Shown here: positions 1-64,000 of the stretch, piece after piece
Layout: every line of letters begins with the position of its first letter
How positions within the stretch are numbered: the first letter of the stretch is position 1
Translations under genes and position numbers: made by a program
DNA from: a virus
Length of the DNA: 64,000 nucleotides
Reading direction: 5' to 3' (one strand)
IMG/VR virus record: IMGVR_UViG_3300017963_000232
Location: 1 to 64,000 of that record
Notes under the pieces: model-generated
The model's input: only the letters and a program-made list of their open reading frames with translations
What the model was told of the DNA's origin: nothing
The model's database searches: none

Positions 1-2802
1 ATCCACAGTTGCGTCTAAGCTCACACGGACGACGTACTCGTTAGGCGCAATTGGAAGGGGAGGAGAAGGCCCAGGGGGAGGTGGGGATACCACGCCGCTA
101 GGCACGGAAACGTACTCGTTGTAAGCGTAGTAATCCCCGACACTCAAAGGACTACCGACTAACAAGGAATTGTCCGCAATCTCAACGTCATCGGATAACT
201 CCTGAGTGAGAAACCACTCCAGGAGGTCCCATAACTCAGCGGAATCCGTAAAAAACTCTCCGGGTTGCACGTAAGGGTACGTATATGAAGGCTTCGCCAC
301 CAACACTAGCTCATCGAGGTCTTGACGAAATTCTGCGTCCATCTCGAGATTTGAATCAATCTCGATGTTGAACATGTGCATCTTAAGGTAACGGTCAAAA
401 AGGCAGAACGCAACATTGTGACGATAGTCCGATGTTGCCAGATTGACGTTGCCCTCATCGTCAGCACCGACATAGAGACCGGGGTCACCCACACAAGCAT
501 CGTCTCCGGGAAGCACGATGTTCTCGAAGAGGTTTGTTGACGCGAAACGTCGAATGGCGGGCTCGTCCTTCCAGAGGATCTCGGGGATGTACTTGTTGTG
601 CCACCACGTAGGATCCTCAAGGTAATCAACAACCGTGAAGGCTAACGTGAGAGGTTCGAACGACTCAAACGTCAAAACTCCGTAGTTGTTCGGGTCCATG
701 ACGTCTTCACGGAGAGGGAGCAAGAAGGGGTAGTAGTACTCGCGCTTATCGGTGGTAACCGTCTGTCGGAACGACCGAGTGACCCTCCAATTCAGAGGGG
801 TCTCGTCCACAAAGCCGTAGACAGTTTCGAGCTCCACCGTGTTGGGGCCTACCACCTCGAGAATCTTGAAGGGGCCGTCATTGGCCTCGTTAACCGCATC
901 TGAGATAACAACGTATCCTCCGACATCCAATTCGGAGAACGTGTAGGAAGGCGTATTAAAAGTCACCGACGCCGCAACTATCGTCCCGTCTATACCCTCA
1001 CCGTCCACGCCATTGTCGTACGCCTGAAGGATCTCCCCATCCGTGCGTACTAGAGGGAGATCGGCGATAACATTGAGCGCGGCTTCTGTACGTTTGAAAA
1101 TGGGACCGTAAACGTAAAAGTGGATGATGCCCCGCAAGAAAGCTTTGTACGCGTCCGATGATGCCTCAAACCGATTGAGGAGAGTCCCGTAGTTGTAGTA
1201 CAGCGAAAAGTTGTCGACATCCACTTGTGGAACCCAGTAAGAGATCTCCTTCACACGCCCCTCTGCGTATTCAAAAGTCTCGCCGCTCGCCGAAAACAAC
1301 ACTTCCCGCAGATACTGGAAACTCGCGTGGTTGCTCGACCCATCATCCCACGGTTTAGTAGGGATGATAGCTCCTCGGTAGTAGTCGACGGTGAAATCCT
1401 CACCCTCAACAACAGTACCTCCGAAAGGTCGAGTAGCGTACACGGTGACACTGCCGGGAACGACATGCCGGATACCCAAGGGAGTGGAGGGGGGAGCCTG
1501 AGCTACCGCCCACCCACTATCGAAGTATGTCCACTCCCCGTCTGCCAGGCCGACAGATTGTGGATCCTCCGCCAACTTAGCCTCATTGTCCGGGGACCCT
1601 ACCACTTCAGCTAGCGCGAACGAACGGTTATACGGAGCTCCCAGCGTTATACCCCACGGAGGAGTCGCCCCCACCATAGCCGGAACGAAGGGCGTGAAAG
1701 CGTTCAGTTCTACGTAAAGATCGCCGCCCACATTCTTCAAAATGTTCAACGGGTCTCCAGAAGCGTCCATCACAGCGGGTCCTGGGATTGGTCCAGACAA
1801 CGGGAAACCTTGTACAGGATCGTCTGCACGTTCGCGTACTACGGAGTAGACCAGAGGAGGGTTCACTTCCAAGGGGTACGGGGTTTCCGCAGGACCTACG
1901 AAGAAAGCATTATCAATGTAGTCAATCTCGTAGTCCTGGAAACTGCCGTAGTACACTCCTTTGTGAAGCTCCCAATCCACAGGCCCGGAGGCCGAAGTCA
2001 CCCCATAGAACATGGGCTCAAGGATAACCTGGAACGCTGAATTAACCGTCTTTACCACGTAAAACCCGTCATAGACGGGGGTAGATCCTTTGATCTTGAT
2101 GATGTCTCCGACATTGGTATCCGAGAAAGTAGAGACCGTGGTGAAGAAAATCATGTCCGGAGCGACATACCCCAACTGCCCGTTAGCCGCACCCGAAGAA
2201 TCGTAAAGCTGCGTACCCGTGTATGCCAAGAGACGCAGCGTATCCCCACGTTTTACTTCCGAATCAGAGTACCAAGGCAGTTCCCCGCGCTTTCGGTCTG
2301 TGAAGCGATTACCTACTTCGATAGTCGCGTACCGCCATGCAAGACCCTTCGAGGGAAACCAGTCCCCACTAGGTTCCTGATAAGCCCGAAAAGGGTCCTC
2401 AAAGAACCGAAGATAGCCGTCGTTATCTAAAACCTCAAAGTCGACATCCCGCTCGAGCTCGATAGTAGGGTCGAAAATGGTGTTCTGCAAAAACTCCGTG
2501 TTTACGGACGAGCCCGGCATGTCATAAACGAACCGGTCTTCTGAAACGGCAAGACCCTGTTGGAACTGGAGCTCATTCTCCTTTATAGCGAAAAGACGCC
2601 AGAACTCCTTGTCGAATAGGGGAGTATCTACAACGCCCGTATTGAGCACTGTCGCCATCAGATCGAGGTACGCCTCACCTAGCGCCATCTCTGACGCCTG
2701 GTAATATGCCTGCAGGTCCTCGATGTCTCGGAAAAAGCGCTGCCAGAAATCCGAAAGACCGTAGAGAAGAGTAGACGGGAAGTCCCCAATTGTGAGTGCC
2801 AT
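1..2802 (-). CDS. Large baseplate/tail protein, partial (C-terminus off the left edge)
   Basis: An uninterrupted reading frame of 934 codons begins at the ATG at 2802 and is still open at base 1, so the C-terminus lies outside the window. It starts 3 bases after the stop of the J-like gene. The N-terminus (MALTIGDFPSTLLYGLSDF) is followed by long, aromatic and acidic stretches with no motif I recognise; the last visible part contains a proline-rich linker (GPSPPLPIAP). Its place directly after the gp25-like and J-like genes matches where P2-type phages keep the next baseplate or fibre-linking protein (I or similar). Function is inferred from gene order only. Confidence 0.8.
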   Translation of the reverse strand, partial: MALTIGDFPSTLLYGLSDFWQRFFRDIEDLQAYYQASEMALGEAYLDLMATVLNTGVVDTPLFDKEFWRLFAIKENELQFQQGLAVSEDRFVYDMPGSSVNTEFLQNTIFDPTIELERDVDFEVLDNDGYLRFFEDPFRAYQEPSGDWFPSKGLAWRYATIEVGNRFTDRKRGELPWYSDSEVKRGDTLRLLAYTGTQLYDSSGAANGQLGYVAPDMIFFTTVSTFSDTNVGDIIKIKGSTPVYDGFYVVKTVNSAFQVILEPMFYGVTSASGPVDWELHKGVYYGSFQDYEIDYIDNAFFVGPAETPYPLEVNPPLVYSVVRERADDPVQGFPLSGPIPGPAVMDASGDPLNILKNVGGDLYVELNAFTPFVPAMVGATPPWGITLGAPYNRSFALAEVVGSPDNEAKLAEDPQSVGLADGEWTYFDSGWAVAQAPPSTPLGIRHVVPGSVTVYATRPFGGTVVEGEDFTVDYYRGAIIPTKPWDDGSSNHASFQYLREVLFSASGETFEYAEGRVKEISYWVPQVDVDNFSLYYNYGTLLNRFEASSDAYKAFLRGIIHFYVYGPIFKRTEAALNVIADLPLVRTDGEILQAYDNGVDGEGIDGTIVAASVTFNTPSYTFSELDVGGYVVISDAVNEANDGPFKILEVVGPNTVELETVYGFVDETPLNWRVTRSFRQTVTTDKREYYYPFLLPLREDVMDPNNYGVLTFESFEPLTLAFTVVDYLEDPTWWHNKYIPEILWKDEPAIRRFASTNLFENIVLPGDDACVGDPGLYVGADDEGNVNLATSDYRHNVAFCLFDRYLKMHMFNIEIDSNLEMDAEFRQDLDELVLVAKPSYTYPYVQPGEFFTDSAELWDLLEWFLTQELSDDVEIADNSLLVGSPLSVGDYYAYNEYVSVPSGVVSPPPPGPSPPLPIAPNEYVVRVSLDATVD

Positions 2803-2805
2803 GGC

Positions 2806-4926
2806 CTACCCCTGACGTACGAATGAGATGTACGACTCCGCACTCCGATACTTGATAGTCCGGTCCGACACACCGAGAAGGTCGTACCAAGCATTAAGGG
2901 CATCCGCGCCATCAATTTCGGTATACCCCTGATCCACTAGTGACTGGGGCACCACGATGTCCGAACTGTTCTCGACAGACACTCCGTTAGTGTCTGTAAT
3001 GAAAATCGAAACGATAGACGACGTAGCAAACCGTACGACCTGCCCGTCAGGAGCGTGAAAATCGTAGTAGATAGTGAACGGACTGACGTTCCCGACAACG
3101 TCATACGCCTGTCGGAATTGGGTAGCCAGATCGTTCATGTCAAGGTCATCGTTCGGGTCAAAAGAGTTTATGTAGCCCGCTAGAAGTCGCGAAGCCGCCT
3201 CTTCATCCACCGTAGATCCTGACATTGTAGGCTTAATCTTATACGGGATGTTAGCCTCGATCCAAACAGGGTGTCGAGCTCGAGCTAAGTGGTTGGCCGC
3301 CAGTACTCGGTACTCCTCGTTCTCCGTGTACGCATGGATGTTCGGGAACCCCGACAAAGTTCGGTACACAACGCGCAAGTTGTACCCGTCAAAATACGAA
3401 GGGTCAGGCGCCGGGGGACCAAAGCCTACGTTGATCTCAGTCACCATCAACGAGGACTGTGATTTAGTAGGGTTCCGAACGCTCACTTGATACTGGTTGA
3501 GTATGGGCTCAGCCATAGGCCCTACGGGGGTAGCGTTGACGCGGTTGGGAAAAATGATCGTCTGGGAAGTCGGGTCGATAATCTGACTCATAAACGCCGG
3601 AGGGTCCGTGATCTCCACCCATTCAATGTCCTGCACCGGACGCCCGCTCAAAACGATCTTACCAGGAGATTTGATGTGCCGTGACGTGCCTACAGGAACG
3701 TCCGTGTGCAGCGGATCAGTACTCGCCTGCGCATTTCGAGACGCAATCTTGTCATCAAAAGAAGGTCCGATAGCCCCCGCTGAATACAGCACCGTGTTCC
3801 CCGTCTCATCCGACGCTTCAGTAAAGGGCACCGCAGAACTCACTTCGAGTTCATGGTCCGACACACTCACGATAGTAAACGCCCTCGGGGAGCCCAGAAT
3901 GCCATCCAAAATGTAAATGACGTCCCCGCTCTCCAGGTTGATCGTAGGGTCCGTAAAAGGAACCGCTGACCCTGGGGTGCCGTCTCCATAGGTAAGGAGA
4001 GGGTCACGGAAGATGTTGGCAACGCCATCGGGACGCGCAAAGTACCCTCCGACCGTACCCGAATCCTCCACCGTCTCTAGAGGAAGCTCCAGGTAAGTGT
4101 CGTAGTGCCCTCCGGTATGGAGGGTGATGTGGGAAGCAATCTCGGTACGCCGGTCACGTACCATCTCCGGTTCGCCCATTCCGATAGTCAGTGTCTCCAG
4201 GATTTCAGGAAACTGCTGTTGCAGCACTGTGTCGCACGACCGGTTGTTGATGAGATTGCGTACCGTAATAGTAGTCTGAGCGCGGTCTAACAGCTCCTCG
4301 GTAGACTCTACCCCCGCACCACCGCTAGACTGAGTGAGGTGCTCAGCATAAGTGAAGAATTGCATCCCCCCGGGGAAGTCCACCCGAATGAAAGTACCGG
4401 GATCGATGTTGTACCCTACACCTGTACGGCCAGCCTTGAGAGGGACGTCTACCACGTAATCCACCAGTTCCCCACTAGTGTCATACACGGGGTAGAGCAT
4501 ATCGTTGGTCACAACGTAGGGGTCGGCAGTGGCGTCGATATAAAACGCCAATGTAGACGTCCGCCAGAACTTAGTCGACAAATCGAGAGTGTAAGTGCGA
4601 CGCTCCAGAAAATGAAGCCGAGCCGTCAGTCGGGCTAGCTGCCCTCCCTTTCGGGAGATGAACCAGTTAGAGAGGAGCTCGTCTGCAGCTTGTGAGATAT
4701 CATCTGCGTCTGTCAATTCCTGGATACGCAAAAGAGACTGCCGCATGCGGCTGAAGTCCACCTCGTACTTCATGTACGCGAAGATGTAAGTAAACGCATT
4801 CACCGCGAAATCACGCATCGCACTTCCGCGCTCGAAAGAAGCGTCAGGCACCTTCTCAGAGAGGTACTCCACCAGGAACGCTTCTGCCGCGTCCAAGTCA
4901 TCCTGTGTGATGATGATCTCAGCCAT
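2806..4926 (-). CDS. Baseplate wedge protein, J-like (gp6/gpJ type)
   Basis: A 706-residue protein. The N-terminal acidic helical region contains FERGSAMRDFAVNAF, of the kind seen at the start of J-like baseplate proteins, and the centre has the beta-rich repeats usual in them (for example GRTGVGYNIDPGTFIRVDF near residues 170-190). It lies directly downstream of the gp25-like gene and 3 bases upstream of the next tail gene, matching the conserved W-J order of contractile-tail phages. Expected role: wedge subunit that joins the tail hub to peripheral baseplate parts. The family call rests on N-terminal similarity, size and order; no catalytic function is expected. Confidence 0.72.
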   Translation of the reverse strand: MAEIIITQDDLDAAEAFLVEYLSEKVPDASFERGSAMRDFAVNAFTYIFAYMKYEVDFSRMRQSLLRIQELTDADDISQAADELLSNWFISRKGGQLARLTARLHFLERRTYTLDLSTKFWRTSTLAFYIDATADPYVVTNDMLYPVYDTSGELVDYVVDVPLKAGRTGVGYNIDPGTFIRVDFPGGMQFFTYAEHLTQSSGGAGVESTEELLDRAQTTITVRNLINNRSCDTVLQQQFPEILETLTIGMGEPEMVRDRRTEIASHITLHTGGHYDTYLELPLETVEDSGTVGGYFARPDGVANIFRDPLLTYGDGTPGSAVPFTDPTINLESGDVIYILDGILGSPRAFTIVSVSDHELEVSSAVPFTEASDETGNTVLYSAGAIGPSFDDKIASRNAQASTDPLHTDVPVGTSRHIKSPGKIVLSGRPVQDIEWVEITDPPAFMSQIIDPTSQTIIFPNRVNATPVGPMAEPILNQYQVSVRNPTKSQSSLMVTEINVGFGPPAPDPSYFDGYNLRVVYRTLSGFPNIHAYTENEEYRVLAANHLARARHPVWIEANIPYKIKPTMSGSTVDEEAASRLLAGYINSFDPNDDLDMNDLATQFRQAYDVVGNVSPFTIYYDFHAPDGQVVRFATSSIVSIFITDTNGVSVENSSDIVVPQSLVDQGYTEIDGADALNAWYDLLGVSDRTIKYRSAESYISFVRQG

Positions 4927-4933
4927 TTAACGC

Positions 4934-5380
4934 CTACCTATCTGCGAGCTCGATGAGCTTCACGGGCAGCACTTCACCTGCTGCATTAACGATACGAACC
5001 CACAACTCTACACCATCATCGTAGATCTGCGTCTGCTGCTTCAACAACGTCGCGTTCGCCAACCGTTCATTCTCAGGAAACAACCCCTCTAAGTCCTGAC
5101 GCCGAACTTGGTCATTAGCGTCCTCAATTGCTAGAAGGATAATATCCTCAATCCCGTGGTGATATACGTTGATGTTCGACCCAACAAGTCGACCAAAAGC
5201 CGTCCCCTCCTCTTTGTCCAGCGGATTGCTCCCCTTCGGGGTCATAAACGTCTTTACCCAACGATTAACGAGAGCTTGCGGACCCGAGACCTTCAGGGAC
5301 GCACGGAAACCAAAAGTAAAAACCCGCGCACTCCGCACTTCTCCGGAGGGGACGGGCTGGAAGTGAATGTCATAAGCCAT
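4934..5380 (-). CDS. Baseplate wedge protein, gp25/W-like
   Basis: A 148-residue protein. Residues 45-65 carry TPKGSNPLDKEEGTAFG, which matches the gp25/W-type pattern of a conserved segment before the 'G..L...' stretch (family: T4 gp25, P2 W, XkdS). The length is normal for the family. It is followed after 7 bases by the J-like gene and preceded after 11 bases by the amidase-fold gene. Expected role: sheath-proximal wedge component that nucleates sheath assembly. No unusual feature was seen. Confidence 0.72.
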   Translation of the reverse strand: MAYDIHFQPVPSGEVRSARVFTFGFRASLKVSGPQALVNRWVKTFMTPKGSNPLDKEEGTAFGRLVGSNINVYHHGIEDIILLAIEDANDQVRRQDLEGLFPENERLANATLLKQQTQIYDDGVELWVRIVNAAGEVLPVKLIELADR

Positions 5381-5391
5381 TCTATCTCCAC

Positions 5392-6795
5392 TTACCAGAG
5401 ATCCGACGTCTGTGCCTGGACCCCTTGCGCAATCGCGATATTCCTCGCCACTCTGGATACCGGCGGGTTTTCAGACTGCTGTGTCATATTATAAGTGTTC
5501 GCCGCTTCTTGTAAAACTTTCTGAGACTCCTGTACGGCCCTGTCTCCTGCCTCTTGGCTAACTGCCGCCTTCTTGACTTCCGAAATCATATCGCTGCGAG
5601 CAATCGCTACCCCGGTGTCGTGAGACGGTTGCAACAATAGTTTCGTAAATCCTCGAGACACTTCGTCCGACAACGGCGCCCGGATCAGGTCTTGTCCTGC
5701 CCCACTTTTCTTGTACCGCTGCCGAGGCTTCCACACATTAGACTTAATATCGATATGCGTGTGCGACGCCACAAGCTTGAAGAAGGTATCCCACGTAGCC
5801 TGCTCTAAAAATGCGGGAGACACGTCAAAGTGCTTCGAGCCTTTGGCGAAGTCGTGCATCGAATAGCCGGGAGGAGTGTTCTTGTTTTGGCTACGCCGAG
5901 TGAAGTCGACCACCCTAGGGATGTCGTACGCCGCCTCCAGCTTAGCGCAGACAATACTGAGAGTCAGAAGCTGAAGAGGACTATAAGCAAAATACTCCAC
6001 GCTCCCAGCGGTTCCTGGCGGATTGCCTCCAGCGCGGAACTTCGCTTTAGTTTTGCTAGGGTGTTCTACAACATAAAAAGCCTCTTCAAGCTCGATACCG
6101 ACTCCTGTCCTATTCAACCCATTAGACGTGTATAAGATGTCGTTGCAGTCCCCAATAACCACCAGGTTCCCCAAACGATCAATGAAGAAGTGTGCCGAAG
6201 ACTTCTTAGCGGAATTAAGGCACGCACTCAATCCCGCAGACATCTTTCTAGGGTGGTGCTGGTGCTCGTCTGAGCCCTTTGGGACGTAGACAGTCTTGTT
6301 CTCGTACTCAAAAACTTGCACACCTTTACGCTTGGACTTCGAATTCATCCAACCGCCCCAGTAACCCTCCTTGATGACTTTCCCTGCCTTGTTCTTCTTA
6401 GGAGGTACGAAGCCTGCCATCCAGCCGTGTCCAAAGGAGTGTAGAACGATGTGTTTAACCTTACGGGTACCGCTGACCGAAGAAAACGCTCCAGGCGGGG
6501 GGTAGGCGTACGCAATGGTCACCCAAGGGGGGAACCCATCAGGACTCAAAATCTTAGTAGGGCGCCGTCGTGTCTTCTTGAGCTGCTTGCCTCGAGCTAT
6601 GTAGTTAAAATACGCATACGCGTTGGTGCCTAAGTCGTCACTCCAACGCTGCATAGACTTCAACCACTCCGACTGGGGTTGAGCATCATCGCCAGAACTC
6701 ACGTTGTACCCAGGAACCAGATCCGCGGGGATGTGTTCCTTCAGCATATTGAAGGCGCTCTGCTGCTGGTCCGTTAACCCTGAAGAGGTCGGCAT
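5392..6795 (-). CDS. N-acetylmuramoyl-L-alanine amidase-fold (PGRP) tail protein
   Basis: A 467-residue protein. Residues 115-330 carry an Amidase_2/PGRP pattern: a first zinc-ligand-like histidine in IVLHS (H119), a core strand SAHFFIDRLGNLVVIGD (200-216), NRTGVGIELE (228-237), and a late H-x7-H-x-D element, HDFAKGSKHFD (H314, H322, D324). The N-terminal 100 residues and the helical C-terminus are not recognised. It sits among baseplate genes, so it is probably a tail-associated peptidoglycan hydrolase for entry rather than the endolysin. Its ATG overlaps the stop of the sigma-like gene (TGATG), implying coupled translation. Activity depends on the zinc site being intact, which is likely but unproven. 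Confidence 0.72.
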   Translation of the reverse strand: MPTSSGLTDQQQSAFNMLKEHIPADLVPGYNVSSGDDAQPQSEWLKSMQRWSDDLGTNAYAYFNYIARGKQLKKTRRRPTKILSPDGFPPWVTIAYAYPPPGAFSSVSGTRKVKHIVLHSFGHGWMAGFVPPKKNKAGKVIKEGYWGGWMNSKSKRKGVQVFEYENKTVYVPKGSDEHQHHPRKMSAGLSACLNSAKKSSAHFFIDRLGNLVVIGDCNDILYTSNGLNRTGVGIELEEAFYVVEHPSKTKAKFRAGGNPPGTAGSVEYFAYSPLQLLTLSIVCAKLEAAYDIPRVVDFTRRSQNKNTPPGYSMHDFAKGSKHFDVSPAFLEQATWDTFFKLVASHTHIDIKSNVWKPRQRYKKSGAGQDLIRAPLSDEVSRGFTKLLLQPSHDTGVAIARSDMISEVKKAAVSQEAGDRAVQESQKVLQEAANTYNMTQQSENPPVSRVARNIAIAQGVQAQTSDLW

Positions 6796-7496
6796 CAGAT
6801 CCCTCCAGTCTGGATGCGCTTGATCTGGTCAATGAATTTACGCTTACGGTAGCTCAATTGTCCCTGCGTTAATCGGTACTTCGACATCAGTTGTCGGTTA
6901 GAGAGTTCCTGTTTCCCCCCGTACCCCGTGATGTCCTCAAAAAGTCTCTTATCATCGGGAGAGAGCCCGTGGTAGTAGAAGTCAACAAGCCCGCTTGTAG
7001 AAGGGTCGTCATCGATAAACGCCCCCTCGGACTCTACGAGCTCTCTACGATTGAAGGACGTCTGGAAGTCTTTAACCTTTTTACTGTTCCAGCCTAACTC
7101 ATCAGAGATCTCTTCTACCGTCGGCTCTCGACCGTGCTCATCGTAGAGTTTGTTCTGCGCAACTTGGAACGTATTGAATAGGAGCTGTTTGTTTTCAGGA
7201 AGCCGCGCTACATTCTGGTACGGATACACAAACCGTGACAGCTTACGGAGTCGGTTGGTTACGTGCGTCCCTATGGCCGCTCCCCGATGCGGATCGTAGT
7301 TTTCGAGGGCGTCAATCGTGAGGACTCTAGCTTTAGACTCAAGAGCCACTCGGGGCACCGTAGCCCCCCACTTACCGACTTCCCGGTTAATGAGAGGAGT
7401 CAACTCCTTCAAAAGGAGCTCCAGAGTCACGGGACTCTTCGTCTTCTTCCACTCCCTCCAGAGCTCCAGATCACGCTGTTGTTGTGTCGTTTGCAT
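6795..7496 (-). CDS. RNA polymerase sigma-70-like factor
   Basis: A 233-residue protein. Residues 56-103 look like a shortened region 2 (ENYDPHRGAAIGTHVTNRL, then SRFVYPYQNVARLPENK). Residues 122-147 fit region 3 (GREPTVEEISDELGW), and residues 185-228 contain a region-4-like helix-turn-helix (LSNRQLMSKYRLTQGQLSY). Region 1 is absent, as in phage and alternative sigmas. It lies inside the baseplate operon, 3 bases after the hub gene and overlapping the amidase start, so it would be made late unless it has its own promoter. It may direct the host polymerase to the CGGTA(T/C)AAG sites found here; that link is a guess. Confidence 0.78.
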   Translation of the reverse strand: MQTTQQQRDLELWREWKKTKSPVTLELLLKELTPLINREVGKWGATVPRVALESKARVLTIDALENYDPHRGAAIGTHVTNRLRKLSRFVYPYQNVARLPENKQLLFNTFQVAQNKLYDEHGREPTVEEISDELGWNSKKVKDFQTSFNRRELVESEGAFIDDDPSTSGLVDFYYHGLSPDDKRLFEDITGYGGKQELSNRQLMSKYRLTQGQLSYRKRKFIDQIKRIQTGGI

Positions 7497-7499
7497 GAC

Positions 7500-9974
7500 T
7501 TACCTCTGTGGGGCAACCTTGCCGTCCTCACTTCTTAATAGTTTACGGTATTCCGTGAGGATCGCGTCCCAGTCTTTGATGGTATCGGGAACTTCTGCGT
7601 TCCCAGCTACGCGCCACGAGTCCACGGGACCGTACTTGGCAGTGTCTCCGGCGATCACTTCGTCCGCCGAGTCCGTCGACAGCGAGATGTTCACCACGTC
7701 TTCAGGAGCAGAATAGTCACTACTTGCGGGAGTATTCGTATAAATGCGTCCCCAGAATACAGCCCCGCCAGTAGGAGAGGGATTGTTCACGTCCGTAGAG
7801 AAAGAACGGTATTCCCCCCGCACGGTGCCATCCGCCAACAACGACTCAAGATCCCGATCATGGTACGTCTCTATGTATTCTCTCAGCGTACATACCGGAC
7901 GAGAAATCGACCGCATGGCCTCGTCAAACCCCGTGAACGCAGCCGCCCATTCATCATTGGGCTCCCTCCTAGGAATTCCTGTTGAAGAGTAGTACGTAGC
8001 TTCTCTAGCTAGCTCCCCCCGCCACCAAGACTTGCGCTGCTTACCGGGGTACTCCGGCCCGTACAGTAGAATCTTATAAAATTCCTCAGCCGACTCCTGC
8101 ACCTGAAAAACGTCACGCACACCTGGGATCGGCTCTGGGGGGTACGAATCCAAAAATGTGCTAGACGCGTCGAGACCAGGAACTGAATACTTCGCCTCTG
8201 CAACCTCCGTGAGCGTCCGGATGAACCCCAAATTAGCTTGAGTAGATACGTGGGGACTTCCCCGTTCTGCGGACATGGAGTGGGTGATGGACATCACATA
8301 CGCCATAACGTCAAAACCGGAAGCCTCTTCGTCGTATACGACCGTGGGAAATCCCGGGAGGATGTACGGATTGAAAGGCATCGATACGCCGCCCTGCCGT
8401 TCAGCAAACCGTGCCCTATAGTACTCATACTCCGCGTACTTATCGAACAGGGCCCCTAAGCCGGTATTCACTTCAGGATCTTCCGGAGCGTCTTCTGAGG
8501 GCTGCGCCCCTGCCGCTCCTCCCTCGCCTTTAGAACTCTGTTCTAAAAGATACAGCCAAGGAGGTGCGCTCATACGTTTACTGACAGGGCCTTTGTAAAG
8601 TTCTTCCGGCTGCACCAAGAAATTCTTATTGTTCACATCCGGGGCAGTGATCGACTGTTGCATGCGGTTCTTCACGACTGGAGGGAACCCCGTAGTTAGG
8701 AGCTGAGGTGTCAGCCCTCCTAGCCGAGAATCCGGGTCCAACATGTGTGACAGGAATGTCTCTCCCAAATACACACGAGTAGGCTGTGTGATGTACGTCT
8801 CCTGGAACGTAAAATTCTGAACCATGGAGGGGAAAATAACATTGCAGATGGGAGGAATCCCAAAGTAACAACTCGGCTTAACGAAGAACGACCGAATACT
8901 GTAGAACTCGTCGTCTGTCGTCCCTCCGCCAGCTTTGAGGTACCCTGTCTTTTTCTGTACGGCACCGGAAGGAGGGCATGGAATCATAGCGATCTCCATG
9001 AGCATCTGCGAATAGACCATCTTGAGGAGGTCCCAGATACTCCCAGAGTTGCCAACGCTTGCACCGATGTGCTGCTGTAACGCTTCGATCACGTGATAAT
9101 CCTGTACCGCCTTTACCAAGGGGAAACAGAGGTTCCCGATAGCCTCCGCGTCTTCTACATCTGTCGGTGAAGACTCACCTTCGTTTCTCCACGCTGTCTT
9201 CGGTACCGGATTCGTGTCCTCAAACATAGGCAACGCACACCACCGGGAATGGAACTTCGTTCGGAGAGCCCAGCGTGCAAAGAAATTCTTTCCAGGAACT
9301 GAAGTAGCGTCCCTAGGAAGATGGTCTGCCTGTGTAGAAATATCCGGACTCGTTTCAGAGCCCTCACTGACATCCACAGGAAGAAGGATTGAACGGAAAA
9401 CATTTAGAACAAAGTCGATAGGACGCTTAATGAAATCGTCCGAAGACTCTTCGGTACCGCTTGCGCTAGTGTCGCCTACGACTGCAGTCTCTCCACCTAC
9501 CCGAAACAACCCCTCCAAAAATAACGATGCGGGATAGAACGGTTTAGCCTGTGTGACACCTTCAGCCGAACCCGTAGGTCCGAGACCTCCAACGATGTCA
9601 TTCATCGATGACATGTAGAAGACATGAAGCTGTTTGAAAATCTGTATCGGACTGACACAGTCTAACTGCAACACACGCCCGTTAGGGCTGTTCTGGTAAG
9701 TCCACCCTACAACTTCGAATTCCCCCAAGAGTCGAAACTGAGGGACAGCGCCCTGCATGTGGTCATCCTTGTAAAAGATGACTACGTGCAGGCGGTCTTC
9801 CGACCCTAACCGCTGGAGCATAGGGTGAGGTACCATCTTAAGGGACGCCGTGGGAATCTGCCAAACTCCGTACGTCACGTCCACACCCATGACTGGGATC
9901 TCCAGACCGTTAATATAAACGATCCAGGCGGCTTCTCGTGGTTTGTTAACGGTGTACGAAGAAGGGTTGCTCAT
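7500..9974 (-). CDS. Baseplate hub protein (gp27/gpD-like candidate)
   Basis: An 824-residue protein starting at the ATG at 9974, which overlaps the upstream stop (TGATG); an in-frame GTG at 9977 is less likely. The N-terminal 130 residues have the look of a hub domain (VYINGLEIPVMGVDVTYG, then LGEFEVVGWTY and LQLDCVSPIQIFKQL), resembling the gp27/gpD beta-barrel that handles tail-tube closure. The centre and C-terminus are long and unrecognised, with a Gly/Ala-rich acidic linker near residues 480-505. It precedes the sigma, amidase, gp25-like and J-like genes, which is where a hub gene is expected. The family call is moderate. Confidence 0.6.
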   Translation of the reverse strand: MSNPSSYTVNKPREAAWIVYINGLEIPVMGVDVTYGVWQIPTASLKMVPHPMLQRLGSEDRLHVVIFYKDDHMQGAVPQFRLLGEFEVVGWTYQNSPNGRVLQLDCVSPIQIFKQLHVFYMSSMNDIVGGLGPTGSAEGVTQAKPFYPASLFLEGLFRVGGETAVVGDTSASGTEESSDDFIKRPIDFVLNVFRSILLPVDVSEGSETSPDISTQADHLPRDATSVPGKNFFARWALRTKFHSRWCALPMFEDTNPVPKTAWRNEGESSPTDVEDAEAIGNLCFPLVKAVQDYHVIEALQQHIGASVGNSGSIWDLLKMVYSQMLMEIAMIPCPPSGAVQKKTGYLKAGGGTTDDEFYSIRSFFVKPSCYFGIPPICNVIFPSMVQNFTFQETYITQPTRVYLGETFLSHMLDPDSRLGGLTPQLLTTGFPPVVKNRMQQSITAPDVNNKNFLVQPEELYKGPVSKRMSAPPWLYLLEQSSKGEGGAAGAQPSEDAPEDPEVNTGLGALFDKYAEYEYYRARFAERQGGVSMPFNPYILPGFPTVVYDEEASGFDVMAYVMSITHSMSAERGSPHVSTQANLGFIRTLTEVAEAKYSVPGLDASSTFLDSYPPEPIPGVRDVFQVQESAEEFYKILLYGPEYPGKQRKSWWRGELAREATYYSSTGIPRREPNDEWAAAFTGFDEAMRSISRPVCTLREYIETYHDRDLESLLADGTVRGEYRSFSTDVNNPSPTGGAVFWGRIYTNTPASSDYSAPEDVVNISLSTDSADEVIAGDTAKYGPVDSWRVAGNAEVPDTIKDWDAILTEYRKLLRSEDGKVAPQR

Positions 9975-10474
9975 CACGTCCCCGCGTCCAGCTCAAGAAA
10001 TGCCGCGATCAAAATCACCGCGCAGCGCCCTGCTACACGTTGGATCGGGCTACTTGACTGTAACGCAGAACGCATCAAAGCGATATGCTGTTCTTGAATT
10101 CCGTACTGTTTCAGCTGCTCGAGACCTGTAAGAAAAGAGCGGTCCAACCAAGAGACATCCCGGTCAATATCGATGGCTCGGCGTTTCTCGCAAATCAAGA
10201 CCTGCAGGTACTTCTTCTGGGACAGCAAGCGAGCAAAGATTGCCCCCATATCTCCGTTCATGACGCGGAGCACCCCGTCACGTGTCCGTACGGCCCACAA
10301 TGTGGTGTCCACCAATGCCTCTAAGAGCTTGACTCTCTCCCGCTCCAGGAAAGAGAGAGTAGCGAAAGGCTGAGACATGCGGACCTCAACATCGATCATG
10401 GGACCACGATGGCACTTTTTACCTCGTAAATCTTCCGGGCGACCGCCTGTCGTGAATTCCCACTCGTAAGACAT
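9974..10474 (-). CDS. Hypothetical virion-region protein
   Basis: A 166-residue, mostly helical protein (for example FLERERVKLLEALVDTTLWAV). It ends in a hydrophobic helix (CAVILIAAFLELDAG). It lies between the Ig-like protein and the hub gene, with a TGATG overlap into the hub gene and 3 bases after the upstream stop. The position suggests a small baseplate or tail-completion protein. I do not recognise a family. Confidence 0.75.
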   Translation of the reverse strand: MSYEWEFTTGGRPEDLRGKKCHRGPMIDVEVRMSQPFATLSFLERERVKLLEALVDTTLWAVRTRDGVLRVMNGDMGAIFARLLSQKKYLQVLICEKRRAIDIDRDVSWLDRSFLTGLEQLKQYGIQEQHIALMRSALQSSSPIQRVAGRCAVILIAAFLELDAGT

Positions 10475-10477
10475 GGT

Positions 10478-10903
10478 TCAGCTCCAGATCACCGGGGCAG
10501 TTTTGGACGAAACATTCCCGAACTCGTCCACGCCCGTGTAGCGGATCTTCACCGTTTCCTCTGGAGGCCAAAGTCCCGCCTTATCAATCCAGAACCGAAT
10601 GACGTGGCTCTCAGGACGGCGAACTTTTGAGTTAGAACCGTCGTAAGGAGCTATGAAAGATGTGCCGTCAAACGCCAGGTTGTACGTCCCCCCGTTGTCC
10701 TCACTGATCTCCACGACGACATCATCGATATCTGTCCAACTAGAGAAAAGGTACGTATCAAAACGCAACCAAACATTCGTAGGAACATTAACCGAACCGT
10801 CAACGGGCTTGGACGTGTAGAACCGCGGCTCGATGTCGCTCTTGGGGTGTCCCATCTCGGACTGCCCAAACGGAGAGATCCCAAAGCCGCCATTGAATTT
10901 CAT
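10478..10903 (-). CDS. Virion protein with Ig-like domain
   Basis: A 141-residue protein. After a Gly-rich start (FNGGFGISPFGQSEMG) it reads as one bacterial Ig-like or fibronectin-like domain: SKPVDGSVNVPTNVWLRFDT, then VKIRYTGVDEFGNVSSKTAPV at the end, the typical closing strand of Ig_5-type folds. Such domains decorate tails and baseplates and may bind cell-surface sugars. It lies between fibre genes and the hub cluster. The domain call is by pattern only. Confidence 0.66.
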   Translation of the reverse strand: MKFNGGFGISPFGQSEMGHPKSDIEPRFYTSKPVDGSVNVPTNVWLRFDTYLFSSWTDIDDVVVEISEDNGGTYNLAFDGTSFIAPYDGSNSKVRRPESHVIRFWIDKAGLWPPEETVKIRYTGVDEFGNVSSKTAPVIWS

Positions 10904-10912
10904 AATATCACT

Positions 10913-12133
10913 CTACCACTTCTCGACACTCGAGTCTTGCGCACTAGCACTGAAATCCAGTTTAAAACGACCGCACTGTACATACCTCATGTAAACGTCA
11001 GAATCTCCGGTATCAGTTTGAACAGTAGCGTTCAAAGAATAGAGGGGACCCATCTTGAAGACGTCTGGGCGCGTCCACCAGTCGACAGCAGCGCTGCTCG
11101 ACCCGTAACTCGTATCGCTGGAGCCCACGCCGTCCATCGCAAACATGAGTGCAGACGTGAAAAGGAAATCGAAGAGGTCCTGCGCATCCGTATCACTGTT
11201 GGCAATAATTCCAGAAGCTGCCACATTGATCCCGAATGTCGCCCGATGACTCTGCGCCTTCACCCCTCGAGAAGCCCAGTCCGACTTGCTCTCGTATCCG
11301 TCGTTCCCGGAATACGCCGTCGTGTTGATCGGCCAGCTCTCCAGGAGATACCAGTCGTTCGCAGTGAGCTTCGACGCAACCTCGCTCGGGTTCCACGTGG
11401 TATTCGGGTAGCTCGGATCGTTCTCCGTCCCGATGATGTGGTCCATGTTCCAGGCGTTGACGAAACACAGGCTCGCCGACGAGAGCGCATGGACGTAGTC
11501 CACTTTCGTGTTGAACGCATCGCGCCCGTTGGTCGTCGTCGTGCCGTAATCGTACCCGGCCTCGTCCATGAAGATGCCATGCACGCCGAGCGTCTCCCAG
11601 CCGTCTGCCTTATCCTCGAAGTTGGCGAGCGACTGGTTCACCGTCACGTATCCGAAGATCTTCGCGTTCGGGTTGAGCGCCTTGATCCGAGGAATGATCA
11701 CCTGGGTGTTGGCGTAGTCTCCATGACCCGGGTCCTGGATGCCGTCGCCGAATACGAGCAGATCATACTTCGCCATCTCCTGCGCAACCTTCTCGTTGTT
11801 CCAGGCGTGCTCTGCGCTGTTGAAAGCGTTGAGCCACCCGTAGTAGATGAGCAGATCCTTGGGGCGCTCCCAAAGAGCCTGCTGGACTTCCTGCTCATGC
11901 CATCCCAGCTTTCCGTGGATCGTATTGAGGTTCGTCACCGAACCATTCGGACCAGCTAGAGGGGTGAACCCATCGACATGGAGCGGGTTGTCCGTGTCGT
12001 TGAAGATCTCACGCCGATGCACGAGCATCTGCATCATGGCGAACGTGCCCTTGAGGCCAGTGTCCGGGTCCGTGACGATAGTGTTCCCGTCGATGAACTG
12101 TAGTATGTCGTTGCTGATTCCGGGCTTGCTCAT
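10913..12133 (-). CDS. Glycoside-hydrolase-like TIM-barrel tail protein
   Basis: A 406-residue protein starting at the ATG at 12133, which has AAGGAG upstream in the end of the previous gene; an upstream in-frame start at 12232 would overlap that gene by 92 bases. Residues 80-330 resemble the GH114/spherulation-family-4 TIM barrel: DLLIYYGWLNAF, LLVFGDGIQDPGHGD, AKIFGYVTVNQ, then GVHGIFMDEAGYDYG, where the Asp and Glu of FMDEAG sit at the end of a barrel strand as expected for acid/base residues. Lying among fibre genes, it is probably a depolymerase aimed at host surface polysaccharide. The substrate is unknown. Confidence 0.62.
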   Translation of the reverse strand: MSKPGISNDILQFIDGNTIVTDPDTGLKGTFAMMQMLVHRREIFNDTDNPLHVDGFTPLAGPNGSVTNLNTIHGKLGWHEQEVQQALWERPKDLLIYYGWLNAFNSAEHAWNNEKVAQEMAKYDLLVFGDGIQDPGHGDYANTQVIIPRIKALNPNAKIFGYVTVNQSLANFEDKADGWETLGVHGIFMDEAGYDYGTTTTNGRDAFNTKVDYVHALSSASLCFVNAWNMDHIIGTENDPSYPNTTWNPSEVASKLTANDWYLLESWPINTTAYSGNDGYESKSDWASRGVKAQSHRATFGINVAASGIIANSDTDAQDLFDFLFTSALMFAMDGVGSSDTSYGSSSAAVDWWTRPDVFKMGPLYSLNATVQTDTGDSDVYMRYVQCGRFKLDFSASAQDSSVEKW

Positions 12134-12140
12134 GTCAATC

Positions 12141-13931
12141 TCACTCCTTGATCTTCTCGATGACGACACGGCTGAACACCTCATCCTCACCGAAGTCGTC
12201 TCCTGCTCCGTAATCGCCAAGCCCAAGACCATCTAGGGACTTGGACGTAATGCACCTGTGCTGTAGCTCGAACGTGTCGCTGGATTCTGTAACCTCGACC
12301 ACTCCCTCCAACATCGAGTGTGTTCCGCTGTACCCTGTGAATCCTCCGTAGTTCCCTGCGAACGCCACCATGCCCACGATGGCCGTAGATGCTGTCCCGC
12401 TCGTCTTGCGGAGTCGCGTCATGTGCTTCTCGACTCCGTAGGCTTCCGCCCACGCCCGCACCTTGTACTTCCCGGTCTTGAGCGTGATGACGTTCCCGAC
12501 GCGAGAGATGTTCGAGTTGGTGACGATCTGCTTCTCGGTCGTGTTGAGCGTGCGCGTGACCCAACTCCCAGAAGTAAACGTACCCCCGTCCGTCCCGGCG
12601 GTCTTCTGGTCAGCGTAGATAGCGAGCTGATCAGCGGGAGCCGATGCCGGGGTTTGCATCGTCAACCCGCCAGCACCATCCGATGTGGGCACCGTTCCAG
12701 AATCCCCGCTCGTCGCCAAATTCTCGACGGTAATCTCATCCGCTCCACCATCCGAGTGTCGAGCCGCATGGTCTTCGTTGTGATGCTGGTTCGCCGTGAC
12801 GCCATTCAACTCGTCGTGGCTCGTGACCCCAGCGCCCTCCTCGGACATTTCAAACGGGTTGGTGATGAGCGCAAACGACGTTCCGTCTTCTTGGATAATG
12901 ATGCGACCAATATAGACCGCGAAGTCTCTCAAATACGCCGGGGGTGTGGGGATTACCTCCTCCCCCGCCAAAGCCACGGAGTTCACGTTCGATGTGCCGT
13001 ACTGCATGTGGAGGTGGCCGTCGAAATCCACGTACATGTAGCGCGTACCGTATTTATTATTGCCCAAATTCCCAAGGGCACTCCCGGTCCAGTACTGCTG
13101 ATTGTCGATCTGCGACACACTACTCGAGTCCGGCGTAGTCGATGCGCTGCTGTTCCACACGTCGAAGTAGTCACTCCCGCTCGTGTCGAGAGCAGACAGC
13201 GATTGCCGGTTGTGGGCGCAGTAGAAGACGCCAGCCGACATCGTGACGTTCCGCGTTCCGCTCTCTCCGAGCAGAAGCCCGCTCGCACGCTGCGGCCCGA
13301 ACACCTCGAAGTCCTTGAAGCAGTCTCGGGTGCGGTAATTAGCGAACCTCTGACCCACGTTGAAGATCCGAAGCTCGGTTCCGTACCTGTAGACGCGGCC
13401 AATCACCACCTGGGTATCCAGGTTCAGGTTCATCACGTTATCGGTGACAGCAACCTGTGGCGATCCGCCGTTGTAGTCCATGTAGACCCAGTTAACCGCG
13501 TTCGCGTAGGGGAGTGCGACTCCTGACTCCCCAGAATAATCGTAGACCTCAATATCCCCGGAGTAGCTATTCGACGATTTGATAAACAGCTTTCCAGACG
13601 AAATATCGACAGTAGTCGAACTCGCAAACGAGATAATAAAATCTACGTAAGGGTCCCCCGAAAGGCTCACGCCGTCTTGATGGTTCCTCCACTCACTGGA
13701 AGTAGTATCTATAAAGTCCTGGCCAGAAACTTTACGAATAGCTCCGTCACTCGCCCGAGCCATCAGGTAAAAGTCACCATCTGCCGGAGAACTCTCCGGA
13801 GTCACTCCAGTGAGGTCAATAGCAATGGCCGAACCGGCCCCACCACTGAGGCCATCCCCTGCTACGTCACTATTGAGCTTCTCTTTGGTGACCGCAGAGT
13901 CAGCGATCCACTTGGTTTGAGTCTTAGACAA
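12141..13931 (-). CDS. Tail fibre protein (shares N-terminal module with the next fibre)
   Basis: A 596-residue protein with a TTG start at 13931, supported by GAGGAG a few bases upstream and by the N-terminus itself: SKTQTKWIADSAVTKEKLN closely matches the start of the neighbouring fibre at 14001-15788. The first ~30 residues are therefore a shared attachment module. The middle has fibre-like repeats (ADGDFYLMARASDG) and the C-terminal half is beta-rich with a short 'HNEDHAARHSDGGADE' segment seen in many phage fibres. Probably receptor binding. It is followed by the glycosidase-like gene after 7 bases. Confidence 0.75.
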   Translation of the reverse strand: MSKTQTKWIADSAVTKEKLNSDVAGDGLSGGAGSAIAIDLTGVTPESSPADGDFYLMARASDGAIRKVSGQDFIDTTSSEWRNHQDGVSLSGDPYVDFIISFASSTTVDISSGKLFIKSSNSYSGDIEVYDYSGESGVALPYANAVNWVYMDYNGGSPQVAVTDNVMNLNLDTQVVIGRVYRYGTELRIFNVGQRFANYRTRDCFKDFEVFGPQRASGLLLGESGTRNVTMSAGVFYCAHNRQSLSALDTSGSDYFDVWNSSASTTPDSSSVSQIDNQQYWTGSALGNLGNNKYGTRYMYVDFDGHLHMQYGTSNVNSVALAGEEVIPTPPAYLRDFAVYIGRIIIQEDGTSFALITNPFEMSEEGAGVTSHDELNGVTANQHHNEDHAARHSDGGADEITVENLATSGDSGTVPTSDGAGGLTMQTPASAPADQLAIYADQKTAGTDGGTFTSGSWVTRTLNTTEKQIVTNSNISRVGNVITLKTGKYKVRAWAEAYGVEKHMTRLRKTSGTASTAIVGMVAFAGNYGGFTGYSGTHSMLEGVVEVTESSDTFELQHRCITSKSLDGLGLGDYGAGDDFGEDEVFSRVVIEKIKE

Positions 13932-13936
13932 TTTGA

Positions 13937-13990
13937 ACTCCTCGGCTTTTTGCCTGGGCCGCTACCCCAGGGTATATCCCACCAGGAGAC
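13937..13990 (-). other. Hairpin between the two fibre genes
   Basis: On the minus strand CCTGGG, a 7-base spacer and CCCAGG can pair between the two fibre genes, and a small GGC/GCC pair lies next to it. No T-run follows on the minus strand, so I do not call it a terminator. It may shape translation of the TTG-started fibre. Confidence 0.35.
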
Positions 13991-14000
13991 TGTGCGAGAA

Positions 14001-15788
14001 CTAGTACGTGTAAATGACGATAACCGTATCGCCCGTATCGAAGTCCTCAGACAATCCGGTCGCAACCACGTTCTTGAAGTGGAATTGATTGCTATTCAGA
14101 ATATCGAAATCAGGAGTGACTCCCGTCCCGTCCAGGGCCTGCTTATTGACCTGGATCTTACCATTATTCGGATACGCAGCCACGTTACGCGCACTAGCCG
14201 GAGTGTTGGAGAGCGTGAAGTACCCCGCGGTGGTCTCTCCAGCAGTGATAGTGTGCATCTCCTGGTAACGCTGCTCCGTACTGATACTACCAATCAGATT
14301 GGTGTAGGTGATCTTCTCGACACGCCCGTCAGTCTGGTCATAAATGGCCAGGAGGTCCGTCCCTGCAGGAGTGGTCTCCTCATTTGTCAGGCCGTTGATG
14401 TCGAGAGCCAGAGCTCCCCCAGCTTCCTGCTGGATGCCCTCACCCGCAGTATCCGAATTGAGCTTAGCCGCGGTGATACCATCATCAACCACCTCGAGCT
14501 GTCCTGACAAATTCTCATCGATGGTGGAAGTGTCCACCTTGACCGCGACACCGTTGGACGAGACATTGATGACCTTCGCGAGATTCGCGCCACCCGTGGC
14601 ATCCGCCTGGACATCGAGGTCGGATCCGTTACCTCCAGTGAGGCCGTCACCTGCTACGTCCGATCCCAACTTGGCAGCAGTAACCGACGTCGCGGCAAGC
14701 TTTGCAGTGCTGATCCCAAGGTCCTTCACCTGAACCTGCTCAGACACCCCATCCACTTCCACGGTAGAGTTATCGACCGCAACCGCGATGTCGTTAGCGG
14801 TCCGGTTGATACCTCCGAGGTCTCCCGTAGTACCGTCACCAACACGGATCGTGTTGCCATCCTTGGTAAGGCCCACACCCGCATCAATCTGGCCCGTACC
14901 AGTGAACTGCTCAAACGTCAGGGCATCCGTGTCAATCACGTCGTTGGGAGGATCCGTGATACACACCCAGCCCGTATCGCCGTAGTTCGTACCCGAGTTA
15001 ACCCAGATACGTGCACCCGCAGCGTGCTCACCTGTCAGGAAATTGTCGGGACGAGACCACGCCCCTGTGGTGTCCACTTCCCAGACGCCGTTCTCAGACC
15101 CGGTGCTCTGATTGGTGAGGAGGATCTTGTCCCCCGTAGCCCATGTCGAAACCCCGTCCACCGTTCCTGGGTTGCCACTAAGGGTCAGGTTCGAAGTAGA
15201 GAGCGCTTTCGCAGTACCTCGAGGGAACATCCCCTGGAGTGCGGTATCCAAGAATGCCTTGGTAACTGCGTGAGAGTCATTGACGGGGGTAGGGACACTA
15301 ACTCCAGTCCCGCCAGAAAAGTCATGTGACCCCGTCCAGGTGTAGTCGTCAGTCTCATCGATGTGGGTTGCGTCAATACCGTCAGCCTTGACCGCCAACT
15401 GGCTTGAACCGTTCGCCTCAAGAGTAGCGTCATCGACTTTGACGGCAACACCATTAGCCGAAACGTTAATCGCGGTAGCAAGGTTTGCTCCGCCGGTAGT
15501 ATCGGCCTGAACATCTAAGTCCGCGCCAGCACCGCCAGTCAAGCCGTCTCCCGCAACGTCCGAACCGAGTTTAGCGGCAGTCACCGCCTGCGCTGCCAAG
15601 TGGGACGTGTCAACACCGAGAGCCTTAATCTGGAGGGTATCCGTAGCCACCTCCAGAGTAGCGCCGTCTGCATTGATCTCGAGTTCACCACCCGTAGCTT
15701 GCGTTAAACCAGGACCTGCTACGTCAGCGTTGAGCTTTTCCTTGGTGACCGCATCATCCTGAATCCACTTGGTCGCAATTTTCGACAT
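14001..15788 (-). CDS. Modular tail fibre protein with two 70-residue repeats
   Basis: A 595-residue protein. Residues 1-30 are the same attachment module as in the next fibre (SKIATKWIQDDAVTKEKLN). Residues 69-138 and 369-438 are near-identical repeats (AAKLGSDVAGDGLTGG onwards) placed exactly 300 residues apart. Between them a segment with HAVTKAFLDTALQG and a beta-rich stretch around 190-290 is typical of phage side fibres. A third, weaker copy of the AKLNSDTAGEG motif follows near residue 441. Likely a trimeric fibre that holds or carries receptor-binding tips. Confidence 0.78.
   Translation of the reverse strand: MSKIATKWIQDDAVTKEKLNADVAGPGLTQATGGELEINADGATLEVATDTLQIKALGVDTSHLAAQAVTAAKLGSDVAGDGLTGGAGADLDVQADTTGGANLATAINVSANGVAVKVDDATLEANGSSQLAVKADGIDATHIDETDDYTWTGSHDFSGGTGVSVPTPVNDSHAVTKAFLDTALQGMFPRGTAKALSTSNLTLSGNPGTVDGVSTWATGDKILLTNQSTGSENGVWEVDTTGAWSRPDNFLTGEHAAGARIWVNSGTNYGDTGWVCITDPPNDVIDTDALTFEQFTGTGQIDAGVGLTKDGNTIRVGDGTTGDLGGINRTANDIAVAVDNSTVEVDGVSEQVQVKDLGISTAKLAATSVTAAKLGSDVAGDGLTGGNGSDLDVQADATGGANLAKVINVSSNGVAVKVDTSTIDENLSGQLEVVDDGITAAKLNSDTAGEGIQQEAGGALALDINGLTNEETTPAGTDLLAIYDQTDGRVEKITYTNLIGSISTEQRYQEMHTITAGETTAGYFTLSNTPASARNVAAYPNNGKIQVNKQALDGTGVTPDFDILNSNQFHFKNVVATGLSEDFDTGDTVIVIYTY
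14475..14684 (-). repeat. Repeat copy 2 in tail fibre gene (residues 369-438)
   Basis: Encodes the same 70-residue module as 15375-15584: both begin VTAAKLGSDVAGDGLTGG and continue with DLDVQAD and GVAVKVD. The copies differ by scattered substitutions, so the duplication is not recent. It is a coding repeat, not a mobile element. Confidence 0.85.
15375..15584 (-). repeat. Repeat copy 1 in tail fibre gene (residues 69-138)
   Basis: First copy of the 70-residue fibre module whose partner is at 14475-14684. The spacing of exactly 300 residues suggests duplication of a structural unit or shared trimerisation segment. Confidence 0.85.
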
Positions 15789-15806
15789 GACCGTCTACTC
15801 CTCCGT

Positions 15807-16460
15807 CTAGGCCGACGCTGGGTATGTTGCTCGAACAACGTCTCCAGAAGTCAAATCAGAGTCGATTCCTGTTCCTGGATTCGACCCACCGCTGAACGAT
15901 CCGCCCCCTGGAGCGGTGCTACCGTTACCTATACAAATGTAGTACCCTGGAGCCGATCCTCCAACCACTTCTCTCACAGTGTAATCCGAACCGTATCGTT
16001 GTACACTACCTGTGACGACATAGAGATTGACGTCTTCTTCAGCTCGAGGGTCCTCCGCAAGCGGTCCAATAACCTTGTTCACAGTGTCCGTGTAACTGAG
16101 CTGGTCGACCTCATAGTCCCCCTCCCCGCCTGTCGGAACCGTCCAGTTTCCGTCACCGTCTAAGTACTCGTCCGGATTGCCACTCAACGCAGGCATGAAC
16201 CCAGGAGACGAAGTCGAAGCTTCGAAGTGCGTGTGGTACGTCGCAAACGGAAGAGTCAAGATGATGTTTCCGTCATCGTCCTTGAGGGTAATCGTCCCCG
16301 CGGTAATCTCAGCTTGAAGATCCCCAGACCGCTGAATCTCGTCTTCAGTGTACTCCGTAGTAAGGGGGTAGTCCGTAACCGGATGCGTAAAGGTACGCGC
16401 ACCAAGGTCGGCAATAGTCACCGTAGGTGCCGAGCCTGTAGTAGTCAAGTACACAGCCAT
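15807..16460 (-). CDS. Small tail fibre/adaptor-like protein
   Basis: A 217-residue beta-rich protein that starts 12 bases after the zinc-finger virion gene. The centre contains PALSGNPDEYLDGDGNWTVP, a common joint in collar and fibre proteins, and the C-terminus is Gly/Ser-rich (GGGSFSGGSNPGTG). It lies in the fibre cluster upstream of the modular fibre. Probably a minor fibre or connector; the family is not recognised. Confidence 0.68.
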   Translation of the reverse strand: MAVYLTTTGSAPTVTIADLGARTFTHPVTDYPLTTEYTEDEIQRSGDLQAEITAGTITLKDDDGNIILTLPFATYHTHFEASTSSPGFMPALSGNPDEYLDGDGNWTVPTGGEGDYEVDQLSYTDTVNKVIGPLAEDPRAEEDVNLYVVTGSVQRYGSDYTVREVVGGSAPGYYICIGNGSTAPGGGSFSGGSNPGTGIDSDLTSGDVVRATYPASA

Positions 16461-16472
16461 GGCGTCACCCTA

Positions 16473-16997
16473 TCATGAAGGCGGAAGCCCCCTACTTCGG
16501 TACACAGGCTTCAAAAACACTGTGACGTATGGGTAAGGGACACCCGTACCGTTGCAATACACCTGCAACTCATCCCCCGCATCGATATCCACAGGGGCAC
16601 TGAAAACTTCGTATTCTTTTCGAGAACTAGAAAACGTCAGGGACGCCAGAACCGTTGCCGTTCCATTTCGACGAACCTCGGCAACCCAAGACGCATTCGT
16701 CTCACACGCGGCACTCATTCCGATAATCTGAGCATCCAGGGGTACCACGAAGCCAGATAGGTTAGCGGGAACTCCTCCCGCACCTTGCAAGTAGACATCC
16801 GTAACGGTCCCTGAATTTCTACCCATGCAAAACGCTACGATATCGTCCAGCCGTCCCGTCGGAGGAGTAGCCTTACCTCCGTGATGATACCGGAGGAGTG
16901 CGTGACTCGGGTTAGCCGCAAGGTGACTCTCGAGATCCGCCTCTTCAATCCACGCCTTACACGCAGCGCAGTAAACTGAACGTTCTAATCCTGCCAT
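16473..16997 (-). CDS. Virion-region protein with N-terminal zinc-finger-like motif
   Basis: A 174-residue protein. Residues 9-31 read C-x2-C-x12-H-x6-H (CAACK ... ESHLAANPSH), a C2H2-like zinc knuckle. The remainder is a beta-sandwich-like domain (VPLDAQIIGMSAACE, then AGDELQVYCNGTG) similar to many phage head-fibre or attachment domains. It lies between the tailspike and adaptor genes. The zinc finger in a structural protein is unusual and may serve assembly rather than DNA binding. Confidence 0.66.
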   Translation of the reverse strand: MAGLERSVYCAACKAWIEEADLESHLAANPSHALLRYHHGGKATPPTGRLDDIVAFCMGRNSGTVTDVYLQGAGGVPANLSGFVVPLDAQIIGMSAACETNASWVAEVRRNGTATVLASLTFSSSRKEYEVFSAPVDIDAGDELQVYCNGTGVPYPYVTVFLKPVYRSRGLPPS

Positions 16998-17008
16998 AAC
17001 GTAGACTC

Positions 17009-20000
17009 CTACTCCACGCGCTCAACCCATCCGAGCGTAGCGGTGTCTTCTACAAAAATGGGTGCAGGACCAGTAGCCGCACTAGCCACCCACACCCCCA
17101 ACTCGAGGATGTCTCCTGCGTTAAGGTACCCGTCAAACCCTATGAGAACACCCGTAGCAGGTGTAGGGGACCCGGCACTCCCCGAAGCCACGTCGATGTA
17201 TGATGTAGACGCCACAACCGGAGCTAAATTGCGCCAACCTCCCATCCCGATAGTGTTGTTAAACAGCACCTGGGCGTTCCAAACATTGACACTAAACGTA
17301 ACTTTATAGCGCCCACTCCGTCGAATCAGAATCTGCGACGGGGGACCGCCTCCAGCGGGGTGTTGGAAATCACCATCGGAAACTAAGGCTGGGAGACCAC
17401 TAACCCACGGAACCATCCAAGCGGTACCAACAGAAACATGTCCCCCCGCAATCAGGTTATACCCCGGAGCCGGAGCACCACTATTCGCCGCCACCTGAAT
17501 ACGGGACGGCGCCTCATCCACCATCACCTCGGGGTAAGAGGTGACGTTGTCTACCGTAAACGGTACCGGCCCGTTCTTCTCGGATTCTAGGATAGAGCGG
17601 TAACTCACAGCGTCAAACGAAGGGCCGTAGGGTTCGGACCCTGTGACGCCATCCCACCCAAAAGCGTAACCTAGAGGGTTATCCCCTAGCCTGCAGTCTC
17701 TGAAAATGGGGCGCCCATCCGACTGCGGGTTGGCGCACCCAATATATCCATCGAGGATCGGAGCTAAAGTCGCGTCATACGTACGACTAATGGTTTCGAT
17801 ACGGCAATCCTGGAACCCCGACAAATACGCGTTAGCCAGAATCGAGTATATGTAACTCTTCTTCGCGGAGATGTAGATTTCATTGTATTCCCCCGGAATC
17901 AGAGGTTCTTTTTCAGAAGCTACGAACCCTCGCAACGGCGGATTGAACCCGCCTATGAAAGTGCGATCCAAGTCCAAGAACATCCTACCCGTAGCATCTG
18001 AAGTAGCCGGGCCTGCGCCGCCACTAGGCAGATTGGATACGCCAGTAGTCGAGACACCATCCAAAATCAAACGGTGCCCTCCAGACCACGCACCTCCGGC
18101 CCCTCCCGGGTTGGTATTCTGAGCTGAAATTCCGCCTACCAGAAGAAGCGACGGGATGTTCAATCCCGAAGGAGGTACCAGCTCGTAAGACCGCGCACGC
18201 GTACCGATCACGCGCCCATCGATATGTAACTCAGGGAAGTAGTCAGTAGGGACAAGTCCGCAGGCAGGCCACCACGAAGGATCCAGCAGCCACTGAATCG
18301 GCTGTTGAATAAGAGTGTCTCTCCCTGTAATCGTAACTTTCTGTCTCGGAGGCGGGATGATGGGGCCCGCACTCGCGTCTACTCCCGGGGACATGATGAA
18401 CTCGTACGGAGTAGTAAACTCCGCCGGGTTCACAGTCGTCGTGATGGTCGAGCACGCATGCTGCAACGTCTGATACGGGTTGTTGCGCGTACCGTTACCT
18501 GACACGTCACTACCATTTACAGGGTCGACATGGATACGCCCGAGGCCCGTAGGCCCTGCACCAAGGGACATCGAATCGATGCGCGCTAAAACATCACTCA
18601 AAATGGGGAGAGCGTTAGGGGGGCCCAAGTTGTTAACGAAGCCACTGGCGTCAACGTCAATCCCAGTGTCCATTTCCGAGAAGTTGTACCCTCGGTTGCT
18701 GGGGGAATCTCCCGACATGTTGGTGAACGTCCCGCCACCTGCTAACGCATTCCACGTATACGAGTCAAACCAGACTGCAGGCGCCAGGGGAGCCGCGGCG
18801 TCTGTACCGTCGTGTCCCGCTTTCAAAGTGCGCAGCGTAGACTTCTGGAATCCCGGACCCTCACCAGAAACGTAGCCAGATAGAGGGTTTCCGGCCCAGT
18901 CCACGGTGTTGTCGATATTGCCGAAGGAGGAATCCTGGATACTGCAGAGGTGGATAGACCCGTACAGACTACCAAGATCACAGTTGTCTGCGTAAATCGA
19001 GATGAGGTTGGGCAGGAAGTCCACCCCCGTAATTGCTTCACGTTCCCCGAAAATACCTTCAGAAGGCCCCGAACGAATAACCGCAGAATGGTCGAAAAAG
19101 CATGTTAGAGGCCCTGTAGCAGCCGCCGGAGTCGCCGTACCACTTGCGCGATTCCAAATCCCCCCATCCGACCAATAAGTCCCCTTAGCGTGCAAGAACT
19201 TATTGGCCACCATCGGATTTCCGCCGCCCGGATTCGAATTCTGAACCTGCAAAATGCCCCGGTGCCAGAGGAAGGCCCCTCCCTCTCCCGGGTAGTCCGC
19301 CACTCCAGGAGCGTACATCACCAGAGCCGCGTAATTAGCCGATGGCGCTCCAAACGCCGCCCACCAATCGGGATCAACATCCCAGTCAATATCGCCCTGG
19401 ATCGCAGCACCCCCCGGAGCTTCGATCACGTAGAGAGCTCTTTTACCTGGTAAACCTACCTTCCCAGGGTAGACACCCGGGTTCAGAACAAAGTGCCACG
19501 GGAGATAGAAGTCTAGTGTGCTAGTAGGATCCGGAACCTGATTCGCAGCGTGTTGTAACGTCTTGTAAGGATTATTGAATTCTCCCGTACCAAGGACGTC
19601 ATCTCCGTTGTGCTCATCCACATAGACGTAATTTTTAGGCGTTAGAACCGAAGAACTTCCGCCAATGTTCTGCTCGACCCACCAGAGATATTCATGGATT
19701 TTCTCTTCCCAACCTCGAATCCCCGTGTTGGGAGGTTGGCTGTTATCCTGGTTGGTTTCCGAAAGAGCAGGAAACGCTTTTCCGCTGATCGGCCACTTAA
19801 GGTAGACCGCACGAACAGAGACGTCCTCGGTAGCTAGGCCTTCATCCACGGTAAGGCGCACAAGGTACCCGCCGTAATTCATGCCGAAGTTAGCGGTGGG
19901 GTTGTGGATCGCCGGATCCGAAAACGCCACTGTCACCCCAGGGGGCTGCGACAAGAACTCCCATTTGTACGTTGTGTGGTTCGGCGGAGGGAACTGTGCC

Positions 20001-20101
20001 GTGAACTGAACCGCAGCACCTCCTGGAATGATGTCCTGACGGGACTGATCGGGTACTCCAGGAGGAAGCGTTGCTTGGTCAATTGTGAAAATTGCTGGCA
20101 T
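17009..20101 (-). CDS. Tailspike-like protein with duplicated beta-helix
   Basis: A 1030-residue protein. The first ~110 residues form an Ig/PKD-like domain (VQFTAQFPPPNHTTYKWEF, then GYLVRLTVDEG). Two pectate-lyase-like right-handed beta-helix modules follow; each opens with the same signature, a VD-x2-NG-x-D element then NNPYKTLQHA (about residue 170) and NNPYQTLQHA (about residue 535). A C-terminal beta-sandwich (GRYKVTFSVNVWN) resembles C1q/TNF-type tips. Probably a tailspike that binds or cuts surface polysaccharide. Two tandem helices in one chain are unusual for tailspikes, which usually have one. Confidence 0.74.
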   Translation of the reverse strand: MPAIFTIDQATLPPGVPDQSRQDIIPGGAAVQFTAQFPPPNHTTYKWEFLSQPPGVTVAFSDPAIHNPTANFGMNYGGYLVRLTVDEGLATEDVSVRAVYLKWPISGKAFPALSETNQDNSQPPNTGIRGWEEKIHEYLWWVEQNIGGSSSVLTPKNYVYVDEHNGDDVLGTGEFNNPYKTLQHAANQVPDPTSTLDFYLPWHFVLNPGVYPGKVGLPGKRALYVIEAPGGAAIQGDIDWDVDPDWWAAFGAPSANYAALVMYAPGVADYPGEGGAFLWHRGILQVQNSNPGGGNPMVANKFLHAKGTYWSDGGIWNRASGTATPAAATGPLTCFFDHSAVIRSGPSEGIFGEREAITGVDFLPNLISIYADNCDLGSLYGSIHLCSIQDSSFGNIDNTVDWAGNPLSGYVSGEGPGFQKSTLRTLKAGHDGTDAAAPLAPAVWFDSYTWNALAGGGTFTNMSGDSPSNRGYNFSEMDTGIDVDASGFVNNLGPPNALPILSDVLARIDSMSLGAGPTGLGRIHVDPVNGSDVSGNGTRNNPYQTLQHACSTITTTVNPAEFTTPYEFIMSPGVDASAGPIIPPPRQKVTITGRDTLIQQPIQWLLDPSWWPACGLVPTDYFPELHIDGRVIGTRARSYELVPPSGLNIPSLLLVGGISAQNTNPGGAGGAWSGGHRLILDGVSTTGVSNLPSGGAGPATSDATGRMFLDLDRTFIGGFNPPLRGFVASEKEPLIPGEYNEIYISAKKSYIYSILANAYLSGFQDCRIETISRTYDATLAPILDGYIGCANPQSDGRPIFRDCRLGDNPLGYAFGWDGVTGSEPYGPSFDAVSYRSILESEKNGPVPFTVDNVTSYPEVMVDEAPSRIQVAANSGAPAPGYNLIAGGHVSVGTAWMVPWVSGLPALVSDGDFQHPAGGGPPSQILIRRSGRYKVTFSVNVWNAQVLFNNTIGMGGWRNLAPVVASTSYIDVASGSAGSPTPATGVLIGFDGYLNAGDILELGVWVASAATGPAPIFVEDTATLGWVERVE

Positions 20102-20116
20102 CTTTACGGCCCTTCA

Positions 20117-21163
20117 CTAAATCGCAGGTGTCTCCGTAGCGAACTCATCACCCGGGTCACTGAATGGAGGGTCTCCTTGGGCGTTCTGGGACTCTCCCTG
20201 ATCCCAAGACGGAACTGTTTCCGTACCTGAAGGTGGACCCGGAGGTTGATTTGTCTGCTCAGGGTCCAAAGCGTCGGGCATGTACGTCGTACCGCCTCCG
20301 GTGGGATCATAGTTTTCAGTCTGGGAAACCACCGGCTCGTCCTCGCTCACCCCCTCCGGACCTCCAGCTGGAGAATCCACGTACGTATTTGTAGCTGCAG
20401 CGTTATTCGCTCCACTATCATCCGTATGGTAACCTTCGGGAGCAAAATGCTTCTCATTCACCAGATCTGTCGGTAACCCTTCGGCCCCGTAAATGATGTT
20501 CACACTCTTGACCAGGAGTGAGAAGTCAAACTTGACCGACATCTCCCGACCTGCCTGCAGGGCATAGCGAAAATCCACCATCGCGCCCTGTACGATCAAC
20601 GAATCGTACTTCAAGTATAGGACGAGTCCTCTACGCGCTAACTGCGTCCCTCTCGCCAAGTCCCGGAAGATGCGAAGCATGCGCATCGTCCAATCATCTT
20701 GGTAGGTGTTGTAAAGCGTCCCCGTGTAGGTAAACATCGGAGCTTGGGACCCAAAAAAGAAAGCGACATAGTTATCCGATAGAGTCTCGCAGACCTGCAC
20801 CTTCTCGTTGAATTGGTGGTTCACCTGTTGGAGGATGAAATCCAAGTAGCCGACACCGCCCTTGCCCGCATCGTCTCCGGTCAGGTAGGTCGCAATCGTA
20901 CGTGTATCCGGGTCGTCCAATTCAGCCAAAAACTTATCGTACGAGCCTGGGGGGATGCGGATAAACATCCGCGCCATCGTGTCAGTGTAGTCCCCTTTAC
21001 GCGCTGTATGTCTCGACCACTTTTCAGTGAACGTAGGGAACGACGAAAACGTACCGATGGACATCGGATCACGTCCCTCACGACGGTTAACCAAAACGGC
21101 ATCCTGCCAGACAGGGAGTAGAACCGAACGATCAAGCGGGACGATGGCTGTGGGCTTTCCCAT
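20117..21163 (-). CDS. Hypothetical tail structural protein with disordered C-terminus
   Basis: A 348-residue protein. The first ~230 residues look folded (LDFILQQVNHQFNEKVQV, ILRIFRDLARGTQLARRGLVLY). The last ~110 are Pro/Gly/Asp/Thr-rich and probably disordered (PPGPPSGTETVPSWDQGE). It starts directly at the stop of the 74-residue gene and lies between tape measure and tailspike genes, where hub-associated or tail-tip proteins are common. Family not recognised. Confidence 0.68.
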   Translation of the reverse strand: MGKPTAIVPLDRSVLLPVWQDAVLVNRREGRDPMSIGTFSSFPTFTEKWSRHTARKGDYTDTMARMFIRIPPGSYDKFLAELDDPDTRTIATYLTGDDAGKGGVGYLDFILQQVNHQFNEKVQVCETLSDNYVAFFFGSQAPMFTYTGTLYNTYQDDWTMRMLRIFRDLARGTQLARRGLVLYLKYDSLIVQGAMVDFRYALQAGREMSVKFDFSLLVKSVNIIYGAEGLPTDLVNEKHFAPEGYHTDDSGANNAAATNTYVDSPAGGPEGVSEDEPVVSQTENYDPTGGGTTYMPDALDPEQTNQPPGPPSGTETVPSWDQGESQNAQGDPPFSDPGDEFATETPAI

Positions 21164-21388
21164 CTACTGCCTCACGGGGAGCTGCTTATCAGCAACATAG
21201 TTACGGAACGGTACAACACCAGTCTCGTTAACAACCATGTAAGCTCTCTGTACCAGGTTAGGCACCGTGAGCTTTGCTTCGTGACCGTTCCGCAAATTCG
21301 CCACGATATTGTAGTTGGCCAAACGGAGCATATTCTCAGGCTTGGGCAACATGTACTGAATGCGGCGATTGATCACGGGGTTTGGCAT
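21164..21388 (-). CDS. Small hypothetical tail protein
   Basis: A 74-residue basic protein (for example LPKPENMLRLANYNIVANL) placed 5 bases after the tape-measure stop and abutting the next start. The tight packing supports a real gene. It may be a small tail-tip or completion protein; no family seen. Confidence 0.7.
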   Translation of the reverse strand: MPNPVINRRIQYMLPKPENMLRLANYNIVANLRNGHEAKLTVPNLVQRAYMVVNETGVVPFRNYVADKQLPVRQ

Positions 21389-21393
21389 GGCCT

Positions 21394-24300
21394 CTAGTCT
21401 CCTTCGGTCATCCTCTTGAACATATCACTCTCCATGGCTTTTTGCAGCCTCTCAGCACCATCAGCAAACTTCTCGACCGCGGGCCGGAAATCCTTGAAAG
21501 CCTGAGCCATCTCTCCCTGCACGCCCGCCAAGGCCTCGTCAGACTTCTCGAGATCCTCAGCCTCTTTACCTTCGGCCTTGAGGGTCTCCTCTTCCTTCTT
21601 CTTTCGCGCTTCACCTAGAGAAGCTAGACTGTCCATAACCTCGGACTCGAGCTGTGCTCTCTTCTCTGGATCGGTCTCCTTCTGGAACTGTGCCATCTTT
21701 CGAGCCAAGCCCTTGTGCCCAGAACGTGCAAGCTGTCGAAGGTCTCGCTTGGACATCCGCTTAGCAACTTCACCCCCCGTAACTTCCCCAGTGGACAGGA
21801 GCTCTCCGAGACGGTCAGCACCCTCCCCGCCAATAGCTTCGCGGATGGTCTGGAGTCCCCCACCACCAACAACATCGGCATACTGCTGCGACTTGATCGA
21901 TTCCGCTGAGAGGGTCGTCAGCATACGCATGGACTTGCTAACGTCTCCTGTCTCTCCACCAGCGGCGATACCGCGGAGGCGTTCTTTGGCTTCATCAGAG
22001 ACCCCCGACAGAGAGATCTCCGCCTCTTCAACCTTCTTGTTGAACTCTTTCCTAAGCTGCGCTTCCGACTTTCCTGAACCCTTATTGATGCGCATAAACT
22101 CTGCAAGCGCAGCTTTACGCGCAGCAGCGGCCCCCTTCGTGCCTTGACTGGCAGCAACCGTCTTGGCCAACATCGCCGAAGGCCCCTCAGAAAGCATTTC
22201 CCGAACACCGCCTTCACCCTCTACACCTCCCTTAGTGTCGATATCCGCGAGACCGATGTTAGCCGTAAAATCCAATTGGTTTTCGAGAGCAGTGAGGGTT
22301 GCTTTCTTACCCTCCATAATTTCTTCTTGGGCGTCACGCTCTGCAGTCTTAGTAAGAAGGCCCGCTTCAGTCTCAGCAGCATCAAATTGAGCTTCATACT
22401 CAGGTCCCGCAATGTTCTTAGCTTTGCTAAACACTGCTCCCTGGAATTTCTCGTAGTCCCCCGATGCCTTCATCCGCTTAATAGTAGCTTCCACTTCCGA
22501 AGCCGGGAGCCCTTCCTCCGCTAAACTAGTACGGATAACTTTATCCAGCTCATCAGGGTTAATCGTCCCGTCATCCAAAAAGATGCTGGCAAGACCCCCC
22601 TGTTGTCTATTCTTGACGAGGTTCGCAACTTTCCCTGCAGCTCTACTCGCGGCAGCTCCTGAATCAACGCGATTCTTGCTCGCCTTATCAAGCGCCTCGT
22701 ACGCCGACGTCCGTCCCGCTACAGTTGCGCCTTTACCAGAGGCGTATGTCGCTGCCCGAGAGAACGCCCGAGCTTTGTTGACCTGCGCATTAACCAACAA
22801 CCGTGCAGTGCGCTCCTCACCCAACATCAAAGACGCTCCAGAACCCATCGCGGATTCGAGACCAGCCCGAGGAACGTTTTCTAAACCTAAAACGTTGGTC
22901 AGAATCGCAGCTCCAGGCATCATAACAGACCCTGCAGCCAGCCCAGCCGATGCCGCTTCAGACGTGTCAAAAGCTCCTGAGTAGTCCAAAGCTCGAGACA
23001 CTAAGCGATCACTCGGTCCCCCTGTCACCGTTCTACGTGGACCTTGTAACCCGGCAGCGGAGAGCACCCCACGGTCAACTCCCCGAGCCTGACGGCGCTC
23101 ACGGGAGGACGCTACGAGACGCTCGTCCATCCGAGTGATCACACGACCCTCGGCCTCAGCGTCAACGTCCTCTAAGGCGTCCCCAATGGCTCCAAACGTG
23201 CGCCCCACATTCTCGAATCCAGCACCGTAAGCCCTCCCGATCATCCCGAAACCTTTAGACATCTTATCGAATCCAAGACCCCGGGAGAGGTCTCTACCGA
23301 TACGCGTCATCGAACCTGGAACACGCTCCTCTGCCTGCTGGCGCTGTCGTCGAGCTAGGCGCTGCTGCTGTTCGTTTATGCGATTCCGCTGTGCTTGCCA
23401 GAACTGGGGGTTCTGGGCTTCTACCTTCATCTGTTCAGCTACTTCGTTACCAAAGAGCATCCGAGAACCAGCGCCAAACGCCCCTGCTCCTTGAAGTCTC
23501 AACTGCCTGCCCGTCTGCAACGACATCTGAAAACGCATCGCAGTCAGCTGCTCGGGCGTCATGTTCTCCGCAGCTTCAGTCTGTAAGCGACGCTGCTGTA
23601 AGGGGAAGAGGGCCAAAGCCCCTACGCCGCCCTGCTGGACAGCGTTACCCATGTTCGACACAGCTTGGCGCACCATCCCCGCACCGCCCCCCGCGCCCAT
23701 ACCGCCGAGTGCTCCCTGATTCAGCCCGAAACCTCCAGCCCCGTACTGTCCAGCCGCAGCTCCAAAAAGGGGCATCGACAACATGGCAGCCTGAGCTTGC
23801 ATATTCCGCTGTGCCACACCCTGGACGCCTCCAAGAAGTGCGAGCTCACGCGGCTGGAACGTCCCCGTAGCTACAGCCTGGCGTGCAGCGGCAGCGGAAT
23901 GCATACCGTAAGTCATTCCCGAACCACCTGACAATCCCGCCTGCTGGAACGTAGCAGCCCCTGCCATACCCATCTGCTTGATACCTGCAATAGAAGCGCC
24001 TGCAGCACGAGAGTAGCGGTTCATGGACTGTGCCGCTTCCTCCATGTCATCCAGTGACATGCCGAGCTGCTTCATCTGTCCCAGCTCGCGGAGCACGTTC
24101 ACCATGTCCGGATCCTGAGTGAGTTGCATGTATTTACGAAGAGTGCGGCTCACATTCTTGATGTTCTTTCGGACTCCCTCGATGTCCTGCGACTCGTCCA
24201 GGAGGCCTGAACGTCCGGACTCCTGAGTGATCTTCATTAGATCACTACGGTTGAACATGTCCCCAGTATCCCGCTTGAAAGACCTGTCCTTCGACAAGTC

Positions 24301-25122
24301 CTGTATCTCTTCCGCTAAGCGGATAGAGGCGTCGCGGTTGAATCCACGACCAGTGGAGTGCGTGTCTTGACCTGACACCACCCAGTCCTGTGACATGCGC
24401 CTAAGCGCTGAGCCCATCTGACGACGCTCTATCATCGGCTGAAATGGACGCATGGCCAGATTGCCAAGACCTTGCGCAACACCACTCGTTTGACCTAGAA
24501 TTCCGCCAGCAATGGCACCCAGTGGGCCTCCGATAGCTCCTCCTAGCGCCGCTGCACCCCCGACCCCTATGCCTTGACCAATAACTCGAGGTGCTTGTAC
24601 CGCACGGGAAAAGAACTGGTCCTTCTCCATGTCTTGCATCCGCGCAGCACGGTCCTCCGGAAGCTGAAACATCGGAGAGGTAGGCATCGGAGTAAACGGG
24701 GTACGGATAGGAGGAGTCATCGGTTGGGGTGGAAGAGGCGCAAACATCGGACCTTGTGGTCGAGTACGGTAAACTCCTGTGGACGGAGGAGTCATCATTA
24801 CGGGGGACGGGAGCATTCCCGGAGCGTACCCCTGACCTCCGGACATGGCTTGAGCTATATACGGATTGAATGACTGTTGTGACTGAATAGATTCGAACCG
24901 CTGCCGAAATTGCGCACCAAAAACGGAAGCTCCACCGCCTCCCCCACCTCCCCAATTACTCGGAGGCATCCCAGCAGACATCGCGGATACACGCTGCTGC
25001 GCTGACTGACTGACGAGCATTCGAGCTGCATCACCTGGAGAAGGGGGCTGCGCCATCGGCGTAACGCCCAGGTGAGCCTGCATCGCGTTGTAACCGCTGT
25101 ATGGGTCATTCGGATCCGGCAT
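21394..25122 (-). CDS. Tail tape measure protein (candidate)
   Basis: A 1242-residue protein, the longest in the window, directly downstream of the tail-assembly chaperone pair, the standard place for the tape measure. The N-terminal 150 residues are Pro/Gln/Gly-rich, followed by a Gly/Ala hydrophobic stretch (GGAAALGGAIGGPLGAIAGG, about residues 195-215), long helical segments, a second Ala/Gly hydrophobic region and an acidic coiled-coil C-terminus. At the usual 0.15 nm per residue it would give a tail near 185 nm. It overlaps the end of the chaperone fusion by 17 bases. No lytic domain was seen. Confidence 0.72.
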   Translation of the reverse strand: MPDPNDPYSGYNAMQAHLGVTPMAQPPSPGDAARMLVSQSAQQRVSAMSAGMPPSNWGGGGGGGASVFGAQFRQRFESIQSQQSFNPYIAQAMSGGQGYAPGMLPSPVMMTPPSTGVYRTRPQGPMFAPLPPQPMTPPIRTPFTPMPTSPMFQLPEDRAARMQDMEKDQFFSRAVQAPRVIGQGIGVGGAAALGGAIGGPLGAIAGGILGQTSGVAQGLGNLAMRPFQPMIERRQMGSALRRMSQDWVVSGQDTHSTGRGFNRDASIRLAEEIQDLSKDRSFKRDTGDMFNRSDLMKITQESGRSGLLDESQDIEGVRKNIKNVSRTLRKYMQLTQDPDMVNVLRELGQMKQLGMSLDDMEEAAQSMNRYSRAAGASIAGIKQMGMAGAATFQQAGLSGGSGMTYGMHSAAAARQAVATGTFQPRELALLGGVQGVAQRNMQAQAAMLSMPLFGAAAGQYGAGGFGLNQGALGGMGAGGGAGMVRQAVSNMGNAVQQGGVGALALFPLQQRRLQTEAAENMTPEQLTAMRFQMSLQTGRQLRLQGAGAFGAGSRMLFGNEVAEQMKVEAQNPQFWQAQRNRINEQQQRLARRQRQQAEERVPGSMTRIGRDLSRGLGFDKMSKGFGMIGRAYGAGFENVGRTFGAIGDALEDVDAEAEGRVITRMDERLVASSRERRQARGVDRGVLSAAGLQGPRRTVTGGPSDRLVSRALDYSGAFDTSEAASAGLAAGSVMMPGAAILTNVLGLENVPRAGLESAMGSGASLMLGEERTARLLVNAQVNKARAFSRAATYASGKGATVAGRTSAYEALDKASKNRVDSGAAASRAAGKVANLVKNRQQGGLASIFLDDGTINPDELDKVIRTSLAEEGLPASEVEATIKRMKASGDYEKFQGAVFSKAKNIAGPEYEAQFDAAETEAGLLTKTAERDAQEEIMEGKKATLTALENQLDFTANIGLADIDTKGGVEGEGGVREMLSEGPSAMLAKTVAASQGTKGAAAARKAALAEFMRINKGSGKSEAQLRKEFNKKVEEAEISLSGVSDEAKERLRGIAAGGETGDVSKSMRMLTTLSAESIKSQQYADVVGGGGLQTIREAIGGEGADRLGELLSTGEVTGGEVAKRMSKRDLRQLARSGHKGLARKMAQFQKETDPEKRAQLESEVMDSLASLGEARKKKEEETLKAEGKEAEDLEKSDEALAGVQGEMAQAFKDFRPAVEKFADGAERLQKAMESDMFKRMTEGD

Positions 25123-26124
25123 TTAGTGCTTCCTCGAACTCGTCATCAGTGACCGTCATCTTCTCGAGTCTAGTCATTCGGCGAGTCATCTCTTGCGCCT
25201 CACGCATACGCCGCATCGCACGCCTCTGACGTGCCGTCTCGTACCCCAAATTATACCGGTCCTGGCTCACTTCCTCCCGGTACTCTTCGATGATCTCGTC
25301 AACGACATCAACGTCCACTCCTCGACCTATCGTACACGCCTGAACAATCAACCTTGCAAACGCAATCTTCTCGTTTCGCTCTCGGACCATCAGGGCCGTC
25401 ACTACGCGCTCCTGAAACGACCCGGGCGGCGGAAGCGGATGGCCCTTGTAGAAGGCCCACGCGCGGAGCTTACCCGCCGCCGTACTTAAAAATCCTCGGG
25501 GGCACCTTCCGCAAACACGGCCTGGAGTTTAACGTCCATGTTGTAAACCGCAGTACTCAACTTCCCCACCATAATAGAAGGGAGGGTCTGAAGAAAATTC
25601 AGACGCTTGTCGAACGCCTCCTCAATTTCTTCACGAGGGGCATCTGCCCGATCTTCGGGATGCTCAAACTTGTGCTCCCCAAATTGGACCAGAGAAGCAG
25701 CAGCATTGTAGCGCAGCACAATCTCATCCATGCTCGTCGCATAGGTAGGGTTCTCTGCCTCCAAATACTGCTGTGTCCGCAAAGTGTCCCGGTAGTTACG
25801 TGAACGAATCACAATCGGCTTACCTCGGAGTTCTCGAGTCTCTGTGTAATGGCCGTGTGCCAAGACTTCGTCCATGATGGCTCGCGCCTTGTTGATGTCG
25901 AGCCCTACCTCTTTCAGACCTTCCAGGAACTCCTTTTCTACGTCCTCAGGCGTCTGCGGTTTAAACCCTACCTCTTCTTCCCCTGGCTCTTCCGAGCTAG
26001 AGGCCTCCGTCTCCGGTTCCTCCTCGGAGTCTTTACGTCGTAAAGCTACCCGAGGGGCATTCGTCGGCGGTCCGGAAAACTGACCGATCATAGGGGCGGC
26101 GCGGTCACTCTTTTCGTCTGTCAT
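25106..26124 (-). CDS. Tail assembly chaperone, long form made by -1 frameshift
   Basis: Reading from the ATG at 26124, the 0 frame stops at 25486. If the ribosome slips back one base on the T5 run at 25488-25492, translation continues with no stop for 29 new codons and then through the whole downstream frame, ending at 25106 (339 residues in total). The added part (starting LSTAAGKLRAWAFYKG) runs smoothly into the 98-residue downstream frame, which has only a GTG and no clear ribosome site of its own. This is the lambda G/GT arrangement just upstream of the tape measure. Confidence 0.75.
25486..25492 (-). promoter_or_regulatory. -1 ribosomal frameshift site
   Basis: On the minus strand the sequence is GAT TTT TAA in frame 0. 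Slipping back one base re-pairs TTT perfectly and changes the A-site codon from TAA to TTA. The site lies at the stop codon itself, so slippage would compete with termination. Downstream GC-rich sequence (GGCGGCGGG at 25472-25480) could help the pause. Confidence 0.68.
25486..26124 (-). CDS. Tail assembly chaperone, short form
   Basis: A 212-residue protein. The first 60 residues are acidic and Ser/Glu-rich; the rest is helical (RNYRDTLRTQQYLEAENP, then LNFLQTLPSIMVGKLSTAV). Like other G-type chaperones it precedes the tape measure, and its last codons (GAT TTT TAA) form the slip site. It would be the main product, with the long form made at lower level. It has a good ribosome site (AGGAGGA) and starts the minus-strand tail operon from the divergent region at 26.1-26.2 kb. 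Confidence 0.74.
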   Translation of the reverse strand: MTDEKSDRAAPMIGQFSGPPTNAPRVALRRKDSEEEPETEASSSEEPGEEEVGFKPQTPEDVEKEFLEGLKEVGLDINKARAIMDEVLAHGHYTETRELRGKPIVIRSRNYRDTLRTQQYLEAENPTYATSMDEIVLRYNAAASLVQFGEHKFEHPEDRADAPREEIEEAFDKRLNFLQTLPSIMVGKLSTAVYNMDVKLQAVFAEGAPEDF

Positions 26125-26155
26125 GGAGTCCTCCTATATACGTTGACGATTTCGA

Positions 26156-26163
26156 CTATACCG
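26156..26163 (-). promoter_or_regulatory. Candidate promoter of the tail operon
   Basis: Minus strand reads CGGTATAG about 30 bases upstream of the tail chaperone start. It matches the CGGTA(T/C)A-G core seen at 39806, 51854 and 60197. No clear -35 element is visible. The region is divergent from the uracil-DNA glycosylase gene. Confidence 0.4.
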
Positions 26164-26170
26164 AAAAGCG

Positions 26171-26179
26171 TGGTATAAG
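26171..26179 (+). promoter_or_regulatory. Candidate extended -10 promoter for the plus-strand operon
   Basis: TGGTATAAG fits an extended -10 element (TGnTATAAn) 35 bases before the uracil-DNA glycosylase ATG. The possible -35 (TTCGAC at 26151) is weak. Confidence 0.45.
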
Positions 26180-26213
26180 GAAAGAAGTTCCCCCCTCCAA
26201 AGGAAGGCCGCCA

Positions 26214-26780
26214 ATGCGCTTTAGAGACAAAGTCCGTACGTGTGAGCTGTGCCCTGACCTCGCCTCTTCTCGACAGAATGTCGTTATCGGTGTCGGACCG
26301 GTTCCATGCCCCCTCGTCTTTTTGGGTGAAGCACCAGGGAAGAAGGAAGACGAGAAAGGGACCCCCTTTATCGGGGCTTCCGGAACGCACCTGCGTAACG
26401 TACTGAAACTGCTAGGACTAGACGCAAAACAGTACCACATCCTGAACATGCTGAAGTGCCGTCCTCCGGATAACAGGGACCCCCTACCCGAGGAGATGGA
26501 AAACTGCCGTCCCTACCTCCTCCACCAAATCAGATCCCTACGTCCCAAGGTCATTGTTCCTCTAGGACGGTACGCGCTGTCCTTCGCACTCGATACGAAA
26601 CCATCAGGGATTACCGTGTCGCAACATGTGGGACGCGTCATCACTAGAAAAGACTTTCCAGACATACGATTCATCGGAACCTACCACCCCGCATTTGTAC
26701 TCCGGAAACGTCACACAGATGTTGAAAAAGCATTCCGTAGACATCTGAAGAAAGCTAAGAGGTACGCCTATGAAGTGTAA
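26214..26780 (+). CDS. Uracil-DNA glycosylase, family 4 (4Fe-4S)
   Basis: A 188-residue protein. It shows the family-4 signature: GEAPGKKEDEKGTPFIGASG (motif A, residues 38-57) and TYHPAFVLR (motif B, 156-164). Four cysteines at 10, 13, 82 and 98 have the spacing of the iron-sulphur cluster ligands. It removes uracil from DNA, starting base excision repair. The stop overlaps the DinG-like start by 11 bases, so the two are coupled. Length is normal. A phage could use it to protect its DNA from deaminated cytosine or uracil. Confidence 0.9.
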   Translation: MRFRDKVRTCELCPDLASSRQNVVIGVGPVPCPLVFLGEAPGKKEDEKGTPFIGASGTHLRNVLKLLGLDAKQYHILNMLKCRPPDNRDPLPEEMENCRPYLLHQIRSLRPKVIVPLGRYALSFALDTKPSGITVSQHVGRVITRKDFPDIRFIGTYHPAFVLRKRHTDVEKAFRRHLKKAKRYAYEV

Positions 26781-29022
26781 AGGCTGTGGGTACGTCATCG
26801 CTTACGACCCAGAACGAGAAGGTAAAGACGAAACCTGCGTCATTTGCGGGGAACGCTATCGGGATGATCCCGACGACATCCTTCTACACGGCAAGTACGG
26901 AATCGCTCGTGAAGTACGCCCGACACAGGCGGATATGGCGCGAGAAATTGACGATCTCATTTACCGTGATGCCCGTGGGACCCTCTACGCTGAAGGGGGT
27001 ACGGGCATTGGCAAGTCATTCGCTTACCTGATCCCCGCCATCCTCGCCGGAAAACGTGTAGTCGTATCCACCGCAAAGAAAAGTTTGCAACACCAACTCG
27101 TGGAGAAAGACCTTCCACTCCTAGCCAGCAAAATGGGAAAGGACATCCAGTTCGGAGTGTACAAGGGAAAAGCGAACTACGGCTGCGTCAAGTGCGCGTC
27201 GAGCATCAAGACCAAAGTCGACCGGAACGAGTTCATCGACTGGGCAACCAAACTCATGATGCAACACGAAGCTGCCGATATCGCTAAATGGCCCGGGTCT
27301 CGACCGAAATGGTGGGACGATATTACCGTCGAAAACTGCCCTCAGAAAAGAGGGGGTTGTGAACACGCTGAGTACTGTAAGCCTCAACCTAAAGAGTGGG
27401 ACATTATTGTCGTCAACCACACGCTTATGGCTATCGATCTCCTAATGGGGACCCAACCTGGGTTCCTTATCGGGGACTACCCCATCGTAGTCATCGACGA
27501 GGCTCACAAGGCTCCAGAGATGTTCCGCTCCGCCGTAACTGAATCCATCACGTTGTGGAGTACGAGTACCCTGCTGAAGCGTTTCGAGAATGATGACGAG
27601 CTGCACGCAGAACTCTCAATGTACGGGCGCATATCAGAAAAAGAAGCACGTAAAGCATTTACGCAAATTCGAGACATCTTCAAGGATATGCACGAGCGCG
27701 CCTTCCGGGGAGCCTCCTCTCCTAAAGAGACGATACGACTCCGTAGCCTCCTGCCCTTCAAAGATTCGGCTACGAAACTTCAAGAAGAAGTGGGGGAACT
27801 GAAAAAGAGACTCGGGGACACTTCCAAGGGCCTTTACGCAGACATTGAAAACCATAATACCAGCACCCCCATCGAGAAGGCTCAGGCGGTACTGGGGAGA
27901 ATGGAAAAGCTCACGCGTAAGCTGCAAATGCTCCACGACATTGTCGGGAGTCTCCTAGATGAAATCGCAGTGGAAGAAGCCAGACAGAAACTCGATGAAG
28001 CCCCCAAAGAGGGGAACTGGATTATCATCGTGGACGACAAGGGAATCCACCGTAAACCCGTCCACATAGGAAATGTCTGTGGTAAGGCGCTGGCTAGCCG
28101 TCTAACACATCGGATCATCGTGTCGGCCACTCTGACCATCGGTGGAAACTTCGAATTCATGCGTAAAGAATTCGGAATCGACGACGCCATCGTCAAACTA
28201 GCGTCCACCGATAAGGAGCACTCTGTCGAAGCCGTCTACGCAAGCCCGTTCGACCTGAAGGACCAAGCGTTACTCTACACTCCCGCAACAATCCCCGTCC
28301 CAGCACATCCCAACACCGAACGGCGCCACGATTGGATAACGGCTATCACGCAGGAGATTGAACGACTAGTCCTCGCCTCACAAGGAGACGCCTTCGTGCT
28401 GTTCTCTGCTAAAGCGGACCTGAATGAAGTGCTAGCGGGCATAGACGAGCAGAACCTCCTATCCCACGGAATCAAGATCCACGCACACATCAACGACATA
28501 GACGCTCAAAAGTTAACTCAGGACTTCATGAAGACTCCCTCGAGTGTTCTCTTCGGATTGAAATCGTTCTGGGAAGGCGTAGACATCCCAGGAGACAAGC
28601 TGCGCCTCGTAGTAATCCCGAAACTACCCTTCCCCAACCCTAAAGACCCCGTCATAGAAGCGTTGTCTGAGTTAGCAAAAGTTAAAGGAGAGAACTCCTT
28701 CATTACCGTCTCCGTCCCCCAGATGCTCTTCGACCTTAAGCAAGCGGTAGGGCGTCTCATCCGCACCAAAACAGATAAAGGCGTTGTAGCTATCCTTGAT
28801 TCCAGAGTCTGGACCGGAACATCCAACCAACTCAAGCATGAAAGAACTCTCGCTGATATCCGGCGTATGCGCGCCTTCTTACGGGACAACCCTGACCAAC
28901 GAGCACGCTTCAAAGACGAAGGGTCTTACCGAGGATACGGTAAGCGTGCAGTAGACGCTACGGGCTTCCTTACGCGAACACCCTCCTTTACAAAGGCTGA
29001 AGCGTTTGTTAAGAAGTCTTAA
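26770..29022 (+). CDS. DinG-type DNA helicase (XPD-like, superfamily 2)
   Basis: A 750-residue protein. Residues 3-26 hold a CxxC...CxxC zinc ribbon (CKGC, CVIC). Walker A is EGGTGIGKS (75-83) and the Walker B box is VIDEAH (241-246). Cysteines at 139, 142, 190, 197 and 203 lie between these motifs, where DinG/XPD enzymes bind an iron-sulphur cluster. Motif VI is QAVGRLIRT near residue 658. It would unwind DNA 5' to 3', perhaps removing R-loops or protein blocks. It starts within the uracil-DNA glycosylase gene (ATGAAGTG, 26770). Confidence 0.88.
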   Translation: MKCKGCGYVIAYDPEREGKDETCVICGERYRDDPDDILLHGKYGIAREVRPTQADMAREIDDLIYRDARGTLYAEGGTGIGKSFAYLIPAILAGKRVVVSTAKKSLQHQLVEKDLPLLASKMGKDIQFGVYKGKANYGCVKCASSIKTKVDRNEFIDWATKLMMQHEAADIAKWPGSRPKWWDDITVENCPQKRGGCEHAEYCKPQPKEWDIIVVNHTLMAIDLLMGTQPGFLIGDYPIVVIDEAHKAPEMFRSAVTESITLWSTSTLLKRFENDDELHAELSMYGRISEKEARKAFTQIRDIFKDMHERAFRGASSPKETIRLRSLLPFKDSATKLQEEVGELKKRLGDTSKGLYADIENHNTSTPIEKAQAVLGRMEKLTRKLQMLHDIVGSLLDEIAVEEARQKLDEAPKEGNWIIIVDDKGIHRKPVHIGNVCGKALASRLTHRIIVSATLTIGGNFEFMRKEFGIDDAIVKLASTDKEHSVEAVYASPFDLKDQALLYTPATIPVPAHPNTERRHDWITAITQEIERLVLASQGDAFVLFSAKADLNEVLAGIDEQNLLSHGIKIHAHINDIDAQKLTQDFMKTPSSVLFGLKSFWEGVDIPGDKLRLVVIPKLPFPNPKDPVIEALSELAKVKGENSFITVSVPQMLFDLKQAVGRLIRTKTDKGVVAILDSRVWTGTSNQLKHERTLADIRRMRAFLRDNPDQRARFKDEGSYRGYGKRAVDATGFLTRTPSFTKAEAFVKKS

Positions 29023-29058
29023 AGGCCGCTTAACGACACCCTGAGTAAGGAGGACCCA

Positions 29059-29223
29059 ATGGCCCGAAAAGAAGGTAGCAAAGTAATCACGTGTCCGAAC
29101 CCAGCAAAAGGCAAGAAGCGCTGCGGCGCTACCTTGGTGGTGACGCCCGGACAGTGGAAGGTCTGCACACACTGCGGCTACAAGTTTCGCGCGACCAAGA
29201 AGCTCATCGAAGAGCAAAAATAG
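29059..29223 (+). CDS. Small zinc-ribbon protein
   Basis: A 54-residue gene, ATG at 29059 with AAGGAGGA 3-10 bases upstream, ending at the TAG at 29221-29223. It reads CPNPAKGKKRCG ... CTHCG, a zinc ribbon with a basic C-terminus. It sits between the DinG gene and a strong terminator. Possible DNA- or RNA-binding accessory of the helicase; no family recognised. Confidence 0.8.
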   Translation: MARKEGSKVITCPNPAKGKKRCGATLVVTPGQWKVCTHCGYKFRATKKLIEEQK

Positions 29224-29241
29224 CTACCACTACCCTCCTTG

Positions 29242-29292
29242 GCGGCTAGGTTGTTGATGACCGCCTCTCATCCAACCTAGCCGTTTCTTTTT
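29242..29292 (+). terminator. Strong intrinsic terminator
   Basis: CGGCTAGGTTG (29243-29253) pairs perfectly with CAACCTAGCCG (29273-29283), 11 bp, followed by TTTCTTTTT. It ends the UDG-DinG-zinc-ribbon transcript. Confidence 0.92.
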
Positions 29293-29300
29293 GCTCCCGC

Positions 29301-29329
29301 TTGACGGTAAACCCGGTAACCGGCATAAC
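29301..29329 (+). promoter_or_regulatory. Sigma-70-like promoter after the terminator
   Basis: TTGACG (29301-29306), 17-base spacer, CATAAC (29324-29329). Expected start of transcription is near 29336, which is the A of the next ATG, so the message may be leaderless. Confidence 0.52.
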
Positions 29330-29335
29330 GAGTCT

Positions 29336-29695
29336 ATGAGACGCATCGTTATCGGAATCGGCACTACTAGGCCGGATAAGCAGCCATGCATCGCATGTGG
29401 CTGCGCTGCGTATACAGGGCAAGAGCCTTACCCTAAGACACTCAGTAACCTGCTAGAACACGTACTGTGTTGGACAGCCACGACGCACGACGACGCTGAA
29501 ACCGCGATAAAAGCGGTAACGTGGCGACTAGTTGAAAAACTGTACTTGGTAAAGACCCTCACTTCCCCCGAACTCGAACACGTCAGAATCCTCCTGAAGC
29601 CCCGCTACCGTGACGTTGAGTTTCCCTGTGACACGCTCATCGTAAGAAGTCATTGGTTGATTTCTGCCTCCAACATGTTGTTAAATGACCTTTAG
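29336..29695 (+). CDS. Hypothetical protein, possibly leaderless
   Basis: A 119-residue protein starting at the ATG at 29336; an in-frame TTG at 29291 falls in the terminator T-run and is rejected. No ribosome site precedes the ATG, and a promoter at 29301-29329 would start transcription at about this base. The protein has Cys-x2-Cys-x-Cys (CIACGC) near residue 18 and a basic helical part (LEHVRILLKPRYRDVEF). Family not recognised. Confidence 0.66.
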   Translation: MRRIVIGIGTTRPDKQPCIACGCAAYTGQEPYPKTLSNLLEHVLCWTATTHDDAETAIKAVTWRLVEKLYLVKTLTSPELEHVRILLKPRYRDVEFPCDTLIVRSHWLISASNMLLNDL

Positions 29696-29709
29696 GGAGG
29701 AGAACCGCC

Positions 29710-29940
29710 ATGAACGATGTCGCGTCAGAGCATCTGCGCCCTCACTGTGAGACCTGGATTTGCGGAAAGTGCCGCAAAGAAATACAGAAGGGCGACCGGG
29801 TAATGCAAGTGTTCATAGCCCTAGGAAAAGGGCGTAATCCTACGAACGTGATGGAGATGGGGATGGAGCTCGCTCCTGAATGGGAGCTAGTACACGTCAA
29901 CTGCAACGATCCCACTCTCGTCAAAGGGCTTAAAACTTGA
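29710..29940 (+). CDS. Small zinc-binding-like protein
   Basis: A 76-residue protein with good ribosome site (GGAGGAG). It contains HCETWICGKCRKEI, then VNCNDP, cysteines and histidine fitting a small zinc site. Its stop overlaps the next gene's TTG start (TTGA). Function unknown. Confidence 0.76.
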   Translation: MNDVASEHLRPHCETWICGKCRKEIQKGDRVMQVFIALGKGRNPTNVMEMGMELAPEWELVHVNCNDPTLVKGLKT

Positions 29941-30380
29941 AACCCAAACCGACAGGCATCGTTGATCCTTTCAACGAACCTAAACCGAAGGCTGACCTCC
30001 CGTCACCGTACGACGACCCTTACGGTACTGCGGATGAGGAAAAGTTTCTCCGACGTCCTGCGACATTAGACCTTGATGGGGACAGTTACGTCGTACGATT
30101 CGAAGGAGGTATAACTCCCGACAAGGCTACTGAGGCACTAGTACGACTACTTTACGACGTAAATTCCGAAGCACACATGCACTTGGAAGTTCATGGCATC
30201 GTCGTAGGGCGCGAAGAAGAAGAGAGCTTGATACTGAAAACTCCGTACGGAACCGTCAGTGTTTACCGCGATGGGGACGACGAGAGCTTGGTCTTCCGAC
30301 GTATCGGATTTGCCCTTTGGAGCCTCCCGAATAAGAGGGTCCTAGACAAGCATCAGGTCAAAATCATCAAGAGAGGGTAA
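29937..30380 (+). CDS. Hypothetical protein, TTG start
   Basis: A 147-residue protein beginning at the TTG at 29937, which overlaps the upstream stop; no ATG occurs earlier in frame. It is Pro- and Asp-rich at the start (PSPYDDPYGTADEEKF) and then alternates strands (VVRFEGGITP, LILKTPYGTVSVYRDGD). Length and coupling to neighbours suggest a real gene; family not known. Confidence 0.7.
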   Translation: MKPKPTGIVDPFNEPKPKADLPSPYDDPYGTADEEKFLRRPATLDLDGDSYVVRFEGGITPDKATEALVRLLYDVNSEAHMHLEVHGIVVGREEEESLILKTPYGTVSVYRDGDDESLVFRRIGFALWSLPNKRVLDKHQVKIIKRG

Positions 30381-30382
30381 CC

Positions 30383-30637
30383 ATGCCAGCAAACAAAAAA
30401 CCCTGTGGTACGTGTAAATTCATGTGGCCTCTGCAAAAGGGAATGCGAGGAGGGAAGACCTCCTCTCTTACTCGAGGTCACTGTTTAAAGCGTAGCGTCT
30501 TCCCGAAGAACCGTCCAGGCAACCACGTATACCCCCCGGGAGCCATCGTGAAAGATACGCCCAACAACACCATCCAACCTTACATTGTACGGACGGATGA
30601 GGTTGTTGAACACTGCACCACTCACGAGGAGCGGTAA
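30383..30637 (+). CDS. Small cysteine-containing protein
   Basis: An 84-residue protein with ribosome site (GAGAGGG) and a 2-base gap from the previous stop. Cysteines in PCGTCK (8-13), GHCLKR (32-37) and EHCTTH (near 78) suggest a zinc site. Basic N-terminal half. Function unknown. Confidence 0.74.
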   Translation: MPANKKPCGTCKFMWPLQKGMRGGKTSSLTRGHCLKRSVFPKNRPGNHVYPPGAIVKDTPNNTIQPYIVRTDEVVEHCTTHEER

Positions 30638-30638
30638 G

Positions 30639-30989
30639 ATGAATGATCGAACCATCACGATTCCTGACGGAGAAGGCAACATGGTAGCAGTAGAAGCTAC
30701 CGACGTACGACAAACAAACTCACAAGCAGCAGAGAAGGGTTTGAAGAATGCTCGCGCAGATGATTTCTTCATCCGCATCGGACACTGTACAGAAGCCCTC
30801 CACAAATTCCTCAAGGCCTACATCGTAGACTACGGTTTGACGCAAGAAGAAGCCATCGCCGCCGTCTACCTGATGAACATTAACAACCGAGAGTTCGCCC
30901 CTGACGGTACCGAAAACTGGGGAGAATACTACGACGGCGTCTGTAAGCACGTGTGGGACTGGTTCCAGAAGCACAAAGAAGAAGCTTAA
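30639..30989 (+). CDS. Hypothetical helical protein
   Basis: A 116-residue protein starting at the ATG at 30639 (GAGGAG 8 bases upstream); an earlier in-frame start at 30585 would overlap the previous gene. The body is helical (TEALHKFLKAYIVDYGLTQE, AAVYLMNINNREF, HVWDWFQKHKEEA). It resembles no family I know. Last gene before the 31.0 kb promoter. Confidence 0.74.
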   Translation: MNDRTITIPDGEGNMVAVEATDVRQTNSQAAEKGLKNARADDFFIRIGHCTEALHKFLKAYIVDYGLTQEEAIAAVYLMNINNREFAPDGTENWGEYYDGVCKHVWDWFQKHKEEA

Positions 30990-31006
30990 GCTGGTAAAAG
31001 CTCTAG

Positions 31007-31035
31007 TAGACACTCTTTCTCTTCCTCCCTACAAT
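31007..31035 (+). promoter_or_regulatory. Good sigma-70-like promoter
   Basis: TAGACA (31007-31012), 17-base spacer, TACAAT (31030-31035): 5/6 matches to each consensus hexamer. It precedes the secreted transglycosylase-like gene and, beyond it, the structured RNA region. Confidence 0.68.
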
Positions 31036-31097
31036 TAAGTAATCACTGAAAATCGGCTGTGGGGGTTGGTTACGAATGCCGATCAAGGAGGTCTTGT

Positions 31098-31985
31098 ATG
31101 CGAGTCCCAATTTCTTTAATGGTCATCACGTGCCTGCTAGTGCTCTTTTTTGGAATCTTTGCAGCACAACCGAGTAACTCGGAACCGGCTATACTAGAGA
31201 CCTACCCGCCGGTCTGTGACGCCACCGACGTTTACGCGGACGCGCTCCCGCAAACACTATTCAATGTGGAAGAGATCCCCGCCGAGAAACCAGAAGTCCT
31301 GTTTCCCAAAGATGACGACGTCAAACTCATCGGAAGGCTGACGCGCGGCGTAAAGAAAATCGCCAAGAAGAAGGGTGGCGGTAACTGGTGGTACTGTGGG
31401 CGCATAGTGCAACCTGAGAAGGAAGATGACTTAGCCTTGGAGTGGGCGTACCGTATCGCCTACCTGGCGTGGGAGTACACAGACCGAGGGAGTGATAACG
31501 GTATCACCATCAACCCCTGGGGTATCTTCGGGGTTATCTCTAACGAGACAGGGTTCGATAAGTGCGCACTCGGTCCGTGGCCCAGGAAATGGGCGTACGC
31601 CAACGGTACCATGAAGCAACGTGGCCGTTGCCTGTCCCACACCTATGCTGACATCAAGAAGACCATGACACACCCTCGGGGCATAGAGCGCTGGAAGACA
31701 GCCGGTATCGACGCAGCGCCCCTCCACCAGCTGTGGAGGTGTAATGAAAAAGGGATGTGTAAGCCGAAATTCAACAGTCGTGACCCCCTCCCGCCCATCA
31801 CGCTAGATGAAGTCTTCTCCCTCGGTAAAGGATTCGAGTACGGCGTGAGGAAGATGAAGAAGGACTCCATAGACTTCAAGACTGACCGCCCATGGATGTA
31901 CTGGCCAGGATACCGGTCCGAGAGATACGACAAGAAGGTCGTCCGCTGGGCTCGCATGGGAGGAGCCACAGAGGAAGAGATCTGA
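31098..31985 (+). CDS. Secreted transglycosylase-like (SLT-fold) protein
   Basis: A 295-residue protein starting at the ATG at 31098 with AAGGAGG upstream; an in-frame ATG 39 bases earlier lacks a ribosome site. Residues 5-25 form a membrane or signal segment (ISLMVITCLLVLFFGIFAA). Residues 135-155 (INPWGIFGVISNETGFDKC) fit the start of a lysozyme-like SLT domain, with E150 the likely catalytic acid. Cysteines pair in number, fitting export. It may cut peptidoglycan from the periplasm, as a lysis or DNA-entry function. The SLT call is by pattern only. Confidence 0.62.
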   Translation: MRVPISLMVITCLLVLFFGIFAAQPSNSEPAILETYPPVCDATDVYADALPQTLFNVEEIPAEKPEVLFPKDDDVKLIGRLTRGVKKIAKKKGGGNWWYCGRIVQPEKEDDLALEWAYRIAYLAWEYTDRGSDNGITINPWGIFGVISNETGFDKCALGPWPRKWAYANGTMKQRGRCLSHTYADIKKTMTHPRGIERWKTAGIDAAPLHQLWRCNEKGMCKPKFNSRDPLPPITLDEVFSLGKGFEYGVRKMKKDSIDFKTDRPWMYWPGYRSERYDKKVVRWARMGGATEEEI

Positions 31986-32713
31986 CACACTAGGCCGCAT
32001 ATATGCGAATTCTCCCTGTTACAGGGAGGGCCTTTCGCAGCCCCCTTCGGGGGCTCGAGGGACTGAGCTCGTAACGCGTTTCCACCGTTCTGATGATGAA
32101 GCGCGCTAAAGACCCGAGAGTGACAGCTAGTGCGTATTTACCGGAGGGGACCCTAACCACTGGGCACTTTTTCACGACCAGCGTGAATCACGGAGATACT
32201 CTGTGGGCCTTCTCGCGAGCTCCGAGCAGCTCGCGTAGGTCAAGTACTGTCCGCCGGACCAGGTCCGGGCGGCCAGGAATCCAGCCAGCAGGGAGGACCC
32301 CTCTCCTCACTGGGATCAATCAATGCAAATGAGAGAAGTCTCAGCTACTGAGACAGGGTCTCTTCTCGCTTCGCGAGAGAAGACCATGGAAGCTCAGCTC
32401 GAGCTCGCCACCGACGGGCCCGAGGCGGAGCTGCAGGTGAAGAGCGATCACAAACAAACTAGCCAGTGAGAAATCTATCAAGTTGCTTGGATGCGTTTAC
32501 TAGGCGCAATTCCGAGGTACTCGGAAACGACGCGGCGCCGAGAGAGACTCGGCAGCACGCGTCGCCGGTGGTGGCCGCGGCTATCACTGAAACTTGTCCT
32601 GGAGCAGCTCAGCTCGAGCAGGCGAACGTGGCGACACAGCAAGCAACGCTTTTCCCTTCAAAGAAGGCTTAAACTCTGTTAACGTGGCTTAAGCTTTTAG
32701 AGGAGTACAATCC
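31986..32713 (+). ncRNA. Giant structured non-coding RNA candidate (GOLLD/ROOL-like in character)
   Basis: About 0.7 kb with no convincing coding frame but dense perfect hairpins on one strand: 31996-32007, 32012-32028 (CTCCCTG/CAGGGAG) enclosed by 31992-31996/32029-32033, 32040-32054 (C-rich stem with TTC loop), 32171-32187, 32189-32205, 32214-32235 (8 bp), 32251-32272, 32338-32354, 32357-32385, 32510-32526 (7 bp), 32528-32564 (two stacked helices CGACGCG and GCCGAG), 32655-32667. It ends with GCTTAA/TTAAGC (32667-32694) followed by TTTT. Small loops, repeated purine-rich linkers and size fit the phage-borne giant ornate RNAs. Class is not assignable by eye. Strand is inferred from the flanking plus-strand genes. 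Confidence 0.68.
32667..32698 (+). terminator. Possible 3' end hairpin of the structured RNA
   Basis: GCTTAA (32667-32672) pairs with TTAAGC (32689-32694), followed by TTTT. The stem is A/T-rich and short, so this is a weak terminator or processing site. Confidence 0.4.
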
Positions 32714-33043
32714 ATGGACGACGCAGACATCAAGTTCGGAAATCGTGAGGCACTCGTAGGGTACGTAGAGACGGATTCCGGAGGCATCGTCATCGCAGAC
32801 GGTGTGTGGGGGGACGAGTTCCCTACTGTCTCCCAAGACCGCGTACACCTGAATCTCAATCTCGAAAAAGGACGCATACCCGTGTTCGGATTCTCTAAAG
32901 GCGGCAAACGCTACCTCTTACTGTCCCTCGACGACACTGAGGCTATCCCAGCCATCGAGGGAATTGTAGACGTGACGGACCTTCCTAAAGAGGAAAAAGG
33001 CAATGCGGATGCGGATCGTAGGGATCACCGGGAAGCAGAATAG
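32714..33043 (+). CDS. Hypothetical protein upstream of dNMP kinase
   Basis: A 109-residue protein with ribosome site AGAGGAG. Beta-rich centre (REALVGYVETDSGGIVIADG, KRYLLLSLDDTEAIP), charged C-terminus. It overlaps the dNMP kinase start by 41 bases. The C-terminal charged tail is where the overlap lies. Function unknown. Confidence 0.72.
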   Translation: MDDADIKFGNREALVGYVETDSGGIVIADGVWGDEFPTVSQDRVHLNLNLEKGRIPVFGFSKGGKRYLLLSLDDTEAIPAIEGIVDVTDLPKEEKGNADADRRDHREAE

Positions 33044-33602
33044 TGGTAAGGACACGCTGGCAAGCGCGTTCATCGAAAATGACTTTTTGAAGATGGCGTT
33101 TGCCGACCCGCTGAAAGACGTCATTCACCGGATGTTCAACATCCCCAAGACGGTGTTGTGGGGTCCTAGCGAAAACCGGGATACGCACACACGGATGATC
33201 CTTCAGACTCTGGGGACAGATTACGCACGAGGTATCGACCCTGAAGTCTGGATCAAACGGACTACGGAGAGGATCCGAGAAGTAGCTACTCGACGACGAG
33301 ATCCTCTCGAGCGATGCGTCGTCCCTTTAGGGGACAAAGAGCTACGCATAGTGGTTCCGGACGTCCGGTTCTCGAACGAAGCGGAAGCCCTCAGAAACTT
33401 CGCCCCTGACGCCGTACTGATTCGAGTCCACCGACCAGACTCCGAAGAAGGAAAAGCAGTGGAGACCTGCACGCACATTTCAGAAACGGAAATGGACACC
33501 ATCCCTTCTGAGATGTACAAGTACGACTTGCAGAACGTAGGGACACTCGAAGAGTTTCAGACCGCTGCACGAGATGTAGTGCGTAAGGTACTCGCGTCAT
33601 GA
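33003..33602 (+). CDS. Deoxynucleoside monophosphate kinase
   Basis: A 199-residue P-loop kinase. Walker A lies at residues 7-17 (GITGKQNSGKD), followed by the nucleotide-monophosphate-binding region (FADPLKDVIHRMF, 34-46; RMILQTLGTDYARG, about 65-78) and a lid-like segment (VVPDVRFSNEAEAL). This matches T4 gp1-type dNMP kinases found in many large phages, which phosphorylate dNMPs to supply DNA synthesis. Its stop overlaps the next gene (TCATGA). Length normal. Confidence 0.85.
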   Translation: MRMRIVGITGKQNSGKDTLASAFIENDFLKMAFADPLKDVIHRMFNIPKTVLWGPSENRDTHTRMILQTLGTDYARGIDPEVWIKRTTERIREVATRRRDPLERCVVPLGDKELRIVVPDVRFSNEAEALRNFAPDAVLIRVHRPDSEEGKAVETCTHISETEMDTIPSEMYKYDLQNVGTLEEFQTAARDVVRKVLAS

Positions 33603-34144
33603 CAGATGAACGCTACGTAACGCTTGACGCCCTCCTCCCCCGTGACCCCGATCCCGGAGAAATCTTCGAGATGCCAGAGGGGCAGGTGGGGGGAGCCTCG
33701 ACCATGAATTTCGTCTACGCCGGGGGGAACTGTGTCGGACATACGGCGCAGTTCGCTAGAGTCGCCAACGTAAGCGGCTGTTCTTTTTTGGGTCGGACAG
33801 TTACGTCCCACCCCTTAGTACGCGGCATGCAAGTCCGCGTCCTCAGCGAACAGTTCACTTTCAAGTCCTTGATGTTCGTGGAGTACTTCGGCTGGCTAGT
33901 CCACACATACAATCCAAAACCTCAAGTTTTACTTGACGCAAAATTTAAGGTTTTACACGCAATACCAATGAGGAAACCGGATAGCACCCTATACACGTAT
34001 GACCGCGTGTGTCTGGAAAAATACAAGGAGGAGACTGATGCAAGGACCGCCAATGGGAATGCCGCCGGGACTCACACCCCAGATGCTTCAACAGATGCAG
34101 CGGCAGATGCAAGAGCAGCAACAACAACACCAGCAGCAAAGTGA
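33599..34144 (+). CDS. Hypothetical protein with Ala/Thr-rich tail
   Basis: A 181-residue protein whose ATG overlaps the kinase stop. The body is beta-rich (VYAGGNCVGHTAQFARVANV, GMQVRVLSEQFTFKSLMFVE). The last ~35 residues are Ala/Thr/Asp-rich and overlap the next gene by 107 bases. The overlap is long, so either the tail is real and disordered or the effective C-terminus is shorter. Function unknown. Confidence 0.68.
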   Translation: MTDERYVTLDALLPRDPDPGEIFEMPEGQVGGASTMNFVYAGGNCVGHTAQFARVANVSGCSFLGRTVTSHPLVRGMQVRVLSEQFTFKSLMFVEYFGWLVHTYNPKPQVLLDAKFKVLHAIPMRKPDSTLYTYDRVCLEKYKEETDARTANGNAAGTHTPDASTDAAADARAATTTPAAK

Positions 34145-34895
34145 AGAGAAGAAAGTACAGAACCGTGCACAGGCCAAGGAACAAGCAAACCCTCTCCCGA
34201 GCGGGCGTGACGGACTGAAGAGCCTACGCGCTTTAGCAGAGTGTCCGATCCCTGATGAAGCCGCCAACGTCAAGAACCTACTCGACAAGATGCTCAAGCT
34301 CGAACTCGACAACGTTGACGAGCAGATGCAAATCGTCGGAGAGGGTATCGCCTCCGTCATCATGGCGGATACGTACTGTGCAAAATACAAGACCAAGCGA
34401 CCCGTGGTGCGCTTCGAAGACGACGAGGAGATCCAGGAGCACCACAAAAACTTCCACGAGCTCGGAGAGAAGCTTCAGGCCCTCCAAATGGAACTCACGG
34501 AAGTAGCGCAAGCGGTACAAGAGGCCAAGAAAGGTCGCTGGGAAACCTCCGTCAAGAAATTCGGTCTAGCACCTGAGAAGTTCACATACGAGCTGGACGA
34601 GGAAGAAGGTGTTATCTACCTGGTGGACCTGAAGTGTAACGAGTGCTCAGGGCGTACTCGGGTGCGGAAAGCTCGCCAAGAAGTAGCTGACCGTCTCGTT
34701 GAGTTCGAGCGGGATGCTAAGAAGGAGAAGAATGATGACAGAACAGGAGAGGGAGACGCTGCATCTACAGCACCGGAAGGACATGCTGAAGAGCGCGGAG
34801 AAGTCAGCGGTTCAAAGCAAGAAGTTCCTGGCGTGGCTGATCAGCCAGATACTCCTAGCGACGATGGCGATAACGGCGCTGCTGAAACAGACTAG
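34038..34895 (+). CDS. Hypothetical coiled-coil protein with zinc-like cysteines
   Basis: A 285-residue protein starting at the ATG at 34038 (AAGGAGGAG upstream). Starts PPMGMPPGLTPQM then a Gln-rich stretch (QEQQQQHQQQSEE), coiled-coil helices (LLDKMLKLELDNVDEQM), and a C-terminal acidic Gly/Asp tail. CNEC (about residue 201) could hold zinc with nearby Cys. Its C-terminal 164 bases overlap the holin-like gene out of frame. Family not recognised. Confidence 0.7.
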   Translation: MQGPPMGMPPGLTPQMLQQMQRQMQEQQQQHQQQSEEKKVQNRAQAKEQANPLPSGRDGLKSLRALAECPIPDEAANVKNLLDKMLKLELDNVDEQMQIVGEGIASVIMADTYCAKYKTKRPVVRFEDDEEIQEHHKNFHELGEKLQALQMELTEVAQAVQEAKKGRWETSVKKFGLAPEKFTYELDEEEGVIYLVDLKCNECSGRTRVRKARQEVADRLVEFERDAKKEKNDDRTGEGDAASTAPEGHAEERGEVSGSKQEVPGVADQPDTPSDDGDNGAAETD

Positions 34896-35121
34896 CGCAG
34901 GACTAGGCTGGGACCTCGCGGCGTTCATGGTAGGTATCGTCTTTGGGATGGTCGTCTCAACGATGTACTACCTGGGCAAGCAGGCTGCAGCCGATATCGC
35001 CGTCCGCGGCTTCGCCATGGTGGGGAAGATAGCAGGGCTCGCGGGAACTGCGATTAGCAATCTCACGAACTCGGAGACAAAAAAAGACGGGGATGAAGAA
35101 TCCCCGCCTTCTGAAGACTAA
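34732..35121 (+). CDS. Holin-like small membrane protein
   Basis: About 129 residues from the ATG at 34732 (or the next ATG at 34735), with GAAGGAG a few bases upstream. Two membrane helices are clear: FLAWLISQILLATMAITALL and WDLAAFMVGIVFGMVVSTMY, separated by a short loop, then a charged tail. Size and topology fit a class II/III holin. It overlaps the upstream gene by 164 bases out of frame and the Nudix gene by 4 bases at its 3' end. Lysis role is inferred from topology and the secreted transglycosylase-like gene nearby. Confidence 0.55.
   Translation: MMTEQERETLHLQHRKDMLKSAEKSAVQSKKFLAWLISQILLATMAITALLKQTSAGLGWDLAAFMVGIVFGMVVSTMYYLGKQAAADIAVRGFAMVGKIAGLAGTAISNLTNSETKKDGDEESPPSED
35079..35106 (-). 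terminator. Intrinsic terminator of the Nudix transcript, inside the holin-like gene
   Basis: On the minus strand CGGGGAT (35106-35100), loop TCTTC, ATCCCCG (35094-35088), then TC and seven Ts (35085-35079). It lies within the 3' coding end of the plus-strand holin-like gene, just past the Nudix stop. Confidence 0.85.
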
Positions 35122-35735
35122 CCACGTCTCCGCACCACAAACGTCACCAGAACCTCCGACCACTTCTCGAACTCGAACCGCTCCAACTCAGACACTGAGC
35201 ACCATTGCGTCTCTGCGATCTCCTCGTTATGAGAGATAGCGTCCGGGTCCCCGTGGTAAGTCGCCTGGCGTACCACTCCGAAGTGTACCCGATCCACGGG
35301 AGTGTCCTCGAGGTAGAGGAAGCCCAACGTCACAGGAGCGTCGTAGGGATCGTGAAACGTCAACTCCTCTTGGAGCTCCCGATTCGTCGCCAAGTCTATC
35401 ATCCGAAGACGTCCGAGACGGTCGTCCGAAGGATTGATGTGTCCCCCGAAACCCAGGGACCACTTCCCTGAGAGGCGAGAATCTCCGCCCTTATCAGCTC
35501 TCCGGTACACCAGGACCCTGTCGTGTAGAGGGTCGTAAACGTAGGTGTATGGGATGATTTGTTTCCACTTCTCGTCCTCCTCCACCTCCGACCTGTCCTT
35601 GAACGCCACACACATATCGAGAGTCATCTGGAACTGTTGAAAGTCAATCTCCGTATCGGTGTAACCGGGGAGATTCTCAAAGTGCTCCACCGTAGCTGCA
35701 GGGAAAACAGCCACCCGCTCTTTTTTGGTTTCCAT
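35118..35735 (-). CDS. Nudix hydrolase
   Basis: A 205-residue protein. Residues 97-127 contain the Nudix box pattern: GGHINPSDD (97-105), then RELQEEL (119-125), giving the G...REL..EE core that binds metal. Nudix enzymes cleave nucleoside diphosphates linked to another moiety; substrate here is unknown. The N-terminal 60 residues are an extra domain. It ends convergently with the holin-like gene and has its own terminator. Starts at ATG with GGAGG upstream. Confidence 0.82.
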   Translation of the reverse strand: METKKERVAVFPAATVEHFENLPGYTDTEIDFQQFQMTLDMCVAFKDRSEVEEDEKWKQIIPYTYVYDPLHDRVLVYRRADKGGDSRLSGKWSLGFGGHINPSDDRLGRLRMIDLATNRELQEELTFHDPYDAPVTLGFLYLEDTPVDRVHFGVVRQATYHGDPDAISHNEEIAETQWCSVSELERFEFEKWSEVLVTFVVRRRG

Positions 35736-35744
35736 ACGTCCTCC

Positions 35745-36407
35745 TCAGGTGTGCATATCCACGTAGATGATGGCGCAATCCTTAGTGTCGGGTCCGTCGT
35801 TATCCCGAAGATCGAAACAACGATAGTCATAGTACGACGTGTCGTACTGTCTAGTAAAGGGCGCCACTTGGGACTCTAACAACGCCGAGAACGCAGTCTG
35901 TCGCTGTTTAAAGGTATACCAGTCGTCATTCGACCCGATGGTCGAACGGTCTTCACGCCACTTCGTCAGTTCTACAAACATCTTTCCCGACATTTGCATG
36001 TACTGCCAAGCCAGCTGTGAAGGTATCTCTTTGAGGATGTAGGCCAGGAGCTCATCACGGGTCATCGCGTCCAACAGCTTCTCTTCTTTCGAAGTCTTCA
36101 TCCCAGGAATAAACACCAGAGATGTGCCGCTCAACAGCACTGAGTTCTGAAAAATCCCGATAGAAAGTCGCATTGCGATTTCCCACGTTAGAGTCTTGAG
36201 CTCTCCTTCAGAAGGCCCCTTCGCAGTGTCGTAGAGGTGGGTCTCACCTTCATCGGTAACTCCGCAAAGAATTGTATACCAGTTGTTCTCGTCTCCTACC
36301 CTGTCCGCATGATCATGTACCTGGTCTTCCCAGAACTCCCACTTCTCTGATGCGGCGTCTACCGCGTCTTGTTTACTGACCAAAAACAGACATATCGAAT
36401 GTGCCAC
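35745..36407 (-). CDS. Hypothetical protein, GTG start
   Basis: A 220-residue acidic protein with many aromatic residues (KWEFWEDQVHDHADRV, DDWYTFKQRQTAFSALL). It starts at the GTG at 36407 with GGAGGACG upstream; no ATG is nearby. The Nudix gene begins 9 bases after its stop, so the two form a minus-strand operon divergent from the HExxH gene. No family recognised. Confidence 0.72.
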   Translation of the reverse strand: MAHSICLFLVSKQDAVDAASEKWEFWEDQVHDHADRVGDENNWYTILCGVTDEGETHLYDTAKGPSEGELKTLTWEIAMRLSIGIFQNSVLLSGTSLVFIPGMKTSKEEKLLDAMTRDELLAYILKEIPSQLAWQYMQMSGKMFVELTKWREDRSTIGSNDDWYTFKQRQTAFSALLESQVAPFTRQYDTSYYDYRCFDLRDNDGPDTKDCAIIYVDMHT

Positions 36408-36464
36408 AACTACGTCCTCCGGTAGTTAGAGTTAGGGTACTCTTTCATGTACCATTCTAAGCTG

Positions 36465-36470
36465 TATAAT
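36465..36470 (+). promoter_or_regulatory. Perfect TATAAT -10 element
   Basis: TATAAT lies 31 bases before the ATG at 36502. The -35 (CTTTCA at 36442, 17-base spacer) is weak. It serves the HExxH membrane-protein gene; the opposite strand needs a separate promoter for 36407. Confidence 0.5.
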
Positions 36471-36501
36471 TAGGTGTGGCCGCCAAGAGAGGCGGAATAC
36501 A

Positions 36502-37041
36502 ATGACTGTGGCTAGTAGCAGATTCATACGACTGGCGTCCTACTTCGAGGCTAAACACGACGTAAGGATCCGGTCCAAAGACACTGATCGTGGGGCGTGG
36601 GAACTTCTCAACCTATTGTGGAGAGGTATCACTTTCGGGCACGGCAAAAACTTACTGAAAAACTACGTGATGACCGTGGGCCGTACGATCTACTTTCCGC
36701 TGGGGTGGACACAGGAATCCGCGGATGATGAAGACTACATCATACTCTGTCACGAACTCAAACACATCGAGCAGTACCGGACCCTGGGATTTGGAAGTGA
36801 AAAACTAGGATTCGCCATCTTCGCTCTCCTATACCTCCTAGTCCCTCTCCCCCTCGGACTGGCATGGTTCCGCTACGCATTCGAAAGAGCTGCCTACCTC
36901 GAAAGCTACAAGGCCGCTAAGGACCTAGGACTCTCCCCCAAAATTGACTATTATGTAGGTATCCTGAGCGGTGTTACGTATTTCTGGGCGTGGCCGTTCA
37001 AGTTCCTGATCCGCAGGTGGTTCATGCAGAGGTGCAAATGA
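36502..37041 (+). CDS. HExxH-motif membrane protein (metallopeptidase-like)
   Basis: A 179-residue protein. HELKH lies at residues 84-88 (CHELKHIEQ), the zinc-binding motif of many metallopeptidases, followed by a membrane segment (FAIFALLYLLVPLPLGLAWF, 104-123) and FERAAYLESYKAAK (127-140), whose Glu could be the third ligand. This layout is found in small DUF4157/M48-like membrane proteases. A second hydrophobic segment occurs near residues 150-170. Substrate unknown. It overlaps the next start (ATGA). Confidence 0.6.
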   Translation: MTVASSRFIRLASYFEAKHDVRIRSKDTDRGAWELLNLLWRGITFGHGKNLLKNYVMTVGRTIYFPLGWTQESADDEDYIILCHELKHIEQYRTLGFGSEKLGFAIFALLYLLVPLPLGLAWFRYAFERAAYLESYKAAKDLGLSPKIDYYVGILSGVTYFWAWPFKFLIRRWFMQRCK

Positions 37042-37283
37042 CTCCATTCGAAAAAGGAGCGGAAGACGTCTTCGAAGTGTTAGGGGTGAAATCCCCGGGA
37101 GTGGTTTCAGACCTGAAAGAGAAGGTCGTAGAGGGGCTCCCTGAACCGATCAAGGACGTCAAAGAACAGCTTGGAAAGTCTTACCGCGCTACACCCTACT
37201 CCCTACTGTTCGGGCGGTACAAAGACACGCTGGGGAACATGGTGAAGAAGGTAAAAGAAAAAGCCCAAGGGTTGGTGGATTGA
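37038..37283 (+). CDS. Small hypothetical protein coupled to the HExxH protein
   Basis: An 81-residue protein starting at the ATG at 37038 (AGAGGTG upstream), overlapping the previous stop by 4 bases. Mixed charged helices (KEKVVEGLPEPIKDVKEQL, LGNMVKKVKEKAQGL) suggest a coiled coil. It could be a partner or regulator of the upstream membrane protein. Confidence 0.72.
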   Translation: MTPFEKGAEDVFEVLGVKSPGVVSDLKEKVVEGLPEPIKDVKEQLGKSYRATPYSLLFGRYKDTLGNMVKKVKEKAQGLVD

Positions 37284-37324
37284 AAAAATTTGGCCACGAC
37301 CTCGGGAGCAACGAAGTCGTGGCC
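37283..37324 (-). terminator. Minus-strand intrinsic terminator in convergent gap
   Basis: Minus: GGCCACGAC, 15-base loop, GTCGTGGCC (9 bp) followed by AAATTTTTT. It ends the operon led by 37999. The plus-strand side lacks a T-run. Confidence 0.85.
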
Positions 37325-37346
37325 AGGGAGAGCGACAATGCCTAGA

Positions 37347-37365
37347 AACACCTTAACAAGGTGTT
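37347..37365. terminator. Second hairpin at convergent gene ends
   Basis: AACACCTT (37347-37354), AAC, AAGGTGTT (37358-37365), 8 bp. It overlaps the stop of the minus-strand gene at 37364 and may act in both directions, though neither side has a long T-run. Confidence 0.4.
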
Positions 37366-37999
37366 ATTGATTGTCAACAGCTTTACCGCGTAATTCTTCG
37401 TGACGTTTCTTGGTGGCCGCTTGTAACCCGAGCAGCCCTAACCCTAAAGCACCAGCCCCCGCCCCCGCGTAGAGCAGCGGCTTTTTATTCTTAGTCGCGA
37501 ACTCACGCAGCCCCTTCATCCGTTCCAGAAGGTCGTCCAAGAATTGGCCTCTGCCCTGGGAACGTTCTTTCCACGCCTTCGAGAAAGCGTCCCACCCCTT
37601 CGGCTCAGCCGGACCGGGAGGCGGACCGGGGATCTCACCAGAAAAGCGTGGAGGAGTGCGCTTCTCGGGACGGAAACCCCTCATCTCTTTTGACCCAAGT
37701 CCCAACAGTTCCTCTAGAGGAGAGAGCCCCGACTTCGGATTGACCTTCTGACCTCCTAAAACACGTGGGGCCCGCCCCTCTAAGTCCCCACCTCCCGCAC
37801 GGTCTAAAAGCCGTTCGAGGCGGTCCTCAAGGTGCATCACCTTAGGGTCGAGGGGATGTGCGTGAAGTTGGGGGCCCTTCTGTGCCCTGAGGCGTTCGTA
37901 CCCTCTCAACGCCGAAATGAGCTCCGCGTTCTCACGTGGACCCTTAGGAAGGTGTTTCGTCCAGCGTCCCTCTTTAGTCAAAACTGATAACAGCCCCAT
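37364..37999 (-). CDS. Pro/Arg-rich protein with C-terminal membrane anchor
   Basis: A 211-residue protein. The first ~150 residues are basic and Pro/Gly-rich (PGPPPGPAEPKGWDAF). Residues 175-198 form a Gly/Ala/Leu hydrophobic segment (LLYAGAGAGALGLGLLGLQ) followed by KKRHEELRG, a typical C-terminal anchor. It belongs to a set of Gly/Ala-zipper proteins between 37 and 51 kb. Possibly a virion-internal or host-membrane protein. Ribosome site weak (AAAGG). Confidence 0.7.
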   Translation of the reverse strand: MGLLSVLTKEGRWTKHLPKGPRENAELISALRGYERLRAQKGPQLHAHPLDPKVMHLEDRLERLLDRAGGGDLEGRAPRVLGGQKVNPKSGLSPLEELLGLGSKEMRGFRPEKRTPPRFSGEIPGPPPGPAEPKGWDAFSKAWKERSQGRGQFLDDLLERMKGLREFATKNKKPLLYAGAGAGALGLGLLGLQAATKKRHEELRGKAVDNQ

Positions 38000-38007
38000 G
38001 GTACAAG
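38000..38007 (+). promoter_or_regulatory. Candidate promoter core GGTACAAG for the 55-residue gene
   Basis: ATGGTACAAG on the plus strand overlaps the start of the minus-strand gene at 37999 and lies 58 bases before the ATG at 38066. It matches the GGTA(T/C)AAG motif seen elsewhere. A TATAGT at 38038 is an alternative -10. Confidence 0.3.
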
Positions 38008-38065
38008 CCTTTGTAGGAGAACAACTCGTGGTCTAAGTATAGTACACCGCGAAAAGGAGGGAAAG

Positions 38066-38233
38066 ATGTTGTCATGTATTGTTGGGGGGCTGTGGGTTAT
38101 CGGCGCACTCTGCTACGCTGCAGCCCTTTGGAAGAAGGAAGGACCCAACGCAATAGGTGAGGCGTTCCTCTGGCCCCTCATGCTGGTGGTGCGCGCGACG
38201 CATCAAACCAAGGAAGGACCGAAAGACAGTTGA
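38066..38233 (+). CDS. Small membrane protein
   Basis: A 55-residue gene on the plus strand, opposite to its neighbours, with a strong ribosome site (AAAGGAGG, 38054-38061). It has one hydrophobic segment (GGLWVIGALCYAAALW) and a shorter one (FLWPLMLVV). Its last 31 bases overlap the 3' end of the opposite gene. Might be a small lysis or membrane modulator. Real gene status rests on the ribosome site. Confidence 0.6.
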   Translation: MLSCIVGGLWVIGALCYAAALWKKEGPNAIGEAFLWPLMLVVRATHQTKEGPKDS

Positions 38234-38925
38234 GCTCGAAGTGCAGCCGGATCCTTGGGTACAAGGGACGTGGGAACCGCCTTGGTTTTTACCAGGTAAT
38301 CCTTCACGTCCTTGTACCCACGCTTCCAAAGACTCTTGGCAAACTCCTCCATGGCGACACCCCCCTTCGAGGGGATGTTCAGTAATTTTTTGCTCGCGGC
38401 ACTCAAGCCTCCCGCAACCGCCATCCCGAGCTCCGAAGCTGCCGGAGCAGGAACTGCGGCCCCCGCTACTCCCAGCGTAGTTCCAGGATGATCCGCGATG
38501 AACTTGAGTAACTTCTCTCGGAACTCGGGGCTGAGACCAACGTGCCCACGGCTAGAGTGAGTGAGCAACTTGTCAAAACTACGCAACGGTGCATCAGCCG
38601 CACGGATCGCTACTGGACCTATTTTACGGGCGACGCTATCACGCATAGCGTCTTCAAACGCCCCGGAACTGACGCCCCTCATCGATTTCCGAAAAGCTTT
38701 GTTTCGGTAAAGGTGCCCTGCACCCCTTGAACCACTAGCAATGCCCGCCATCAGACGCGCTAAAAGTGCTTCTTTCTGATGCTCCGCCGTTTTCTCTTCA
38801 TCTCCGGGATGACCGTAGTGCAGTAACGACTGCGGCCCATGCTCCCTAAGAATTTTCTTGGAGCCCTTCTGAGCATTTCGTAGAGCCTTGGCCCAACTCT
38901 TCGGGATCCTTCTCGGAATTGCCAT
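38203..38925 (-). CDS. Gly/Ala-rich protein with RGYxDV motif
   Basis: A 240-residue protein. Basic N-terminus (MAIPRRIPKSWAKALRN). Residues 150-175 are Ala/Gly hydrophobic (LGVAGAAVPAPAASELGMAV). Near residue 203 it carries KRGYKDVKDY, which matches RRGYEDVMHK in the protein at 46816-47430. It lies after the terminator at 38941-38972, with its own start (GAGGTG upstream). Function unknown; possibly virion-internal. Confidence 0.7.
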   Translation of the reverse strand: MAIPRRIPKSWAKALRNAQKGSKKILREHGPQSLLHYGHPGDEEKTAEHQKEALLARLMAGIASGSRGAGHLYRNKAFRKSMRGVSSGAFEDAMRDSVARKIGPVAIRAADAPLRSFDKLLTHSSRGHVGLSPEFREKLLKFIADHPGTTLGVAGAAVPAPAASELGMAVAGGLSAASKKLLNIPSKGGVAMEEFAKSLWKRGYKDVKDYLVKTKAVPTSLVPKDPAALRAQLSFGPSLV

Positions 38926-38940
38926 CTAAACACCTCAGGG

Positions 38941-38972
38941 CAAAAAATTAGCACGGGGCTATCCCGCGCTAA
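38941..38972 (-). terminator. Intrinsic terminator upstream of 38925
   Basis: Minus: TTAGCGCGGG (38972-38963), loop ATAGC, CCCGTGCTAA (38957-38948) with one mismatch, then TTTTTT. It ends the transcript of 39027-39452. Confidence 0.85.
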
Positions 38973-38977
38973 TTATA
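38972..38977 (-). promoter_or_regulatory. TATAAT overlapping the terminator
   Basis: Minus GCGTATAAT (38980-38972) runs into the terminator stem, so it may be incidental. Transcription from it would start inside the hairpin. Confidence 0.25.
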
Positions 38978-39026
38978 CGCTATTTCCTAGGTGTACGGAT
39001 CATCATCTTTGTGCTTCTCGTAACAC

Positions 39027-39452
39027 TCAGTGCAGAGTGGTATCTCCTCCCGTACTTCCGGGCGCATCCGCCGCGTCACCTTGTCCTCGATCACCCGCAT
39101 CTTCACCAGCCGGTGTTGTGTCTGACGCGACGGCGTCGTCTCCCCGCACATCTGACAGTTGTACATCCTCTTCCTCCTTGGCCAAGTACTTGTTGAAATC
39201 TCCTCGAACTTCTCCGAACTGTTCCAGCTCCACAGCCGACAGCCGGTCGTGGAACTCCCCCAGCATCTCTTTGAGCGTCTGCGTCAACACCTTGTTAGTC
39301 TTGTGGAGATTCTCGTTCGTGAGTTGCTGTTCGACGAGCATGCGCTTCAGTTGCTCTGTTGGAGCGGCCAGAGTATCGATCTGCTCTTTGATCTTCGCCT
39401 GCTCTATCGTCGGATTTCGGGCCGCGCGCCCTTTGTGTTTTCGATTACCCAT
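39027..39452 (-). CDS. Coiled-coil protein with acidic disordered tail
   Basis: A 141-residue protein starting at the ATG at 39452 (GTGAGG upstream), after a terminator T-run at 39465-39471. Basic start (GNRKHKGRAARNP), coiled coil (LKRMLVEQQLTNENLHKTNK) and an acidic Gly/Asp-rich tail. The tight spacing to the terminator means its transcript needs readthrough or a start within the T-run. Function unknown. Confidence 0.66.
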   Translation of the reverse strand: MGNRKHKGRAARNPTIEQAKIKEQIDTLAAPTEQLKRMLVEQQLTNENLHKTNKVLTQTLKEMLGEFHDRLSAVELEQFGEVRGDFNKYLAKEEEDVQLSDVRGDDAVASDTTPAGEDAGDRGQGDAADAPGSTGGDTTLH

Positions 39453-39463
39453 GTTCCTCACCC

Positions 39464-39507
39464 GAAAAAAACAGAGTGCCCCAGGGTTGCGCATCCCCGG
39501 GGCACTC
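39464..39507 (-). terminator. Intrinsic terminator after the small secreted gene
   Basis: Minus: GAGTGCCCC (39507-39499), 16-base loop, GGGGCACTC (39482-39474), TG, then seven Ts (39471-39465). Perfect 9-bp stem. Confidence 0.85.
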
Positions 39508-39549
39508 CTCAGCGCTGTGTTCTTTACGCATTAGAATAGAACTGCAGTC

Positions 39550-39771
39550 TTAAGTATTCCAAAACTCAGGGTACTTAGACTCAGCGCAGGGATTGATCGT
39601 TCGGGCCTCAGGGGAAGACACAGCGCGTCCTTCCCGATTCGCAATAAGAGACCCAGCTTTCGCCTTCTGTAGGCTACTCGCCTGCGTGTTCAGCTCTGCA
39701 CCCAGTTGACCCAGCACAGCGCACGCCAGGAAAAGGTGCAGAACGCTCGCCAATAGTAATTGGGCTACCAT
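39550..39771 (-). CDS. Small secreted protein
   Basis: A 73-residue protein starting at the ATG at 39771 with GGGAGG eight bases upstream; a GTG at 39780 is in frame but less well placed. Residues 2-26 form a signal peptide (VAQLLLASVLHLFLACAV). The rest is polar with one late Cys. Could be a periplasmic or virion-associated protein; family unknown. Confidence 0.65.
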   Translation of the reverse strand: MVAQLLLASVLHLFLACAVLGQLGAELNTQASSLQKAKAGSLIANREGRAVSSPEARTINPCAESKYPEFWNT

Positions 39772-39805
39772 TCGGTGCACCTCCCAGGTTAGAGCATTCT
39801 ACATA

Positions 39806-39814
39806 CTTATACCG
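39806..39814 (-). promoter_or_regulatory. Candidate promoter core CGGTATAAG
   Basis: Minus strand CGGTATAAG about 35 bases before the start at 39771. It is the same core as in the 51.85/60.20 kb units (CGGTACAAG), but without a preceding terminator of its own. Confidence 0.45.
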
Positions 39815-39839
39815 TAAAGGGAGGAGTTTTTGAAGAGGA

Positions 39840-41093
39840 CTATTCGGCTGACTCTTTGAGCTTTTTCTGGACCAGGGCGTCAACGACGCGCCCTGTGAAG
39901 TACCCGGAGAGGAGACCACCTACCGCACCCTTACCTGCACCTGCAAGGGATTTACGCAGGGTACCCTTAGGCATCCGGGAGAAGAGGGTTTTAGCCGACG
40001 GGGTATTGCCTGTATTCTTGAACCCCTCGAGGCGTTCGATCACAACCTTCATCGCAGGATCCAGAGCTCCAGAAAGCGCTCCCGCTCCGGCACCTGGTAG
40101 GGCTAGGCGCTTCGTGAAATAGCGGTCGGGAATTGCAGACTCTTCTTCAGACTTCTTTAAGAGACCCTGTTCCTGAGCACGACGTCTAGCAATGCTAGTC
40201 CCCACAGCTGTACCGATTCCACTCCCGTACCCGGAACCGAACAACGCCGACTGTAACGAAGGGCCAATCAAAGATTTCCACTTCCCCGGCTCGCGTAGCA
40301 TAGGACTCTTACGGAGGGCAAGAACAGGAAGTGCAGCCCCTAGAAGCGCACCAATACCTGCACCCCTCAAGCTCCCCTTTCCCACCGGACGCATCGCTTC
40401 ATCAATCACGCTACGCTTATGCTTGCGCTTTTTAAGCGACCTTCGAAGACTCTTAGCTCTTACAGCGCCTCCATACGCAGCAGCCAACCCTCCTAGAGGG
40501 TACAGGGGAGACGTCACTACCCGATACGCAACATTCTTCGGCTGGGACTTCCATCCGGGTCCTCGTGTCCAGCTCGAAGAGGGACGCGCCTTACCCGAAC
40601 GGACATCCTTGGCATACGCCTTGGCGGTGTTCTGGTCCTTTAACCATTCCGACTTCTCAAACTGAGATTGCCAACTCGGAGAACTCTTCTCCCACCCTTT
40701 GGGGAACATACCCTCGATATCCGCATCAGAAGGAGAGGCGTAACCCATCCGCTTAGCTACACGTTTAACGTGTGACGCAATAGTCGGGTCGACAGCGGCC
40801 CACTTGAGCATCATGTCCCAGTAGCCTGCGGTCTTGACGCGCTGAATAGGGGGAGCCTTTATTCCTCGACGCAGCATGTCCTTCTGACGCTCAATCTCAG
40901 CCCATACCTCTTCCGCACTCTGGAAGGGCTTCCCGGTAGTAGGGTTAATAGCACGATACCCCACTTTTTCAGCCGCCTTCTTCACTTTATCCGGAAGATC
41001 TTTCATATCGGGAGTATGGTCAGCCCAGCGTTCAGCGATGCGTGGGTGTTCCGAAAACATGAAACGCTGCTGCGCTTTAGATTTGAAGGGCAC
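39840..41093 (-). CDS. Gly-zipper virion-associated protein (MPFKSKAQ family N-terminus)
   Basis: A 417-residue protein with a GTG start at 41093 (MPFKSKAQQRFMFS). That N-terminus, followed by HTPDMKDLP, matches a short helical module that begins many phage structural or injected proteins. TAGYWDMMLKWA (about residue 87) recurs in the protein at 50099-50914. Two Gly/Ala membrane segments follow (GAGIGALLGAALPVLA; GAGAGALSGALDP) plus a third near the C-terminus (GAGKGAVGGLLSGYFTG). Probably an ejected membrane-active protein; no catalytic motif. Confidence 0.7.
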   Translation of the reverse strand: MPFKSKAQQRFMFSEHPRIAERWADHTPDMKDLPDKVKKAAEKVGYRAINPTTGKPFQSAEEVWAEIERQKDMLRRGIKAPPIQRVKTAGYWDMMLKWAAVDPTIASHVKRVAKRMGYASPSDADIEGMFPKGWEKSSPSWQSQFEKSEWLKDQNTAKAYAKDVRSGKARPSSSWTRGPGWKSQPKNVAYRVVTSPLYPLGGLAAAYGGAVRAKSLRRSLKKRKHKRSVIDEAMRPVGKGSLRGAGIGALLGAALPVLALRKSPMLREPGKWKSLIGPSLQSALFGSGYGSGIGTAVGTSIARRRAQEQGLLKKSEEESAIPDRYFTKRLALPGAGAGALSGALDPAMKVVIERLEGFKNTGNTPSAKTLFSRMPKGTLRKSLAGAGKGAVGGLLSGYFTGRVVDALVQKKLKESAE

Positions 41094-41166
41094 CTACTTC
41101 ACCTTCTTCTCTTTCGGAGACACGAAAGTAATCGTCACCGCCTCACCTCTCCAAGCACCCCTGGGT

Positions 41167-42183
41167 TTATGTGTTGGCTTTGATGTGGGTTGCGATTTCT
41201 TCTTTGAGCGCATGCCACGACGCCTTCTTCTCACCCCTCTTACCCTCGAGTTCCGCCTCCATTTTTCCTAACGCGGTGTAGTACTCGGGGTGCTCTTCGA
41301 GATGATCTTTCGCGATCTCCTTAGCCATAGCAGGGTCGGGGGTGTGTTCCTTCTCGACCTCGATGCCCCGACGGAGCTGGGCTGGGGGGTACGAACTGTC
41401 AGGCTTGCCTTGAGCCTCTCCTCCCGGGATGGACTCTTTAGCCTCTTTCTCTTCCTCAGGACCGCCTTCTACGGTGTCCTCTGGTGGCTTTCCGGTAACC
41501 TGCTGGGCCGCAAGCTGATAGATCAACTCTTCCGCGGCGTGCGGACTCACTCCCCGGGATTCCGCCCACTGATGCAATTCGTAGTCCTCCGGAGTCGGGT
41601 TCTGTCGGAGGAACTCTCGCACCTGCTCCATCGTCACAGGATTTCCCTCCGCCTCCTCCTGTTCCTCTTGAGCTTCCACACCATCAAACGCAGACTTCAC
41701 AGCCTCTGCCATCCGGCCAATCGGACCCTTCCCCTTACCTACCTCCACCCCACGACCCTTACCCTTGCTGCGCTTCTTCTCTCCTGGAGTTGAACACAAA
41801 GCCGCACCCATCTTGGCCTGGATGTAGTTGGCCAAGAGGTTCGACTGTGACTGCTGAGGAGTCATGGGTGCAGGCGCGGGAGCTGCAGCTTGCTGCCCTC
41901 CTCCACCTGTCGGGGTTCCCTGCGTCTGCACCTTCACAGCGTGTAGCTCTTCCGTGTGACGCATGCGCTGCTCGTGGAGTTCCTCTTTGTGACGGAGAGC
42001 CTGCTCCTGGGATTCGAGCTTGAGCTTGTGCGCCTCTTCAGCCTGAGGATCAGGCTGTTGCTCGGACTGTGGAGCAGGAGGCGTCGTCATCGGGTCAGAG
42101 CGAGGTTCTTCGTACGTGGAAGTACGGGATACGTCTTCGCTCTGTAGCGGCTCCGCTGTTTTTTCCCAGAAGTGGTAACGCAT
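41167..42183 (-). CDS. Pro/Gln/Glu-rich hypothetical protein
   Basis: A 338-residue protein starting at the ATG at 42183 (RYHFWEKTAEPL), with AGGAGTT upstream; an in-frame ATG at 42267 would overlap the next gene. Residues 20-150 are low complexity, Gln/Glu/Pro/Ala-rich (QEEAHKLKLESQEQALRHK coil). KKRSKGKGRGVEVGKGKGP marks a basic patch; the C-terminal half is acidic. Possibly a scaffolding or internal virion protein. Family not recognised. Confidence 0.66.
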   Translation of the reverse strand: MRYHFWEKTAEPLQSEDVSRTSTYEEPRSDPMTTPPAPQSEQQPDPQAEEAHKLKLESQEQALRHKEELHEQRMRHTEELHAVKVQTQGTPTGGGGQQAAAPAPAPMTPQQSQSNLLANYIQAKMGAALCSTPGEKKRSKGKGRGVEVGKGKGPIGRMAEAVKSAFDGVEAQEEQEEAEGNPVTMEQVREFLRQNPTPEDYELHQWAESRGVSPHAAEELIYQLAAQQVTGKPPEDTVEGGPEEEKEAKESIPGGEAQGKPDSSYPPAQLRRGIEVEKEHTPDPAMAKEIAKDHLEEHPEYYTALGKMEAELEGKRGEKKASWHALKEEIATHIKANT

Positions 42184-42193
42184 CACGCAACTC

Positions 42194-42985
42194 CTAACGG
42201 CGGAACTTAGAAAGAACCGAATCTGCAATCTCGGAAGCTGCTTTCTGCACAGCAGGAGCTTCCACAACAGCCGACTGCTCGGGCTTCAGCTTTCCGATTC
42301 CCCAGTTGGTCCAACCCCCTTTGGTGCCTTCCAACTCTTCATCAAGTGGTGTGAATTTACCACCCCAAGGGTTCCACGCGTTCTTACCTTCGCGATGCTG
42401 TTTTTCGACGTACGCCTGATGACGTGCGGAAGCGACAGGATTTCCTCCGAGACCAAAACGGAGTGCTTTGAGAGGAGACACGACGGCATTGGATTCTGTT
42501 CGGCCACCCGAAGATCCGTGAGCGAGTGCCCCTTGCTCTTGCTGCGCTCTAGCTGCGGCAATAAGCGCGTTCTTTTTAGCCGCAGCTATATCCGCGTCAA
42601 ATTGGTGACCCTTTTCCGTAACCGCGAACGCCACCTTCCGGAGAACTTCATCCGCGAGTTCAGAAGCGGTCTTCTCTTTCTTGTTCTTGGACGCCAGAGC
42701 AGCCGTAGCCGCACCTGTGCCGAGGACGCCCGCGCCGATACCAGCGGCAGCGTAGGGGCGCTTCTTAGCCATCATCTGCAATGCCCCTCGTCCAGCTTTC
42801 CCCGCAGTAGCGCCAACAGCTTCACCTACGGGAGCAGAACCGTCACCCCCGACACCCCTGGCACCCTTGGCAGCTCCACGCCCAACATCCTTGGCGACTG
42901 TACCAACTGCCTGACCCGCGCCACGAACCTTGCTCATGACTTTCTTCGCGATCTCGCTCGCGCTCGACGCCTCTTTGCTGGACAT
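42194..42985 (-). CDS. Ala/Gly-rich protein with three ASExAxxVxxK repeats
   Basis: A 263-residue protein from the ATG at 42985. Three copies of a short helix occur: ASEIAKKVMSKVR (N-terminus), ASELADEVLRKVA (middle) and ASEIADSVLSKFR (very C-terminus). An Ala/Gly hydrophobic segment (AGIGAGVLGTGAATAALAS) lies near residue 100. The repeated amphipathic helices could bind a shared partner. It follows the terminator at 43063-43089 and a promoter-like TATAAT. Function unknown. Confidence 0.7.
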   Translation of the reverse strand: MSSKEASSASEIAKKVMSKVRGAGQAVGTVAKDVGRGAAKGARGVGGDGSAPVGEAVGATAGKAGRGALQMMAKKRPYAAAGIGAGVLGTGAATAALASKNKKEKTASELADEVLRKVAFAVTEKGHQFDADIAAAKKNALIAAARAQQEQGALAHGSSGGRTESNAVVSPLKALRFGLGGNPVASARHQAYVEKQHREGKNAWNPWGGKFTPLDEELEGTKGGWTNWGIGKLKPEQSAVVEAPAVQKAASEIADSVLSKFRR

Positions 42986-43043
42986 GATCAACTCCTTTTT
43001 ACTAAACGTCGTTTTTTTATCGTCCCTACGACTAGACGTACCA

Positions 43044-43049
43044 ATTATA
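43044..43049 (-). promoter_or_regulatory. TATAAT box downstream of a terminator
   Basis: Minus CGTATAATTGG lies about 60 bases before the ATG at 42985 and just after the terminator at 43063-43089. Terminator followed by promoter repeats the pattern at 51.9 and 60.2 kb. Confidence 0.45.
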
Positions 43050-43062
43050 CGAGAAAACCCCA

Positions 43063-43089
43063 AACCAAAAAAGGAGCCGATGCTCCTTT
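43063..43089 (-). terminator. Intrinsic terminator
   Basis: Minus: AAAGGAGC (43089-43082), loop ATCG, GCTCCTTT then a T-run followed by GG. Ends the transcript of 43104-43598. Confidence 0.85.
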
Positions 43090-43103
43090 ACGTGGTAATT
43101 CTC

Positions 43104-43598
43104 CTACGCGGCGGAAGCCGATAGAAGTTTGAGAATGGCTTTCTTGGGAGGAATCTCGTCAGGCAAGTGTAGCGCGAAATTCTCCAGGATGTGTGGAAGT
43201 CGCACTACGTCCAAGAACGGAGAGATGCTCTGGTCCACCCGGCTGAAGATATGATGTTGTAGCCAAGGGTCCAATCGTAGATTCAAGAATATATGCTTTA
43301 GAGCGTTCTTGTACTGCTCATCAGCCACGTACCCTCCAGCAGGAGCGTGCCGGGTCTCCTTTATCATCATACCGTCAAGCAATGCGTACTCCATCTTCAC
43401 CAGGAAACTCAAGTGTGTCAGTGCTCTCCCGACATCAGCAATATGCCCCTCTCGGATTTGGAAGACGAAAAGCTCTGGACGGGTTTTGTGTTGGAAGAAC
43501 TGGACTGCTCCGCGGAACGTGTTGAATTCGTCCTTGAGGAGGTTGCTGACCTCTAGCAGTGTCTGGACTTGTTTAAAGATCCGGTCTCGACGTGACAT
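43104..43598 (-). CDS. Hypothetical helical protein
   Basis: A 164-residue protein (RIFKQVQTLLEVSNLLKDEF, ALTHLSFLVKMEYALLDGM). It lies 28 bases after the Lys-rich-tail gene and ends before a terminator. No family recognised. Helical content suggests a structural or regulatory protein. Confidence 0.72.
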   Translation of the reverse strand: MSRRDRIFKQVQTLLEVSNLLKDEFNTFRGAVQFFQHKTRPELFVFQIREGHIADVGRALTHLSFLVKMEYALLDGMMIKETRHAPAGGYVADEQYKNALKHIFLNLRLDPWLQHHIFSRVDQSISPFLDVVRLPHILENFALHLPDEIPPKKAILKLLSASAA

Positions 43599-43626
43599 GG
43601 GAAACGCTCCGAAGGTTGAAGGTTGA

Positions 43627-44112
43627 CTACTGAGGCTTGTTCCTCGTAGTCGACTTCTTCTTCGGGGCTTTCTTATTCGGAGCTTTCTTCTTCGGGGCCG
43701 CCTTGGGAGGCACGGAATCCACGTGCAGGTCCCCCCGCGTCCCGGTCATCTTGTTGTAGACCTGGGAGATGACCGAACGCCGACGTGCGTCCATGACTAC
43801 ACTGTCAGGAGCTGCCGGGACGTTCTGGAGGGCTCTCTTGGCGCACTCCACGCCGAAGTGGATCAGGACCTCCCCCGGCAACATGTTGTAGGTCTCGGCC
43901 ACCTCCCGAATGAAGTTGGCCTCCTCTACGGTCATGTGGACCTTCTGTGTCGAGATGAATGTTCGCGCCTCCCGGTAGCCCACACCGTAGATCGACTCGA
44001 TCTCCCGGAATGTAGCTCCCAGGTTGAGCTTCTTGAGAATGCGCTCGATGAGCTCGGCTCTCGCCTGAGCCATCGCTTGCTCCTGCGCATTGATGTTCGG
44101 TTTGGTTGGCAT
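43627..44112 (-). CDS. DNA-binding-like protein with Lys/Pro/Ala tail
   Basis: A 161-residue protein. Residues 20-60 resemble a helix-turn-helix (LIERILKKLNLGATFREIE, GYREARTFISTQKV). The C-terminal 30 residues are histone-H1-like: APKKKAPNKKAPKKKSTTR, with repeated PKK. It would bind DNA non-specifically through the tail. G+C is higher than in flanking genes. It is followed, on the minus strand, by 43598 after 28 bases. Function is inferred. Confidence 0.7.
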   Translation of the reverse strand: MPTKPNINAQEQAMAQARAELIERILKKLNLGATFREIESIYGVGYREARTFISTQKVHMTVEEANFIREVAETYNMLPGEVLIHFGVECAKRALQNVPAAPDSVVMDARRRSVISQVYNKMTGTRGDLHVDSVPPKAAPKKKAPNKKAPKKKSTTRNKPQ

Positions 44113-44142
44113 TGTCGCACGTACTCCTTTCCGTAGCTGTCC

Positions 44143-44556
44143 CTACTCCAGAGAGTAGAGCTTTCGGCCATCTCGCTTCCCGGAGGTTTTCACCTTCACC
44201 GGAGGATTCTTGGTCTTGCCGTGGGTGATCGCGTAGAGCGCCGAACAGACCGCCGTGGAGAGGCGCGTCTGACTGAGCTCGAGGTTCTCCTCCGAGAGAA
44301 TCCTCGCCTTGACCTTGTCAACGAGGTCATTCGACGTGAACTTCCCCTTCATTGAAGGAAGCTCTCCGTAGATGTACTCCGACATGGTCTTCTTGCGCGG
44401 CGACTTCCCCTTCCCAGCCTTCAAAGCGCGCGGCTCCGACGCGTCCTGCATCCGGAAGGACGCATGCACCTCCAACCATGCCTCGAGACGTGCCTGCGCC
44501 TCCAGAATGATTCCCTGCTGCTCTGCGATCTTGTTCTCGACCTGCTCAATGTTCAT
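44143..44556 (-). CDS. Winged-helix-like hypothetical protein
   Basis: A 137-residue protein with an N-terminal coiled coil and a basic linker (KAGKGKSPRKKTM). The C-terminal 80 residues read as a winged helix (MSEYIYGELPSMKGKFTS, then LSQTRLSTAVCSALYAI), with a basic wing (VKVKTSGKRDGRKL). Together with the next gene this makes a pair of DNA-binding-like proteins. Specific role unknown. Confidence 0.7.
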   Translation of the reverse strand: MNIEQVENKIAEQQGIILEAQARLEAWLEVHASFRMQDASEPRALKAGKGKSPRKKTMSEYIYGELPSMKGKFTSNDLVDKVKARILSEENLELSQTRLSTAVCSALYAITHGKTKNPPVKVKTSGKRDGRKLYSLE

Positions 44557-44577
44557 TGGATAGAGCCTCCCTCTTAG

Positions 44578-45078
44578 CTAGTAGCCCCTCATGAGCTCCG
44601 CGTAGTCGAACTTGTTACCCAACACCATTCTGATATTTGTCTGGTTGTACGCCCACCCCACTACCTCTTTATTGAGTAGGTGGACGTGGGTAGGAACGTA
44701 TTCGTTGTTGTGTGCGAAGCGGATACCTTTCGCTGTTGGGCGGTACGTCCCCGCTTTACCGCCAGCGCGATTAGTACCGTCAGACCTCTCTACCAGTCCC
44801 CAGTACTTCAAGAACCCACCATCGGTCCCCCCGGCTCTCAAGTGTCGATCCCCCCTGATAAGCTCGATGGTCTTGTACCAGCGAGGGTCATCGGTGTACG
44901 CCTGTACGAGCTTGATCAGGAAAAGCGCCATCTCCGAATGCATCTTTCGCCTGTAGACCTGCACATGACGATTACATACGGGACAGGTTGTTCCCTGGGG
45001 ATCATCAGCTGCTCGGCGTACCTCCGTCTGTAGCTGTTCCAACACATACTGACGAGTAGTCTTCTCTGACTCCTCCAT
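44578..45078 (-). CDS. Hypothetical protein with CxxC zinc motif
   Basis: A 166-residue protein. CPVCNRHVQVYRRKMHSEM (about residues 32-50) combines a CxxC with two histidines. Later it reads WGLVERSDGTNRAGGKAGTY. I have seen such proteins widely in phages but know no function. Its leader carries the TTTCAACT motif at 45096-45103 before a GGAGG ribosome site. Confidence 0.72.
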   Translation of the reverse strand: MEESEKTTRQYVLEQLQTEVRRAADDPQGTTCPVCNRHVQVYRRKMHSEMALFLIKLVQAYTDDPRWYKTIELIRGDRHLRAGGTDGGFLKYWGLVERSDGTNRAGGKAGTYRPTAKGIRFAHNNEYVPTHVHLLNKEVVGWAYNQTNIRMVLGNKFDYAELMRGY

Positions 45079-45095
45079 GAGGTGCCCTCCTGCAT

Positions 45096-45103
45096 AGTTG
45101 AAA
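45096..45103 (-). promoter_or_regulatory. Leader motif TTTCAACT before ribosome site
   Basis: TTTCAACT followed by GGAGG after 5 bases. The same octamer occurs in the leaders of 59606 (59621-59628) and 51804 (51816-51823). Confidence 0.5.
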
Positions 45104-45152
45104 TGTGGGGTTACCCTCTTCTACCAAGAAGAAGGCTCAGATCTTGGAAAAA

Positions 45153-45488
45153 TCACTCCGAGCACGCCAGGAACCACTTAGGAGGAACGTAGTCGACACC
45201 GAAGGACTGAAGAATGTCCTTGAGCTCATCCCTCTCCGGCGGCTTCATCTTCTGTTCCTGGACTCCTTTGGGATTGATCATCTTGAACGGGTCGGGATCG
45301 GTGTGGTGGGCTGTGAGACGTGCAAGACAGAGGTACGCGCTGAAGCGACCTCGAGACTGTCGAAGATGGAGCTCCCACTCGCTCCCGACAAAGTTCTCAT
45401 CAAAGAGGTACGAGTAATCCGTCTTCACCTTTCCATTTTCGTACTGTTGGACGGGTAAACGAACTCCATAGAAAAGCACTGCTTTCAT
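45153..45488 (-). CDS. Small hypothetical protein
   Basis: A 111-residue protein (AVLFYGVRLPVQQYENGKV, LFDENFVGSEWELHLRQ). Ribosome site AAGGAG. First of three small genes in a row (45153, 45507, 45850). No family. Confidence 0.7.
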   Translation of the reverse strand: MKAVLFYGVRLPVQQYENGKVKTDYSYLFDENFVGSEWELHLRQSRGRFSAYLCLARLTAHHTDPDPFKMINPKGVQEQKMKPPERDELKDILQSFGVDYVPPKWFLACSE

Positions 45489-45506
45489 GACACGAACTCC
45501 TTCTTA

Positions 45507-45833
45507 CTAAAAAAGCGGCGCATCCGTGTACGCCACTAGATCCTCACGATTGAGCACGTAGAACTTAGGGGACTCTCTAGCCTGCGCCTCTCGGAGCGCC
45601 TCCTCCTCAAGAACGACCCACGGGTCTCTGCAGCAGCCCATGGAACAATCCTGCACCGACACCATGACCTGACAGGGGTCTTTAGGCAGGTGCGCCGGGA
45701 CAAACCACAGTCGGATTCCGAGTTCTCTTAAAAACGAATGTAAATGTGTAAAAGGGATGTCCAGAGAGTACGCCCCAACGGGGAGGCTAAAGTCGTCCAA
45801 CATCAACCATCGAACACGTTTAGGACTCGCCAT
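45507..45833 (-). CDS. Small hypothetical protein ending in the YTDAPLF tag
   Basis: A 108-residue protein starting MASPKRVRW. It has a Cys-rich patch (VQDCSMGCCRDPW) and ends VAYTDAPLF. The last residues match the C-termini of 45850-46185 (PYTDAPVF) and 53119-53739 (PYTNFPLF). The codons for the shared residues differ, so the match is kept at the protein level. Function unknown; the tail may be a targeting or docking signal. Confidence 0.72.
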   Translation of the reverse strand: MASPKRVRWLMLDDFSLPVGAYSLDIPFTHLHSFLRELGIRLWFVPAHLPKDPCQVMVSVQDCSMGCCRDPWVVLEEEALREAQARESPKFYVLNREDLVAYTDAPLF

Positions 45834-45849
45834 CTTTACCCCGTAAAAC

Positions 45850-46185
45850 TCAGAACACAGGAGCGTCTGTGTAGGGCATAGCTAGCGTACGTTTTACGTA
45901 GTACCACTCTCCCCGCGTTGTTCTTTTAGTTACGTTGCCCGTGGAAGTCGAGTGCCACAACACGAGAACCTGGTGTCTGTCATCAAAGAGCCATCCAGAG
46001 TACGCACCCATCAACGCGCTATGCGCCCAAACAACAAAGTATTCAGGAGGAATACCCGAGTGTTTCTTGTGGATGAGGTCCGCCAACTCCTGCGTCGTGA
46101 GTTCCTTACCGTACCGCAACATCCACTCACGCAAAGGCTCCCCGCTATCCGGGAGCTTAAACCTGTACGTATTTTCCGAGGCCAT
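45850..46185 (-). CDS. Small hypothetical protein ending in the YTDAPVF tag
   Basis: A 111-residue protein starting at the ATG at 46185 (MASENTYRFKLPD, GGGAG upstream); the ATG at 46290 would overlap the preceding gene. It ends MPYTDAPVF. Body is helical (LADLIHKKHSGIP) and then strand-rich. It is next to, and of similar size as, 45507-45833, and both start MAS, so they may be distant paralogues. Confidence 0.7.
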   Translation of the reverse strand: MASENTYRFKLPDSGEPLREWMLRYGKELTTQELADLIHKKHSGIPPEYFVVWAHSALMGAYSGWLFDDRHQVLVLWHSTSTGNVTKRTTRGEWYYVKRTLAMPYTDAPVF

Positions 46186-46222
46186 CGGAACAAACTCCCT
46201 TGCTGTAGGTTTTGGGGGGATG

Positions 46223-46540
46223 TCAGTCGCTACGAGAATGTAGCGAACGACCTCGCTGAGGAACTGGAGGCAGAGCGCTAAGCATCTCATTGACCAACTC
46301 TTTCGGTAAGACGTACGCCTCGGAAACGCTCAAACCAGAAACGCCTACAGGGAGAAAGAGTTCATCCGTACGGTCATGAATGAGCGCCCGCGGAGGATCC
46401 GATGTCGAATAAACCACGTGCACCAAGATAGAGGTGTCCGCATCTACGTCCTCGAGCTGCTCAAAAGACTCGAGCTTCATGCCTGCCTGTTCGATGAAAA
46501 AGGGCACGTTGATGTGCGGAGGGAACTGTAACCACAGCAT
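46223..46540 (-). CDS. Hypothetical acidic protein
   Basis: A 105-residue protein (MLWLQFPPHINVPFFIEQ, LESFEQLEDVDADTSILVHV). Starts after the terminator at 46561-46602 with CGGAAGG upstream. It lies before the tag-bearing genes in the same operon and lacks the tag. Unknown family. Confidence 0.68.
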   Translation of the reverse strand: MLWLQFPPHINVPFFIEQAGMKLESFEQLEDVDADTSILVHVVYSTSDPPRALIHDRTDELFLPVGVSGLSVSEAYVLPKELVNEMLSALPPVPQRGRSLHSRSD

Positions 46541-46560
46541 GTCTTGTCCTTCCGAGAGTT

Positions 46561-46602
46561 AAAAATCTGTAGCGCAGGCGAAAGCCTCTATGCGCAGTAC
46601 AG
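46561..46602 (-). terminator. Intrinsic terminator
   Basis: Minus: CTGTA-CT-GCGCA, inner GGC-TTTC-GCC, TGCGC-TACAG, then ATTTTT. It ends the helicase/nucleotidyltransferase/lipoprotein operon. Confidence 0.82.
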
Positions 46603-46629
46603 TCTTTTACCTACAAAGGCGACAGCTTT

Positions 46630-46815
46630 TTAACGCGACCTCCGGTAACGCTGTACCTTAACCGGAGAATTGGGACACTTGATCTGAACGGAATCGTGCC
46701 ACCCGTCACTCCCGAGATAGTCAACGGAACAATCCGGATAACGCATTCGTGCGTATTTGACGGCTTCAGGAGTACAAGCAGCAAAAAGAAGAAAAAACAC
46801 GAGAATCCAACGCAT
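46630..46815 (-). CDS. Small lipoprotein (possible outer spanin)
   Basis: A 61-residue protein with a lipobox: FLLFAAC, Cys14 as the lipidation site. The mature part has two more cysteines and a basic end (VKVQRYRRSR). The start lies directly at the upstream stop, with only weak ribosome signal, so it relies on coupling. It could be the o-spanin or a minor surface lipoprotein; spanin identity is a guess. Confidence 0.68.
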   Translation of the reverse strand: MRWILVFFLLFAACTPEAVKYARMRYPDCSVDYLGSDGWHDSVQIKCPNSPVKVQRYRRSR

Positions 46816-47430
46816 TTACAGTTTATCCATCGCGCTGCTCTTGCCTTCGGAGAACGTGGCGGTGGCACGCGTTGGTTTGAACGCACCCGATCCCTTTGCT
46901 AAGTTTCCAGCCGTGTAGCCACCCTCTCGTCCCGCAGCGCTTCGGAGAGACTTGGTGATCATGTTCGGCTGTTGAATGCCCAGAGCGAACTTGTGCATCA
47001 CATCTTCATACCCCCTGCGGAAGAACGCACTGACCTTGATGCGACTAGTGTTCGCCATTCCGGTACCCTTGAAGACCCCCATGTGCCCCGTACTAGGAGT
47101 GTTGAACGACGTGGTCGTCTTGGGGCCTTCGACAGACGAGTAACCAGAATTCGACGAAGAACTGCCACTAGTACTCTCCGCGCTCTGTTTGTCCATGTGC
47201 TTACCTAGACGGTGTCCAAGATACGAACCTCCGATACCCGCAGAAGCGCCTAACGCCCCCCCACCGAGAACCCCCAAAAGGAGTCGCAGTTTGTCAGAAG
47301 GGATCTTCCGCGCAATCTCAGGAGACAATCCTGCAAGCGTAGCTCCTGAAAGCGCTCCGAGGGCTCCTGGGACTGCGCCGGAACCTAACGCGTCGAGCGC
47401 GGTGTAGTCTTCAGAACTCTGCTTGGCCAT
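46816..47430 (-). CDS. Gly-zipper protein with RGYxDVMHK motif
   Basis: A 204-residue protein. Two Gly/Ala hydrophobic segments: GAVPGALGALSGATLAG and LLGVLGGGALGASAGIGG, which can span a membrane. A Ser/Gly/Thr linker follows, then AFFRRGYEDVMHKFALG (around residue 140), matching KRGYKDVKDY in 38203-38925. It follows the nucleotidyltransferase gene after 33 bases. Likely a virion-internal membrane-active protein. Confidence 0.68.
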   Translation of the reverse strand: MAKQSSEDYTALDALGSGAVPGALGALSGATLAGLSPEIARKIPSDKLRLLLGVLGGGALGASAGIGGSYLGHRLGKHMDKQSAESTSGSSSSNSGYSSVEGPKTTTSFNTPSTGHMGVFKGTGMANTSRIKVSAFFRRGYEDVMHKFALGIQQPNMITKSLRSAAGREGGYTAGNLAKGSGAFKPTRATATFSEGKSSAMDKL

Positions 47431-47463
47431 AACGGACTCCTTTCCCCCTTGGCGTCAAGAACC

Positions 47464-48711
47464 TTACTCTTCGCCATAACCCGGCTCCACTCTTCCACCC
47501 AACGGATGGATCTTGATGTCCCCCTTGAACGTGTGAGGGATGATTCTAGTAAATATCTCTTTCAAAGATCGAGTCGACGGCTTATACAGCGCTTTCTGCA
47601 GCTGCTTGTCCAACGCATCTTCAGCTACGTACTTGTACTCAGGATGGAGTTTCTCGAACTCCTCGATACGCTTACGGGGCGCAAAAACGTATCCCTTGCC
47701 GATACCGAGACGTCGAGCCGTCCCTGACTTTCGAGGAGCCACGATGGCCTCGTCTCGAATGAGATTGAGGAACGGAGAGTCCTTAGCGGTACGACTTATG
47801 GTTACAAATCCTACATCCCCATACTCCGGATCCCGGAGCAGCCCATGCCGCGTAGCGTAAACCGTGTTCTTGAGATGTTGCCTAATTTTATCCAGGGACG
47901 CCTTAGCAGCGTCCTCGCGCCTGCCCGACTTCCCGGTCTCGAAATCCTTCAGTAATCCTCTACGGTACAGCTCTGTGGCGGGCAATGCGCCGCCTATGTC
48001 GAGAACCTCGCTGCCAGCATGTGTGCGATGACCTACTACGTCCTTACGTTTCAAGAACCGAAGTAGTCTTTGCCTATCCTCTTCCAACGTAGGATCGACC
48101 ACGTAGGAGAGCTTCTCCCGCGAAAGAGTAGGCACCCCCATAACGTCTCGCATCTCACGCTTGAACCGTCGGTACCGGGTCTTTCCGAAGAGCGGAGTAT
48201 CGCGCAGGAGCTTCTTTTTGGCTAAGAGTTGTGCCTTGAGCTCCGGATCCATCATAGAAACCCCGCGACGCAACTTAGTAGTGGCGTCCCGGTACTCAGC
48301 TCCAGGGCCCCCGTATGCAATAGCAAGGTCTACAGGGAAACCGCTAGCACCTGGCGTCTTCCGACTGAACACGGCGTAACCAGCCCCCGGCTTGTTGTAA
48401 GGGCTCGGTGCGAAAACTCCGGACTCGGTGAGATCCTGAAGCACTTTCCTGAACTGTTCTCGATCCTGTACGTCAGCAAAGAAGTCAATATCGACAGAGT
48501 CAGGCAAGTTGAGACCACTGTGCATTGACCCTGTAAGCTTGGGCTTTAAACCATACGCCTTTTGAAGGCGGTACGCTTCTCGGCGAATGCCTTTACGAAT
48601 ATCGTCAGGGTCGTACGTGTTACGCGTCTCAGGCGATACGAAAAGCCTATCGATCTTGTTCAGAAGAGAAGGCTTAGCAAGCTCACGGAGTCGGTCTTTA
48701 GATACGGTCAT
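47464..48711 (-). CDS. Nucleotidyltransferase-fold protein
   Basis: A 415-residue protein. The N-terminal 135 residues have the pol-beta nucleotidyltransferase pattern: GS at 61-62, D74 and D76 in VDIDFF, and D128 in PVDLAI as the third acid. The C-terminal 250 residues are unrecognised and rich in Arg/Lys. Its start overlaps the SNF2 helicase stop (ATGA), so they are translated together. It could modify a nucleic acid, a protein or a nucleotide; the substrate cannot be read from sequence. Confidence 0.68.
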   Translation of the reverse strand: MTVSKDRLRELAKPSLLNKIDRLFVSPETRNTYDPDDIRKGIRREAYRLQKAYGLKPKLTGSMHSGLNLPDSVDIDFFADVQDREQFRKVLQDLTESGVFAPSPYNKPGAGYAVFSRKTPGASGFPVDLAIAYGGPGAEYRDATTKLRRGVSMMDPELKAQLLAKKKLLRDTPLFGKTRYRRFKREMRDVMGVPTLSREKLSYVVDPTLEEDRQRLLRFLKRKDVVGHRTHAGSEVLDIGGALPATELYRRGLLKDFETGKSGRREDAAKASLDKIRQHLKNTVYATRHGLLRDPEYGDVGFVTISRTAKDSPFLNLIRDEAIVAPRKSGTARRLGIGKGYVFAPRKRIEEFEKLHPEYKYVAEDALDKQLQKALYKPSTRSLKEIFTRIIPHTFKGDIKIHPLGGRVEPGYGEE

Positions 48712-50099
48712 GACAGCAGCTCCAAAAGCTCCTGATTCAGCTTACGCTTCTGCTCTGACATGTTCGCAAGAACTTGCTCTACGCCGTCAGGCTTTGCCCC
48801 GAACGCCCGTCCAAGAAGTCCTGGACGCGGGTAAGTGAGATAGCGCTGCACCTTTACGTTACGCTGGCTAGGGGGAAGGTGCGCGTGCGATTTGTGACGG
48901 ATGGCACGCCCGATGACCTGTTCCAACTTCTCTTCGTTCCAGTGTGGCTCGAGAACCTGAACCTGACGCGTACCCTTGAGATCAAGGCCTTCTCCGCCAG
49001 CCGAAGAGACTAGGAGTGCTTTGATCTTACCGGCGTTGTAGTCCTCAACTGCCTGCTGCCGTACCTTCTTTGGAACCTTCCCTGAAAAGATGGCGTGTGG
49101 AATTTTCTTCTTGTCGAGCTCTTTAGCGTAGCCTTGGAGGGTGTCGAGGTAGTTCGAGTAGACTACCGCTTTGTGTTTAGAATTTCCCTTCACCTCAGTG
49201 GTGAGATCCTGCAATGCGCGTTCTAGCTTAGGCGTAAGACCTTCGGCTTTAAGGTCCTTCTGGAAACGCTTCATAGACCCGCTGAGTTGTCGCGTCTGAG
49301 ACTGAAACTGGTTGAGCTTCGGAAGGTCCTTCTTCTCCGGTGGTAGCCCTGCTTTGAGACGCGCTCGAGATGTCCAAGGAAGCTGCTCCCACGCGAAGTT
49401 GTGGAGCTTAGTCTGCGCAGGGGACATCATGACATCGACACGCTCATCCACCCGATCCGGGAACTCGCCTCCCTGAAGATCCTGGTAGTCCACCCACTTC
49501 TGGAGGACCTTCTTCAGTTCCTTCTTGTTCATGAGTTTCGGGCGCTTCGTTGTCCACGGCATCGTCGCCCAAAAACCCTTGCCAGGCTCCTTGATGTACT
49601 TCTGCTTGAACTCTGCGTCTGTAGGGAGAACCTTATCACCTGCAGCGATGTTCACCAGCGCAGCAATATCCCCTGGACGGTTGTAAACGGGAGTCGCAGT
49701 CAAAAGGAGACGCTTCTCCGCAGGGTAATTACGGAGGAACTGGTTGATCTTGGTCTTCGTCTCTCGCGCCCGGTGAGCCTCATCAACGATTAGGAGTTTC
49801 ACAGGATCCGCGTCACCACGCAGTACGGCTCGCTGTACGCTCCCGATATCGACTGGCGTCTTCTGATCTGTGTGTTTCTCCAGCTCCTTAGCGTAATTCG
49901 CAACAAGAGCGGCGGGAACAAGAGCCTTAGCCTCGCCTTCCGCGTCGGCCACCCCGATAGACGTAAGCGTCTTACCGGTGCCGAGACCGTGAGCGACAAC
50001 AAGCCCAGAAGCGTTACGCATACGGTCAAGCACCCGCTTCTGGTGCTCCATCAACTCCGTGTTGACCTTGGCGATCTTCGACTGGAGAGTAGTATCCAT
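48708..50099 (-). CDS. SNF2-type superfamily 2 helicase
   Basis: A 463-residue protein. Walker A is GLGTGKT (38-44), Walker B is VDEAH (105-109), motif III TATP (134-137), and the second RecA domain has SSAGGEGLDL and VIGRAIR (about 394-401), the SNF2 motifs V and VI. Size is minimal, with no extra domains. It would remodel DNA-protein complexes or translocate on DNA. It is coupled to the nucleotidyltransferase and preceded by a Gly-zipper protein (TGATG overlap). Confidence 0.82.
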   Translation of the reverse strand: MDTTLQSKIAKVNTELMEHQKRVLDRMRNASGLVVAHGLGTGKTLTSIGVADAEGEAKALVPAALVANYAKELEKHTDQKTPVDIGSVQRAVLRGDADPVKLLIVDEAHRARETKTKINQFLRNYPAEKRLLLTATPVYNRPGDIAALVNIAAGDKVLPTDAEFKQKYIKEPGKGFWATMPWTTKRPKLMNKKELKKVLQKWVDYQDLQGGEFPDRVDERVDVMMSPAQTKLHNFAWEQLPWTSRARLKAGLPPEKKDLPKLNQFQSQTRQLSGSMKRFQKDLKAEGLTPKLERALQDLTTEVKGNSKHKAVVYSNYLDTLQGYAKELDKKKIPHAIFSGKVPKKVRQQAVEDYNAGKIKALLVSSAGGEGLDLKGTRQVQVLEPHWNEEKLEQVIGRAIRHKSHAHLPPSQRNVKVQRYLTYPRPGLLGRAFGAKPDGVEQVLANMSEQKRKLNQELLELLS

Positions 50100-50914
50100 C
50101 AGCCCGCTTCCGTCGAAGTGAAATAGCGGTGCGGAGAATTACGGATCGTATCCGCCAAATCTAACTGGGAATCGCTGCCGTCAAGAGCTTTCCACCCCTT
50201 GTCCCCATAGCCTTTCATTTCCCCTTCCAGGAGTTCCAAAAGTTTCTCTTTAGACAGGTAACCCTTTCCCGTAGGGGAGTCCGTAAAACCTTCGTGCTCG
50301 CTTCCCCCTACGAGCTGAGGAACACCTACATACTTATCAAACCACCCCAACTCCTGACCCTTGAACGGATCAGCGGAGAAGTCATAAGTATCTCCCGGGT
50401 AGGGGTGTTCGGCTTCGTACTTATCGTAGAACTCTCGGCGCTTCTGCCGATGAGCGTTATACGCGTCCCTCTCTCGAGGGTCTACCGACCCCTTAGCGCC
50501 ACCTCCACGCGTCAACGACCCGATCTGTGCGCCACCCAGGCCCCCTGTCAACAGTCCGATAGCGCCCCCGGTAGCTGCTCGGGATAAGGGGCGCCCCTTG
50601 AGGGCAGCCAGACCGACTCCCGCACCTAACAACCCTCCTAAACCCGAGCCGATGAGCGCACCTTTACGTACTGCAGGATGCGTTACACGCAGACTCGGGA
50701 CTTTCATCGTACCCACCGCCTCGTCCGCAGCAGCTTCGCGATCCTTCTCGTAGGAATACAGGGCCTTCTCGGCCTGTAGCGCCTTTTGTCGTTCCTGCTG
50801 GAAGGTGTCCAGGTCGTCGAAACCTACGATATTCTGCCAGTACCCTGCGGTCTTATCGAGGCCGAAACCCCTCAAAACGGAAGCTATACCTTGCGCGTAT
50901 GGAACGTTTCTCAT
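50099..50914 (-). CDS. Gly-zipper protein with TAGYW motif
   Basis: A 271-residue protein starting at the ATG at 50914 (TTGGAGGA upstream); an upstream in-frame start at 51016 runs through the terminator. KTAGYWQNIVGF lies near residue 25 and matches KTAGYWDMM in 39840-41093. A long Gly/Ala membrane segment follows: GSGLGGLLGAGVGLAALKG, then GGAIGLLTGGLGGAQIG. Likely ejected or virion-internal. It heads the helicase/nucleotidyltransferase operon. Confidence 0.7.
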   Translation of the reverse strand: MRNVPYAQGIASVLRGFGLDKTAGYWQNIVGFDDLDTFQQERQKALQAEKALYSYEKDREAAADEAVGTMKVPSLRVTHPAVRKGALIGSGLGGLLGAGVGLAALKGRPLSRAATGGAIGLLTGGLGGAQIGSLTRGGGAKGSVDPRERDAYNAHRQKRREFYDKYEAEHPYPGDTYDFSADPFKGQELGWFDKYVGVPQLVGGSEHEGFTDSPTGKGYLSKEKLLELLEGEMKGYGDKGWKALDGSDSQLDLADTIRNSPHRYFTSTEAG

Positions 50915-50960
50915 CCTGGTCCTCCAAGATTTACTAAGTAAATATACGACGAACTCGAAG

Positions 50961-50991
50961 CAAAAGAAATGCCCTCGGAGAGAAGGCATTT
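50961..50991 (-). terminator. Intrinsic terminator of the lipoprotein gene
   Basis: Minus: AAATGCC (50991-50985), 11-base loop, GGCATTT (50973-50967), CTTTTG. It ends the transcript of 51001-51804. Confidence 0.8.
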
Positions 50992-51000
50992 CCAGGAACG

Positions 51001-51804
51001 TCACGGCTCGAGACAAGCGTGGTAATCAGGATCGCAGTAGTAACCGTCGGGGCAGGTGGACTGGTAGTCGCAGCCGGTGGTGGCGCAAACCTGGCCGATG
51101 TAGGAGGAAACGCAAGTAGCGTCAGAAATCGTCTCTTCACAGAGGAGAGGGTTCGACTCGCAACTCGTAGTGGCGGACATGCTGAAACAGAGGCCCTCCG
51201 GAAGCACCGATGAGCACTCACCATTGTTGTACCCCTCGAACGTCTCACAGGGGACCGGCATACAGAACTCCGCGCAGTACTTGTCACCGGGGTCGGGATA
51301 CCCGATCACGCACGTGTTGCCGTCGTCACAGACGTCGCCTTCGCAGCAGGGTTCGTCGGGGGAGCCGCAGTAGTCGTCTGTATCCAATCCTGAATCAGTG
51401 CCAGCATCACTTCCAGTGTCAGTATCCCCCACACTGTCAGTGCCAACATCGGTGTCGGCGTCAGTATCTGCGTCACTGTCAGCATCAGAATCAGCGTCAC
51501 TGTCAGCATCAGAATCAGCGTCAGAATCAGCGTCAGCGTCAGTATCCGTGTCTGCATCTGCGTCACCCTCACCTGTGTCCTCCTCCGTACCTGTATCCGC
51601 GTCCGCATCCGTGTCGGCGTCGGCATCAGCGTCGGTGTCAGTGTCTACGTCGCTATCTCCGCCATCAGAGATAGGTTCTCCGGTGTCATCCACGTAACTC
51701 GTGTCACCTCCCCCTCCATCCGCGTCTTCGAACGTGTAGTCCCCCATCATCAGCGAACAACCGCTGACGAGGAACATGCCCAGAACCAGTACCAACGTCT
51801 TCAT
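51001..51804 (-). CDS. Surface lipoprotein with Asp/Ala stalk and Cys-rich head
   Basis: A 267-residue protein from the ATG at 51804 (GGAGG upstream). Lipobox VSGC with Cys16. Residues 25-135 are a long Asp/Ala/Thr/Ser repeat stalk. The C-terminal ~130 residues have at least 17 cysteines (SPDEPCCEGDVCDDGNTCV), a disulphide-rich head like those on Myxococcota-type lipoproteins. Probably host-derived and exposed at the infected-cell surface; could block superinfection or alter the cell. Promoter core CGGTACAAG is 50 bases upstream. Confidence 0.8.
   Translation of the reverse strand: MKTLVLVLGMFLVSGCSLMMGDYTFEDADGGGGDTSYVDDTGEPISDGGDSDVDTDTDADADADTDADADTGTEEDTGEGDADADTDTDADADSDADSDADSDADSDADSDADTDADTDVGTDSVGDTDTGSDAGTDSGLDTDDYCGSPDEPCCEGDVCDDGNTCVIGYPDPGDKYCAEFCMPVPCETFEGYNNGECSSVLPEGLCFSMSATTSCESNPLLCEETISDATCVSSYIGQVCATTGCDYQSTCPDGYYCDPDYHACLEP
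51406..51660 (-). repeat. Asp/Ala/Ser coding repeat
   Basis: Short imperfect units of 6-18 bases (GCATCAGAATCAGC on plus) encode the DADSDADSDAD stalk. It is a coding repeat and would be prone to slippage. Not a CRISPR: units abut without spacers. Confidence 0.8.
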
Positions 51805-51815
51805 GGCTGTCCTCC

Positions 51816-51823
51816 AGTTGAAA
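51816..51823 (-). promoter_or_regulatory. Leader motif TTTCAACT before the lipoprotein
   Basis: Minus TTTCAACT followed directly by GGAGG and the start at 51804. Confidence 0.5.
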
Positions 51824-51853
51824 AGTGTAGCAGACCTTTTCCGTACACACTTA

Positions 51854-51862
51854 CTTGTACCG
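51854..51862 (-). promoter_or_regulatory. Promoter core CGGTACAAG of conserved terminator-promoter unit
   Basis: Part of a ~44-base block (51851-51893) nearly identical to 60194-60237. The block begins at the terminator T-run and ends after CGGTACAAGTAA. It lies 50 bases before the lipoprotein start. Confidence 0.6.
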
Positions 51863-51888
51863 GGTTTGTAGAGGCGTTTCTGGAAGCC

Positions 51889-51911
51889 AAAAAGACGCCG
51901 GGGGAGGCGTC
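51889..51911 (-). terminator. Intrinsic terminator
   Basis: Minus: GACGCC, 6-base loop, GGCGTC, then TTTTTGG. It ends the transcript of 51923-52210. Confidence 0.82.
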
Positions 51912-51922
51912 TAGAAGGGAGA

Positions 51923-52210
51923 TCAGTCGTCAAACTCCTCGATGAATTCTACGTGAGTGTCGACGTCCAAGACGACGCTCTTGAGGTCTTTCACTCGGAA
52001 CACAGCACCCTGAACAGAGTGGGCGTGGGAACAGGCACAATTTCCAACACCGTCAGGGAGGTCGAGAGCGTCAACGGTGTCCATGTCCTGGTTGGAAGTC
52101 AGGAACTCCGACACATCACGCATGTTGTTAAACGTATCGACACTGAGGTCCTGTCCGCATATCACCAAGAACTGCTCATTCTTCTTAACTTGTTTTTTCG
52201 CTTTAGCCAT
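51923..52210 (-). CDS. Small hypothetical protein
   Basis: A 95-residue protein (Lys-rich start, CACSHAH near residue 58, acidic end EEFDD). Its start overlaps the upstream stop (TGATG). Cys/His cluster could bind metal. No family. Confidence 0.7.
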   Translation of the reverse strand: MAKAKKQVKKNEQFLVICGQDLSVDTFNNMRDVSEFLTSNQDMDTVDALDLPDGVGNCACSHAHSVQGAVFRVKDLKSVVLDVDTHVEFIEEFDD

Positions 52211-52536
52211 CAGTTGATCTCCACTTCTCCGTTGACCCAGCCCTCCTGTAAGTCTGCGTCACGTGCAAACTCGGCACGCACCGCAAAGGACTCGACCTCG
52301 TCCCAGTTCATGTTGTTGCGCGCCCAGTCTTTGATCTCACTCTCCGACTGGAACAGATCCAGGGTGTCTTCCATCGCCACTACGAACGACATATCATTAT
52401 CGGGATCCTCCGCGTAGGACTGTGCACGGATTGCAACGATAACCCACACGGGGATCTTCCAGACACTACCGTCCGGCATCGTCACCACGTACATTCGAGA
52501 GAGTGGGGCACTCAACTGCTCTTGGGTACAACTCAT
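52210..52536 (-). CDS. Small hypothetical protein
   Basis: A 108-residue protein from the ATG at 52536, overlapping the upstream stop (ATGA); an in-frame start at 52653 would lie inside the upstream gene. Contains RMYVVTMPDGSVWKIPVWVI and an acidic C-terminal half. Unknown. Confidence 0.7.
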   Translation of the reverse strand: MSCTQEQLSAPLSRMYVVTMPDGSVWKIPVWVIVAIRAQSYAEDPDNDMSFVVAMEDTLDLFQSESEIKDWARNNMNWDEVESFAVRAEFARDADLQEGWVNGEVEIN

Positions 52537-52919
52537 GACGGCTCTTTTCCTTTCTTCCACTTCCTGGTCTTGGTGTTCCAATCCGCAGGATTCCCCCCTC
52601 CGGGATACCTGCAGTTCCAACAGACCCATCCATCCGTATGGACCTTCTCGCACGCCTCACACTCCGAGAACGTAGCTGCGGGGCAGTTCCCCATGGCCTC
52701 GTCCAGCTCATCGGCGTACGCCTTGATCTCTCGAAGGCGCTTGCTCTTGGACTTGCGCTCCTCCTTAACCCCCTCGTTGTAGCCTTGCTTGTGGGCGACG
52801 GTGATCGTATGAAGTAGCTGATCCAAGAGCCAGTCTTTGAAACTATCCGAGATGACCGCTGAACGCTCAATCTCCCTCTTGAATTTGTCCAGGACGTCTG
52901 CTGTCGTTTCCTGCGGCAT
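52533..52919 (-). CDS. Hypothetical protein with C-terminal zinc ribbon
   Basis: A 128-residue protein from the ATG at 52919 (GGAGAG upstream). N-terminal helices (DKFKREIERSAVISDSFKD), then CEACEKVHTDGWVCWNC, two CxxC pairs of a zinc ribbon. The next gene overlaps (ATGA). Unknown role. Confidence 0.74.
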   Translation of the reverse strand: MPQETTADVLDKFKREIERSAVISDSFKDWLLDQLLHTITVAHKQGYNEGVKEERKSKSKRLREIKAYADELDEAMGNCPAATFSECEACEKVHTDGWVCWNCRYPGGGNPADWNTKTRKWKKGKEPS

Positions 52920-53106
52920 GTTCTCTCCTTTCACGTATTGCTTTGAAGTCCGGAGCGTAGTCCCGTAGGTACTGCTCCAGAGTAGCTGCGTACCCGCAAT
53001 TTCTACACTGCCCCGGACCTTTGACACGGAGGGCGTCTGCCAAAGGCAGCTCCGCAAAAGTGCGCATACCCTCAGAATCCCGACAACGGGGACACGTTCT
53101 ATTCAT
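52867..53106 (-). CDS. Small zinc-ribbon protein
   Basis: A 79-residue protein. CPRC and CRNC make a zinc ribbon over residues 5-37. The C-terminal part is basic and overlaps the next gene by 53 bases out of frame. Unknown role. Confidence 0.7.
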   Translation of the reverse strand: MNRTCPRCRDSEGMRTFAELPLADALRVKGPGQCRNCGYAATLEQYLRDYAPDFKAIRERREHAAGNDSRRPGQIQEGD

Positions 53107-53118
53107 GTTCGTAGCTTT

Positions 53119-53739
53119 CTAGAAAAGGGGGAAGTTCGTGTACGGGACCAGCAAGATCTTGGGAACGAGATACCAGACAACCGCCTCATCCGGTCGAGAA
53201 AAGTCCCCCGCCCAAACGTTGAAGTCTGCGGGTTCGTCGACGATTAAGGCATTCGCATCCTGCATACCTGCAGAGCGGTGCGCCTCTCGGATGTACGCCA
53301 CGTACGTCCTCCCAGTAGGTGGAGGGAAAGGGAGCTTCAAAGCATGGTGTGACGCCATCCCGAGATACTCTCCGTGTTTCCGGAGCCAGTGTATACCCGT
53401 GGACACCGTCACTAGCTGCCCGTCGTATTCGTAAGATACAGATTCAGGAAGGAGAACACGACAATCACGACGCTCCGCTTGAGACAGGTAACGAACAACA
53501 TCCGAACAGCTACTGCACAGAAACTTGTCGTTAAAGGCGACGGTGTGCGTCAAAGGGCCGTTACCACAAACCGAACAGAAAATCGGTTTAGTGGTCGTCC
53601 CCTGCGGATACGTTGTCTCTACCGTCGTCGGCAACGTCGGGTCGCTCGGAATCGTTACCAGACTGTCTCCCTCCAGAGGGATCGTCGTCTCGTGCTGATA
53701 CGGCGTCGTCCTCAGTACTTCCAGATCCCCGTTCTTCAT
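53119..53739 (-). CDS. Zinc-ribbon protein ending in the YTNFPLF tag
   Basis: A 206-residue protein, most likely from the ATG at 53739 (AAGGGAG upstream, with a second ATG at 53745). Thr-rich N-terminus, then CSVC...CSSC, a zinc ribbon. It ends VPYTNFPLF, the same tag as in the 45.5-46.2 kb proteins. The first 150 bases overlap the upstream gene out of frame. Function unknown. Confidence 0.68.
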   Translation of the reverse strand: MKNGDLEVLRTTPYQHETTIPLEGDSLVTIPSDPTLPTTVETTYPQGTTTKPIFCSVCGNGPLTHTVAFNDKFLCSSCSDVVRYLSQAERRDCRVLLPESVSYEYDGQLVTVSTGIHWLRKHGEYLGMASHHALKLPFPPPTGRTYVAYIREAHRSAGMQDANALIVDEPADFNVWAGDFSRPDEAVVWYLVPKILLVPYTNFPLF

Positions 53740-53962
53740 CGTCATCTCCCTTATAGCGCGACCCCTCGAGCGCAGCCGAGAAGTACTTCTGGATGTCCGG
53801 GTTATCGGGGTAGATGGTACCGCGCTTCGCAGCGGTTCTACGCACCGTGTGGTACCCCTTAACGGACATGAGGTCAGGCTTTTCACAGCAAACGGTACCC
53901 CGGTCGGAGGTGGTCCCGATGAAGAAGCAGTTCATGCAAACGTAATCAACTATCATTCCCAT
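53588..53962 (-). CDS. Zinc-like protein with acidic tail
   Basis: A 124-residue protein from the ATG at 53962 (AGGAGAC upstream). CMNC and CCEKPD occur in the first 30 residues. The last ~50 residues are Asp/Glu/Ser-rich and disordered; that part overlaps the next gene out of frame by 152 bases. It overlaps the upstream DUF551-like gene by 17 bases. Unknown. Confidence 0.66.
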   Translation of the reverse strand: MGMIVDYVCMNCFFIGTTSDRGTVCCEKPDLMSVKGYHTVRRTAAKRGTIYPDNPDIQKYFSAALEGSRYKGDDDEERGSGSTEDDAVSARDDDPSGGRQSGNDSERPDVADDGRDNVSAGDDH

Positions 53963-54446
53963 CAGAATTGTCTCCTAGGTCCACAATTGTGACCCTGTCA
54001 GGGGCGATGGGGATATTGACATCGAACACAATTTCCCCACCTGGTTTTACGGTAGTACTTGTTATTCCCGGGGACGGTAACGAATTGTCACTTAAGAAAT
54101 GTTCTAGTTGTCTCTGTACTGCGCCCTTGACCCTCTCCTTGGTCTCATTAGCAAAAACCTCCATGAGAGAACCCTCGATAGGATAAGGGTCTTCAAGACC
54201 TAATGGAGGATCTGGGAGAGGCATCCAGTACTCCACAGGTATCGCCCCCGTATGGTACATGTGCATATCAAGCTCAAATGTGTCAGATGCACTAACATAC
54301 GTCATCAGCAAATACCCAGGCCACACCAAACACCGCTGCCCGTCCTCAGGCCGCTGGTCAACGAATTTGATCCAGAGGTTATCCTGCTCTTCGTAGTCGT
54401 CAGCGCAGTCCCAGTCTACGTTCGACCCATCCTCTTGTTTCGTCAT
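53946..54446 (-). CDS. DUF551-like protein
   Basis: A 166-residue protein. The first ~75 residues match the DUF551 pattern: IKFVDQRPEDGQRCLVW ... PVEYWMPLPDPPLG. The C-terminal half is not recognised and includes a long acidic end. Such domains are common in phages; function unknown. It overlaps its neighbours at both ends. Confidence 0.7.
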   Translation of the reverse strand: MTKQEDGSNVDWDCADDYEEQDNLWIKFVDQRPEDGQRCLVWPGYLLMTYVSASDTFELDMHMYHTGAIPVEYWMPLPDPPLGLEDPYPIEGSLMEVFANETKERVKGAVQRQLEHFLSDNSLPSPGITSTTVKPGGEIVFDVNIPIAPDRVTIVDLGDNSDGNDS

Positions 54447-54900
54447 GAAGCAACATCTTTCCTTTGTGCTTCTTATACCACGCTTTAACTCCGTTAGGAC
54501 CCTCTAAACCCCCGTGTCCTTGTGCCCGAGAAGCACCGAACCAGTCGGCTACCATCTCTCTACGCGCGGCATCAGACATCGGTAGTACCTTCCGCCCTCC
54601 ACCGTCCGTCGGGAGTACCCACCACTGCCAATGGTGGTCGTTACGCTTCTGGTGCAACAACCACGCGAAGTCGAAAAGTGCATTCCCCGTGTCTGTTGGT
54701 TTGTAGTAACCAGTCTCGTCACGAACCTGCTTGGCCTTCTTCCCGTAAAAGAAGTCCGTATACGGGAACCATTCAGAAGGCAAAAACTTACTGGAGTCGT
54801 GTACTAGGCCTCTAAAATAGAGCCCCTCCCGGAAGCACGCCTGCGCCACGTAGAGCTTGTGACGCAGAACGTACTTCAGATAGTTAACGTGCTTACCCAT
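54400..54900 (-). CDS. DUF5662-like protein
   Basis: A 166-residue protein with RGLVHDSSKFLPSEW near residue 30 and a later HHWQWWVL. It resembles the DUF5662 family found in many phages and plasmids, whose His-Asp pattern recalls HD-type proteins. Function unknown. It overlaps the next gene by 47 bases. Confidence 0.68.
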   Translation of the reverse strand: MGKHVNYLKYVLRHKLYVAQACFREGLYFRGLVHDSSKFLPSEWFPYTDFFYGKKAKQVRDETGYYKPTDTGNALFDFAWLLHQKRNDHHWQWWVLPTDGGGRKVLPMSDAARREMVADWFGASRAQGHGGLEGPNGVKAWYKKHKGKMLLHDETRGWVERRLGLR

Positions 54901-54902
54901 GG

Positions 54903-55157
54903 CTAGTCATCCACCTCTTCGTCGTCCGTGTTCTCGAAAGTCCACACCGCAAGACCGATAGGCTCCATGTGCTCGAAAGCGCAGCGGTAGTACGCGATAC
55001 CGCTCCCATTGATACCGTTAGACCCAGGACCGAGAACCGCCCCCTGAGCACCGAAGGACTTCGGCTCAGTAACGACCATGAAGCATCCTCCGAACATAGG
55101 GTCGTGCTCGGGATCGATCTGGACGACGTCTCCTGCTTTCAGTTCAGTCTTTTGCAT
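54903..55157 (-). CDS. Small hypothetical phage protein
   Basis: An 84-residue protein (ELKAGDVVQIDPEHDPMFGG, MVVTEPKSFGAQGAVLGP). The start of it has an SH3-like barrel look. Ribosome site GGGAGGC. Found in a conserved-looking position; family not named. Confidence 0.7.
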   Translation of the reverse strand: MQKTELKAGDVVQIDPEHDPMFGGCFMVVTEPKSFGAQGAVLGPGSNGINGSGIAYYRCAFEHMEPIGLAVWTFENTDDEEVDD

Positions 55158-55175
55158 GTCTGCCTCCCTTGGTCA

Positions 55176-55610
55176 TTACTGACTGTTCTTAACCTTTATG
55201 ATGTCCGCGACGACACACTCCAGGCACATACGCCGCTGCTTCTCGTACTCGCGTTTCAGTGCGGCGAGGCTGCTCTCACACTCCATGAGACCGTCGTACG
55301 TGGATTCACAGCGGCGCATCTCCTTGTCCACCTGCTCCTGCCAGTCCACAAGGATGTCCCAGCAGACGATCTCTCGGGACTCCTCGACGTAGCGGTCGAT
55401 GTCCTCCATGCACTCGGCCCAGGCGTTCTTCCATTCCATGACTCGCTCAGTCTCGGGCTTGTTACCTTGGAATTCCCAACACTCCCGAGCGGAGGACTCG
55501 TAATAGGAGCATTCGGACCCCCACTGGTACCAGTTAAACGCCCAAAGACCGAGGAGGAAGATGTACCCCACTATCAAGATGTTGTACCGACGCTTGTAGT
55601 AATCGCTCAT
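55176..55610 (-). CDS. Membrane-anchored coiled-coil protein (spanin-like candidate)
   Basis: A 144-residue protein from the ATG at 55610. N-terminal helix (ILIVGYIFLLGLWAFNW) then a charged coiled coil with about eight cysteines (AECMEDIDRYVEESREIVC). Ends DIIKVKNSQ, like IKVKD in 58693-59349. N-in anchor plus coil fits an inner spanin, but many such proteins are not. The two may be paralogues. Confidence 0.62.
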   Translation of the reverse strand: MSDYYKRRYNILIVGYIFLLGLWAFNWYQWGSECSYYESSARECWEFQGNKPETERVMEWKNAWAECMEDIDRYVEESREIVCWDILVDWQEQVDKEMRRCESTYDGLMECESSLAALKREYEKQRRMCLECVVADIIKVKNSQ

Positions 55611-55615
55611 GCACC

Positions 55616-55771
55616 CTACCTCCTCGCAGTCGGTATCGACACCCAGAGCTCCCAACCCTGACCGAAGGCCATGCTGTACTCATCAAGCATCGCCTCCGCC
55701 ACGCTCCGGTCGTCGAACTCGTCGATCTCTTCGACGTCTCCGCCGTTATACCTTCCCATGATTTTGAACAT
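55616..55771 (-). CDS. Very small hypothetical protein
   Basis: A 51-residue frame, ATG at 55771, stop at 55616. Reads MFKIMGRYNGGDVEEIDEFD and continues FGQGWELWVSIP. It lies between tightly packed genes with GGAGTGG before the start. Short, so moderately uncertain. Confidence 0.62.
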   Translation of the reverse strand: MFKIMGRYNGGDVEEIDEFDDRSVAEAMLDEYSMAFGQGWELWVSIPTARR

Positions 55772-55773
55772 GC

Positions 55774-56052
55774 TCACCACTCCGTGTAGACTTCAATGTT
55801 GTCACCGTACTTCTCTTTCAGAGACTCGATGATGTAGCGCTTCAGCTCTCCGCAGCTCGGGTCACACTCCGAGATCTCGATCATGTAAGCGCCCTCTCCC
55901 TCGTTGTCGATGCAGTAACGCGTCGCAAAGCAGTGGAGGTCACCCCAGTTGATGGCGTCCTTCTTGAAACGCTCTTTGAACTCCTGGGCGTTGAGAAGCA
56001 ACACCTCGACGTCGTTGCGGAGCTCGACTAGTTTTTCTTTAGAGACTTTCAT
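55774..56052 (-). CDS. Small hypothetical protein
   Basis: A 92-residue protein (KEKLVELRNDVEVLLLNAQE, CDPSCGELKRYII). Its ATG overlaps the upstream stop. Unknown. Confidence 0.72.
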   Translation of the reverse strand: MKVSKEKLVELRNDVEVLLLNAQEFKERFKKDAINWGDLHCFATRYCIDNEGEGAYMIEISECDPSCGELKRYIIESLKEKYGDNIEVYTEW

Positions 56053-56357
56053 TTCCAGTAGCTCACTCTCTCCCCTTCATGCTTAGGAGGATGATCAACA
56101 TACGTCTTCCCATTCTCACGCATCGCCGAAACCTGGCTCTCCTTGAACTTCAACTCGTAGTCGATGAGCTGTCTGGCAAACTCCTCAGCCCAACGACGTA
56201 GCTCTTCGTCACAGTAAGTAACCTCCACGGCGTTCCCATCTCGGTCCACCAGGATGGTATTGATGAGAGCCTCGTTGAGGGTGGCAGCAGGAACCGCCTT
56301 CACCAAGTCGTAGAAGAACGAGGTGAGAGTCTTCAAGATGTGGATGTCCAGGGGCAT
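56049..56357 (-). CDS. Small hypothetical protein
   Basis: A 102-residue acidic helical protein (LTSFFYDLVKAVPAATLNEA, RRWAEEFARQLIDYELKF). Coupled to 55774 by ATGA. Unknown. Confidence 0.72.
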   Translation of the reverse strand: MPLDIHILKTLTSFFYDLVKAVPAATLNEALINTILVDRDGNAVEVTYCDEELRRWAEEFARQLIDYELKFKESQVSAMRENGKTYVDHPPKHEGERVSYWK

Positions 56358-56362
56358 CGTGT

Positions 56363-56605
56363 TTAAATCCCTTCCAGCGCCTTGATGACGCCATCTATCT
56401 GGTCCTTGGCTCGCTCAAGAGCCGTGATGATGACCACCGCCTGGTCTTCCGACGGGAGGTCCTCTTCGGTGAGCTCGCTGATCTCCTCAGCAATGAACGC
56501 TGCAAGACCGTCCCCGTGCTCTCCCAGAGGATCATCGTAGTAATCCTGAATCAGGCCGTCGTCGTAACCCGACGAGGCAATTGCTATGAGTGCTTCAGTC
56601 TTCAC
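56363..56605 (-). CDS. Small acidic hypothetical protein, GTG start
   Basis: About 80 residues; start most likely the GTG at 56605 (AGGAAGG upstream), in-frame TTG at 56614 is too close to that site. Acidic (EISELTEEDLPSEDQAVV). Unknown. Confidence 0.62.
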   Translation of the reverse strand: MKTEALIAIASSGYDDGLIQDYYDDPLGEHGDGLAAFIAEEISELTEEDLPSEDQAVVIITALERAKDQIDGVIKALEGI

Positions 56606-56873
56606 GTGTATCAATCCTTCCTAGCTCACCTCGAACATGAGCTTCGTGCTGCAATTTGAAGAGCCACGCAACCATGAGACTCGTCATCTCTGAAGTGTAG
56701 AACTGTCCCGACCTTATCTTTCTGGAGAGCATCCTAATCGTGTTGTACAAGTGCCGGTTAGATACGTCCTGGATAAAAACGGTGCGTCCGTCCTTCGTTA
56801 TCCATTGTCCCCGCTTAAAGGCTTTCAGATGTCGAGAGTAGGATGTCTTCTCCCGCTCTTCATCGTTCATCAT
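56595..56873 (-). CDS. Small hypothetical protein
   Basis: A 92-residue basic protein (GRTVFIQDVSNRHLYNTIRM, LMVAWLFKLQHEA). Overlaps its neighbours slightly at both ends. Unknown. Confidence 0.68.
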   Translation of the reverse strand: MMNDEEREKTSYSRHLKAFKRGQWITKDGRTVFIQDVSNRHLYNTIRMLSRKIRSGQFYTSEMTSLMVAWLFKLQHEAHVRGELGRIDTRED

Positions 56874-57066
56874 CCTCCTCCTCAGGTGGTCTCGGCAACC
56901 AGAACTCTAGCTCTTCCACGCGGTCCTGAAGCTCGTACACCAATAAGACAAGCTCCATGATGATCGAATCACGATGGGCGTTTTCCAAGTGCTGAAGATG
57001 CGGAGGGATGCGCAGATCGCCGTTTTTATACAAGTGCTTAGAAGGGTCGATTACCTTGTCAGACAT
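56860..57066 (-). CDS. Small hypothetical protein
   Basis: A 68-residue protein from the ATG at 57066 (CTGGAG upstream); an in-frame TTG at 57105 lies in a terminator and is rejected. Contains HLENAHRDSIIMELVLLVY. Unknown. Confidence 0.68.
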   Translation of the reverse strand: MSDKVIDPSKHLYKNGDLRIPPHLQHLENAHRDSIIMELVLLVYELQDRVEELEFWLPRPPEEEDDER

Positions 57067-57103
57067 TCCGTTCTCCAGCTTAAATGTGTTAACGGCTTTT
57101 ACC

Positions 57104-57133
57104 AAAAAAGAGCAGATGAAGTGTCTGCTCTTT
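57104..57133 (-). terminator. Strong intrinsic terminator
   Basis: Minus: AAAGAGCAGA, 7-base loop, TCTGCTCTTT (10 bp perfect) then a T-run and GG. Between 57209 and 57066. Confidence 0.92.
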
Positions 57134-57208
57134 AGGGAGCATCAGTCTCGGGGATTAACCGCGTCTTCCAAGTAATCCACGGAGAGACTCTCGAGATGCA
57201 AAGCGCAT

Positions 57209-57565
57209 CTACCTCGCTCCCACGGCAGTGAGGAATGTTGGGTACCAGTCGGGCCCGGCCTCGGCACCGACGCGCTTACGTCGTTGGGTCCGGAGCTGTG
57301 GAAGGTATTCCACCATGTCTTTCTTGGTGATACTCTCCTTCTTGTCCTTCTCCGTACGAACGAAGGAGATCCAGCCGTGGCGCTTGGCGTTGAGACGACC
57401 TTCCGCGATGAGACGTCCGCGCCTGCGGTTGAAGGAATCGAGGGGCGAAGCGAAGGCCGCGCCAACCTCGTACTCAACGATATCATCGCTGCCCTCCACT
57501 CTGCGGATTGCAAGGGTAACACCCCCGAAAACCGAGGTGGTGATGTGCATGAACTGGGTCTTCAT
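57209..57565 (-). CDS. MKTQFMH-family protein, long copy
   Basis: A 118-residue protein from the ATG at 57565, which overlaps the upstream lipoprotein stop (ATGA). N-terminus KTQFMHITTSVFGGVTLAIR is shared with the 63-residue protein at 57973-58164. The rest is basic (SFNRRRGRLIAEGRLNAKR). Second member of a duplicated lipoprotein cassette. Function unknown. Confidence 0.7.
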   Translation of the reverse strand: MKTQFMHITTSVFGGVTLAIRRVEGSDDIVEYEVGAAFASPLDSFNRRRGRLIAEGRLNAKRHGWISFVRTEKDKKESITKKDMVEYLPQLRTQRRKRVGAEAGPDWYPTFLTAVGAR

Positions 57566-57795
57566 AGCCACTCCTTTACTGCGTCACAGGGGACCTCTGT
57601 GAGGCCCATTCCCGATTGGTTGAAGTCTCCGGTCTTCCTGCTGGCCACGATGCCGAAGCACAGACCGGTGCGGGAATCCTTGACGTAGGTGATGGTATCT
57701 CCGAACTTCGAAGCTTCTTCTTTGCCGAACTCGCTCGGGTTGATGTCACAGCCCATGACGAATAGGACCAGAAGTAAGACTAGTGTGTACTTCAC
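57562..57795 (-). CDS. Small lipoprotein, copy B
   Basis: A 77-residue protein starting at the GTG at 57795 (GGAGG upstream). Lipobox VMGC with Cys16. The mature part (INPSEFGKEEASKFGDTITY) is nearly identical to copy A at 58161-58394. Two further cysteines. Confidence 0.78.
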   Translation of the reverse strand: MKYTLVLLLVLFVMGCDINPSEFGKEEASKFGDTITYVKDSRTGLCFGIVASRKTGDFNQSGMGLTEVPCDAVKEWL

Positions 57796-57799
57796 GGCC

Positions 57800-57976
57800 C
57801 TACCTCCCCAGGTCCTCATCCAGCGCGTTGATGTTCTCCTGGGCGTACTCGCGGATGGCAATCATGCGCTCGCGTGTTTCCTCCGGGGGCACGCTGGTGT
57901 CTCCGAACATGTTGTCGATTTCCTTCTTGACGATGGCCAAGCTGCCGTCGTCCATTCCGTTCTCGTAAACGCTCAT
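57800..57976 (-). CDS. Very small hypothetical protein between the cassette copies
   Basis: A 58-residue acidic frame, ATG at 57976 overlapping the upstream stop (ATGA), with GGAGG upstream. Reads SVYENGMDDGSLAIVKKEI. It sits between the two lipoprotein cassettes. Unknown. Confidence 0.7.
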   Translation of the reverse strand: MSVYENGMDDGSLAIVKKEIDNMFGDTSVPPEETRERMIAIREYAQENINALDEDLGR

Positions 57977-58164
57977 TTGCCCTCCTCCATCCGGGTCTTC
58001 GAGAAGACTCCAATGCTCGACTTGCAGTACCAGGCAGGCATGCCCATCTCAGCGAGCTTCTTCACCTTGTACTGCACGGCACAGTTCTCCAGCTCCGTAC
58101 GGCGCAGGGCGAGCGTGACGCCTCCGTGGGATTCGGTCATGATGTGCATGAATTGGGTCTTCAT
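57973..58164 (-). CDS. MKTQFMH-family protein, short copy
   Basis: A 63-residue protein from the ATG at 58164, overlapping the upstream lipoprotein stop (ATGA). KTQFMHIMTESHGGVTLALR matches the longer copy at 57209-57565. Unknown function. Confidence 0.72.
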   Translation of the reverse strand: MKTQFMHIMTESHGGVTLALRRTELENCAVQYKVKKLAEMGMPAWYCKSSIGVFSKTRMEEGK

Positions 58165-58394
58165 AGCCACTCCTTTACTGCTTCGCAGGGGACCTGTGTG
58201 AGGCCCATTCCTGATTGATCCCACTCTCCGGTTTTTCGACTGGCTACGATTCCGAAGCACAGACCAGTTCGCTTGTCTTTGACGTAGGTAATGGTGTCCC
58301 CGAATTTCGAGGCTTCTTCTTTGCCGAACTCGCTCGGGTTGATGTCGCAACCCAAGACGAACAAGGACAGGCACAACGTCAATGCGTACTTCAT
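58161..58394 (-). CDS. Small lipoprotein, copy A
   Basis: A 77-residue protein from the ATG at 58394. Lipobox VLGC with Cys16. The mature part matches copy B at 57562-57795 almost exactly through EFGKEEASKFGDTITYVKD. Confidence 0.8.
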   Translation of the reverse strand: MKYALTLCLSLFVLGCDINPSEFGKEEASKFGDTITYVKDKRTGLCFGIVASRKTGEWDQSGMGLTQVPCEAVKEWL

Positions 58395-58423
58395 AACTCC
58401 TCCTCTAGAATTTCGTTGGGGTT

Positions 58424-58987
58424 TCATGAGTCCTCCAAAAGCTTCATCAGCTTCTCGGCCAGCTCCTGGTCGGACTTCTTCTCATCCTCGGAGAGGTCCT
58501 CATAAAGCGTCGCCATCTGGCGCTTCCAGCGAGTGTGGTCCTCTTCCTTGATGGTCTCGAGACGGCCCGGCATGAACATCGAACCTGCGGGAAGGATCTC
58601 GTGCGTGATGGTCTTGCTAAAGAGGTACTTCATCCAATGTGCCCACAGATCCTCGTGGATGAACTTGGCAAGCTTTTCTCTGAGCTGTTCTTTCACTGTC
58701 GAAGACTCACCAGGGTAGATGGCTTCGATCCCTTCATCGAGTTCGAACGAGAAAGAGGAGACGGTCTCAAGATCGGGAACTTCCCAGAAGCAGCCGGTCT
58801 CGTCCTCGTCGATGTCCACAGCGGTAGCGCCGGATTCCATCTCTGTGAGTTCGGGTACCACGCGGTAGTCCAGATCGCGGTCCCGGGCGTACTCGTTGTA
58901 GCTAGTGTAGGTGTATCGGACTTCGACCCCGTTTTGCGCAGCCTCGATGATCTCTTTCCCGCTGAGAGGTTTCGGGTCTTTGGGCAT
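58424..58987 (-). CDS. Hypothetical acidic protein
   Basis: A 187-residue protein from the ATG at 58987 with AAAGGAG upstream. Regions include DPKPLSGKEIIEAAQNGVEV and helical C-terminus (EEDHTRWKRQMATLYEDL). Unknown. Confidence 0.72.
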   Translation of the reverse strand: MPKDPKPLSGKEIIEAAQNGVEVRYTYTSYNEYARDRDLDYRVVPELTEMESGATAVDIDEDETGCFWEVPDLETVSSFSFELDEGIEAIYPGESSTVKEQLREKLAKFIHEDLWAHWMKYLFSKTITHEILPAGSMFMPGRLETIKEEDHTRWKRQMATLYEDLSEDEKKSDQELAEKLMKLLEDS

Positions 58988-59349
58988 GCCGACTCTCCTT
59001 TCACAGAGTAACTAGAACCGTCTTTAACCTTGATGGCGTCCTCCACGCGGTAACGAAGAAGGTCATCCGCACACTTGGTGCGCTCCGTGCGGCACTCCTC
59101 ATAGAGACCTCGGAGCTCTTCCCAGAGCGTTGTACATCGCTCGAACTGTTGGTCTGAAGTGTGCAGAGACGCGTTACACTCCTCGAGGGAAGCGTCGCAC
59201 TTATCGATGACCTTTTCCGCTGTGTGTACTGAAGAACGTACGTTCAATGTAAAGGTGAACACAGCGAGAGCTGAGCCTGTGACGGCCCCCAACCCGAAAA
59301 GCAGGAAGTTCTTCCACAGCTCACGAGTGAGCACCTGGGGGTCGATCAT
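58693..59349 (-). CDS. Membrane-anchored coiled-coil protein (long frame)
   Basis: Frame of 218 residues from the ATG at 59349 (AAGGAGAAG upstream). N-terminal helix (LLFGLGAVTGSALAVFTFTL) and a Cys-bearing coil (CDASLEECNASLHTSDQQF), ending in a segment (VEDAIKVKD) like the C-terminus of 55176-55610. The frame then runs another ~85 residues, out of frame, across the start of 58424-58987 and reads like low-quality sequence. The true end may lie near 59020; a frameshift is possible. Confidence 0.52.
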   Translation of the reverse strand: MIDPQVLTRELWKNFLLFGLGAVTGSALAVFTFTLNVRSSVHTAEKVIDKCDASLEECNASLHTSDQQFERCTTLWEELRGLYEECRTERTKCADDLLRYRVEDAIKVKDGSSYSVKGESACPKTRNLSAGKRSSRLRKTGSKSDTPTLATTSTPGTAIWTTAWYPNSQRWNPALPLWTSTRTRPAASGKFPILRPSPLSRSNSMKGSKPSTLVSLRQ

Positions 59350-59606
59350 GACTTCTCCTTGGAGACCCACACCCATGCCTGGACATACGCACCATCAGCG
59401 TCCTCTCCGTCACCCCGAGACACCGCGGCGTCGTCGTCGACCTCGAGTTCCCCTTCGAGGCTGAAGCGCTCCTTCGCCTCTTTTACGAAGTAAAGCTCTT
59501 CCTTGTTTCGCTGCGTAGCGAAGAACGACACACACTCTGCCAACGTCAAATCGCCGACATCCACCAGTGCCTTCAACAACGTATTCTTGTCTTCTTTCGA
59601 CAACAT
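59346..59606 (-). CDS. Small hypothetical protein
   Basis: An 86-residue acidic protein (LKALVDVGDLTLAECVSFFA, VKEAKERFSLEGELEVDDD). Leader has TTTCAACT and GGAGG. Coupled to the next gene (ATGA). Unknown. Confidence 0.72.
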   Translation of the reverse strand: MLSKEDKNTLLKALVDVGDLTLAECVSFFATQRNKEELYFVKEAKERFSLEGELEVDDDAAVSRGDGEDADGAYVQAWVWVSKEKS

Positions 59607-59620
59607 CTCACGGCCTCCTT

Positions 59621-59628
59621 AGTTGAAA
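59621..59628 (-). promoter_or_regulatory. Leader motif TTTCAACT before 59606
   Basis: Minus TTTCAACT then AAGGAGG close to the start at 59606; same octamer as at 45096 and 51816. Confidence 0.5.
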
Positions 59629-59650
59629 GGTAGAGTTACCTCCTTCTACC

Positions 59651-59692
59651 AAAAAAAGAACCATTACCGCACTATTGCGATATCTGGTTCTT
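59651..59692 (-). terminator. Intrinsic terminator
   Basis: Minus: AAGAACCA, inner CGCA-ATAG-TGCG hairpin, TGGTTCTT, then a T-run followed by GG. Between 59851 and 59606. The ~150 bases between 59698 and 59850 hold no gene that I could support. Confidence 0.85.
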
Positions 59693-59850
59693 CTCGCGGA
59701 GCTCACTCTCTCCACTTCCTCCTACGCCCACCAGAGGCGGTACCGACCTAGAGGCTGTCAGTACTAGCGTTGACCACCACGCTGAGGACGGAGCATTGGC
59801 TTACGCCGTGAGGTTGCCCGTGGACCCTGTGAGGAAGCGCCTGGGGGTCG

Positions 59851-60144
59851 CTAGCCGTTGTACGCCCTCTCCACCGGCCAGTGGAGGGGAGCGCCAACGA
59901 CTGCGCCCGGGAGGGGACGAACCACGAGGGACTCGTGATCCCGCACCTCGAGACCGTGCTTCTCCATGAAGAAGCCCGCGATATCGAGGGCGTCGTCCCG
60001 ACTGGCCGCCGCAACGCACAGCGCTATACCGTCCAGCTCCACGGGAGTGGTACGGAAGCGACGCTCGTCGCGGAGAGCCAGCGCCCAACCTTGACGGTCG
60101 TACGTACCGCCATGTCGGGCCGGAGAGTTGATGAAACGCTCCAT
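59851..60144 (-). CDS. Small hypothetical protein
   Basis: A 97-residue basic protein (MERFINSPARHGGTYDRQG, ALCVAAASRDDALDIAG). Start at 60144 with AAGGAGG upstream. Downstream of the conserved promoter unit at 60197. Unknown. Confidence 0.72.
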   Translation of the reverse strand: MERFINSPARHGGTYDRQGWALALRDERRFRTTPVELDGIALCVAAASRDDALDIAGFFMEKHGLEVRDHESLVVRPLPGAVVGAPLHWPVERAYNG

Positions 60145-60196
60145 CCGGGCACCTCCTTATGAGTGAGTGTTCAGGATCCGTTCTCAACGCTATTTA

Positions 60197-60205
60197 CTTG
60201 TACCG
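60197..60205 (-). promoter_or_regulatory. Promoter core CGGTACAAG of conserved terminator-promoter unit
   Basis: Lies in a ~44-base block (60194-60237) almost identical to 51851-51893. About 50 bases before the start at 60144. Confidence 0.6.
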
Positions 60206-60231
60206 AGTTTTAGGGGCTGTTTTATGAAACC

Positions 60232-60254
60232 AAAAAAGAGGCGAAAGCCTCTTT
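60232..60254 (-). terminator. Intrinsic terminator of the PurA-like transcript
   Basis: Minus: AAAGAGGC, TTTC loop, GCCTCTTT (8 bp) then a T-run and GG. Confidence 0.88.
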
Positions 60255-60260
60255 GGGGGG

Positions 60261-61415
60261 TTAGGACTGAGTCCATTGGACGATGTCGTCCGAGGTGGGA
60301 CCGTAGCTGACGTAGGCTTCCGAGGCGTCAACGGTATCAATGATTCTACGCATGAACTGTTCCACGTTTGGAAAAGCGTGAATACGCCCCCCGATAACCG
60401 CTCGGAACTTCCCAGCCTCGAGGAGCAAGTCCATACAATTCACAACGAGGTTGACCCGGCGAGTCCCCACAGCTTTAGACGTGGCATACTCCAAGAGGTC
60501 AAGGTCGAGATACCCTCTACGGAACCTACCCTGCGGCCCGTCGTCGTAGCTGCGCTCGTAAGGATTTACGAAAGTAGTCGAGTCAGAAAACTCATGGGTC
60601 ATCGGACCCGCTCCGTGGCGTGTCTGATACGCCCGGGTGACGAGCCAGATCTCGCTGGGAGCGCTGCCATTGCGGAGCTCGAGAATATTTTTGAGCCCTG
60701 TAGAAGACGGCGTAACATGGGGAAAGAATCCAATCTCTTCGTCAAGGAGCAGCCCCTGGGAACCTTCGTAGATAGTGACGCTGGGAGGGTCGGGATGAAA
60801 AAGCCCAATATCCACAGACTCTACACGCTCCTCCACCACGTACTGACACGACGTCAAGAACGCGTCAGTGTCCACTCTTCCAATGGGGTCATCGTCGTAG
60901 AACTGTCGAATAAGATCGAGCTTCATACGAAGGGCAGTAGGGTGGTAGATATCCTCGAAATGCAGGAGGTAACCAAGACCCTCTCTTCGAAGAGTGGCGA
61001 AGATACCTGCCCCGCAGGTTCCGTGCTTCGACACGTCTTCCCAGTGCGCATTCCACGCCAAGTCGTAAGGCGTGATGACCGGGCAACGCGGGTCAATACG
61101 GAGACGTGGGGGCTTCGGACACTTGAGCTTGAGGTCGTCGAGCTCATTGATGAGCGACACAGGATTCACGGGACAATAGTGCGTCCAATTGGTTAACGCA
61201 CCACGCAGTGACCCGCTACCGAAATGGGAAAATACGTGTTCCACCTCTTCGGTCTTTGGGAGCACTACGTGATGCGCTGCTTGCGGTCCTCCGGAAAACC
61301 GGAACACCACGGGATAATCGGTCGCGTTGTCGCAGAGCCAGTCCACGACGTGACCTTTGCCCTCGTCCCCGAAACCTGCGCCGATAACGGCGTGGCTGCC
61401 GGTGATAGCTCTCAT
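60261..61415 (-). CDS. Adenylosuccinate synthetase family (PurA/PurZ-like)
   Basis: A 384-residue protein starting at the ATG at 61415 (TGATG with the VWA stop). GFGDEGKG (14-21) is the P-loop, with D17 kept as in PurA; FRFSGGPQAAHH (38-49) aligns with PurA GGHNAGHT, keeping the catalytic His48 but changing the neighbouring residues as in phage homologues. EGSQGLLLD and TRAYQTRHGAGP follow. Length is well below bacterial PurA (about 430). PurA makes succinyl-AMP; PurZ homologues make a 2-aminoadenine precursor in phages with Z-DNA (not the helix form). Which is true here cannot be read by eye. Confidence 0.84.
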   Translation of the reverse strand: MRAITGSHAVIGAGFGDEGKGHVVDWLCDNATDYPVVFRFSGGPQAAHHVVLPKTEEVEHVFSHFGSGSLRGALTNWTHYCPVNPVSLINELDDLKLKCPKPPRLRIDPRCPVITPYDLAWNAHWEDVSKHGTCGAGIFATLRREGLGYLLHFEDIYHPTALRMKLDLIRQFYDDDPIGRVDTDAFLTSCQYVVEERVESVDIGLFHPDPPSVTIYEGSQGLLLDEEIGFFPHVTPSSTGLKNILELRNGSAPSEIWLVTRAYQTRHGAGPMTHEFSDSTTFVNPYERSYDDGPQGRFRRGYLDLDLLEYATSKAVGTRRVNLVVNCMDLLLEAGKFRAVIGGRIHAFPNVEQFMRRIIDTVDASEAYVSYGPTSDDIVQWTQS

Positions 61416-62353
61416 CACATCATCTCGATATTGCCCGTGCCGGTCTTCTTCTCGGACTTGGGCTTCTTGACCGTCTCATCGTTCTCGGGCAGTGGGCGCA
61501 CCCCCTGGACCTCCAGGATCTTGTTGGCGATGGTGGCAGCCACGTCGTCGTGATGCTGCGAGGTGAGCAACGCATCGGGCCCGATGAGGGACGACCACTT
61601 CTGGCGGCTATCCGGCTGCCGTCCTCGCGGGGTCTCCTGGATGTGGATGTGGAAGACCTCGTAGGTCTCGCGAGCTCGCTTGAGCAGCTCCTTGGAGACC
61701 TCGTCCCCGGTCTGCGCGCCTTCGCCCATGATCTGCTTCAGCGCCTCCTTGGGAAAGTCCATCAGCGGGGGCTCGTCCCCAATGGTGAAGAGGATACCCT
61801 TCTTCTGCCGCTTCTCGAAGCAGTCGATGGAGGTGTGGTTGGCGGCGAAGTACCAAGCGAGCGGGTAGCTCTCCCCGGCGTTGCCACCCCCGCCACCCTC
61901 GAGAAAGATGGACGTGAGCCACTTGTCGAGGAGCTCGTCGCTGGACTCGAACTGGCCGACCTGCAGCGGGGCCGTGTCGTAATTGTGGTCCCCGATGGCC
62001 AAGAACATGACCTGAGGGTCCTCGACACCCGCTTGGATGATCTTGTCCATGAGCTTGGGGAAGCCCTCAGAGACGAGCTGGTGCGGCACCTGCCCCATCG
62101 AACCGGTAACGTCGAGGGCGATGATGATGGCGAAGGAGTTGGGATGCTCCTCGCTGTCTCTGGACTCGCGGATGTCGACGCCCACCGACCGCATCTCGTG
62201 GTGGACCTGACGCTGCGTGAAGACGTCGTGAATCGCCTTTCGCTTGTAGGTCGACATGTCGGTACCCGTGCTCGAGGCCACGCTGTGGGTGGCGATACCT
62301 CGGTCGACGCTGCGAGAAACGGCGCTGTTGTAGCTGTAGCTTCCTCCTCCCAT
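61415..62353 (-). CDS. VWA-domain protein
   Basis: A 312-residue protein from the ATG at 62353. The N-terminus is Gly/Ser/Tyr-rich (GGGSYSYNSAVSRSVD). Residues 75-290 are a von Willebrand A-like domain with a MIDAS motif DVTGS (81-85) and later TIGDEPP. It may be a metal-dependent binding or assembly protein. Coupled at both ends by TGATG to the coiled-coil gene and the PurA-like gene. G+C is higher than in the bulk of the window. Confidence 0.78.
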   Translation of the reverse strand: MGGGSYSYNSAVSRSVDRGIATHSVASSTGTDMSTYKRKAIHDVFTQRQVHHEMRSVGVDIRESRDSEEHPNSFAIIIALDVTGSMGQVPHQLVSEGFPKLMDKIIQAGVEDPQVMFLAIGDHNYDTAPLQVGQFESSDELLDKWLTSIFLEGGGGGNAGESYPLAWYFAANHTSIDCFEKRQKKGILFTIGDEPPLMDFPKEALKQIMGEGAQTGDEVSKELLKRARETYEVFHIHIQETPRGRQPDSRQKWSSLIGPDALLTSQHHDDVAATIANKILEVQGVRPLPENDETVKKPKSEKKTGTGNIEMM

Positions 62354-62724
62354 CACACACCTCCCCCGAACAGGTGCTCGTAGCGCTTACGCGCGATGTC
62401 GAGCTTGACCTGCAGGTTGTGCATCTCGACGCCGAGCTTGATGTCCTGCTCCACGAACCCGACCGAGTCGAAGTCCTTTCCCAGGATCAGGCTGTGGGTG
62501 TTGTCGGGGGACATGTCCAGCATGTTCTCCCGCTGACGACGGAGCTTCTTCAAGTCGAGCTCCATGTCCTCGATGGTGCGCTTGAAGCGGATCTCGGCGT
62601 CTTCGGCGATGGACTCCGCCCGATCACGCTTGATCTGCTTGGCGTTGCGGGCCAGGCTCTCGAAGAACGCGCCCTTCCTCTCGGAGAGAGGCGTGTCCAT
62701 TTGGTTCTTGGTCTCTTCTGTCAT
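62353..62724 (-). CDS. Coiled-coil protein coupled to the VWA gene
   Basis: A 123-residue protein from the ATG at 62724 (AAAGGAG upstream). Long helices (RFKRTIEDMELDLKKLRRQR, IKLGVEMHNLQVKLDIARK). Likely a partner of the VWA protein. High G+C. Confidence 0.74.
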   Translation of the reverse strand: MTEETKNQMDTPLSERKGAFFESLARNAKQIKRDRAESIAEDAEIRFKRTIEDMELDLKKLRRQRENMLDMSPDNTHSLILGKDFDSVGFVEQDIKLGVEMHNLQVKLDIARKRYEHLFGGGV

Positions 62725-62769
62725 GGTGTGCACTCCTTTCGTTGAAGCAACGGTTTGGCCAAACGAAAG

Positions 62770-62778
62770 CTTGTACCC
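62770..62778 (-). promoter_or_regulatory. Promoter core GGGTACAAG
   Basis: Minus GGGTACAAG just after the terminator at 62779-62804 and ahead of 62724. Variant of the CGGTA(T/C)AAG core. Confidence 0.42.
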
Positions 62779-62804
62779 AAAAAGAAGGGGTTTTAGCCCT
62801 TCTT
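62779..62804 (-). terminator. Intrinsic terminator
   Basis: Minus: AAGAAGGG, 7-base loop, CCCTTCTT then T-run and GGG. Ends the transcript of 62809-63152. Confidence 0.8.
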
Positions 62805-62808
62805 GAAG

Positions 62809-62979
62809 TCAGCGTCCTATGGAAGACGCCACTCCCACGAGCCACGCGAGGTTGTAGCCCTTGTCGTCACCGTCGACAACCGAGAGATAGCCGCACGCCG
62901 CGGACGCCGCAAAAACGAAAGTGATGAAGACAACTACAGCGTAAAGAGCGTGACGTTTGGGATCATAGATTGGGGTCAT
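62809..62979 (-). CDS. Small membrane protein
   Basis: A 56-residue frame from the ATG at 62979, overlapping the upstream stop (ATGA). One hydrophobic helix (AVVVFITFVFAASAACG) and a short second one (NLAWLVGVASS). Unknown. Confidence 0.68.
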   Translation of the reverse strand: MTPIYDPKRHALYAVVVFITFVFAASAACGYLSVVDGDDKGYNLAWLVGVASSIGR

Positions 62980-63152
62980 TCACTGTCTCCTCTCTTGTCG
63001 GACCATACCTCTTCCGCAATGACCCCAGTAGTTTCGATAACAACCTTACGGAGGCGCTCCACCTCAGCAGCGAGGCGTGCCGTAACGCTGTTGGGACGAT
63101 ACTTACGGACATGCTTTACGTACTCACTGTTGAGAGGATCGTCGTTAGGCAT
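62976..63152 (-). CDS. Very small basic protein
   Basis: A 58-residue frame, ATG at 63152, next to the stop of the 78-residue gene. Helical (NSVTARLAAEVERLRKVV). Coupled to the membrane-protein gene. Unknown. Confidence 0.68.
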   Translation of the reverse strand: MPNDDPLNSEYVKHVRKYRPNSVTARLAAEVERLRKVVIETTGVIAEEVWSDKRGDSE

Positions 63153-63389
63153 TTACCTTCTCCTCTTCACTGTTTCAGCGGCCATACACTGCTTGTGTCG
63201 ATAGCTGAGTTCAGAGTCCATCCAGCGCAGCCTGCCAAACACCCGACACACGGCCTTCATCTCGTTCTTACCCTTCTGCGTCTCCTCTTCCCACTGTGGG
63301 CAGTCGTAGCCGCAGAGATTGTCAGCCTCGTCATCCACTTCAATATCGAAGAAGAGGGGCGTGGTTACTTTGATGCGTTGTTTGGGCAT
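63153..63389 (-). CDS. Small hypothetical protein
   Basis: A 78-residue protein; LCGYDCPQW and MKAVC hold Cys residues, C-terminus basic (CMAAETVKRRR). The start at 63389 abuts the upstream stop. Unknown. Confidence 0.7.
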   Translation of the reverse strand: MPKQRIKVTTPLFFDIEVDDEADNLCGYDCPQWEEETQKGKNEMKAVCRVFGRLRWMDSELSYRHKQCMAAETVKRRR

Positions 63390-63644
63390 TTAGCCCTCCT
63401 CCAAATCTTCGCCGTTTTCTGTAAGCCTGAAGAACTCGGGGTCGCTACCCTGTACCTGCAGCGCTTTCGCCGCTTGCTTCCCGTTCAACACCTTTTGTTT
63501 GGTTTCCAGGAAGCGGCCCGACCAACTCCCCGCTGAGGTCTCGTAATCAAGAGTTTCGAGGTCTACATTATCCGGTAGAGGCTCCTCGGATAGCACCTCG
63601 AACTCGACTACGGTCTTGTAGAACTTTCTTTTGCTGAGCATCAA
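63390..63644 (-). CDS. Small hypothetical protein
   Basis: An 84-residue protein (KTVVEFEVLSEEPLPDNVDL, then WSGRFLETKQKVLNGKQ). Overlaps its upstream neighbour by 4 bases. Unknown. Confidence 0.7.
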   Translation of the reverse strand: MMLSKRKFYKTVVEFEVLSEEPLPDNVDLETLDYETSAGSWSGRFLETKQKVLNGKQAAKALQVQGSDPEFFRLTENGEDLEEG

Positions 63645-63997
63645 GCCCCCTCTCCCTTGAGATCTCTCAGAACGTCCGCATACTCCGGGTTTTTTGAGTA
63701 GTCTATTGGCGGCAATTGCGAAGCTGCGTTTTGCCCCAGCTTATCGAGCAGAATACGCAAAGCATCCTCTACATCGCCTCGCATACGATAAGTGGGCCTA
63801 GCCTCCGTCCGACTAAACATGATGATGTAGCTTGCTAGGAGGTGCAACAAAGTACGAATAACCAACTCTGCGTTAATCTTGTTTGAGTTGGGTACCATAC
63901 ACACGACGTTGATTTGGTCCATTAGAGAGACGGCCAACTCTCCACAGGCTACCTGCTCTTCCTCTGCCAGATGTACGTATTTTTTCTTTTTGGACAT
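63641..63997 (-). CDS. Hypothetical protein at right edge
   Basis: A 118-residue protein starting at the ATG at 63997, complete inside the window. Lys-rich start, then helical (GELAVSLMDQINVVCMVPN, LVIRTLLHLLASYIIMF). Unknown. Confidence 0.68.
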   Translation of the reverse strand: MSKKKKYVHLAEEEQVACGELAVSLMDQINVVCMVPNSNKINAELVIRTLLHLLASYIIMFSRTEARPTYRMRGDVEDALRILLDKLGQNAASQLPPIDYSKNPEYADVLRDLKGEGA

Positions 63998-64000
63998 CGG

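Follow-up and report, generated by a model that had tools for sequence, protein, structure and literature searches.

The window analysed here comprises the first 64,000 nucleotides of an 86-kb IMG/VR phage record (IMGVR_UViG_3300017963_000232). At 31986-32713, bounded by the TGA of 31983-31985 and the ATG of 32714, it contains a gap between a gene for a secreted protein and a gene for a 109-aa protein, with a deoxynucleoside monophosphate (dNMP) kinase gene next in line (Table 1). For the upstream gene, ATG 31098 is the most likely start, rather than the GTG 31059 of the mechanical frame list; its product has no Pfam match, and the AlphaFold model of the 109-aa protein is of low confidence (pLDDT 51). 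An earlier note on this DNA described the gap as some 0.73 kb free of genes, which is borne out, and as holding no reading frame of useful length or quality. The latter stands in so far as the longest open frame within the gap is at most 79 aa, none of the frames is conserved and most have poor codon usage, but it does not hold for a 48-aa frame at 32323-32469 (+), inside the domain termed module C in Table 1, whose codon usage resembles that of a gene (0.35 bits per codon). This frame has no conserved counterpart in the homologous gap of the related phage described below, and the best match of any gap frame to that homologous gap has E = 0.02.

Table 1. Genes and predicted structural features at the gap (positions in the window).
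Feature	Positions	Strand	Details and basis
Upstream gene, secreted protein	31098..31985	+	start ATG 31098 behind AAGGAGG; sequence
Module A, 145 nt	31988..32132	+	closing helix CACTAG/CTAGTG, 6 bp; z -3.2
Module A, parts	31988..32132	+	closing helix, H1, triloop hairpin, two-tier helix H3, long arm H4; span-limited fold
Module A, 17-nt hairpin	32012..32028	+	CTCCCTG-TTA-CAGGGAG; fold and hairpin count
Module B, 162 nt	32143..32304	+	closing helix GGAGGGG/CCCCTCT, 7 bp; z -3.9
Module B, 17-nt hairpin	32189..32205	+	CACGGAG-ATA-CTCTGTG; fold and hairpin count
Module C, 165 nt	32306..32470	+	closing helix CTCACTGG/CCAGTGAG, 8 bp; z -3.5
Module C, 17-nt hairpin	32338..32354	+	GTCTCAG-CTA-CTGAGAC; fold and hairpin count
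Module D, 166 nt, holds two-tier helix 32528-32564	32482..32647	+	closing helix GTTGCTTG/CAAGCAAC, 8 bp; z -5.4
Module D, 17-nt hairpin	32510..32526	+	TTCCGAG-GTA-CTCGGAA; fold and hairpin count
3' hairpin, directly ahead of the ribosome-binding site of the next gene	32656..32703	+	GAAGGCTTAA...TTAAGCTTTT; span-limited fold
Downstream 109-aa gene	32714..33043	+	35% over 66 aa to the counterpart in the relative, E 6e-19
Deoxynucleoside monophosphate kinase gene, next in both phages	33003..33602	+	Pfam DNMK

Thirteen non-overlapping hairpins of at least 6 bp (loops of 3-8) were counted in the gap, in line with the earlier count of at least twelve; 300 dinucleotide shuffles averaged 5.1 and never exceeded 11. 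Triloop hairpins with stems of at least 7 bp number seven (shuffle mean 0.42, maximum 3, n = 300), which agrees with the several perfect stems of 7-8 bp already remarked on, and four triloop hairpins have the form G-NUA-C (mean 0.02, maximum 1, n = 300); many of the gap hairpins are exactly 17 nt long. The two-tier helix that had been pointed out at 32528-32564 was likewise recovered, its outer helix with pair probabilities of at least 0.96, and it belongs to module D.

The folding energy of the + strand of the gap (-305 kcal/mol) corresponds to z = -6.37, with none of 20 shuffles as good, and that of the - strand to z = -4.93. Relative to shuffles the + strand outfolds the - strand in both phages, with z values of -6.4 vs -4.9 in the window and -9.4 vs -7.7 for the gap of the relative. 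The unrestricted minimum-energy structure differs from the modular fold in that long-range helices link modules A and C. When the pair span is limited to 180 nt, four consecutive domains followed by a 3' hairpin are obtained at an energy of -301.8, less than 5 kcal/mol above the -306.5 found with a 400-nt limit. Among 100 shuffles folded in this way, five had three domains of at least 120 nt with a closing helix of at least 6 bp, and none had four. Since the unrestricted fold joins A and C, the modular fold leans on the homologue and not on energy alone. The structure in the gap is real, and as modelled here it is not one giant RNA but a tandem array of four modules; this ordering of the hairpins into four near-equal modules, each with its own closing helix, had been overlooked at first reading.

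The modules have in common the order closing helix, first hairpin, 17-nt triloop hairpin, two-tier helix and further arms, with a first hairpin that is weak in module C and is preceded in module B by an extra one, and they are separated by short linkers of 1-11 nt. The closing helix of module C has pair probabilities of 0.98-1.0 with the span limit, and that of module D 0.75-0.84 without and 0.98-1.0 with it. The 17-nt hairpin lies 18-39 nt inside the 5' strand of the closing helix and consists of 7 bp and a triloop NUA, in the loop context AG-NUA-CU in three of the four copies. The four stems differ in sequence, yet all 28 cells pair, with 8 two-sided changes against 2.5 in shuffles. The hairpin at 32656-32703 is weakly terminator-like, and terminator prediction did not recognise a terminator in it. 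A further hairpin match, at 31170 of the window, falls inside a reading frame and was set aside, as were the single-hairpin matches in the unrelated loci inspected, which also fall inside reading frames.

The similarity searches were blank. No Rfam model reached its gathering score in the window or the homologous loci, and a lax scan (E up to 10) of the gap and of the gap in the relative gave nothing credible and no GOLLD or ROOL; the Rfam models of GOLLD, ROOL, OLE and HEARO, proposed earlier as a check, did not match. This places the element in no recognised Rfam family, as the earlier note had allowed. Comparison of the gap with phages and plasmids by blastn gave no real match (a 43-nt match with E 0.2 was inspected and not considered real), and an exact 18-mer from the gap had no occurrence. 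The two flanking proteins had no relatives in IMG/VR and the phage collection, whereas a search with the dNMP kinase gave 42 distant loci, of which those searched held no array. Two structural proteins of the window phage have no close named relatives, and a 17-kb contig that is near-identical to the virus of the window and belongs to the same population (IMGVR_UViG_3300029267_002127) ends before the gap.

Since these searches were blank and the virus isolated, a pattern was built from the spaced loops of modules B, C and D, with flexible spacing and with no requirement for stem pairing. The three-loop pattern matches the window once, against a chance expectation of 0.00, and it matched 21 viral stretches and, with narrower spacing, 13 bacterial ones. 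All three stems were paired (7 of 7 each) in one stretch only among these, L138; the other 20 viral and the 13 bacterial stretches, in which the stems are not all paired, were rejected as homologues. The relative was hit on the opposite strand, because a UAA hairpin read backwards presents UUA. RNAs of this sort can escape sequence search and Rfam, yet spaced loop motifs can find them.

The homologue L138 is part of a 95,498-bp IMG/VR phage record (G001). The two phages are collinear over 23 reading frames, most of them with 26-45% protein identity, and the gene order of the relative is the same as in the window: three upstream genes and an SLT transglycosylase precede the gap, and a 93-aa protein, the kinase and further genes follow it. 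The secreted SLT transglycosylase (Pfam SLT, E 2.3e-9) takes the place of the secreted protein of the window, the 93-aa protein is the counterpart of the 109-aa protein (identity in Table 1), and the kinase counterpart is 36% identical (tblastn). The gap in the relative, 513 nt long and located at about 19.36-19.87 kb of G001, is made up of three modules (148, 148 and 150 nt) whose closing helices measure 18, 20 and 15 bp, each module carrying the 17-nt hairpin with AG-UAA-CU on the gene strand. No similarity between the two gaps is detected by blastn, and what is conserved is therefore the place, the module size, the domain order and the hairpin. The features by which the array family is defined, namely a closing helix of its own for each module, a 17-nt triloop hairpin 15-39 nt inside it and a syntenic place, were found in both the window and the relative, so that the family rests on two phages. 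That the array has been kept in place although the proteins have for the most part diverged to this extent indicates that the element is under selection.

Further arrays were found in both records. The second array of the relative, 55 kb away from the first, has modules of 127 and 125 nt with closing helices of 13 and 7 bp and the same hairpin, and the module copy number varies in all between 4, 3 and 2. Its first module (L162 4352-4390, G001) overlaps the end of the upstream frame, the TAA stop of which is the UAA of the hairpin loop. In the record of the window phage (G000) the gene-poor end at 85,839-86,218 (-), outside the window, contains the hairpin TAGACAG-UAA-CTGTCTA, and at 85862-86044 (-) a 183-nt domain with a perfect 23-bp closing helix and an imperfect triloop hairpin 25 nt inside. 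The 23-bp inverted repeat of this domain encloses 137 nt with nested helices of 8, 12 and 9 bp and lies less than 180 bases from the record end. The second arrays of both phages are upstream of a homologous small gene (84242-84748 in G000; 75157 in G001), with different intervening genes. Neither record has, outside its array elements, perfect inverted repeats with arms of 14 bp or more set about 60-200 nt apart, and the fully paired AG-NWA-CU hairpins in the two records, nine sites, are all in arrays; 25 distinct hairpins of this kind were found in 3 Mb of strand of the other sequence compared.

Compensatory change, which the earlier note had proposed as a check, is found across the module copies and the homologue. 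Every one of the 70 cells in the ten module hairpins is a standard pair; two-sided changes number 21 (shuffles 4.9), and six of the seven pairs vary on both sides. These counts are to be read in the light of the motif or filter used to find some of the modules, which fixed part of their pairs, and of the fact that the cells are not independent events, since the modules of one array are paralogues. In L138 the search pattern left about 15 cells free, and all of these pair. The covariation score of the ten hairpins is 0.902, that of shuffles 0.148 and that of slid alignments at most 0.164. Only the loop-closing G-C and the last A of the loop are invariant; the loop is -UAAC- in six of the ten modules, the five of the relative and one in the phage of the window, and -NUAC- in the four of the window. 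The earlier idea of a giant structured non-coding RNA is in this way upheld in part, as a long structured non-coding element with compensatory changes and a homologue is present, but not as a single giant ornate RNA. We consider it highly probable that the element is a conserved structured RNA of module-array architecture.

Read on the gene strand, all nine modules for which a closing helix is defined carry the hairpin close to the 5' closing strand, at a distance of 15-39 nt, and 67-113 nt away from the 3' one. This placement indicates that the + strand of the window equals the + strand of the relative and that both follow the gene direction, and the sense strand is thus favoured.

The array hairpin may be compared with several known RNA elements. 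The coat-protein operator of phage Qbeta is a small protein-binding hairpin with a UAA triloop and a decisive third A, but Qbeta is an RNA phage, and the array hairpin has no bulged A. The protein-sponge RNAs CsrB and RsmZ present one hairpin motif many times along the same molecule; the array motif differs in that it is not the GGA loop of CsrA and is set in modules of about 150 nt, not in short hairpins. The translational operator of gp43, the DNA polymerase of T4 and RB69, is a hairpin of 16-18 nt with a -UAAC- loop, the 3' AC of which is especially relevant (PMC3014915), and the array hairpin is similar in its 17 nt, in the -UAAC- of six modules, the four in the window having -NUAC- in its stead, and in the invariant A and C. 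These operators are single and precede one start codon, whereas the arrays present many copies on large scaffolds. Neither family B DNA polymerase (PF00136) nor the family A polymerase models gave a match in the two records, which may be incomplete, and the direct parallel to T4 gp43 therefore lacks its partner here, so that a binding partner would probably be another protein. Phage tRNA arrays are alike in having tandem folded units and, in part, in their spacing, but tRNA signatures are absent here, and ARAGORN finds neither tRNA nor tmRNA genes in the 86-kb record.

ROOL RNA is characterised by a homo-oligomeric cage. ROOL and GOLLD are large phage RNAs often found near tRNA islands, and many GOLLD RNAs exceed 800 nt (PMC12286853), while the record of the window is without tRNA and the gap is 0.73 kb. 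The similarity to these RNAs, to which the earlier note had likened the element, is that of large, heavily structured phage-borne non-coding RNAs of no known function (PMC12286853). The likening is not supported for the kind of RNA itself, since the gap has no match to their covariance models up to E = 10 and consists instead of similar modules, each of about 150 nt, that are arranged in tandem and vary in copy number. ROOL and GOLLD remain the nearest kind, and the tandem, copy-number-variable modules set the array family apart.

A loop that is kept on a drifting stem and repeated on divergent scaffolds makes a multivalent protein-binding RNA the most likely mechanism. The T4/RB69 polymerase operator and the Qbeta coat operator, two well-studied phage hairpins that bind protein through a closely similar loop, point the same way. 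Other explanations were weighed against it. The modules could form a small-RNA array organised like a tRNA array, in which the closing helices would be processing stalks and the modules would be cut out and work singly, for example as an adaptor, or as a decoy for a host enzyme. The separate tandem modules, their varying number and the short linkers in the window are in line with this, as are the closing helices of the first array of the relative, which are long, near-perfect and unrelated in sequence (15-20 bp), like rRNA processing stalks; modules C and D moreover run closing helix, 2 nt, hairpin, 1 nt and 17-nt arm, which resembles the succession of acceptor stem, D arm and anticodon arm. 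However, the 17-nt arm has no U33 of tRNA and places a G-C pair within the would-be anticodon loop, no T arm can be recognised in the 3' part of 67-113 nt, ARAGORN finds no tRNA, and the closing helices in the window are merely 6-8 bp, and we regard this explanation as rather unlikely. The processing of individual modules by RNase III is an attractive rival which is compatible with the protein-binding model. A GOLLD- or ROOL-like RNA could also associate with itself through loop-loop contacts to form a cage or ring. This would agree with the phage origin, the size of 0.5-0.7 kb and the heavy structure in common with ROOL and GOLLD (PMC12286853), and the conserved apical loops could serve as contacts. 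Such assembly appears decidedly improbable, as Rfam gives no match, there is no tRNA island, tandem repetition in variable copy number is not described for GOLLD or ROOL, and the UAA loops in the relative lack self-complementarity.

The stretch could also act as DNA in replication, packaging or recombination, its tandem inverted repeats forming cruciforms or single-stranded hairpins. The stems are nearly all Watson-Crick, with G-U in 2 of the 70 hairpin cells, a symmetric strand count over bridges (10 G-T vs 14 A-C) clearly favours neither strand, and one element with a perfect 23-bp closing repeat sits close to the record end. We find a DNA element improbable all the same, since each phage has two arrays at different sites whose orientation matches transcription, the domains are multibranched and not simple palindromes, two pairs in the 18-bp closing helix of the relative are G-U when read in the sense direction, and the stems, unlike operators or integrase sites, have no common sequence. 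A structured leader controlling the downstream 109-aa gene, as attenuator or autoregulated operator, is very improbable: the array stops 10 nt ahead of the ATG, part of the ribosome-binding site is paired within its last hairpin and the downstream gene is conserved together with the array, but the second arrays precede other genes, four copies exceed the need of an operator, and no solitary copies near other genes occur in the two records.

According to the protein-binding model, the gap would yield a non-coding RNA of about 650-700 nt with four tandem modules, transcribed in the direction of the neighbouring genes. Each module would form a multibranched domain with its own closing helix and display the 17-nt hairpin of 7 bp and triloop, NUA in the window and UAA in the arrays of the relative, on a stem whose other pairs vary in a compensating manner. 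One copy per module of a phage or host RNA-binding protein may bind the hairpin loop, and the array might then titrate that protein as a sponge or decoy, or gather several copies of it as a scaffold. RNase III could cut the long, near-perfect closing helices of the relative, by which single modules would be released. The whole of this statement, from the four-module sense-strand RNA to its multivalent protein binding, has in our estimate somewhat less than an even chance of being correct. It is an evenly balanced question whether the arrays represent a new class of phage non-coding RNA, in which variable tandem arrays of modules of about 125-165 nt, syntenic in position and alike only in fold and triloop hairpin, would be the modular platform to which an RNA-binding protein dedicated to them attaches. 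Repeated modules with one invariant hairpin loop are easier to work on than GOLLD or ROOL: one module, of about 150 nt, can be synthesised by itself for probing or as bait, with a loop mutant as the exact control.

Elsewhere in the window, 59607-59850 (-) is a second short non-coding stretch, with a 127-nt domain closed by CGCTTCCTC/GAGGAAGTG and followed by a canonical terminator at 59695-59653 (-); it is without the triloop hairpin and is a candidate small RNA. At 60261-61418 (-) there is an adenylosuccinate-synthetase-like gene, the closest phage matches of which are PurA/PurZ-like proteins of Mycobacterium phages (35%), and this likeness makes modified (diaminopurine) DNA possible in this phage.
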